Virus record (IMG/VR): IMGVR_UViG_3300017763_000077
Coordinates: 1 to 34,443 of that record
Strand: one strand, 5' to 3'
Length of the DNA: 34,443 nt
Origin: a virus
The notes beneath the pieces were generated by a model. That model ran no database searches. It worked only from the letters and a program-made list of their open reading frames with translations, and was not told the origin of the DNA. Shown here in pieces: positions 1 through 34,443 of the stretch; the first letter of the stretch is position 1; the number at the start of each line of letters is the position of its first letter. A program made the position numbers and the translations under genes.

Positions 1-83
1 CTGTAAGCTATACCCATAGTAAATATAATACCTATTATCCATATTATATTACCAACTGATATTTCAAGGTTTTTACTTATCAT
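1..83 (-). CDS. Small membrane protein, N-terminal part (cut by window edge)
   Basis: Only the first 27 codons are visible, and the gene runs off the window. The start overlaps the end of the preceding gene by 11 bases (ATGATAAGTAA), the tight coupling seen throughout this region. The peptide starts MISKNLEIS and is followed by an uninterrupted hydrophobic stretch (about residues 10-27, rich in Ile, Gly and Val), so it is a membrane-anchored protein with a short cytoplasmic N-terminus. Its position as the third small membrane gene in a row suggests a lysis role such as holin, antiholin or spanin partner. That is inference from context; no family can be assigned from 27 residues. Confidence 0.6.
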   Translation of the reverse strand, partial: MISKNLEISVGNIIWIIGIIFTMGIAY

Positions 84-285
84 TTTTCTTGATAAATTCA
101 AGAATAATATTAAGCTTTTCTTTTACCTCGTTCATTTGTTCTCTTAAAGACTCGTGGCGCTTTTCAAAGCCCACTTTAACTTCTTTTATGCTAAAAAAAG
201 CAAATTGATATAAAACGTATAAAGCGCCCATTAGCAAAACAACAGACAAACCATAACCTTCTATTAATTTTAGTATTTCTTCCAT
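73..285 (-). CDS. Small membrane/coiled-coil protein, putative holin
   Basis: A 70-aa protein starting MEEILKLIEG. It has one hydrophobic segment (about residues 10-32, with SVVLLMGALYVLYQF) followed by a highly charged helical tail rich in Lys and Glu. The reading frame stays open further upstream, but the start at 285 is preferred because it sits one base after the stop of the preceding gene (TAATATG) and avoids overlap with it. One membrane span plus a charged cytoplasmic coil resembles small phage holins or holin accessory proteins. It lies between two other small membrane genes. The lysis role is inferred from architecture and position; it could instead be a virion membrane-interacting protein. 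Confidence 0.65.
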   Translation of the reverse strand: MEEILKLIEGYGLSVVLLMGALYVLYQFAFFSIKEVKVGFEKRHESLREQMNEVKEKLNIILEFIKKNDK

Positions 286-286
286 A

Positions 287-526
287 TTACGATCCAAAAA
301 ACATTTTAGCGATTGCAGCGGCAACTATACCGTATATTATCCACATAGCTCTAGCTAAAGTTTTTCGAGCTGATGTGTTTTGATTAACTCTCGCAGTAAC
401 GCCCGTGTCAGGGTCTAATAATTGCTTAGTAAGCATGTCTAGTTTCTCGTCCATTTTGTCGAGTTTCTTATCCATCTGATCCATTCTTTGTTGCATTAAT
501 GCTATTTCCTTATCAACCGTTGCCAT
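287..526 (-). CDS. XhlA-like coiled-coil membrane protein (putative lysis accessory)
   Basis: A 79-aa protein. Residues 5-36 form a heptad-patterned coiled coil with repeated M-D-K/Q units (MDQMDKKLDKMDEKLDML). A short linker (LLDPDTGVTARV) follows, and then one C-terminal transmembrane segment (about residues 59-77). N-terminal coil plus C-terminal membrane anchor matches the hemolysin XhlA family of phage and prophage lysis proteins and many unnamed phage membrane proteins. It starts 20 bases after the stop of the giant protein gene and leads a cluster of three tiny membrane genes. No endolysin is visible, so it may lie just past the left edge. Confidence 0.65.
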   Translation of the reverse strand: MATVDKEIALMQQRMDQMDKKLDKMDEKLDMLTKQLLDPDTGVTARVNQNTSARKTLARAMWIIYGIVAAAIAKMFFGS

Positions 527-546
527 TTCTCTATTATTATTACATG

Positions 547-3500
547 TTAATCATGAAAGTGACAGCGCTTTTTAGGCTTGTCAACCATTAGTTTACATCT
601 AGTACCATCTGATTTTATTTTAGTACATCTTTGCTGTTTAGCTCTTTTTTCTTTTCTAGCTTTTTCATCTGCTTTTTTCTCAGCTTCTTTTTGAGCTTGT
701 TGTTTTAGCGGCAAAAACTTAACATACTCGTTATCCTTGCCTTTGTTTACTACAACTCTTTCACCAACTCTTAAATCCCAAGCGCTCCAACCTAATGTTA
801 AAAACATTCTTTGCATAGCAGAGTTTTCTTGGTTGAAAGCTTCTCTAATGTTATCTGTTTTTCTTATAAGTCTGTCAAGAGGTACGTTTGTTGTGGCTGA
901 TGTTACGTTACCAACAGCATCCCATATCGGGTTGTTGTAATCAAACGTATCCATTTCACCCATAACTTCACGGTTAAACTTATATGTTTTTAAAGCACCA
1001 TATACTTTTCTAGCCTTAGATCCCATTGGTGGAGACACTTGCAGGCCTTCTACTATAACTTCACCGTAGTCTGCTCTAAAACCTTTCTCAGACTGCTCCA
1101 TTATTTCAAGTATAACGTTTTTAATTGTAGCTACAGCAGCTCCTGTCACACCCGAACCTCTTAACAAAGTGTCTATAGTTCCGTTAAGAACTCTCATGGT
1201 TTTTTGATCTAATACTTTTTCGTCATCTTCATCGTCAAAGCTTAATGCAAATATGGCTTGTTGTAGACTAGCAAATATAACATTTTGTATAGCGCCGTAG
1301 TATAATATTCTAGACATGTTACTTCTCCAGTCTCCTCTGCCATTAGCTAAGTCTAGAGCAGCTTTTTTAATCAAACGGTTGTATTGCATTGGAGTGTTAG
1401 CAAAAGCTAATATAAGACGCCCTAGCGGACTCGCTTGTTGCTGAGATATTCTATCAGGTCTACTAGACTGCTGAGTTTCTTGAGCTATTTCTTGAAAATC
1501 TAAAAACGCTTTTTCTTCAGCAGCTTTTTGATCCATACCTTGCTTAACGTATGTATTAATTCTATTTCTATAGAATGTAGATCCACCTGAAGCAATAGCA
1601 AAGCTATCTGCAATTTGTGTTGGTAAGAAACCTTTTTTAAGTAAGTACGCTAAAGCAGCTTTGGCTTTATTCTGAGCGCCGGCTACAGCGTTAGCAAGTT
1701 CAGCTTCATTAACATTTATTTGCAAACCAGCTCTTCTAGCTTTTAAGAAGTCTGAGTTAAATAGTGTAGAGAAGTCTGACCAATACTGCTTTTGATTAGC
1801 TAAAGCTTTACCAGCCGCAAATATATTATTATCATCGTAGTTTATAAAGTTAACTGTAGATAATGTTTGAAGAACAGCAGACCTAGCATTGAAGAACATG
1901 ATTGCGCCAACAGATCCGTTAACCCAATTTGTCCAGCTTTGACCATAGCTTCTACCAGCAGATCTATTAGTGCCATTCTCCATACGATACAATGAATCTT
2001 CTAAAGCACTTCTAAATCTAGTGCCGTAGACAGCTTCTATTTTGTTCATGTTTTCTGGTGAGAATATAATATTTTTATTCTCTATAAACTCTGCTAAGTA
2101 TTGCTTTCTACCTATTTTATTTACAATATTTTCTAAGTCAGAAGCAACAGTCTCAACACTCCAATTTTCACCAGGTTTTATATAACCTTCTTTCTTCTTA
2201 GATATTAACCCTAAAGCGTCTGCAAACGTTTTTAAATCTTGATCTGTGTTAACAACGTTCTTTAAATAAGCTAAGTCTCTTTTAGATATGCCTGGAACTT
2301 CGTAGCCAGCTTTGTCGAATAAATACACTCTTACAGCGTTATCAAAAGTAAAACCGGTGTCTTTGTCTATAATTTTACCTAGTTTCTTTTTTACATTAGG
2401 TAGTTCTTTTCTAAGTGTCTTGTAGTCATCTAGTATACTCATACGAGCAATACTCATTTCACGATCTGCTCTAGCAAATGGATCTAACAAAGCTTTTTTC
2501 ATAAACTCCATGTCTCTATCACCTTGCTTACCTTTGCCGTAGAAGTCGTAAAGCAAACCTGCAAAATCATCAGCTGATGGTGGAATAAAAAATCTATACT
2601 TACCTATATTCTTACCACGCTTTTTACCAACAACGCTTGAAAATACTTTTTTAGCCCCAACACCTTTCTTACGCTCAATCATTTTGTTGAACTCAAGGTT
2701 CATGTCTTTGCTAAACTGAATTTTAGCTTGAACAACTTTAGACTTGATATCTAGTTGATCTAACACGTCTTTAACAGCTTTAACGTTAGGCAGAGCGTCG
2801 TCAACAAAGTACATATCGTTGTAGCCTTCGCTAAACTTCTCTAGCATCCACTCTGCTTTAGCTTCACCCTTACTGTTCCCAAGACCCGTTATATTTTCAA
2901 AAGGTATATTAATACCTTGAGATTTTAGCCACTCATGTATAGGCTTAGCCGCTTCTTGCATACGAGCTGTCAAAACAAACACATTGTTAGACCCATATTT
3001 ACGTATTTGGTTTTTCATTTTCTGTAACAACGGCCCTTCTTTACCGCCTCTAACGTTTACAAAATCTGAAAAGTCAAAACTATATCCTTCGTCAGCATAT
3101 TTAGGTCCATCAATAGGCCATTTGTCAGACGGTATCTTAACTACCTCACCGTCTTTTGTAGCTGTAACAAAGTTTTCTCCATCTATAATTAGTGTTTCGT
3201 CAAAGTCAAACGTTGACATACCTCTTGACCTAGTATCTTTATTGTAAGCTCTAAAGTTGTTAGTAGTTTTACTGAGCGTTAAGCCCTTGTTAAATCCTGG
3301 TTTAGAAAACATTGATTTACCATCAGCGTTTATCTTTAGCTCTTCGCCTAAGCTTTTTCCTTTTACGTGCTGTATTCCTTGAGGATCTATACCGCCTTCA
3401 ATATTACCTACTATTTCGTCAAAGTACCTATCAAACCAGTTGTCTACCATAGTCCAACCTTCGCCCATAGAGGTGTTTCTTTTCGCGCCTTTCAACTTTA

Positions 3501-6500
3501 CCTTATCGTCGTAATTATCTAGAGCTATAAGCTTATAGTTTTGTTGTATTAAATCGTAAGCATTGTCGAAGTTAAAACCTCCTAACGACGTGTGTAGTAA
3601 GTATAAGTAAGCTCTAGTAGCAGGCATAGCGTGCTCCCATTCGTATAGCTTACCATCTTTTCCTTTAGGCTTTTTAGTCCAACCAATAAACTCTGCGCCC
3701 ATACGGTGTGGGTGTTCTGCATTGTTTCCTACAAAAGCAAAAAAGTTACCCCATATAGGAGCGTTTTTATTAGGATTGGCTCTAATAGACCCGTTGATTC
3801 TCTGCCACATTTGTCTATGCATACTAAGATGCATTTCGTTTATTTGCTGAACATTCATTATTACAGCATCTTTTTTTGTGCCTCTTATTTTTCTACCTTT
3901 AGTGTTTGTTTGTTCTATTTCTTTAGGAGTTTTGCCAAAGTATGTGCCGTACTTTATGCCGTACTTGTAATTAGCACCAGCGCCAGTAAAAGCCTCACCG
4001 TACTTCAAATCTTTTTTAGCAAACACCACGTCTCGTTGTTGCTTGTAGTAATCTTCAATACTCATAGTTACCCCGTCAACATCTATTTGTTTTTTAGCAT
4101 TTCCTCTTAGTATTCTATTACTTTTAAAGAAAAATCCTGATGTAACTAGTTCTTTAGGTAGAGTAGGTATAAGTATTTCTTCTGCGTCTTTCCAGAAATC
4201 ATCTACACTGTCTTTGTCTTTGAAATCATAAGTTTTGCTATTAGTGTGAAAGCTTAAAACTTTATCAACGCTAGCCGCTTCGTCTGGAGTAAAGTTTAAC
4301 TCTATGTTATCGGATGAATCAATAAAGCTGTCAACCATTTTAAAAGCTTTACTAAAAGCTAGTTTGCTTTGTGCGGCTGTAACTCTAGATATACTTAACG
4401 GACTAGCTCCTTGAATATCTAAATTTCTTTGAGCGCCTGACAGTGTAACTTGCATAGCCATAGTTTTAGCCATACCTTTTAGCAGTTGGCCTATTGGCGT
4501 TCTGTTGTACAGATTAAGTTCACCTCTAGGTGTTATACCAATGTCTCTTTGAACTTGAGCTATTAATTCCGCGCTAGGTCTTCCTATAAACTTTTCTTTT
4601 AACTTCCACACTGGAACTTGAGAAGTTTTACCTTTAGATCTAACCCTTTTGCCATTAACTACTTTAGGTTCGTAAAAGTAATTTAAAACACTGTTAGGTA
4701 AACCAATAGCATTGCCATATACGTCTCTTTCAACCTCTATATTTTCACCTACTTTATTTACATCAGCATCTTGCTCTGTTACGTTTTCTTTAGGTAGTAT
4801 TCTAATAAAATCTCCTACAGCTTGCTTGTCGTTAAAAAAGTTTTGTATATTGCCCGCTTCAGACTGTTCAGGTATACCGTCAACAAACTTTTTAGCGTAT
4901 GTTAAGTTTGCAGATATAGCTTTACCATTAGCATCCTTATCTAATATTTTACTTGCAGGTACTTGAAAAATTGTAGAAGCGTTTTTGCCAGTGTTACCCT
5001 TAGGATTCGTTAAATCTAAAACCTGTTTAAAACTATCACCTTCTTTAACCTTGGTATTTCTTAGTATGTCAGCGTTTGTATTTCTTACCCTACCGATGTT
5101 AAGCACATTAGTTTTAGGTGGCTTATTGTTTGTTTCTTCAATACCGTCAATAGCGTTATCAATATCAACATCGTCCGGGACCTGTTGGGCTCCTTCTTTG
5201 TCTAAACTTTCAGCATCTCTAGCTAGTCGTTTAGTGGCCTCGTATATTTGCTGCTGCTTAGGCCCCATGTTACTAGTAACGTATGTTGAGAATTTAGAAG
5301 TGGCAGGATTAAATCTCTCTAATATTCCAGGAAAGAAAACTCTAGCCTCCGCTAACACATCTTCTCTACGTATATCACCTTTTCTAGTATCATATTTTAA
5401 AGCTTTCAACGCTAGTAAGTCAAACTGATCTACTAACGCCTCTTCCGCTGTTCTTCTATCTGTTAAGCTAGTAGATGGAGATTTTATTATTTCAACTAGC
5501 TGCTCAGGCGTAAACATTTCACTGTATTGAGCTTTAGAAAACTGAGTTTGACCAGTTTTTTCGACTTTACCTTTTCTAATCTCTTGTATTATTTTGTTCT
5601 TTTTTATATCGCTAAGATCAGCAAGTGTTAGTTGGTCGTTTTTAACTTTATTAGCTATACCAACTAAAAACTTAATAGCATCTGTCTCGCCCGCTAAGTT
5701 AATGTCAATATCAGAAGATTCTTCAACGCCTTTACCAACAAGATAACCTAACATACCGCTAAAAGTAGAGTTCTTTTTAGTATTAAGGTTTATATTACCA
5801 GCTGCAACTTCTTCAAAAAATACAGCTACAACCTCTTGCTCTAGTAAAGATCCATCGTTTCGTCTTTCTGCAAAAGCATTAATTCTTTTATAAACATCTT
5901 GATTATTTGCTTTTGTCCACTCTAATATAGCGTCAGACAAAGGCGCAAAAGACTTAGGATTAAATCCTATAGCATCAGAAAACAAAACGTGCTGAAGCTC
6001 ATGAGTTTTAGTTTCAAGCCTGTCAGCTTTTGCCATATTTTCTATGTTTACTACGGAAACAAAATTACCGTCAGCATCCATCTGCATAAAACCATGCGCG
6101 CCATTATCAACCTCTGACTTGTTATTCTCAGCTTCAGCCTTTACGCTTTCTATAGCGTTGTTTTTTTGAGCGTCTGTTAAACCGCTGTTTTGAATAACTT
6201 TTATCTTATCATCTGCAATTTTATCTAAATACTCTTTTGTTTTTTCTGTAGTATCATGAGATACTAAAGTATTTCTTAAGGCCGTAGTTTTTCTTTTTGT
6301 TTTTTTAGCAATATCTTTTTTGATTTGCTCTGTATTGTATACTATTCTAGCTTTTTCATCAATCTGCTCGTTACTAGGATCGGTAATACCGTCTTGCTCA
6401 AGTAGAGCTAGTTCAGCCTCTTCTCTAATTCTTTTAACTTCAGCTTCATTTTCTTTTCTGCCTTTGAAAATAGAAAAATTATTATTCCAAGTTTTACTTT

Positions 6501-9048
6501 TCTTAAATTCTGTTATACCATCTTGAATAGCATCAAACTCTTGCTTTAACTCTAAAAGCTTTTTATCTTTATCTTTATTGGACAATAAATCATTGTCTCT
6601 AATTTCTGCGGCATCTAGTCTTATATCTTCTTGTCTAGTTATAGCACTAATAAACTCTTTAGCTGCAGCTGGAGACAAGGTTTTGGCTTTAGCATCGATA
6701 GCTGAAACCTCTAAATCTATAAGCGATTGAAGTTCTTCTATTCTACCGCTGTTGTCTTCAATTAACTTTTGTTTTTGAAACTGCACGTTTTGCGATATAG
6801 ATTTTCCTCTTGACAAAAGATCGTTTTTTCTTTGTAAATCTCTTTGTTCTAATCTAAGTGTTCTTATTTGTTCTTTTTGCTTAGCGTCAGAAAACTGTGA
6901 AAGGTACATACCTTTAAAAACAGGTACAGATCCTAAAGTAGTACCAAGCATTAAGCCTGAAAACATAGCATGATCAACACCTTCTAATGGATCTCTACCG
7001 CTTAATATATTTTGAGTGAATTGAGTTAAACCTTCACCGACAGGCTCGGCTACAACACCAACAAGATTATTTTGTGTGACCAAGTTTTTCTTTACATACT
7101 CTTTAACGCCGTTACCAAACATAGCGTTTTTACTAGTGTTAGTTAGCAACGCACTTTTAGCATTTTTTATTAGCATATAAGTTGGAGCAGCACCAAATAT
7201 TGTTTCAGCACCAGCGTAACCTAACGATGTAAGCCACTTTTTAGCTTTAGATGTTGGAACAGCGTCTGGTTCTTGATCTTCACGAATCATGTCACTGTAC
7301 TGGCTACCAAAAGAAGAAGTGCCTATTAATCCCCAACCAGCAGGTGTTGCTAGCGCGGCATATACATGTAGTTGATTAGCTAATTCCTGAGCAGCAAAAG
7401 AGCCAAAGTTATCTAATGAACTAAAAGCATCGTCAAACTCTACATCTTTCTTGTATGACTCTCTTATATTTCTTACTTTATCTTTAAACTTTAACTGAGC
7501 TTCATCATCCACACTAGAATCACCAAAAAACTTAGCTGTACCATAACCAGCGTCTACAGCTAACTCTAAAAAGCCTAGGCTAGCGTCAACAAAAAACTCT
7601 TCTACACCATTATAATTTCTCTTTAATAAGTCTAATTGCTCGGGTGTTCTGTCTACAAAACCTTTTTCAACGTCGGTAACCAGTTCATTGTTTAAGTCTA
7701 CGTAGTTTTTATAAAGATCGTTATACTCTTTGTAGTCTTGTTGATATTTAGCAAAAACAGTTTCTGGTATTTGCTTGCCACTTTCTAAAGTTACTAATCC
7801 TTCACCTGATTGCATTGGTGTTTTAGAGTAATCGTAATCTTCGTCTTCAAATCGCTCTATTGTAGTGGCTAGCCTATTAGCAAGCTCTCCATTATCAAGC
7901 TGTTCTTTCAAAAGCTCTCTATATGTTAGTTTTGACGCGTATTGTTTTTTGTACTGTTCCGCACCTACTTCAAGACTTTTTTTAACCATCTTTTTAACCT
8001 CTGGACTAACATAATCAAGATCGTCTAACTCTTCAAGCACTTTTTCTTGGTTTAAATTCCAAGCCTTATTATTTGCGTTTCTAACAAGTATTTCTTTAGC
8101 CTTGTTTTTTACGTCATCTTCAGTTATAGTAGAGGGATTTTCGCTAGTCTGTTGTAGTATTTTTCGAGCTTCAGCTAACTCTTTTTTGTAAGGCTGTGTT
8201 TTTTTAACATAACTTCTTGGAGCGGCTCCAAACTTAAGGTCTAATCCACCTCCTTGAAATACTTTAACCTCTTCTTCTTTAACGCTAAATAAGTCTTCTT
8301 TGTCAAATGTTTCGTTAATTTGATTTAGCTGATCTTCTGTGGGAGCGGTTGTCTCAAGGTGCTTTTTGAAACTTTTGACATTTTTAGCTTCTTGCTGTAG
8401 CTCTAGTTTGTCTGTTCCTGAAGTAGAGTTTTCATCTAAAAAAGTAGTTAAGTCTTTGTAAGCTTTTTCGTAAGCTTTGTTTTTGTTTTGATAAGCAATT
8501 AACAAGCTTTTTTCTGAGGTGTTTAAAGCTTCAGATCCTTGCTCTTCAAACTTTTTTACAGCCTCTAAAGTTCTACGACTATCTTCGCCTTCAAGAATAA
8601 AACCACCGTCAATGTTAAACTCTATTTTCGTCGACTTATCTCCTTTGCTAACTTTTATAGCGTTAAAAGATTTACGATCACCAATAATATTTGTTTCTTC
8701 AAATTTAAAACCAGGATATCTAGCTATTAAGTCACCGATAGCGTCTTCTTCAGTTCTATCAAAAAAACTATAGTCTAATTTAGTCTTTTCGCCAAAGAAG
8801 TCAGTAGGTACTTCTGGGCGCATCCAATCATATTTATTTTGTTTTGGTGACTCCGAAAAAGTATCTTCCAAGCTGGATGCCGTATCTACTTGACTCGCAG
8901 TTGCATCCTCTGTCTGAGAGCCGTTTGTCTTTTCCACAAGACCTTTCTTTTTCATAGCTTTAATATACTCGTTAAAGTCCATGTTATATTCTTTAGCTTT
9001 ACCTTGTAGTGTTTCTAAAGTAAACTCTTCGCCGTTAATTTCGTACAT
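547..9048 (-). CDS. Giant 2833-aa multidomain virion protein (polyvalent-type; zincin, sigma-region-2-like and HAD domains)
   Basis: This single 8.5-kb frame is probably an internal virion protein ejected with the DNA. Seen in order: a short N-terminal region (1-40); hydrophobic and amphipathic stretches (about 490-510, 550-580, 605-630, 690-712); a charged coiled coil (about 715-960); a zincin-like site HELQH at 1016-1020; a stretch resembling sigma-70 region 2 (about 1197-1285); an unassigned core with WEHAMPA (1803-1809); a HAD phosphatase-like domain (about 1942-2110: D1948 and D1950 in DFDETL, T2027 in LTAR, D2083 and D2084); a large C-terminal region with hydrophobic helices (about 2150-2760); a basic Lys/Glu/Ala helix; and a C2808/C2818/C2829/H2832 cluster. 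The motif FSK recurs at 1170, 1565, 1914 and 2112, mostly near domain edges. It follows two putative internal proteins and precedes the lysis cassette. The giant-protein role comes from architecture and position; the enzyme activities are inferred from motifs. Confidence 0.9.
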   Translation of the reverse strand: MYEINGEEFTLETLQGKAKEYNMDFNEYIKAMKKKGLVEKTNGSQTEDATASQVDTASSLEDTFSESPKQNKYDWMRPEVPTDFFGEKTKLDYSFFDRTEEDAIGDLIARYPGFKFEETNIIGDRKSFNAIKVSKGDKSTKIEFNIDGGFILEGEDSRRTLEAVKKFEEQGSEALNTSEKSLLIAYQNKNKAYEKAYKDLTTFLDENSTSGTDKLELQQEAKNVKSFKKHLETTAPTEDQLNQINETFDKEDLFSVKEEEVKVFQGGGLDLKFGAAPRSYVKKTQPYKKELAEARKILQQTSENPSTITEDDVKNKAKEILVRNANNKAWNLNQEKVLEELDDLDYVSPEVKKMVKKSLEVGAEQYKKQYASKLTYRELLKEQLDNGELANRLATTIERFEDEDYDYSKTPMQSGEGLVTLESGKQIPETVFAKYQQDYKEYNDLYKNYVDLNNELVTDVEKGFVDRTPEQLDLLKRNYNGVEEFFVDASLGFLELAVDAGYGTAKFFGDSSVDDEAQLKFKDKVRNIRESYKKDVEFDDAFSSLDNFGSFAAQELANQLHVYAALATPAGWGLIGTSSFGSQYSDMIREDQEPDAVPTSKAKKWLTSLGYAGAETIFGAAPTYMLIKNAKSALLTNTSKNAMFGNGVKEYVKKNLVTQNNLVGVVAEPVGEGLTQFTQNILSGRDPLEGVDHAMFSGLMLGTTLGSVPVFKGMYLSQFSDAKQKEQIRTLRLEQRDLQRKNDLLSRGKSISQNVQFQKQKLIEDNSGRIEELQSLIDLEVSAIDAKAKTLSPAAAKEFISAITRQEDIRLDAAEIRDNDLLSNKDKDKKLLELKQEFDAIQDGITEFKKSKTWNNNFSIFKGRKENEAEVKRIREEAELALLEQDGITDPSNEQIDEKARIVYNTEQIKKDIAKKTKRKTTALRNTLVSHDTTEKTKEYLDKIADDKIKVIQNSGLTDAQKNNAIESVKAEAENNKSEVDNGAHGFMQMDADGNFVSVVNIENMAKADRLETKTHELQHVLFSDAIGFNPKSFAPLSDAILEWTKANNQDVYKRINAFAERRNDGSLLEQEVVAVFFEEVAAGNINLNTKKNSTFSGMLGYLVGKGVEESSDIDINLAGETDAIKFLVGIANKVKNDQLTLADLSDIKKNKIIQEIRKGKVEKTGQTQFSKAQYSEMFTPEQLVEIIKSPSTSLTDRRTAEEALVDQFDLLALKALKYDTRKGDIRREDVLAEARVFFPGILERFNPATSKFSTYVTSNMGPKQQQIYEATKRLARDAESLDKEGAQQVPDDVDIDNAIDGIEETNNKPPKTNVLNIGRVRNTNADILRNTKVKEGDSFKQVLDLTNPKGNTGKNASTIFQVPASKILDKDANGKAISANLTYAKKFVDGIPEQSEAGNIQNFFNDKQAVGDFIRILPKENVTEQDADVNKVGENIEVERDVYGNAIGLPNSVLNYFYEPKVVNGKRVRSKGKTSQVPVWKLKEKFIGRPSAELIAQVQRDIGITPRGELNLYNRTPIGQLLKGMAKTMAMQVTLSGAQRNLDIQGASPLSISRVTAAQSKLAFSKAFKMVDSFIDSSDNIELNFTPDEAASVDKVLSFHTNSKTYDFKDKDSVDDFWKDAEEILIPTLPKELVTSGFFFKSNRILRGNAKKQIDVDGVTMSIEDYYKQQRDVVFAKKDLKYGEAFTGAGANYKYGIKYGTYFGKTPKEIEQTNTKGRKIRGTKKDAVIMNVQQINEMHLSMHRQMWQRINGSIRANPNKNAPIWGNFFAFVGNNAEHPHRMGAEFIGWTKKPKGKDGKLYEWEHAMPATRAYLYLLHTSLGGFNFDNAYDLIQQNYKLIALDNYDDKVKLKGAKRNTSMGEGWTMVDNWFDRYFDEIVGNIEGGIDPQGIQHVKGKSLGEELKINADGKSMFSKPGFNKGLTLSKTTNNFRAYNKDTRSRGMSTFDFDETLIIDGENFVTATKDGEVVKIPSDKWPIDGPKYADEGYSFDFSDFVNVRGGKEGPLLQKMKNQIRKYGSNNVFVLTARMQEAAKPIHEWLKSQGINIPFENITGLGNSKGEAKAEWMLEKFSEGYNDMYFVDDALPNVKAVKDVLDQLDIKSKVVQAKIQFSKDMNLEFNKMIERKKGVGAKKVFSSVVGKKRGKNIGKYRFFIPPSADDFAGLLYDFYGKGKQGDRDMEFMKKALLDPFARADREMSIARMSILDDYKTLRKELPNVKKKLGKIIDKDTGFTFDNAVRVYLFDKAGYEVPGISKRDLAYLKNVVNTDQDLKTFADALGLISKKKEGYIKPGENWSVETVASDLENIVNKIGRKQYLAEFIENKNIIFSPENMNKIEAVYGTRFRSALEDSLYRMENGTNRSAGRSYGQSWTNWVNGSVGAIMFFNARSAVLQTLSTVNFINYDDNNIFAAGKALANQKQYWSDFSTLFNSDFLKARRAGLQINVNEAELANAVAGAQNKAKAALAYLLKKGFLPTQIADSFAIASGGSTFYRNRINTYVKQGMDQKAAEEKAFLDFQEIAQETQQSSRPDRISQQQASPLGRLILAFANTPMQYNRLIKKAALDLANGRGDWRSNMSRILYYGAIQNVIFASLQQAIFALSFDDEDDEKVLDQKTMRVLNGTIDTLLRGSGVTGAAVATIKNVILEIMEQSEKGFRADYGEVIVEGLQVSPPMGSKARKVYGALKTYKFNREVMGEMDTFDYNNPIWDAVGNVTSATTNVPLDRLIRKTDNIREAFNQENSAMQRMFLTLGWSAWDLRVGERVVVNKGKDNEYVKFLPLKQQAQKEAEKKADEKARKEKRAKQQRCTKIKSDGTRCKLMVDKPKKRCHFHD

Positions 9049-9059
9049 ATTATTTAATT

Positions 9060-10214
9060 TTAAAATGGATTAAGTATATCTTTTGTGTCGTTTTTAACAC
9101 CTTTTAATCTAGGTAGAGGTATTCTAGCAAACTTAGCTAAATCCTGCAAAGACATAGATTTAAAACCTTCTAGGTCTGCGCCTTTAGTTCTAGATACCAA
9201 TTTATATTTACCTTTATTTTTTTCATCTGGAACTATAACGATATATTTATCTTCTTCATCTCCAGTAATATCAGATAATACTGCTGGAACTCCATCGTTT
9301 ATAGCATTAATAAATGTTTCTTCGTCTATACTTTCTTTAGAACTAATGTTCTTTTCATCTAAAGGTGGAGCATAGTTATCATTGATTACCATATCAGTAA
9401 AAAAGTCTACCATATTATCTTTAGTAGCTCCAGGTATATTTTTGTACACAGTATCACCTTCTGTATCTCCGTAAAAGCCCATATTAAAAACTTCATCAGC
9501 AAAACCTTCGTTAGCAAAAAGCTTTCCAAGCTCACCTTTTACATATCTTTGTAGATAAGCTTTATCCTCTCCAGCTCTACCTAACTTTCTAACATTAACA
9601 CCTATTTTATCTATAGCATCAGTAGCCGCAACATTTCTAGTTGGTGTTTTCTTGTAGTCTCTCCAAGAAATTTTATCACCAAAACCATCGTTTATAAACG
9701 CTCCGTCATCTGTAAATTCTACGTTATTGAAAGTGCTACCGTCAATAATAGCAGTTCTTCTTGAATCAGCATTATCGTCACCCACAAAACCTACTACGCC
9801 TTTACTTTCATTATCAAGTTCGTACTGTCTTATTTGCTTAGCTACAACTAGATCTTCGTAGTTTCTGTTCATTACAGCCTTTACATTTTCCATACCTTCT
9901 ACGGCATCGACGTACTCTTGGCTACTTGTATTGCCAGAATATCTACTAGCCTGGTCTGCAAAGTCTATATACTCTTGTTTTTTGTCTTTTAAAAAGGTAG
10001 TTAGTTTGGCTTTAGCTTCCGCTGGTATTAAATCAAACTCGTAGTTGTCAGGTATATTGCTAACAAAGTTTTCGCGAGCCTCTTTATTTCTTTCAGTTAT
10101 TTCACCAACCTGTTTTTGTATAGGATCAGTAAAGCCTGATATATCGCTTTTAGCCATTCTAGCTCCAGCTTTCGCTCTTTCTAACCCTAATGCTGCTTGT
10201 ACTATATCTGCCAT
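9060..10214 (-). CDS. Putative internal virion (cargo) protein, 384 aa
   Basis: A soluble, acidic-to-neutral protein with a helical N-terminal third (starts MADIVQAALGLERAKAGARM, Ala- and Lys-rich) and a mixed C-terminal part containing a short beta-rich stretch (DKYIVIVPDEKNKGKYKLVS). There is no signal peptide and no membrane segment. It lies between a Q-rich helical protein and the giant multidomain protein, 5 and 11 bases from them, the usual place for proteins packaged in the head or tail lumen and ejected with DNA in podoviruses. I do not recognise a catalytic motif. The role is inferred from position; a tail-associated structural protein is equally possible. Confidence 0.6.
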   Translation of the reverse strand: MADIVQAALGLERAKAGARMAKSDISGFTDPIQKQVGEITERNKEARENFVSNIPDNYEFDLIPAEAKAKLTTFLKDKKQEYIDFADQASRYSGNTSSQEYVDAVEGMENVKAVMNRNYEDLVVAKQIRQYELDNESKGVVGFVGDDNADSRRTAIIDGSTFNNVEFTDDGAFINDGFGDKISWRDYKKTPTRNVAATDAIDKIGVNVRKLGRAGEDKAYLQRYVKGELGKLFANEGFADEVFNMGFYGDTEGDTVYKNIPGATKDNMVDFFTDMVINDNYAPPLDEKNISSKESIDEETFINAINDGVPAVLSDITGDEEDKYIVIVPDEKNKGKYKLVSRTKGADLEGFKSMSLQDLAKFARIPLPRLKGVKNDTKDILNPF

Positions 10215-10219
10215 ATCTA

Positions 10220-10885
10220 CTATTCTTTAAATAAACCAGCGTCAGTCGCTGAAATTCCAGCCGAAGCTATTTGACCTAGTCCACCAATCATTTGTTGACG
10301 AGCACTGGCTGCTTCTCCAAAAGCAACGCCTGCTTTACCAGCTTCGATAGCGTACAAGTCTGTTAATCTTTGTCTTTCTTGTTGGCGAACCATCTCATCG
10401 CCTCTCATTTGCATTTCTTGTATTCTAGCTTGCTCTTGTAGTTGTTGTTCCTGTATAGCTTGTTCTTGCTGTGATATTTGAGCACCCATTTTTTCCGCTT
10501 GAACAGCGCCTTGCCTAGCCATCGATTGAGCTAAAGCTGCTATACCAGAACCTCCAGCAGCTCCTCTTAATCCTTGCAGTATGTCTGCTTGTTGCTGCGC
10601 TAGTTGTTGTTGTTGAAATTCTTGAGCTTGAGTATCAACACGCATACCTTCGTATACATTTTGCATGCCTTCATAAGGATTAACGTACTCTTCAGTCTTG
10701 TAAGCTTCTAAATAAGGAGCTGCAGCTTGTTCAGCTTCTAAAGCTCTACGTCTAGCTCTTCTCTCTTGTTTACGCCCACTAATAGCACCAATTAATCCTG
10801 TAGCGGCAGATATTGCGGCTGGAGCCCAAACTGGAAGAACTTTCATTGGGGATGAGCCTACGTATTTTTTTAAACTTTTCTTCAT
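10220..10885 (-). CDS. Q-rich helical internal virion protein (T7 gp14-like in organisation)
   Basis: A 221-aa protein with a short basic N-terminus, one Ala/Gly-rich hydrophobic segment (about 18-36, PVWAPAAISAATGLIGAISG), an Arg-rich patch (KQERRARRRALEAEQ), then a long Gln/Ala coiled coil interrupted by a Gly-rich hinge (RGAAGGSGIAALAQSMARQG). It ends in a second small Ala/Gly hydrophobic stretch. This layout is typical of the small ejection or internal-core proteins of podoviruses such as T7 gp14, which insert into the host envelope during DNA entry. The stop is TAG. An internal Met at residue 14 is an alternative start. The ejection role is inferred from composition and from its place before the other two putative internal proteins. 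Confidence 0.6.
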   Translation of the reverse strand: MKKSLKKYVGSSPMKVLPVWAPAAISAATGLIGAISGRKQERRARRRALEAEQAAAPYLEAYKTEEYVNPYEGMQNVYEGMRVDTQAQEFQQQQLAQQQADILQGLRGAAGGSGIAALAQSMARQGAVQAEKMGAQISQQEQAIQEQQLQEQARIQEMQMRGDEMVRQQERQRLTDLYAIEAGKAGVAFGEAASARQQMIGGLGQIASAGISATDAGLFKE

Positions 10886-10921
10886 ATTATATTGTTATTT
10901 AATAATCACACTCTAGGGTGC

Positions 10922-11281
10922 TTATTTACTGCTTTCTACAACATCTACACCGACGCTAAACAATTCAGCTTCTGCCGTAGAGTTGTTTCTAAGCTCAGTC
11001 AAAGCAAAGTAACCTTTTAAAGTGCTAAGATTAACCTCATTGTTTTTGCTAAATAATATGAACGATCCTACAACTGGAGCATCAATAGCTTGAGGTACAT
11101 TTTGAACCTGTATAGAGTTAGCTGATATAGAAGAACAATCACCAAGCTTTATTATATCGTCAAAAGTATTTGTCGTTATACTACCCTTACCAGAGCTTAC
11201 TGGGTTACAGTAATACACTATATCACCAACTTGTAGCGATGTGTTAAGCGCATTAGGAAATTGTAATTCAATTATTGCCAT
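10922..11281 (-). CDS. Small beta-rich tail-module protein, unknown function
   Basis: A 119-aa protein with alternating hydrophobic residues, two Cys (in YYCNP and GDCSS) and no membrane segment, so it is predicted to be a small all-beta soluble protein. A barrel-like motif NTSLQVGDIVYYCN occurs near the N-terminus (residues 13-26). It sits between the BACON-containing tail protein and the Q-rich internal protein, with 18- and 36-base spacers. Position suggests a minor virion component, perhaps decorating the tail. I cannot assign a family. Confidence 0.6.
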   Translation of the reverse strand: MAIIELQFPNALNTSLQVGDIVYYCNPVSSGKGSITTNTFDDIIKLGDCSSISANSIQVQNVPQAIDAPVVGSFILFSKNNEVNLSTLKGYFALTELRNNSTAEAELFSVGVDVVESSK

Positions 11282-11299
11282 TTTATCGGTTTTATTATA

Positions 11300-13504
11300 T
11301 TATTCTGTAAAGTCAACGTTATATACATATGACTGAGCTATGTTTTGGCCTTTTGGAGTTGTATATCCAATATCATTAGCATGATAAACCATTATTCTTT
11401 GAGTTCTTAGGTCATTAGCGTCAGCATCTGTAAAGCTGTTTATTACTAAATCAACTTTATGTGTATACGGCTCACCTGTTACAACTTGAACTTCTCCAAC
11501 TTGCACAAAATCATCAACATTATTGTATTCACCTACAACATTGTTTACGTTGTTATTAGATATTTCAGGATTATCCCAAGACTTAGCTGGGGCTAAAACA
11601 ACAACTGGTGTTGGTGTTCCAGTAGCGCTAGAGGTTAACCTTAAAGTTGCTATTTGCTGGTTAGTACCAAAAGATGATCCTCCAGGTATACTTGTAACAA
11701 GCGTGTCTGTAGTTGAGTCAAAAATACCTTGAGTAAAAGTAACTTCATCAAACGTAGTGGCGTCACCATCAAAAGACACTCTAAGCGTCGCTGATCTAGA
11801 CGTAAGACTTGCATCTGTTGTAGTGGCGTTTATAGTCATAGTGTAAATATACATTCCCTTATATATATTACCCATCTGTCCAGTAGTTGGTGAGCTTATA
11901 GATGATGGTAGATATAACCAGCCTGCATCACCACTTCCTACCGCAATACTTATATCATCTATAGATATTGATCCCGAAGTTGAAGCAAATTTTATTTCTA
12001 TAGGTACATAGTTATTTCCATTTTCAACATTAACTATAGGGTAGTCGCTAGAGCCGCTAGTAAAAGATACGTTAGTACTAGGCGTGTATATATCTACAAA
12101 GTTAGAAGTAGGAGCTTGAGTTATAGTTATAGTGTCGTCTGGTGTGCCAGAATCATTATACTCGTTAGTAACTGTTATAGTACCTGTTCTAGCAGAACCT
12201 GTTAAATTTACTGCTAGATCTGCATCAAAATAAGTGCTACCAAAATTACCGCCTTGTAAAAGACCTCCAAATTCAACAGCGGTAGAAGACGGTGCAGTTA
12301 TCCAAGCATCTGATGCTGTCAAAGTATTATTTATCGTTGTGCTTTGTAATTGTATTTTAGCGGTCGTAGGATTATAAACGCTAAAAAACTCCTTGCTAAC
12401 AAACTTGGCTTCTGGAGATCTTAGTACTGATCCTTCACCAAAAGCTATATTAACGTTATCTTCAGCGACTATAGTAGACCCAGAAAACCAATTAACAGAA
12501 ACTTCTTTAGCTATTATTTGACCTAATTCATTTTCTATTGAGTTTTGTAAGCCTACTGCGTGACCAGCGTTTGTAGCCTCTTCGTTAAAAACAACTTGAG
12601 GTTGGGCGTCTGCGCCGTAAAACTTGCCATCGTAAGATGATAGTTTGACTTTATAAAGATCGTTGTTTTGGTCGCCTGGAAAAACGCCTGTTATTAAAAA
12701 TCTAGACCTAATCGGTGATGTTGATAACAAATCATTACTTATAGTTAAAGCTGGATTTACATCAGAAAAACTAACAACTTCTGTTTGGTCGTCAACTCTA
12801 GTTATACTTATATTACTCATTTGAAGTGTTTTTCCAGCAGCACCTTTAGCGTAGAAATAAATAGCGTTTGCTCTAGTGCTTGGATTATTTACAGTTAAAT
12901 TAACTTCATGAGTGCCGTTTTCTATTGGAATGACTGTATCAGAATCGGAATAAAAATGATCACCAAAAGGAGCAAGCTTAAAAAACTCTCCGTTGTTCAT
13001 GTTTGAGTTTGATATAGTATACGTTAGCTTAAAAACTTGGTTGTCCTCAGAGCTTGGTGGCCATAATCCTGCCGAGCCACCATACGTAAAAGCATTTGTA
13101 CTATTGTATGTTAAAACACCTGTGGACTCGTTAAATTCTAAATCTCCACTTAAAAACGATATTCCAGGAAAGTAGTTGTTAGTGTCTGGATTTAGATTTT
13201 TATCATGATAAACATTTAGTATTGAGTAGTATGGCTTTGGAAGAGAAGATGGAACAGCAAAAGACAAGTCTATAGCTGGAAGTGTTGTATCTTCAGTTAT
13301 GTTTTGTGTTATCCAGTTTATAGTTCCTATAACAGTATTGTCCAAGCTATCTGCGCTTGAGCTATCGCTAAATGTTATTGAAGAATAATAAGAAGTAGCG
13401 CCTATAGTTGGAAATTGGCTAGCGTTTATCGCGTACCCTGGTGCAGGCTCTATCTCAAAAGTTGTCGTGCCGTCAATATTAGTTATATTGTATAGATTTA
13501 CCAT
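11300..13504 (-). CDS. Tail protein with two BACON-like domains and a jelly-roll module
   Basis: A 734-aa Ser/Thr/Asn-rich beta protein. Residues about 75-240 look like a carbohydrate-binding-type jelly roll ending in MSNISITRVDD, a signature that recurs in the 797-aa tail protein of this window. Residues about 380-466 fit the BACON fold: a WITAPS start, LAVNLTGSARTGTITVT, then DTITITQAP. A second, more diverged BACON-like unit spans about 480-596 (AGWLYLPSS, SATLRVSFDG, VTFTQGIF). BACON domains are typical of Bacteroidota surface proteins and are known in crAssphage, where they are thought to bind glycans or mucin. The gene follows the stabilization protein by 9 bases, so it is probably a tail-surface or tail-tip protein. 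Binding specificity is unknown. Confidence 0.75.
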   Translation of the reverse strand: MVNLYNITNIDGTTTFEIEPAPGYAINASQFPTIGATSYYSSITFSDSSSADSLDNTVIGTINWITQNITEDTTLPAIDLSFAVPSSLPKPYYSILNVYHDKNLNPDTNNYFPGISFLSGDLEFNESTGVLTYNSTNAFTYGGSAGLWPPSSEDNQVFKLTYTISNSNMNNGEFFKLAPFGDHFYSDSDTVIPIENGTHEVNLTVNNPSTRANAIYFYAKGAAGKTLQMSNISITRVDDQTEVVSFSDVNPALTISNDLLSTSPIRSRFLITGVFPGDQNNDLYKVKLSSYDGKFYGADAQPQVVFNEEATNAGHAVGLQNSIENELGQIIAKEVSVNWFSGSTIVAEDNVNIAFGEGSVLRSPEAKFVSKEFFSVYNPTTAKIQLQSTTINNTLTASDAWITAPSSTAVEFGGLLQGGNFGSTYFDADLAVNLTGSARTGTITVTNEYNDSGTPDDTITITQAPTSNFVDIYTPSTNVSFTSGSSDYPIVNVENGNNYVPIEIKFASTSGSISIDDISIAVGSGDAGWLYLPSSISSPTTGQMGNIYKGMYIYTMTINATTTDASLTSRSATLRVSFDGDATTFDEVTFTQGIFDSTTDTLVTSIPGGSSFGTNQQIATLRLTSSATGTPTPVVVLAPAKSWDNPEISNNNVNNVVGEYNNVDDFVQVGEVQVVTGEPYTHKVDLVINSFTDADANDLRTQRIMVYHANDIGYTTPKGQNIAQSYVYNVDFTE

Positions 13505-13513
13505 TATCAGTTG

Positions 13514-16500
13514 TTATATTATAGATACATTATCACCTAAAGTTATAGGCAAAGTAAGTTCAAATCCAAACCCATCTATATCTCCAGATATTAAAGTTGG
13601 ACCTGTTTGTAGCACGCCTAAACCTTGAACATTAGATTCTCTTGTGTCCAAATTACCACTAGCGATACCACTATCAGCAGCATTATTAAACGTTGTTGTT
13701 TCACCAATTATATTATTAAACCACTTACCTTCTTTATTTATAAACTCATTAACTTTACCCTCTTGTAAGTCTGTACTTATAGATTTAACATACCAACCAT
13801 CTTGATTAGTTAGATTATAATAATTATTATCTAAACTATCTGTGTTTTGAGTTATTTTAGATTGAGTGCCTTCGTAATTTATAGTACTAAAAGACTTTAT
13901 AGATCCGGGAACATCGTTGAATATAGGTCTAATGCTAGAGTCGTATTGCTTAGTGTAAAAAATATTTCTATTTACATCTTCTGAGTGATGAATCCAAGGT
14001 TTTCCGTTCTTAAAAGTATAGTAAAAATTATTTAAAGTTGCTCCAGCTTCTTTTATAAAGCTCTTAAAACTATTCCAACCGTTAACACTTTCAGAGAAAG
14101 ATACAGTATACACATCTTTTTTTACTTCAGGGTTTGTTACGGAGTGCAAAGTTATATTGTATTGGTTCTTCTTTCCATCAAAGCTACCTATTAACGCTTG
14201 AGAGTTTGCTAGATTGTCATAAAACCAATCTTTCATACCGTAATCAGATATATTTGTTATACCGTCTCTAGACAGCCTTAAAACAGCTCCTCTGGCTTTA
14301 TCTGTAAAGTACACTCTAAATTCATCTGATGCAAATGATTCTGGGTTACTAGATATACCGTAGTCACCAGCAAATGGCCTTGCTCTACCCAGCACTTTCT
14401 TGCTATTAATTGTTAAAGACGTACCGTCAGTATTAAACAACTCATCTTTTTGAGCAAGTATTTGTAAAACTTTGTTCTCACAAAAAGCTAATAGATCTGA
14501 ATCTCTAGTAAATAGTTTTTGTATACTACCATACTCTGGAGCTAGTTGCTTTACAATGTCTTTTCCAGCTAAGAACTCGTTTAGTCTATTAAACCTAAGA
14601 TTACTATCAACGATTTTTTCGTTAATCGCCTGCGAGAATATTATATCGTTTTTTCTTCTAACAGGCTTATAATCCTCGTAGAAAAGATTAGCTTTAAATC
14701 CACTTGTCTTACCAGACGCTACGTATTCAAATATAGTATCTGAGTTAAAGTCGTCTCTGATAGCGTCGGACTCAACCCCATTACCAAACATTATGCAGTT
14801 ATACCACTCTAAACCTTTAGCTAGTTTAGTGTTTGGGAAATCTAAAACCGGACATGTGTATGGTAATAAATATATTTTAGATTGATTCGTTGTTGATGCT
14901 ACGGCTCTAGCGATTACGAAACTTCCGTCTTCATTAGTAAACTTTAAGTCAACGTGATTGCCTGGCGTAACGTTTATGTTAAGATCTTTGCTCGCGGTTA
15001 CAACACAATAAGCATGATCTGGACTAGCTGAGCTTGCACTAACATATCCAGCAGCACCTTCTATTAAACCTTTATTGAAAGTATATGCCCCTCTAACGTT
15101 GCTAACTAATACTTCTGTTTGGTTTAATTGAGATTTTATACTATCAATAGTATTTGGACTATCAGAATAGCTAGAATCATGATAAGTTATTCTAGAACCT
15201 CTTTCTATGTAAGATGCAGCGTCTTTTATGTCTAGTTTTATAGGATATGCTCTACTAGCTTCGTAATAAATAGCAGTATCTTCAGATTCTAAAACTTTTT
15301 TAGATTCTGTTTCGAATACAGCGCCGCTGGTAGACGGCAGCGTTAAAGTATTACCTTCGCCAAGACTTCCTAAGTAAGTTGTGAACGCTGCGTCTATAGC
15401 TATTTTAACAAAAAACTTCCCAGACACCTCAGACTCGTCACTAAGAACACTGTTTGGTGGTAATTCCGATTGAATTTTTAAAGCTTTCCATTTAGCTTCA
15501 TTAGCTGTTACAGCGTCTACAGAGTTGTGTTTTTTCTTTAATATTAAGTAGTCTTCCTCTTTTATTTTATCAATATCAACATCGTTAAACATTAACCACG
15601 CGTGGCCAGCTTCGTCATTGTTGTCTACGGCTTGCGATAAAACTAAATTGTGAAATTTATTCGTGTTTTCTTTAATAAAAAACTTGTAATACTTGGCCCA
15701 ACTTGGAGCTTCGCTTAATATGCTTAAGGTGAGATTATTAGCAACCACGGTTTGACCTTTATCTACTTTCACTTTTAAAGTTTCGTCTAAAAATACTGTA
15801 GACTGCCTGTTGAAAGCATCTCTATATACAACCCCAACATCTATGTTTCGCATAGACTTGATAGATTCTACGCCTGATGACACAACGAAACTGCCTTCGT
15901 CCGTTTCTGGAGCTTTATAACAATTCCACGAAGCGTTAGAAACTTTAGCGTAGTCTATTTGAGTGTCATCTTCAAAATCTTGTGGAGTCCAATTAAAATT
16001 GAAAGACCCAGAAACATAATCTGTGGTTGGTTGTATGCTTTCACCACTACTTGTAATGCGTGTGAACGCGCTAGGAAGACTTTGATCTGGCTGAACCTCT
16101 AAGTATAACTTGTCTCCTTGATTTAGCTTTACATTTTGAATGTTTAGGCTTAGTACTACAGGTTCCCAACTAGGTATAGCGTCAACTCCCACTACATTGC
16201 CAGGTAAAAAGAAAGTCCCAGAAGCATTAGCCTCTGGTATATAAGCGTTTTCTATAGTTGTTTCATCAATTATTTCACTACCAGAAGGAACTAAAGGATC
16301 TGTTCCTGCTATATTTCTTTTGATAACTAGTCTTGCTGGTGTAAAGTGTAAAAAGTTTTTTGGCGTGAATGTAGTGTTTTGTGAATACGCTTCTATCTCG
16401 TTTCTAGCTAACCACTTGCAAGAAGCAGAAAAACTATAAACACCGTCTTCTGGAACTATATACTCAAATGGATTTGCTTCAGCTGGATCGTTTTCGTAGT

Positions 16501-18679
16501 TGTCTCCAGGGTCTGAATCTTCTAATGTTAAAGCTAACTTTCCATTATAAACATCAGAGTGACTATCTGCTGTTGTTGTTATCAGCTGACCATCTTGAAC
16601 TGCTCTAAAAATATTCTCGCTAAAACTACTTGATGTAGCGAGTGATGATGGCTTTGGAGTTAAAGTAGCTTCCAAGCTAACGTCTACAGGATCGTAGTTT
16701 TCTGTATAATTACCATACATTAGCCTAGACGCTGTTATTTCTTGCGCAACAGCTGACGTTGGGACAATATCTTGGTTTCTATCTACTTGATCAGAAGGTA
16801 ATGTTGGTCCAAACAACTCAGCATCTATTACTATACTTCTTGTATTAACGTTATCTCTATAATTTCTAGAGTCGATGTCTAGTAAATCTATAGTTTTTAT
16901 AGAGTTTACTTGATTAGCCTTGTTAGTATCTCTATACAATATTTCTATACCAACAACATCTTGAGGGGTGTTTTCAGGGTAAAAGCCAGATATTTCAACT
17001 GACTTCATGTTGTTTAACATACCTAAATTAAAGCCTTCTTTTGGATCATAATTATACTTGCCAGGTAAAAATATAGGCTTAGTATATGGCGATATTACTG
17101 ATGTTTCACCGTCATTATATTTATATCTATAAGCGAAGCATACAAACTCTTGCTCGTATATAGGTGTCTCTTTTTGAGACAGTTTTGCCGTCCAAAAAGC
17201 AGCGCCGCGATCAACTGGATACGTTGAATCAATATCTACTAGATCTGCTTTATAATATGGAAAATTACCATCTGGATTAGGATGATAAGACGTTATTCTT
17301 ATAGAAGCTGTTTTAGGACTTGTTATAGGTGTTCCTGTGTTTGTTGTTGATTCTATTAAATCTAAAACATCACCAACCTTCCAGTTAACATCTAAGTTTG
17401 TTGGCGTTAGCAAAATATCGATAGGTGATCCTTTAGAAAAAACATAATTTTCGCTTGCATCGGGGAAGTCAGTTCTAAAAGCAAAATGATTTAAAGTACC
17501 ACCACTAAGCCTTTTAAGCGTGCTTGATGTTATACCCTCTCTTATTGATGTTAAAACTTTAACTTTAGGAGGTTTTATAGGCGCTGGCTTAATTACTGTT
17601 ATATTGCTCAACTCAGCAACTTCTTGCCAACCTAATCTAGACTTTTCTGAAGAGCTATAAACTCTAGTCGGATTAAACTTATGAACAGACGTGTTGCTTG
17701 TAGGATACGCCGTACCTTTTATACTGTCTGATATATTTATTTTTTTAGGCTCACCTCTACCATCAGTCCAAAATAACAGATCATCTATAACATTTATACC
17801 TGTTATTATATTACCATTGGGAGTGTATTGTTTTGTAGAGTACGCGTTTGACTCGTCAGCAAGCTTGTTGTTGGTTTCTAATTCTTCTGTTCCTGCTCTA
17901 AAGTCTAATATTCTATCAGCACTAAACTTTAGCACTACACCATCAGCTATCATTGTATTGCCATAATGTTCATTGTAACCAATAGCAAACCCATTTACAG
18001 GTGTTATTTTAATAGTGTGAGATTGTCCGCCAACACTATCTTGAACACTGATAACCCTAACATCTTTTCCATCCCAAAGGTCATTGCCATTAACATCTAT
18101 AGCTTGAACCCTCATTCCAGGCTTTAATCCTTGAGCAACAAAAGTATCTACAAATTGAGTGTCACCAGGGAGAAGTGAAGGGCCACCTGTTTTTCTATTC
18201 CATTGAAAATTTGTTAAACCAGTTATTGTTTGATTGCTTGGGGTAACCCTGCCGTTTGCAACCCTAACTTCATATACATCGTTAAAAACAACTTCTGTTG
18301 TTACGTTTTCAGTTAATGGATCTTTAACATGCTTAAGTATAGAATCTACTTTGTGTCCTATTATTCGTGGAAGATCTCCTGAAGTATAATTAGCATAGTT
18401 AGTATCTTCGGTAGTGTCTAATTTGTTGTGAACAAAATTATATATAGCTTCGTTTTCTTCATCAACATACTGACCAACGGTAATAGCCGTACTAGAATAA
18501 GAGCTTCTAGTATCGGCTAACTTATTACCTCTTAATGTTTGAGCAGACCCAACATTAGAGCCTTCCGATGTAGATATCTCTATATTTAAAGCATCTCTAT
18601 ACTCACCACTTGGAACTAGCCTTTCATCAAGGTCTTTGTTCATTTTACCTCTCAGAAAATTTCTTTTTAACTCTGGCAT
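13514..18679 (-). CDS. Tail stabilization protein (P22 gp10-like / crAss-like), 1721 aa
   Basis: The N-terminus carries a motif I associate with stabilization proteins of crAss-like and marine podoviruses, NKDLDERLVPSGEYRDALN at residues 14-32, followed by a Gly/Asn-rich segment with a repeated beta pattern suggesting a propeller. The rest is a very long all-beta protein with no membrane segments. It is much longer than P22 gp10 (about 470 aa), so extra beta domains must be inserted. It follows two connector genes and precedes the BACON tail protein, as expected for the protein that plugs and stabilises the portal-tail junction. M13 is an alternative start, but M1 lies five bases after the previous stop. 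The function is a family inference. Confidence 0.7.
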   Translation of the reverse strand: MPELKRNFLRGKMNKDLDERLVPSGEYRDALNIEISTSEGSNVGSAQTLRGNKLADTRSSYSSTAITVGQYVDEENEAIYNFVHNKLDTTEDTNYANYTSGDLPRIIGHKVDSILKHVKDPLTENVTTEVVFNDVYEVRVANGRVTPSNQTITGLTNFQWNRKTGGPSLLPGDTQFVDTFVAQGLKPGMRVQAIDVNGNDLWDGKDVRVISVQDSVGGQSHTIKITPVNGFAIGYNEHYGNTMIADGVVLKFSADRILDFRAGTEELETNNKLADESNAYSTKQYTPNGNIITGINVIDDLLFWTDGRGEPKKINISDSIKGTAYPTSNTSVHKFNPTRVYSSSEKSRLGWQEVAELSNITVIKPAPIKPPKVKVLTSIREGITSSTLKRLSGGTLNHFAFRTDFPDASENYVFSKGSPIDILLTPTNLDVNWKVGDVLDLIESTTNTGTPITSPKTASIRITSYHPNPDGNFPYYKADLVDIDSTYPVDRGAAFWTAKLSQKETPIYEQEFVCFAYRYKYNDGETSVISPYTKPIFLPGKYNYDPKEGFNLGMLNNMKSVEISGFYPENTPQDVVGIEILYRDTNKANQVNSIKTIDLLDIDSRNYRDNVNTRSIVIDAELFGPTLPSDQVDRNQDIVPTSAVAQEITASRLMYGNYTENYDPVDVSLEATLTPKPSSLATSSSFSENIFRAVQDGQLITTTADSHSDVYNGKLALTLEDSDPGDNYENDPAEANPFEYIVPEDGVYSFSASCKWLARNEIEAYSQNTTFTPKNFLHFTPARLVIKRNIAGTDPLVPSGSEIIDETTIENAYIPEANASGTFFLPGNVVGVDAIPSWEPVVLSLNIQNVKLNQGDKLYLEVQPDQSLPSAFTRITSSGESIQPTTDYVSGSFNFNWTPQDFEDDTQIDYAKVSNASWNCYKAPETDEGSFVVSSGVESIKSMRNIDVGVVYRDAFNRQSTVFLDETLKVKVDKGQTVVANNLTLSILSEAPSWAKYYKFFIKENTNKFHNLVLSQAVDNNDEAGHAWLMFNDVDIDKIKEEDYLILKKKHNSVDAVTANEAKWKALKIQSELPPNSVLSDESEVSGKFFVKIAIDAAFTTYLGSLGEGNTLTLPSTSGAVFETESKKVLESEDTAIYYEASRAYPIKLDIKDAASYIERGSRITYHDSSYSDSPNTIDSIKSQLNQTEVLVSNVRGAYTFNKGLIEGAAGYVSASSASPDHAYCVVTASKDLNINVTPGNHVDLKFTNEDGSFVIARAVASTTNQSKIYLLPYTCPVLDFPNTKLAKGLEWYNCIMFGNGVESDAIRDDFNSDTIFEYVASGKTSGFKANLFYEDYKPVRRKNDIIFSQAINEKIVDSNLRFNRLNEFLAGKDIVKQLAPEYGSIQKLFTRDSDLLAFCENKVLQILAQKDELFNTDGTSLTINSKKVLGRARPFAGDYGISSNPESFASDEFRVYFTDKARGAVLRLSRDGITNISDYGMKDWFYDNLANSQALIGSFDGKKNQYNITLHSVTNPEVKKDVYTVSFSESVNGWNSFKSFIKEAGATLNNFYYTFKNGKPWIHHSEDVNRNIFYTKQYDSSIRPIFNDVPGSIKSFSTINYEGTQSKITQNTDSLDNNYYNLTNQDGWYVKSISTDLQEGKVNEFINKEGKWFNNIIGETTTFNNAADSGIASGNLDTRESNVQGLGVLQTGPTLISGDIDGFGFELTLPITLGDNVSII

Positions 18680-18684
18680 GTATA

Positions 18685-19566
18685 TTAGTGTTTAATTTGT
18701 TTCGACTTACCTCGTAGTATTTGTGTTATTTCTTCTAACTTAATGTTAGATAATCTTAGTTTTGCTTGACGCTTAGCTGCTCTAGCTTCTTTTTTATATC
18801 TTTGCACAACATATTCAGGTACATTAGCTCTACCTGATAATATAGCATAAGATATCTGCTTGTACATAGCTTCCTCCGCAAACTTATGAACTTGCATTTC
18901 ATCATCAGTGCCTAAGCTGTCACTAACATATTTAAGTATTACTGTTTCACCGCTTATGTTAGAACTAAAGTGAATGTTTCCTTTTAATTCATCTATAAAA
19001 AAGCTACCGTTAATGTTAGCATACTGTGGATCTAAACCATAACGCCTACCTTCATTTAAGTCTTGTATATTATCATCATAATCGTAATCAAAGTTTTGAT
19101 TTTCAGCTGGAACATTACTATTGTAGTTTGTTAGCGTCTTAGAAGTGGCGTTAGTTGTTAATTTACCTTGACCATCAAAAATGTAATCGCCGTTATTAAC
19201 GTTTTGACTTATAGATGTAGGATTGCTAGACTTAGACATCGGGTATATAGTGTGTTCTATACCTGACGAGTCAGACCATGATAATTTTACGTAGTTAACG
19301 TAATCTCTAGGTAAAGGCGTAGTTAAAGTTGCAGGTACAGTTATTTCTTGAGATTTAGTAGATTTAAAAGTATCAAATGACATTTCAGCTAAAGCTCTTT
19401 GAGCATGAAAAGCTACGTCAACTCTTTTAGCGTCTGATATTAGCTTGTTGTCACCAACATAAATAGTTATAAACTGATTTATTATATTGTCTAAAGAAGT
19501 AAACTGGTAGCCACCTAAATCACTGCCCGAGTAGTATTCATTATCTGTTCCTGTAAGTAACCCCAT
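18685..19566 (-). CDS. Head-tail connector / tail ring protein (crAss-like)
   Basis: A 293-aa protein with the pattern I associate with crAss-like ring or tail tubular proteins: GGYQFTSLDNIINQFITIYV from residue 18 and DVAFHAQRALAEMSFDTF at residues 50-67, followed by a beta sandwich (TVPATLTTPLPRDYVNYVKL) and a C-terminal helix bundle rich in Arg and Lys (RYKKEARAAKRQAKLRLSN). Such proteins form the ring below the portal, onto which stabilization proteins assemble. It starts three bases after the stop of another connector gene and is followed after five bases by the stabilization protein. The assignment rests on remembered motif resemblance and gene order; which ring position it occupies cannot be told. 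Confidence 0.7.
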   Translation of the reverse strand: MGLLTGTDNEYYSGSDLGGYQFTSLDNIINQFITIYVGDNKLISDAKRVDVAFHAQRALAEMSFDTFKSTKSQEITVPATLTTPLPRDYVNYVKLSWSDSSGIEHTIYPMSKSSNPTSISQNVNNGDYIFDGQGKLTTNATSKTLTNYNSNVPAENQNFDYDYDDNIQDLNEGRRYGLDPQYANINGSFFIDELKGNIHFSSNISGETVILKYVSDSLGTDDEMQVHKFAEEAMYKQISYAILSGRANVPEYVVQRYKKEARAAKRQAKLRLSNIKLEEITQILRGKSKQIKH

Positions 19567-19569
19567 TTA

Positions 19570-20307
19570 TTATGATTTTTCTTGTTGTATTTTTTTATCT
19601 TCCTCTCTGTCGACCATAGTTGACAAACCAGGTTTTTCCATCATTATTCCGGCTAACTCTAATATTTCATTTACTAAAGAAGTTTCTTCTGATGGGTGTA
19701 GTTCAAAGTCTATAGCGGCCGTGCTATTGTATAAAGCTTGTCCAGCTACCACGTTGTAAGCCCAAGAAGGACTAGATGGTTTTTTAATGTAGGTGAATAT
19801 GTATTGACCATTAGGATAATCTACTTGTGTAGGTTTAGGATAAGCTGTTAAGTATTGCTCAGATCTTTTAAATATAGGTCTTTTTTTAGAAGGTGCCGTT
19901 AGTGGGCCAAACTCTTCGTAAGCATGATCGCGAAGGCTAAGCTCTTCTGCTACAGCCGATGAAACACTGTCAGTAGTGTCGTAATCAACCCTAACCTCAG
20001 ACAATCTATACATATCAGTGTATGTAGTATATAGATCTACAGAGCCTCCTGGAGTTGGTGTTGATGTTATGTAGTATTTATAAAAGTTAGATATTTTTTC
20101 TTCTACAATACTTATTCTATCAGTATCTTCTTGTTTAGTTCCTGGAACTCTTTTAAACTGGTTTAAGTCGTAGAAGTACTGCTCAAATATTTTCATCTGA
20201 GCTTGGCCAGCAAATAGATTAAACTGCTGAGGTGTTATATAACCTCTTTGTTCTTTATTGGCAATAGCCAAAACTCTTTGATATACCGTGTCTATATTTA
20301 CTGCCAT
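19570..20307 (-). CDS. Putative head-tail adaptor / ring protein
   Basis: A 245-aa protein starting MAVNIDTVYQRVLAIANKEQ. The frame is open to 20361, but the 18 additional codons overlap an RNA hairpin and encode an atypical Trp/His/Asn stretch, while the ATG at 20307 is preceded by an A/T-rich leader (AATATAAAAATGG) like other starts here. The N-terminal half has GYITPQQFNLFAGQAQ and FEQYFYDLNQF, motifs I recall from capsid-adjacent proteins of marine and crAss-like phages. The C-terminal half is mixed and ends in a Lys/Glu-rich helix. It lies directly before the ring protein, so a head-completion adaptor is likely. The biochemical role is inferred from order. Confidence 0.65.
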   Translation of the reverse strand: MAVNIDTVYQRVLAIANKEQRGYITPQQFNLFAGQAQMKIFEQYFYDLNQFKRVPGTKQEDTDRISIVEEKISNFYKYYITSTPTPGGSVDLYTTYTDMYRLSEVRVDYDTTDSVSSAVAEELSLRDHAYEEFGPLTAPSKKRPIFKRSEQYLTAYPKPTQVDYPNGQYIFTYIKKPSSPSWAYNVVAGQALYNSTAAIDFELHPSEETSLVNEILELAGIMMEKPGLSTMVDREEDKKIQQEKS

Positions 20308-20328
20308 TTTTATATTTTTATTATGAAA

Positions 20329-20355
20329 GCTGAGCCACCTAACAGGTGACCCAAC
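20329..20355 (-). other. RNA hairpin between the 289-aa gene and the adaptor gene
   Basis: The minus-strand transcript can fold an 11-bp stem, GUUGGGUCACC paired with GGUGGCUCAGC across a UGUUA loop, using three G-U wobbles. The same positions on the plus strand become A-C mismatches, so the structure is favoured in the mRNA that is actually made. No run of U follows (the next bases are UUUCAUAA), so it is a poor intrinsic terminator. It lies in one of the few spacers of this region, 17 bases after the 289-aa stop and 22 bases before the preferred start of the adaptor gene. It could serve in mRNA processing, stability or translational tuning. Confidence 0.55.
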
Positions 20356-20371
20356 TATCATAAATAATCAC

Positions 20372-21241
20372 TTACTTTAATCGCTTTTCAATACTGCTAA
20401 AGACTTCCATGCCTTCATCAGTTTTGAACCAAGCAGCTAAAGCTGAATATGGATGCTCATCAAAAGGAACAGTCATAAGCTTTCTATCATTAGAAGCCCA
20501 TTTGAACGTTCTGTTGTCTTTAGACAGCGTAATTATATTCATCTCCGTTGCTTTGATACCCATGTTTCTAAGGTGTACATTGTCATCATTAGCCAGCTCT
20601 AAGAACATACTTGGATTTGATTTAGCAAATAATAGCAAATCTCTTTTTAGTTCTTTAGAACTCATCTTAGATACTTTAGACCCAAGCTCTACACGCATAA
20701 CAGCTTCAGCCATGTCTACATCCATTTCTCTAGCCGCAATTAAAGCCTCTATTTCTAACTCCATAATGTCAAGCTCATTCACAGCTATTTTTACTTCGTC
20801 TTTTTCAAAATAAACTTTATTTTTATCAGGATGATAAAGAGAAAGCAGTTTTTGAAGAGTCTGTTTGTTTTTTGGTACATACAGCATTCCATCTTCAAAA
20901 GCTATGTGTGCTAATCTCGCGCTACCAGTGAACTCATCTACAAAAGGTGTTTTTTGATTAGAAGTATACTTCATTTCTCTTTCATAGCCTTTTTCTTCAT
21001 CAAACCACTTTAGTGAAGATGACTTTAAAGCGTAGAATAACGAGTTTTGATTATTACCTTTTAGTATATAAGTTCTATCTTTAATTTCCCAAGTATCACT
21101 TGGTGCTTTTGTTTTTTCCTTTTCAACTACAGTTTTAACCTTAACGGGTTCTGCGTAAACTGCTTGAACTTCCTCAGTATTTAAAACTTTCTTTGAGTTA
21201 GCTTTAATACTTGTTTTATTTGGTGTTGTTTTTTTTGCCAT
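20372..21241 (-). CDS. Conserved capsid-adjacent protein, unknown function (289 aa)
   Basis: It starts with a Lys/Thr-rich, probably disordered tail (residues 1-50), followed by a beta-rich region (WEIKDRTYILKGNNQNSLF) and a helical C-terminal half with SSKELKRDLLLFAKSNPSMF and LRNMGIKATEMNIITLS. The last part (RKLMTVPFDEHPYSALAAWF, then KTDEGMEVFSSIEKRL) looks well conserved among marine phages as far as I recall. No membrane segment or catalytic motif is seen. It is the first gene after the capsid terminator and precedes the connector genes. A role in capsid decoration or maturation is a guess from position; no function can be stated. Confidence 0.65.
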   Translation of the reverse strand: MAKKTTPNKTSIKANSKKVLNTEEVQAVYAEPVKVKTVVEKEKTKAPSDTWEIKDRTYILKGNNQNSLFYALKSSSLKWFDEEKGYEREMKYTSNQKTPFVDEFTGSARLAHIAFEDGMLYVPKNKQTLQKLLSLYHPDKNKVYFEKDEVKIAVNELDIMELEIEALIAAREMDVDMAEAVMRVELGSKVSKMSSKELKRDLLLFAKSNPSMFLELANDDNVHLRNMGIKATEMNIITLSKDNRTFKWASNDRKLMTVPFDEHPYSALAAWFKTDEGMEVFSSIEKRLK

Positions 21242-21267
21242 AATAATATATAATAATAATAGTTAAT

Positions 21268-21301
21268 AAAAAAAATTACCCCACCCGAAGGTGAGGTAAT
21301 T
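21268..21301 (-). terminator. Intrinsic terminator after the major capsid gene
   Basis: On the minus strand the transcript reads AAUUACCUCACC, loop UUCG, then GGUGGGGUAAUU running into a tract of eight U. The stem is 12 bp with one G-U wobble and is closed by a C(UUCG)G tetraloop, an exceptionally stable form. It begins 13 bases after the stop of the capsid gene and lies before the next start. It probably ends most transcription through the packaging and head genes and protects the 3' end of the capsid message; some read-through or a separate promoter must serve the tail genes. Confidence 0.9.
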
Positions 21302-21314
21302 AGTTAGTCATTGG

Positions 21315-22736
21315 TTACGCGCTAATCTCGTTACCTTTTAATAAGAAGAAGTTATTAGCTCCTTGAGTTACTAAACATCTTTCAGATAAGTAGTTTACTT
21401 CCATAGCATCTAAATCAGATGTTGCAGCGCCTACAGATCCTGTAACCCAAGTCTTCATTTTACGAGACTCAGTTTGAGAAGCACGGTAACGTACGTGTAA
21501 AAACGGACGCTTCATGTTTTTCCCTAGCATTTGATCGTAAACAGAAGATACTCCAGCTGGAACTATAACGCCATCAACGTCGTTGCTGATAGATCCTCTA
21601 GTAGCAGCATCGTTTAGATATTTCCAGTCAGACTTATAGAAGTCATAAGAACCTCTTCTAAATCCAGTGAAACCTAAGTTTAATGCCATATCTTCAGAGT
21701 TATTGAATACACCGTAAGATGTACCACTACCACCGTAAGAGTTCATAGAAGCTAACATGTCATCAATTGCTAAAGATACTTGTCTATTCAAGAACATCAT
21801 GTTTTCTTCAATAGCACCTTGAGAGTCAAATCTTTTTAGCATTAAATCAAAAGTATCTAAACTTTCACTAGCAGTGTCATTGTAATCAAATCCACCGTCC
21901 ATAACGTTACCTCTTGATGTAATTGCAGCGAATAAACCTTCAGTACCACCTAAGTTAGCGCCTGCAGCACCAGAGCCACCAGCAGCTAGTTCACCCTCGA
22001 TACAAGTCATTTCACAGTAATCAGCAAAACGAGACATAGTATCTCCTGAAGCTTTTAAATACCATAAGTAACCGTTTTGTCCATCTTCTCCAGACACTTC
22101 AATCCAGCCGATTGCAGATGCATCAGAACCTGATACTTCGTATAAATCTTTGATGATAACTGGTTTGTTTTCTAAAGATACAAATGATGGCTCTAAACCT
22201 TCTAGTCTACCAGTAACACCTTTAGTGTACTCAGAACCGTAAACAAAGAAAGTAACAGTGTCATCAACATCATAAGCAGCGTCTAAATTTGCAGCGTTAT
22301 AAGGTACAGCGTTAAAAAATGCATTAGCAGCGTCTACAGTTGTAACATAACATTTAGTTGTAACACCAGCACCTGTTCCAACTAAACCAGTAAGAACGAT
22401 AGTATCACCAACACGTACGTTAGTTGCTCCAACAGTTGTAATTTTTCCTGCTGCCGATGAACCAGCACCTGTGAAAGCACCTGTTCCTTGAATATGTAAA
22501 CGACCTTGCTCAGACCAAAGTACTTGATCTGCTGCCATCGCTTCTTCAGCTCCTACTTGCGCTAAAAATCCTGAGATAGTTCTGTTTCCAAAAACCTCAG
22601 CTTCTTGCTCCATAAGCTCTGGTAAATATTGTTGAGCCCAACCTTGGTCTCTTAAGTCTACGTACGCAGAAGCGAGCGTAGCTTTTACTGCCGACGGAGT
22701 TCCCGTAGGTACAGCATTTGGTGTTCCTTTTGCCAT
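21315..22736 (-). CDS. Major capsid protein (crAss-like HK97 fold)
   Basis: A 473-aa protein. The N-terminal arm (1-80) includes DLRDQGWAQQYLPELMEQEA, and an inserted beta-rich segment (about 95-170) has TNVRVGDTIVLTG. The C-terminal half contains MMFLNRQVSLAIDDMLASM, RRGSYDFYKSDWKYLND at 360-376, DQMLGKNMKRPFLHVRYR and SERCLVTQGANNFFLL at 451-466, a pattern I associate with capsid proteins of crAss-like and related marine phages. Length, the preceding acidic scaffold-like gene and the strong terminator right after it all fit the major head protein. The spacer before the start is 21 bases of nearly pure A/T. Processing of the N-terminus by a separate protease is not evident, since none is encoded next to it. 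Confidence 0.88.
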   Translation of the reverse strand: MAKGTPNAVPTGTPSAVKATLASAYVDLRDQGWAQQYLPELMEQEAEVFGNRTISGFLAQVGAEEAMAADQVLWSEQGRLHIQGTGAFTGAGSSAAGKITTVGATNVRVGDTIVLTGLVGTGAGVTTKCYVTTVDAANAFFNAVPYNAANLDAAYDVDDTVTFFVYGSEYTKGVTGRLEGLEPSFVSLENKPVIIKDLYEVSGSDASAIGWIEVSGEDGQNGYLWYLKASGDTMSRFADYCEMTCIEGELAAGGSGAAGANLGGTEGLFAAITSRGNVMDGGFDYNDTASESLDTFDLMLKRFDSQGAIEENMMFLNRQVSLAIDDMLASMNSYGGSGTSYGVFNNSEDMALNLGFTGFRRGSYDFYKSDWKYLNDAATRGSISNDVDGVIVPAGVSSVYDQMLGKNMKRPFLHVRYRASQTESRKMKTWVTGSVGAATSDLDAMEVNYLSERCLVTQGANNFFLLKGNEISA

Positions 22737-22757
22737 ATTTTCAAATTTTTAAATTAA

Positions 22758-23921
22758 TTATTTGTTTTTCATTTTTACTTTTAAAGAACTTGAAGAATCG
22801 CCGCTTAACACCTTAAACTTTTTTCCACCGACTTGAACTTCACCATGACTTTGTCTTGGATCCATATTTACGTTTTTACTTTTTGCAACGCTATCCTTGA
22901 TAGCATCTGATCGGCCTTGATCGTAAAAGTGCTTAGCAACAGCATCAGCGTTCATAGCTGTAAATAAAGACTTATGGTAACCTTTAGCATCTGACATTGT
23001 GTTATCTTCGTTCAAAAACTTTTTGACAAAGTTGTTAATGTCGCTTTGAGTTGCTTTTACGTCTTCAGCGTTGTTCACGTTAAATCTGTACTTTTTATCA
23101 CCGACGTTATATTCAAAACCTTTGAACTTGTCGTTAAAGACTTTATCAGTCTTATTTAAAAACACAGATTTAGCTTTCTCAGCTGTCTTGTTTGCTTCCT
23201 CTGATTCTTTATTGTATCGACTAAAGAAGTCTATAGCTTTCTGCGCTTCTGGCGGAAGGTTAGAACCTGCTTTAATCTCATCATAATATTTAGACTTTTG
23301 CCCGTCTAAGTAGGCCTTCGCGCTGGCAACTTGCTCTTTTAGCGCTAGCTTTTTTCTTTTAATATCTCTTTCATCGTCAACTTCTTCATCAAAGTCAAAT
23401 GAATCTTCAATTAAAAAACTTATTTCTTCAGCCGATAAATGCGGCTTTGTTCTTTTATAGTATTCAGTTAAAGCTGTTAAGTTATCTAAATCAGAGTAGT
23501 CTCTGTTTAAATCAACATAGTCTTCTAGACTTCCACCAGTTTCATCCATAAAGTCTATTAACTTCTGAATGTTTTCTGGTAGTGGCTTTCCAGTAGCTTC
23601 TGCTTCTGCTATAGCCTCTTCAACTTCTTCAACTAAATCTTCAGTAACCTCGTTCGGTTCTTCAGTTTCTTCTTTTGTTACCTCTTCAAGAACTGGTAGC
23701 TCATCTTCAACAACCTCTTCTTTTTGTTCAACTTCCTCAACAACTTCTGAATCATTTTCAGTTGTTTCGTCTACTTCAGCATCTACTTTCTCTTGCTCTT
23801 CTTCAACCACTGGAGGTTTACTAAAATCTACTTTAGTTACATCCTCTTGCTCGTCTTGTGGTTTAAGGTTATTCATATCAATTTTTACGACATTGTCGTC
23901 GTTTTCTTTAATTTCATCCAT
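22758..23921 (-). CDS. Acidic scaffold-like protein
   Basis: A 387-aa protein whose first 130 residues are a Glu/Asp/Val low-complexity region (for example EEVEQKEEVVEDELPVLEEV), followed by a helical middle with charged coils and a Lys-rich C-terminus (SSSSLKVKMKNK). A highly acidic N-terminus, helical body and basic C-terminal tail are typical of tailed-phage scaffolding proteins, whose basic tail contacts the capsid protein. It lies between portal and major capsid genes, the usual position of scaffold. No protease motif is seen, so it is not an obvious scaffold-protease fusion. The role is inferred from composition and order. Confidence 0.75.
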   Translation of the reverse strand: MDEIKENDDNVVKIDMNNLKPQDEQEDVTKVDFSKPPVVEEEQEKVDAEVDETTENDSEVVEEVEQKEEVVEDELPVLEEVTKEETEEPNEVTEDLVEEVEEAIAEAEATGKPLPENIQKLIDFMDETGGSLEDYVDLNRDYSDLDNLTALTEYYKRTKPHLSAEEISFLIEDSFDFDEEVDDERDIKRKKLALKEQVASAKAYLDGQKSKYYDEIKAGSNLPPEAQKAIDFFSRYNKESEEANKTAEKAKSVFLNKTDKVFNDKFKGFEYNVGDKKYRFNVNNAEDVKATQSDINNFVKKFLNEDNTMSDAKGYHKSLFTAMNADAVAKHFYDQGRSDAIKDSVAKSKNVNMDPRQSHGEVQVGGKKFKVLSGDSSSSLKVKMKNK

Positions 23922-23947
23922 AATAAAATAATATAAAAAATTAGTAA

Positions 23948-26368
23948 TTATCTAGGTTCAAATCCACCTAAATCAAATCCACCAAGTATATCATTACCTG
24001 CCGACTCGAATTTTTTAGGTGAACCACCTGTCTTTCTTTGATCTATAAGCTCACTTTGCTGTGATGCTTGTATTTTTGTTCTTTCGTCTTTTCTATCTTC
24101 TTTCTCTTTTTCTCTACCTTTCATACCCTCAACTTCAGCTTGCTTTAGCTGCATGTTCATTTGAAACTCTAATTGCATTAACTGCTTTTTAATTTCAGCT
24201 TCTTGCTGCATAGCTTGAACTCCTAGCTGAGACTTCATTTGCTCTACTTGCATTTTAGTTTGCGCTAAAGCTTGTTCTTTCTGAACTTCAGCTTGAGCAG
24301 CAGCTTGAGCAGCTTGAGCGTTAGACTGTGTTTGAAGCTGGATGTTTCTTTCTTGCGCAGCTCTATCTTTAGCTTCTTTGTCTTTACGTCTAAGTTTAAG
24401 TAGTTGATTAGCTAAGCTTACGTTTCTAACTTCTCTAATGTCTATAGCATCTTCAAGGTCTATGTTTTTCTGAGACAACGCGACTTGAATATTGTTTTCA
24501 AGCATGGCTTTCTCTTCTTCATCTGGAGCTAACTCTATAAATATACCAAAGTCATAAAGGTGTAGCTCAGACATCTCTTCAAGTGTAGCTACGTTATGAG
24601 CACCTATAGCTTGTATAAAAGCGTCTTTGGTAGGTGAATACTCTATTATGTCTGATATTCTAAGTGATAGTTGATCTGCAACCTCTGATGTCAAGAATAG
24701 TCCTGCTTGAAGTATATGTCTAGTCGCTGTGTTAGAGTTTGCTGCGGCTAGTTTTTGAATACCAACTAAAGCGTTTTTATCTGGGTTACTACCGTCTCTA
24801 GCTTCATTTAGCCCGGTTGTATCTCTAATCATCTGTAGATAATAGTTGTACGTACCGATTAAACTTTGCATCTTTGCTCCACCGCTACCACTAGATATTT
24901 CTTGAATAGGTACTCTACCTGGATTCATATCACCATCAGCAGTCATTGATCTACCGATGACAGAACCAGTTTGGAAAAACATGTTTAAAGCTTCTTGTGG
25001 ACTATAGTTTGTTCCATTGCCTAAGTCTATTTCAGCTAAACCATCAGCGTCTAAGTAAACTCCATCTGGAACAAGTCTTGACATTACTTGCTGCAGCTTT
25101 AAATGCGTTAGTTGTATCATATCAGCAAAACCTGTTATACGACTAACTAAAGACTCTATTTTACCATTATACATTCTTGGCGCTACAATAGAGTAATTCA
25201 TCTTAACTTTAGTGTAATCGCTTTTAGGTCTCATCATGTTCTTAGACATTTCCCATTTGAGAAGCTTGTCCGTACCTAGTATTTTAGCACCTTCGTATAA
25301 AACTTCAACAGACTTTTGAACTTTAGAAAAGTTAGCCTCCATATCCTCTGGAGGATTAAAGCTATCATCTTTTTCTATAGCTCTTTCAGCGCCAGTACCT
25401 GTCTCCTTAACCTTATACACTTCATTCATGTAAGTCTTGTAGTTGAAGTATAATACAGACACTTGATTGTTATCAGTGTATCTACTGTTTCCAGATGTTC
25501 TAGTATTATATCTACCGTCGTCTCTAGCGTTAGACTGCTCTATTTCTTCTAAATCTTCTTGAGTTAAATGTGGAAACTGCTTTGCTAACTCGTTTAAAGG
25601 TATAGTCTTTACTTCACCTACGTAGTATATGTCATCAAAGTAAGGTGAATCCGTGTAAGAATAAACTAAGTTTTCAGGATCAACATAATCTATCTTTACA
25701 CCTTCAGATGTATTGAAACTTGTTTTAACAGCACCAATACCTAACACGGTTAAATCATAATAAAATCTTTTTCTAATGAGCTCATACTTATTACCATCCA
25801 TCAAAGTGTTTAAAGCTTGCTCTTCGGCTAACTCAACAGCTTGCTTATATGTTAGCTGCATATGTAACGCTAATTCATCTTCGTCTACAGGTAGAGACTC
25901 AGGATCGTTGGAATAAAGATTTACACCAAATGCTTGATCAGCAAAATCATTTATCTCTTGAGTACGCATGTCATCTAGTATAGACTGCATATACTCTGTT
26001 CTTTTTTGAACGCCAAACGGATCTTGCGAATAAGCTTTTATATCGTAAGTTCTTTCAGATATACCGTTAACAACAATATCAACAAACTTAGGTATAATAG
26101 GCACAGGCTTCCAGTCTAAGTTTAAGTAGCTTAAGTCACCATTTATAGATAGCTCGTCTTTATACTTTTGTATTGACTGTTCGCCTCTAGCGTATAATCT
26201 TAATTTGTGGAAATTGTTCTGGTTATTTAGGTATCTATTATTGTAGCCATCAGAAAACCATTCGCTTTCTATAGCCTTAGCAACTTTCATACCATATTCG
26301 TAACCAACTTTTTCTAGGTCGCTTACAACCTGACTTGGAAAATAACTTTTTATAACTGAGTCAGCCAT
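23948..26368 (-). CDS. Portal protein (crAss-like)
   Basis: An 806-aa protein that would form the ring at the unique head vertex through which DNA is packaged and ejected. The N-terminal part includes DLDWKPVPIIP-like clip/stem sequence (actual residues LNLDWKPVPIIPKFVDIVV). The middle has VDPENLVYSYTDSPYFDDIY and an RDTTGLNEARDGSNPD loop, patterns I recall from portals of crAss-like and marine podoviruses. Residues about 673-780 are a Gln/Ala/Glu coiled coil suited to a barrel that projects into the head. The tail is Gly-rich (FDLGGFEPR). It starts two bases after the terminase stop. Gene order and length support the call. Confidence 0.83.
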   Translation of the reverse strand: MADSVIKSYFPSQVVSDLEKVGYEYGMKVAKAIESEWFSDGYNNRYLNNQNNFHKLRLYARGEQSIQKYKDELSINGDLSYLNLDWKPVPIIPKFVDIVVNGISERTYDIKAYSQDPFGVQKRTEYMQSILDDMRTQEINDFADQAFGVNLYSNDPESLPVDEDELALHMQLTYKQAVELAEEQALNTLMDGNKYELIRKRFYYDLTVLGIGAVKTSFNTSEGVKIDYVDPENLVYSYTDSPYFDDIYYVGEVKTIPLNELAKQFPHLTQEDLEEIEQSNARDDGRYNTRTSGNSRYTDNNQVSVLYFNYKTYMNEVYKVKETGTGAERAIEKDDSFNPPEDMEANFSKVQKSVEVLYEGAKILGTDKLLKWEMSKNMMRPKSDYTKVKMNYSIVAPRMYNGKIESLVSRITGFADMIQLTHLKLQQVMSRLVPDGVYLDADGLAEIDLGNGTNYSPQEALNMFFQTGSVIGRSMTADGDMNPGRVPIQEISSGSGGAKMQSLIGTYNYYLQMIRDTTGLNEARDGSNPDKNALVGIQKLAAANSNTATRHILQAGLFLTSEVADQLSLRISDIIEYSPTKDAFIQAIGAHNVATLEEMSELHLYDFGIFIELAPDEEEKAMLENNIQVALSQKNIDLEDAIDIREVRNVSLANQLLKLRRKDKEAKDRAAQERNIQLQTQSNAQAAQAAAQAEVQKEQALAQTKMQVEQMKSQLGVQAMQQEAEIKKQLMQLEFQMNMQLKQAEVEGMKGREKEKEDRKDERTKIQASQQSELIDQRKTGGSPKKFESAGNDILGGFDLGGFEPR

Positions 26369-26370
26369 AT

Positions 26371-28587
26371 TTAGTGTTTAATTATTTTTGACGAATATCC
26401 GTCGTTAGTATATCTAGCCATACTTACATTTACAGTGCTTCTAGCTTTATCTTGTCTAGGTTTGTATAAATGTCTATTACAACCCATTATTGCTAAACCA
26501 GAGCTTATAGAAGCATCGTGCTTTGTTCTTTTGTTTATATTAAACTTAGCCCAGTCATTTAGCGTTTCATTAAAATACATTGTTCCGTAAGTCCCATCGT
26601 CTATATGACCTACGTGATCATTTATATACATTTCAATAGCAGCTGCATGAGCTTGTTTTATATCTTCACTTGAGTTTGGCATACCACCTATTTCTTTTTC
26701 AGTAACAGATAATTTATTCCAAACTTTATCTGGTCTATTCATACTAAACCCTCTATATCCTCTTCTTCTAAAATGGTATAGTAGTCTTGGCTTATTATTC
26801 TCCGCTAGTATTGGCATACCGTAAAATATGCAGGCCATTAATACGTCCTCAAAAAATATTTCTGCGGTTTGTGGTCTAGCAATATACTCAAGAAAAAATG
26901 TGTTGGCCGGTGCTGACTCCATGCTAAACTTGGTTAGTCCATGAAGAGATCCGTTGGATCCTCTACCATCAACAGTACCGCTAATATCATAGCTATCGCA
27001 ACCAAAGGCACCAATATGCTCATTTCCTGGGTATTTTACTCCATTTTTAAGTATCACTCTATTTTGAAGATTTCTATCTGGAACCCAGCTAACTTTAAAC
27101 CTGCCATTAGGATCAGGATTAAATACTACTTGAGTATCCTTCATACCGTTAGCCCATTGAAAAGATCCAGTGGTTACTACAGAAGAGTTTCTGTGCCCTT
27201 CGTTGTAGTCTATTTGCTCGTATATTTTAGTTAGATTAAAAAGACTGTTTTTAGTTTCATCTCTAAACGCGTGCTCTTCTGTTCTTGGAAACTGACGGTA
27301 GAATTCATTTAAAGCATCCTGGTCGTCTTTTAAGCCATCCACTTCATTTTCCCAATGATCTATAACCCCGATATCAATTAGTTGACCGTCTGGTCCATAA
27401 ACATCTCGTCCTGGAGTAGTGAAGACAGGTCGTCCATACTCATCAATAAATCCTTCAAAGTTCCATTCCATTGGAACAAACAGAGCATATAAACCAGATT
27501 TTGTTTGACCATTTTTATTTCTATTTTTGACATCACTGTCGTTGTATAATTTTTTAAAGTTGTCGCCACCTTTATCTAAAGCATTAGACGTTGAGCCCAT
27601 CATACACTTACCAATAATCCTACTACCTAGTCTAAGACAGGTTTTTGTTACTCGCCAGTTATTTAGTATATTGTCAGGCTTCTTCCACTTACCGCTTTCA
27701 TCGTGCACTAATAAGCTAAGCTTTTCACCATCATAACTATTGTCTCCAGTGTTCTTCCAGTCTATAGTTGTATCTAACCCTTCAAGCTCTTCTAGCTTTT
27801 CATTACTAGATATTTTCTTACGAGTAAACTTACTAGCCGGCACACGATACGCAAGCTCAGACTTAGGTCTATCCATACCGTCTTGAATAGGCTTGAAAAA
27901 GAAAGGGTAATTTATAGATATAGGTACAACTTTATCTGTAAACATCTTTTTCGCGTCAGCACCAGACTTTGATAATATACCAAACCTACTATCACTAGAA
28001 ATAGTTGCTTGATTAACCGTTTCAGCAGAACTCATGAATGAAAACCCAGAACGTCTGTTTTTAAGGTAGCACATACCATAACTCCTTACGTCTGCCTTGC
28101 AGGCCTCCCAAAATATAAAAAATAATCTATTAGCTTCACGAAAATCTGGAGCTCCTACATCTATCTTGCTCCACTGTAAGTACATGTAGTGAGTTCCTGT
28201 AATATAAGTTGGAACACCAGCATTTTGAAACCAGAAACCTTCACTTCTTCTCTTGAACTCTTCATCTATATAATCGTACCATTGGTCTTTTTGATCTTCT
28301 GGATACTCTCTCCAGTCAAATATATTTTTAAGTTTACTCAAAGCTTTTGGTGGCTCAATACGCTGCCACTTATCTTTGTCACTGCTATATACGTTTTTAG
28401 GAGATGGTGGTAAAGCAATTTTTAAACCCTGAATGTCGTACACCTCTCCTATCTGACCAGTTCTAGATACTACCACAACATCGTTGTCTTTGTCATAACC
28501 ATACTTCCACTTCTTAGACCTATTTAGTCTTTTTAAAGTGTTAGCCTTTATAGGTTCTATTATCTTATATAAGGTCTGTTCGTACAT
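26371..28587 (-). CDS. terL: Large terminase subunit (DNA packaging ATPase-nuclease)
   Basis: A 738-aa motor protein that drives DNA into the prohead and cuts concatemers. The N-terminal ATPase has a variant Walker A, KNRRSGFSF at 176-184, lacking the classic GKT/S; Walker B with its catalytic Glu, LSLLVHDESG at 290-299; and a coupling motif, MMGSTSN, around 329-335. The C-terminal RNase H-like nuclease shows acidic residues D531 and D534 (GCDSYD), E580 (FFEDV) and D691 (KHDASISSGLA). A degenerate Walker A of this form is, as I recall, shared with crAss-like terminases. The start follows the stop of the putative small subunit directly (TAAATG), and the portal follows after two bases. Confidence is high from motifs and order. 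Confidence 0.92.
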   Translation of the reverse strand: MYEQTLYKIIEPIKANTLKRLNRSKKWKYGYDKDNDVVVVSRTGQIGEVYDIQGLKIALPPSPKNVYSSDKDKWQRIEPPKALSKLKNIFDWREYPEDQKDQWYDYIDEEFKRRSEGFWFQNAGVPTYITGTHYMYLQWSKIDVGAPDFREANRLFFIFWEACKADVRSYGMCYLKNRRSGFSFMSSAETVNQATISSDSRFGILSKSGADAKKMFTDKVVPISINYPFFFKPIQDGMDRPKSELAYRVPASKFTRKKISSNEKLEELEGLDTTIDWKNTGDNSYDGEKLSLLVHDESGKWKKPDNILNNWRVTKTCLRLGSRIIGKCMMGSTSNALDKGGDNFKKLYNDSDVKNRNKNGQTKSGLYALFVPMEWNFEGFIDEYGRPVFTTPGRDVYGPDGQLIDIGVIDHWENEVDGLKDDQDALNEFYRQFPRTEEHAFRDETKNSLFNLTKIYEQIDYNEGHRNSSVVTTGSFQWANGMKDTQVVFNPDPNGRFKVSWVPDRNLQNRVILKNGVKYPGNEHIGAFGCDSYDISGTVDGRGSNGSLHGLTKFSMESAPANTFFLEYIARPQTAEIFFEDVLMACIFYGMPILAENNKPRLLYHFRRRGYRGFSMNRPDKVWNKLSVTEKEIGGMPNSSEDIKQAHAAAIEMYINDHVGHIDDGTYGTMYFNETLNDWAKFNINKRTKHDASISSGLAIMGCNRHLYKPRQDKARSTVNVSMARYTNDGYSSKIIKH

Positions 28588-28866
28588 TTACTTTTTAGAT
28601 CTACCTTCCGCAAAACCTTTAAATACTCTTTCTTCCTTCTTCTCAGGTTCTCTACCTTCTAGTAGGTTTTCTTCTTCTTGAATTCTATTAAGTATTTCAA
28701 AAGCGTCGAATATAGCTAGCTTTTTAGTAGCAGCAGCATTTTTAAGCCTGTCAGCAGTAATGTCATCACCACTATCAACAATAGCTTCTTTAGCTACTTT
28801 GATTAGCTCTTCAACAGCTTTATGCCCAGCTTGGATTATACTCTTCTTCGTCTCCTTGATATTCAT
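28588..28866 (-). CDS. Putative small terminase subunit
   Basis: A 92-aa, all-helical, charged protein starting MNIKETKKSII, with central KEAIVDSGDDITADRLKNAA and TKKLAIFDAFEILNRIQEEE, then a basic tail (EGRSKK). Short helical DNA-binding or oligomerising proteins immediately before TerL are usually the small terminase. The frame is open to 28914, but that start would overlap the preceding gene by 95 bases. The ATG at 28866, with an AATTAAATATG leader, overlaps it by 47 and is preferred. No helix-turn-helix can be seen with confidence. The role is inferred mainly from position. Confidence 0.55.
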   Translation of the reverse strand: MNIKETKKSIIQAGHKAVEELIKVAKEAIVDSGDDITADRLKNAAATKKLAIFDAFEILNRIQEEENLLEGREPEKKEERVFKGFAEGRSKK

Positions 28867-29401
28867 ATTTAATTGTAATGTCTTTTGAAATAACTCTATA
28901 TAGTCTTTGGCCATCTATAACAAACTCATACTCATTGTAAGGTTCGTATCCAACTAGATCTCCTACATCAACACACCCGTCAGTAAACTTTACTATGCCT
29001 ATAAGTTTTCTTTCCTTGTCTTCAGAAAAAAAGTCTATACACTTTATAGGCTTAACGAAGCAGTAACCATTAACAGGTTTCCACTTACCGTTTCTATTGT
29101 AAGCAAAAACTTGATCTTTAGTAACAAAGTATTTATTGTCTTCAAAGTAACCTCTAGAGTTTTTCTCTTCGCCTCTAATATTATGCCATCGTCTAAACAC
29201 GTTGTGATGAACTATAATAGTGTCACCAACTTCAACTTCACCGTCATAATTTAGAGGTATAGCCATAACAGTTGCTTCTCTGTTTACGTATTGATGGTTA
29301 TAAACTTCAGTGTTTAATATAAGGCTTTTGTCTTCAACTTTTACAGAGTTATTATACCTACCACCTTTAGGTTCTATTATAAAATCGTAAAGTGCTTGCA
29401 T
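28820..29401 (-). CDS. Tandem GroES-like (cpn10-like) two-barrel protein
   Basis: A 193-aa protein whose two halves look alike. The first half (about 4-102) has FIIEPKGGRY, a loop with hydrophobic LIL at 27-29, a strand TVMAIPL, VEVGDTIIVHHN at 56-67 and YFVTKDQVFAY. The second half (about 113-180) has YCFVKPI, LIGIVKF at 133-139, VDVGDLVGY at 144-152 and LYRVISKDITIKYE. Both follow the GroES layout: start strand, mobile loop, V-x-V-G-D turn, and a final strand near an 'I/L-x-x-x-D-I' signature. This suggests duplication of a co-chaperonin fold, perhaps for capsid folding as T4 gp31 does. It overlaps its neighbours (TAATG at its start; 47 bases at its end) just before the terminase genes. Family assignment is by motif only. 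Confidence 0.6.
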   Translation of the reverse strand: MQALYDFIIEPKGGRYNNSVKVEDKSLILNTEVYNHQYVNREATVMAIPLNYDGEVEVGDTIIVHHNVFRRWHNIRGEEKNSRGYFEDNKYFVTKDQVFAYNRNGKWKPVNGYCFVKPIKCIDFFSEDKERKLIGIVKFTDGCVDVGDLVGYEPYNEYEFVIDGQRLYRVISKDITIKYEYQGDEEEYNPSWA

Positions 29402-29622
29402 TAATACTCTAGGTTGTACTCTACAGAAACAGCCATGTTTTTATTGAAGTCTTTCCAAGGTAAAACATCATTACCTTTCTGTATGTATATACTGTATTTT
29501 GTTTCAGACTCTATAATGTTACATATAGTATGACCACCATACACATCCTGTCCAACAGAATAGTGCATGGCGTCAATCTTGTAATCTTTACCTATAGTTA
29601 TTTTACGAATCAGCTTGCTCAT
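29401..29622 (-). CDS. Small conserved phage protein, unknown function (73 aa)
   Basis: It starts MSKLIRKITIGKDYKIDAMHY and is chosen at 29622 rather than 29664 because the longer form would overlap the preceding coiled-coil gene by 62 bases rather than 20. The pattern VGQDVYGGHTICNII plus YSIYIQKG and a final beta strand suggests a compact mixed fold with two conserved Gly-Gly/His positions. No catalytic site, signal or membrane segment is visible. It overlaps the next gene by one base (TAATG), so translation is coupled. I recall similar small proteins in marine phages but know no function. Confidence 0.6.
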   Translation of the reverse strand: MSKLIRKITIGKDYKIDAMHYSVGQDVYGGHTICNIIESETKYSIYIQKGNDVLPWKDFNKNMAVSVEYNLEY

Positions 29623-29875
29623 CTTCTGGGTATTTAATTTCTCCAGTATTGATGTCAAGATCAATCTTACCGTAAGCTTCTTCTAAACTTTTTTGAATAC
29701 CCTGAAGCTTTTGGTTAACACCATCTAGCTCATGGAGAAGCGCATGCTTTCTAGCTTCAGCATTACCTATTTCCATTTTGACTTGATTAGTCATAGAAAT
29801 AACTTGTTGCACTTCTTTTAATTCTTCGTCTTTGATTTTCTCTGGCTTAGCAGCCAAGTCAATTGATTTTCCCAT
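29603..29875 (-). CDS. Small coiled-coil protein (prefoldin-like in shape)
   Basis: A 90-aa, mostly helical protein. Two helical arms (about 15-40 with VQQVISMTNQVKMEIGNAEA, and 43-72 with HELDGVNQKLQGIQKSLEEA) flank a short turn, followed by a short beta tail, KIDLDINTGEIKYPEDEQ. Two antiparallel coils with a small hydrophobic end recall prefoldin-type or tape/chaperone-like subunits, but no family can be claimed. It sits in a run of small overlapping genes before the tandem GroES-like protein, so an assembly role is possible. The leader is an ATTAA repeat rather than a Shine-Dalgarno site. Confidence 0.6.
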   Translation of the reverse strand: MGKSIDLAAKPEKIKDEELKEVQQVISMTNQVKMEIGNAEARKHALLHELDGVNQKLQGIQKSLEEAYGKIDLDINTGEIKYPEDEQADS

Positions 29876-29899
29876 AATTTAATTTAATTTAATTGTTTA

Positions 29900-30265
29900 T
29901 TAAAATTTGTAATCCGCGTAGTCTAGACCCATAAAAGCGTGGACGCCATTATCTTCTATTTCTACTGCGTAATCAGCCCACCCGTTAGGATGAGTGTACT
30001 CTAAAGTTTCTGCTTCTGCATCAACAGGTTCTAAACCTTTCCATAACACATCTATGTGGTACAGCTCAGATAAAACAGGCGCTTCAACTTCATTACCTTC
30101 TTCATCATAATCACCTGGTGTGATTACAATATTACCTAACTCAACAACGCAGTGCTTATGTGTTGGGTATATATTACCATCATCATCAGTAGCGGTTCCT
30201 AATGCAGCTATTTTACTTTTAGCTGTGGATTGGTTTGTAAACTCGTATTTACCTATCTTATTCAT
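29900..30265 (-). CDS. Small acidic protein, unknown function (121 aa)
   Basis: A soluble acidic protein with beta-rich segments (KHCVVELGNIVITPGDYDEE and LYHIDVLWKGL) and a C-terminal Asp/Tyr-rich end (HAFMGLDYADYKF). No membrane segment or known catalytic motif is seen. It follows the receptor-binding gene by one shared base (the stop of that gene overlaps its start, TAATG), so it is translationally coupled to the large tail protein. A chaperone or accessory for the fibre is possible by position only. Confidence 0.6.
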   Translation of the reverse strand: MNKIGKYEFTNQSTAKSKIAALGTATDDDGNIYPTHKHCVVELGNIVITPGDYDEEGNEVEAPVLSELYHIDVLWKGLEPVDAEAETLEYTHPNGWADYAVEIEDNGVHAFMGLDYADYKF

Positions 30266-32658
30266 TAGCTCGTTAAGTTTTGTAATTCTGTATCTGTTAG
30301 TGCTTCATCAAATACTGCTAGTGCTTTGCATTTGCCTTCTAATTGTCCTGAACCATCAGGCTTTGCTAAATTTAATAAATCTAATGTATTGCTTGTAAAG
30401 TTAGAAGCTGCAACATCTAAAACTTCTGTACCATTAATCCATACAGAAAAATTGCTATTACCCCATCTTGCAGCTATTTTAGTATAGCTTGTAATATCGC
30501 TTAACGTAAAGTTATTAATTACTGCACCTGTTGAATTTATGTTATAAATAACAGATATTGCATTATCTTCAAAATAATAAATATATATTCTATTATCACC
30601 TGTACCATCACTTAAACTTATGTTACCACTACCTTCAGTTGTAGATAGTGCAGCTATCTCTGCATATAAAACACCCTCTGTACTATTTATTAATGTACTA
30701 TTACCACTACCTGTTAGTGTTTCTGCTGCTCTTGTAACAGTACTACCCGTTAGTGAAGGTATGTATGATGTAGCGTAGGGTAAGGCTTCGCATTGAACAC
30801 CAAATATTAGCATATCAACGCTTGTGATGTTATCAACTCCTACTTGTACTGTGTTTCCTGATGTTATAGATGTTGTAAATTCAAACCTCTGCCATTCATT
30901 AGTCAATGTAATGCTTTGTGTTTGACTTGCCATAAAAAATGCCATAGTTACATCTGCATCACCCCCATTGTTTTTTGCGTAAAAACTTAACGTATGGTTA
31001 GTAGTTGATGTTGCAGTAAATTCATAGTAAGCATATGTTCCACTTCCTGATGGCATTACTAATTTACTAGCGTTTTGAGTTCCATCAGGAGATACTGCAT
31101 AATTTTCAGTAATCGTAGTATTTGAACCTTTAGACCAATTTGTATCATTTGGTAAAGAATAACCTACTAGATTAGTAGAAGTAGGCTCTAACAATATATG
31201 CCCATTCTCTCCATTACTATCATAGTTTATTCTAGCTAAATCTACATCTTCACTAAATGTAATGTCTTTTACTGATATGTTGTCTATTTTACCTGTAAAG
31301 TTATCATCAGACCTAAGTCTTAATTCATTAGCTGCCCCTGCAACATAATTAAAAGTATGAGTTCCTACTGTTCCCACAGCATCACTACCTCCATCAAAAG
31401 GCTCTCTAATAAAAACACTACCTTGTGTTCTTTCTGTTATTTCAAAACTAAATTTATAAGTATTGCCATCTGTAAAATTATACGCTTGATTTACAGTATC
31501 AGAAGCAGTCATATTGCCATCACCTACTAATTCACCATCTTCTATACTCCAACCTGCGCCTAAACTCCACCTATCGTTAGGGTCTACTTGTTGTACTGAT
31601 ACGTTGTCTATTGTATAACTTCCTGAACTTCCTCTCGTTATAAATAAAGACCCATCGCCTGAACAAATAGAATTAAATGATAAAGTGCCTGTTGTGCTTA
31701 TTCTATTTGGTGCTACTGTTATTCCCGTAGCTCCTGTTCTTATATAAAAATTACCTGTAATATCATCTACATCTACGGTAATAGTATATGTTTTACCTAC
31801 TGTTAAAATATCTTGTTGTATTCCAATCAAAGACCCGTCAGATACAATTTTTAACTTGCCTGATGGTGATTCTGTAACAAAATTACTACCATTTTCACTT
31901 CCTTGTATTGTCCAACCATCAGGGTTATCTCCTGTCCAATTATAAAAATCTCCATTTACAACTAAATCATCACCCAACTCCTCAAAATCACCATTAAGTA
32001 CTAATTCAGGGTCAGTAATACTCTGCATATCTTGTACTAAACCATCAGAGTTTATTCTTGTGGCACTACTTGCTCTATCGAAGTCAAAGTCTGATGATAC
32101 ATCTATTATTGATACGTTAGAATAAGTGGCACTTACACCATCAGTTGGAGATATGTAAAGTCTATTTGTAGCAGTTGCAGTAAAATAAAGTGGACTTGTA
32201 CCACTTGCTACAAGTGTAAATGAAGCATCATAAACTGCTAAAGAAACATTACTGCCATCAACAGTCCAACTATATGTATTTCCATTAATTAAATAACTAG
32301 CAGAAACATCTCTTACACCAACACCTACGCTTGGACTACCTGTACCTGTAACAGTAAAAGTGCTATCTCCATTGTCAGTCCAAGTACCACCGTTTACTGC
32401 TTCATCAATATCGTCATCATAAACATTATCACCTGTATAAGTCTTTACAGAGTGTACCCTTGCATCAGAATATGCAGTAGGTGTAAGTAGTATAGATGCT
32501 TTGTCTAATACTTCAATAGTATCAAGGTCTTGAACAACCTGCTTGCTATCTTTATTATTCTCATAGTAAGTAGACCTAGACTTTAACTTAGCTAATAATT
32601 TAGCGGCTAAAGATCTAAGGCTAGATACTTTACTAACACCTAGTCCTAATCCTAACAT
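30265..32658 (-). CDS. Modular tail fibre / receptor-binding protein
   Basis: A 797-aa, Thr/Ser/Asn/Gly-rich beta protein. A short Leu/Lys-rich N-terminal helix (1-30) may attach it to the virion. Several jelly-roll carbohydrate-binding-type modules follow, each ending in a related strand: YSNVSIIDVSS (about 179-189), YTIDNVSVQQVD (348-359) and KIDNISVKDITF (457-468). A fourth module (about 490-635) ends in ALPYATSYIPS, and a C-terminal LamG/lectin-like domain (about 640-797) ends in ALAVFDEALTDTELQNLTS. FDFDRASSATRINSDGL (191-207) is a phrase typical of phage tail proteins. Alanine is mostly GCA here, unlike the GCT habit of the structural genes, hinting at separate origin. Glycan binding is inferred from folds, not shown. 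Confidence 0.78.
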   Translation of the reverse strand: MLGLGLGVSKVSSLRSLAAKLLAKLKSRSTYYENNKDSKQVVQDLDTIEVLDKASILLTPTAYSDARVHSVKTYTGDNVYDDDIDEAVNGGTWTDNGDSTFTVTGTGSPSVGVGVRDVSASYLINGNTYSWTVDGSNVSLAVYDASFTLVASGTSPLYFTATATNRLYISPTDGVSATYSNVSIIDVSSDFDFDRASSATRINSDGLVQDMQSITDPELVLNGDFEELGDDLVVNGDFYNWTGDNPDGWTIQGSENGSNFVTESPSGKLKIVSDGSLIGIQQDILTVGKTYTITVDVDDITGNFYIRTGATGITVAPNRISTTGTLSFNSICSGDGSLFITRGSSGSYTIDNVSVQQVDPNDRWSLGAGWSIEDGELVGDGNMTASDTVNQAYNFTDGNTYKFSFEITERTQGSVFIREPFDGGSDAVGTVGTHTFNYVAGAANELRLRSDDNFTGKIDNISVKDITFSEDVDLARINYDSNGENGHILLEPTSTNLVGYSLPNDTNWSKGSNTTITENYAVSPDGTQNASKLVMPSGSGTYAYYEFTATSTTNHTLSFYAKNNGGDADVTMAFFMASQTQSITLTNEWQRFEFTTSITSGNTVQVGVDNITSVDMLIFGVQCEALPYATSYIPSLTGSTVTRAAETLTGSGNSTLINSTEGVLYAEIAALSTTEGSGNISLSDGTGDNRIYIYYFEDNAISVIYNINSTGAVINNFTLSDITSYTKIAARWGNSNFSVWINGTEVLDVAASNFTSNTLDLLNLAKPDGSGQLEGKCKALAVFDEALTDTELQNLTS

Positions 32659-32663
32659 TTATT

Positions 32664-32912
32664 TTATTTTTTATAAAGAATAGATGTTTCTCCTGGTGCC
32701 ATTCTAATTTGATTTATGTCACCGTAAACTATTGTTCCAGCTGGATACGTAACACCACTATATGTTCCTGTTCCATCAGCAACAATAAAAGTGACAGGTG
32801 TGGAATCTGTGATAAACTGAACAGCATAAAAGCTTCCAGCAACCGTTGAGCCAGTGCAAATTTCAGAACCCATTCGGCCTATCGCTGTGTCTTCTAAGAA
32901 TAATTTTCCCAT
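32664..32912 (-). CDS. Small beta-rich protein, possible virion component (82 aa)
   Basis: A short protein with repeated beta strands and Gly turns (YAVQFITDSTPVTFIVADGT and TYSGVTYPAGTIVYGDINQI) and a basic end. No signal peptide, Cys pair or catalytic motif is visible. It lies between a 3TM holin-family gene (one-base gap) and the tail fibre gene (five-base gap), so it may be a small structural or fibre-associated protein such as a head fibre or decoration piece. No family is recognised. Confidence 0.6.
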   Translation of the reverse strand: MGKLFLEDTAIGRMGSEICTGSTVAGSFYAVQFITDSTPVTFIVADGTGTYSGVTYPAGTIVYGDINQIRMAPGETSILYKK

Positions 32913-32913
32913 T

Positions 32914-33300
32914 TTATTTTTTTACTTTTTCAATTGAGCGTCCACCAAAGTAGGCGCCAATTACAGTTATTAATACTAATTGTAAAAGATCAACCCACTT
33001 GTCTTCTACATTAAACATAATCACACCTGCATCAATAAAAATTAGCAGTGTTGTACATATTACTAACCAAGCTAGTACAAGTGGTCGTATTGATTTACTC
33101 AACCATGAATCAGACTGCATGTCTGCGGTCCACCTTGCAGTAACTTGTTCTTGTATTTTAGCTTCGCTATCTAATAGCATTTGCTTTATCTTAGCTTTAG
33201 CCTCTTCTCTTTCTTTATCTGTAGTTATTACTTTGTCAAGTATTCCTTCAGCGTTGTCTACGACTTTACCGAATAAACCACCTAGTATATTATTCATCAT
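32914..33300 (-). CDS. Holin of the 3TM superfamily
   Basis: A 128-aa protein. From the chosen start MMNNILGGLF: a helical region with charged coil (TTDKEREEAKAKIKQML); the family signature RWTADMQSDSWLSKSIRPL at 56-74; a long hydrophobic segment (about 72-96, LVLAWLVICTTLLIFIDAGV); a second (about 102-120, WVDLLQLVLITVIGAYFGG); then GGRSIEKVKK. This is the layout of the 3TM holin family (also found in gene-transfer agents), whose members release virions. The ATG at 33300 is chosen because an earlier start lies inside the upstream gene. It lies far from the left-hand membrane cassette, so there may be two lysis-related membrane systems or this protein may have another membrane role. Confidence 0.72.
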   Translation of the reverse strand: MMNNILGGLFGKVVDNAEGILDKVITTDKEREEAKAKIKQMLLDSEAKIQEQVTARWTADMQSDSWLSKSIRPLVLAWLVICTTLLIFIDAGVIMFNVEDKWVDLLQLVLITVIGAYFGGRSIEKVKK

Positions 33301-33301
33301 A

Positions 33302-33643
33302 TTAAATTTTGTTTGCTTCCCAAGGAAGTGAAGGATCACCTTCAGCGTACTTCTTACCAGTATGTGGATCCATTATATAGCCGGCACCTCTTGGCCACAT
33401 TTGACCCATGTGGTAAACAGCCTTATCATCGTATGTAGTTTTACCAAGCTCCATATCTGTTCTATGCTGAGCTTCATGCGTAGCTACGTAATCTACCATA
33501 TGATCAGGCACACTCTTATCGATGTATATAGATCCGTCTGAGTTAGCTTCACCTAGTATACCATCTCCTAACTTCTTACGGAATATTTGATTGTCTTTAG
33601 GATTCTTAAAACTTCTTTGCTCTTTACCTAGTTTAAATGCCAT
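33302..33643 (-). CDS. Small zincin-like protein with an HEAQH site
   Basis: A 113-aa soluble protein with an HExxH motif at residues 56-60 (THEAQHRTDMEL), typical of zinc metallopeptidases. It has a conserved-looking C-terminal segment, YIMDPHTGKKYAEGDPSLPWEANK. The protein is short for a full peptidase, but minimal zincins of this size exist in phages. The start shares a base with the stop of the preceding winged-helix gene (TAATG) and the stop lies directly before the holin. It may process a virion or host protein. Zinc binding is supported by the motif; catalysis and substrate are unknown. Confidence 0.6.
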   Translation of the reverse strand: MAFKLGKEQRSFKNPKDNQIFRKKLGDGILGEANSDGSIYIDKSVPDHMVDYVATHEAQHRTDMELGKTTYDDKAVYHMGQMWPRGAGYIMDPHTGKKYAEGDPSLPWEANKI

Positions 33644-34083
33644 TATCTATTAGGGTCTTTAATCATATCATCTATAGCTTTGTTAAACACTTTATCAGTA
33701 TATGATTTGTTATTATAAAAAACACTTCTTTCAGAGGTTGGTATATCTTCTTCTGCCATAAGTATTCTATATATTCTACTTATTAGCTGTTGGCACTTAA
33801 ATGAAACTTTAAAAACACTATACTTTATGGTTGTTCTGTTTCTATGCCTCCATACCTCTATCCATCCTTCTTTTCTTAGCCTATCCCACCTTTTCTTATC
33901 CCAAGAATAAATGTAAGTACCGTTAATAAAATCATTACGTGTAAAGCGAGAAACGCAATCCAAGTATATCAATAACTCTAGATCTGCATCATTAAGACCG
34001 TAAGTCTTACAAGCCCATTTTCTAACGAGCCTGTAATACTTAAGTAGTCCTAATTCTTTTAAATCTTTAGCGTCTCTTATCAT
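33643..34083 (-). CDS. Winged-helix-like DNA-binding protein (putative)
   Basis: A 146-aa basic protein with a helix-rich N-terminal domain (LLKYYRLVRKWACKTYGLND, then ADLELLIYLDCVSRFTRNDF), a turn, and a beta-hairpin-like stretch with RKEGWIEVWRHRNRTTIKYS. This order of helices, then a two-strand wing, is that of a winged helix-turn-helix of the MarR type. The C-terminal helices are variable. It overlaps the GroES gene by four bases (ATGA). It could regulate phage late genes or act as a structural DNA-binding protein; no operator is seen to decide. Confidence 0.55.
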   Translation of the reverse strand: MIRDAKDLKELGLLKYYRLVRKWACKTYGLNDADLELLIYLDCVSRFTRNDFINGTYIYSWDKKRWDRLRKEGWIEVWRHRNRTTIKYSVFKVSFKCQQLISRIYRILMAEEDIPTSERSVFYNNKSYTDKVFNKAIDDMIKDPNR

Positions 34084-34337
34084 CCAACGATAATGACATC
34101 GTTAATTTTAATAACATAATAAACATCATCTTGCCAGGTGATAGCGTGGCCAGCGTGTTTATCGTAGGTGATAGTGTCACCATCCTTAACACCTTCGACT
34201 AGATTGCCAGCGGATATAACTTTAGCTTTAGCATATCTACCTTCTTCGTCAGTTTTTTCAGTTATTATTAAGCCAGCTATTTTCTTTGGCTCTTCTTTGA
34301 TCTTGTCTATTACTAAGTAGTAATTAATTGCTTTCAT
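34080..34337 (-). CDS. groES: Phage co-chaperonin GroES (cpn10)
   Basis: An 85-aa protein that would cap the GroEL chamber. It keeps the usual layout: an N-terminal strand (NYYLVIDKI), a loop with hydrophobic GLIIT (residues about 22-26) corresponding to the mobile loop that binds GroEL, the strand AKVISAG, KDGDTITYD in the V-x-x-G-D position, and final DVYYVIKINDVIIVG. Length is slightly below the bacterial 95-100 aa. The start overlaps the end of the GroEL gene by 14 bases, so translation is coupled. Gene order is groEL then groES, the reverse of the bacterial operon. Phage GroES-like proteins such as T4 gp31 help fold capsid protein. Confidence 0.85.
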   Translation of the reverse strand: MKAINYYLVIDKIKEEPKKIAGLIITEKTDEEGRYAKAKVISAGNLVEGVKDGDTITYDKHAGHAITWQDDVYYVIKINDVIIVG

Positions 34338-34443
34338 CTGCTCTAGCGTTTGATATTACACAATCTGCAGATACAATAGTCATTACTACACTCACTGCAT
34401 TTTTGAGTGCTGACTTAGTTACTAGTACTGGATCGATAATCCC
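34324..34443 (-). CDS. groEL: GroEL chaperonin, C-terminal end (cut by window edge)
   Basis: The last 39 codons plus stop are visible. The peptide reads GIIDPVLVTKSALKNAVSVV, then MTIVSADCVISNARADESN, and aligns by eye with the end of bacterial GroEL (GI-DP--VT-SAL--A-SV and a later C). The Gly-Gly-Met repeats that usually end bacterial GroEL are absent; the chain ends in an acidic ARADESN. The gene overlaps the GroES start by 14 bases. Most of the protein, including its ATP site, lies beyond the window, so I cannot tell whether it is intact. Phage-encoded GroEL is uncommon but known in some large and marine phages. Confidence 0.85.
   Translation of the reverse strand, partial: GIIDPVLVTKSALKNAVSVVMTIVSADCVISNARADESN

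Follow-up and report, generated by a model that had tools for sequence, protein, structure and literature searches.

A sigma-70 domain 2-like segment within a giant modular protein of a probable Bacteroidota podophage

A phage that lacks its own polymerase has to recruit that of the host for the transcription of its first genes. Two ways of doing so from the virion are known, namely the packaging of a polymerase (N4, crassviruses, phiKZ) and the use of enzymes that modify the host polymerase (T4 Alt). Among the closest described systems, the giant virion RNA polymerase of the N4 type (Schitoviridae; PMC12633501) and the virion RNA polymerase cargo of crassviruses (PMC10172136) would share with the protein analyzed here a giant virion protein and a transcription function carried in at infection, and the N4 enzyme also has an HExxH domain, as the phage protein does. 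Those systems carry a whole polymerase, whereas the giant protein described here has a sigma-2-like module as its sole recognizable transcription part, and a search of ten relatives detected no Rpb1-type RNA polymerase. The polyvalent proteins built around a zincin-like metallopeptidase hub (Iyer et al. 2017, PMC5512222) have in common with it the giant multidomain layout, the HExxH motif, the varied domain combinations and the portal and terminase neighbors; autoproteolysis has been proposed for such proteins in general. In that paper, however, no account of a cassette layout bounded by FSK tripeptides or of a sigma-2-like domain was found, and its main text makes no mention of sigma. Similarly, the crassvirus atlas (PMC10172136) has no mention of sigma, and in the N4 polymerase preprint (PMC12633501) the word occurs only inside a software name. 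No published virion or packaged sigma factor or domain was found in the literature searched, the reach of which excluded most subscription journals.

The window, i.e., the whole stretch of DNA analyzed, is a virus record of 34,443 bases that probably belongs to a Bacteroidota podophage; the giant protein under study comes from this marine Bacteroidota phage. The large terminase shares 65% identity with that of the uncultured podovirus MW202828, and 31-47% identity with those of Flavobacterium, Cellulophaga and Tenacibaculum phages. On the minus strand, the genes for the terminase, portal, capsid and tail proteins are found in the usual order, and a single ORF coding for 2833 amino acids comes last (547..9048, minus strand, as for all parts of this ORF given below). 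Synteny with phages phi38:1, phi13:2 and elemoE, in which the last structural gene codes for a large structural protein, places it as the last gene of the structural block. In these cultured relatives the position is occupied by gp101, gp127 and gp18, respectively, annotated as structural or virion structural proteins, so that the virion location of the giant protein is supported by gene context. A tblastn search with the whole giant protein against 50,697 phage records gave no match.

A modular make-up of the giant protein became apparent from pairwise comparisons with relatives, as homology breaks off near residues 1154-1201, 1557-1580, 1903-1946 and 2105-2112. FSK tripeptides at residues 1170-1172 (5533..5541), 1565-1567 (4348..4356), 1914-1916 (3301..3309) and 2112-2114 (2707..2715) coincide with these breakpoints. 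The near-twin L001 is 88% identical across residues 38-1248, and the close match stops at a TQFSK motif, after which a different segment follows. In 24 giant proteins we counted 65 FSK tripeptides against 18 expected, and the median distance from FSK to a breakpoint was 11 amino acids against 56 for rotated positions; both figures include inherited copies, and the events are not independent. From the breakpoints and the enrichment of the motif in related giants, the four internal FSK cassette boundaries are candidate processing sites. A HELQH zinc metallopeptidase-like motif lies at residues 1016-1020 (5989..6003), and HExxH was present in every full-length related giant examined; the region around HELQH matched no Pfam peptidase family. 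We infer that a peptidase built into the protein may cleave at or near FSK. If the shared FSK junctions are cut sites, as they suggest, the modules could be expressed and tested singly.

Homology breakpoints at ∼1154-1201 and 1557-1580 in many relatives delimit a whole exchangeable cassette of ∼395 amino acids flanked by two FSK motifs (residues 1173-1567; 4348..5532), and the sequence comparisons show that it has evidently been exchanged between phages, downstream of the HExxH peptidase-like domain. Its N-terminal half is the sigma-2-like domain. Its conserved C-terminal domain (residues 1306-1566; 4351..5133), which is homologous in the two cassette classes (a and b) treated below, had no PDB sequence match, and no known fold was matched by sequence. 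The third and fourth FSK motifs enclose a HAD phosphatase-like cassette (2713..3306), which matched PF11019 above its cut-off (E=1.4e-5), with weak HAD-IA and polynucleotide kinase matches besides. The second and third motifs likewise frame a cassette (window 3310-4347), which carries a WEHAMP motif and has no Pfam match, and the C-terminal tail of the giant protein (window 550-633) has a zinc-finger-like pattern (RCTKIKSDGTRCKLMVDKPKKRCHFHD). Weak Pfam matches to VG15, YidB, Rpb1 domain 3 and DUF1687 were below cut-off and were taken as chance. A single ORF hence combines a sigma-2-like domain, a HAD-like cassette and an HExxH motif, and the presence of several unrelated domains is a trait of polyvalent proteins. 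Judging from this composition, the sigma-2-like segment is built into a modular, predicted virion protein of the polyvalent-protein type.

The sigma-70 domain 2-like domain, with regions 1.2-2.4, spans residues 1175-1287 (5188..5526), as delineated by profile comparison, hhalign, AlphaFold and structural matches. Single-sequence searches of the window segment against Pfam, PHROG, NCBIfam and PDB (phmmer) gave no match, hence the resemblance is detectable by profiles only. Pfam Sigma70_r2 (PF04542) had no match in the window record, and among the relatives only one (L017) matched it, with 14.7 bits, under the cut-off of 24. Relatives were collected from IMG/VR, first in a 10-row and then in a more diverse 16-row alignment, whose invariant residues include the P of an FxP loop and the K, F, S and T of the KFST motif. 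The 10-sequence profile did not find sigma in the PDB, and the 16 more diverse rows were needed. When the 16-row profile was compared with 177,635 distinct PDB sequences, one significant match was obtained, S. aureus sigma-B (E=5.8e-5), which covers profile positions 3-85, i.e., regions 1.2-2.3; PDB 8x6g chain H is the nearest solved sequence. Aligned by hhalign with E. coli and phage sigma regions 1.2-2, the domain scored 35.9, ∼11 sd above 149 column-shuffled alignments (mean 10.4, sd 2.3, maximum 19.3), and the reversed alignment scored 10.1. The pattern search also caught a genuine phage sigma factor (L044), with 26 bits against the domain profile. An hhalign comparison of alignment A2 with the phages' own sigma alone gave no match (0.3%), and thus a descent of the domain from that gene is unsupported. 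In one relative (L021:8001-8447), the sigma-like domain has an insertion of ∼40 amino acids between the FxP loop and KFST.

With the 16-row alignment, AlphaFold returned a model with a mean pLDDT of 81.7 and values that exceed 90 in most of the core, with helices at residues 1181-1189, 1195-1216, 1228-1245 and 1253-1287. Sigma factors made up nearly all of the top 50 Foldseek matches in the PDB (best E 0.11, probability 0.98) and all 50 of the matches listed by VIA, the best of them being E. coli sigma70 (6ca0_F; Z 8.7, 96 residues, rmsd 3.5). Phage sigma factors were also prominent among the matches in a viral structure library. VIA Z values below 13 are reachable by chance for helical bundles; because Z alone is not proof for such folds, the case for homology is based mainly on the sequence profile, strengthened by the consistency of the hits. 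The preliminary description had read residues 1197-1285 (window 5460-5194) of this ORF as similar to sigma region 2, within a putative ejected giant protein, and had suggested profile searches and AlphaFold as checks. The quoted peptides lie where it placed them. The sole significant profile match is a sigma factor, the hhalign score far exceeds those of the shuffles, the model is confident and its neighbors are nearly all sigma factors. The resemblance is therefore well above chance. As to its extent, a region 2-like segment is indeed present, but its start had been set later than the real one, since a region 1.2-like helix is included and the domain begins at about residue 1175. We conclude that the segment is almost certainly a true homologue of sigma-70 domain 2.

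In the giant proteins of other phages, a different-looking segment (class b, e.g., '..IIAEFKPIVDRIVNKYRDVPGFEYQLLKDEIETGKRGILDMIMDYTPEK..PLAAYIN..') occupies the site equivalent to that of the 16-row class (class a), and it was found in at least 132 IMG/VR contigs. Its AlphaFold model had a pLDDT of 82.8, with sigma factors (sigma32 and others) as top structural matches and a VIA Z of 8.9 to 6ca0_F. The best PDB match of the class b profile was sigma-K with E=0.14, which is not significant by itself; the hhalign score to sigma was 32.2 against a shuffle maximum of 21, and 2 of 31 class b members matched the PHROG 'RNA polymerase sigma factor'. No match to a class b cassette was found by tblastn in the 50,697 phage records. 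A direct hhalign comparison of class a with the shallow class b alignment gave no match, and the addition of the downstream domain and of extra rows then gave an alignment. An alignment of the whole class a and class b cassettes is collinear along 319 columns and brings the FxP loops into register (99.5%), and the downstream domain is common to both (99.7% by hhalign). With a combined class a and b profile, sigma factors took the top five PDB places. From this collinearity and the shared sigma fold, it can be deduced that the two classes form one old, divergent family. A third variant, class c (L001, L002 and L003), replaces the sigma-like half and keeps the same C-terminal domain of the cassette; its N-terminal part is not recognizable as sigma by profile (0.2%). 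Relatives of class a were sought in 84,980 bacterial and archaeal genomes, and none was found at the sensitivity of the scan. A weak A5 match in the giant protein of MW202828 looked on reading like another helical repeat and was rejected.

The functional residues of the 16 class a rows were compared in the hhalign register to E. coli RpoD, the numbering of which was checked. The KFSTY core lies at residues 1252-1256 (5281..5295; sigma70 K426-Y430), with K, F, S and T invariant in 16/16 rows and an aromatic residue at the fifth position in 15/16. The peptide GDIRREDVLAEA had been likened to DLIQEG; it does stand at that position, but the likeness does not extend across the family, where all that is retained of it is an acidic residue at D403 (14/16 rows). 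The domain thus shares with sigma-70 domain 2 (PF04542; S. aureus sigma-B) the fold of regions 1.2-2.4, the order of motifs, the FxP loop, KFST plus aromatic and the acidic D403, and it differs in being located in a 2833-amino acid virion-type protein and in scoring under the Pfam cut-off. Unlike in sigma-70 factors, the contacts with the core clamp are not conserved (S, D or A at the Q406 position; A, F, Y or E at that of E407), the melting dyad W433/W434 is replaced, mainly by N or S and by N, and P-[K/R] takes the place of Q437-A438 in both class a and class b. ECF sigma factors such as RpoE are likewise without the W433/W434 dyad. The downstream domain scored 16.7 against sigma regions 3-4 (shuffles: mean 10.3, maximum 15.1; probability 0.4%), which is not a convincing match, and a region 4 could not be recognized in the sequence comparison. 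Since the fold and the profile homology are present and the Q406/E407 contacts, the dyad and a recognizable region 4 are missing, we consider the domain a homologue of sigma domain 2 and not a sigma factor.

A fold that is kept while the melting dyad and the core-contact residues are altered, a region 4 that is not recognized and the P-[K/R] change common to both classes would suit a sigma mimic or inhibitor, i.e., a domain with the shape of sigma region 2 that does not initiate transcription and that shuts down or redirects host transcription by sitting in the RNA polymerase clamp or by associating with an anti-sigma or sigma-binding protein of the host. PhyR of the alphaproteobacterial general stress response, which mimics an ECF sigma factor to titrate an anti-sigma factor, is a precedent for a sigma-like domain inside another protein; PhyR is a cellular and not a virion protein. 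However, the best-conserved part of the phage domain is KFST plus aromatic, the segment of the non-template-strand pocket that touches melted promoter DNA, which is not required for mimicry of a protein surface, and we regard a mimic as fairly unlikely. Retention of this DNA-contacting motif with loss of the RNA polymerase contacts could also denote an exapted DNA-handling domain, whose sigma-2-like fold would bind single-stranded or melted DNA in packaging, ejection or early genome protection, with no link to RNA polymerase. The protein that houses it does belong to the structural block and also contains a HAD/polynucleotide-phosphatase-like cassette and a peptidase-like motif; nevertheless, a free sigma factor is usually encoded by carriers of the domain, which points to a transcription strategy based on the host RNA polymerase, and such a role is fairly unlikely too. 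That a small helical bundle which happens to have a short KFST-like motif came to resemble sigma region 2 by chance, with no common ancestry, is highly improbable and strongly disfavored: the Foldseek E value is weak, the VIA Z of 8.7 is under the caution level for helical bundles and no single-sequence Pfam match exceeded the cut-off, but sigma-B was the sole significant match in the PDB set, the hhalign score stood far above the shuffles and both divergent classes gave sigma.

A free sigma factor above the Pfam cut-off is encoded in 13 of the 16 contigs of at least 50 kb that carry class a or class b, and a weak match occurs in a further contig; these counts are uncorrected for kinship or contig incompleteness. 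The free sigma ORFs code for ∼233-272 amino acids. Such free-standing ORFs (L047-L051, L053 and L224-L227) were seen in most long relatives, and the 129.5-kb contig of L018 has two of them. In the complete relatives phi38:1, phi13:2, elemoE and MW202828, the domain was not detected in the giant proteins and there is no free sigma; Gundel_1 also has no free sigma, and its giant protein lies outside the domain comparison. No Rpb1-type RNA polymerase was found in ten relatives, and the positive control was detected. A free sigma factor and no Rpb1-type polymerase would fit phages that rely on the host RNA polymerase, redirected by sigma-like proteins.

Our best reading, with a probability of roughly 0.45, is that the segment is an ejected sigma-domain-2-like module that would help to redirect the host RNA polymerase in early transcription. 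In the order of events that we infer, with ejection, proteolytic release and action on RNA polymerase or promoter DNA, the giant protein would enter the cell together with the DNA and would possibly undergo cleavage at the FSK junctions or close to them. Thereafter, the sigma-2-like cassette would act beside or on the host RNA polymerase during the first minutes, via its KFST-aromatic DNA-pocket surface, and would bias the enzyme to the phage early promoters or aid their opening, before the phage's own sigma is made. This model is supported by the homology to sigma in both divergent classes, by the strongest conservation being in the KFST-aromatic pocket, by the free sigma in most long carriers as against none in the four complete relatives in which the domain was not detected, by the negative search for an Rpb1-type polymerase in ten relatives, by the virion context and by the cassette exchange, and it is weakened because Q406/E407 and W433/W434 are not kept and regions 3-4 are unmatched. 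A bolder and tentative proposal, which we hold to be possible, is that a widespread group of Bacteroidota podophages packages a sigma-domain-2-like factor as a cassette of a self-processing polyprotein; once injected, it would capture the host RNA polymerase before phage expression and serve in the stead of a virion RNA polymerase.

The cassette occurs in many phages, which may thus bring a module for the takeover of transcription into the cell. A packaged sigma-like module, if true, would be a third virion solution to early transcription. It would also explain what is done by a giant protein for which 'structural' is otherwise the only annotation.
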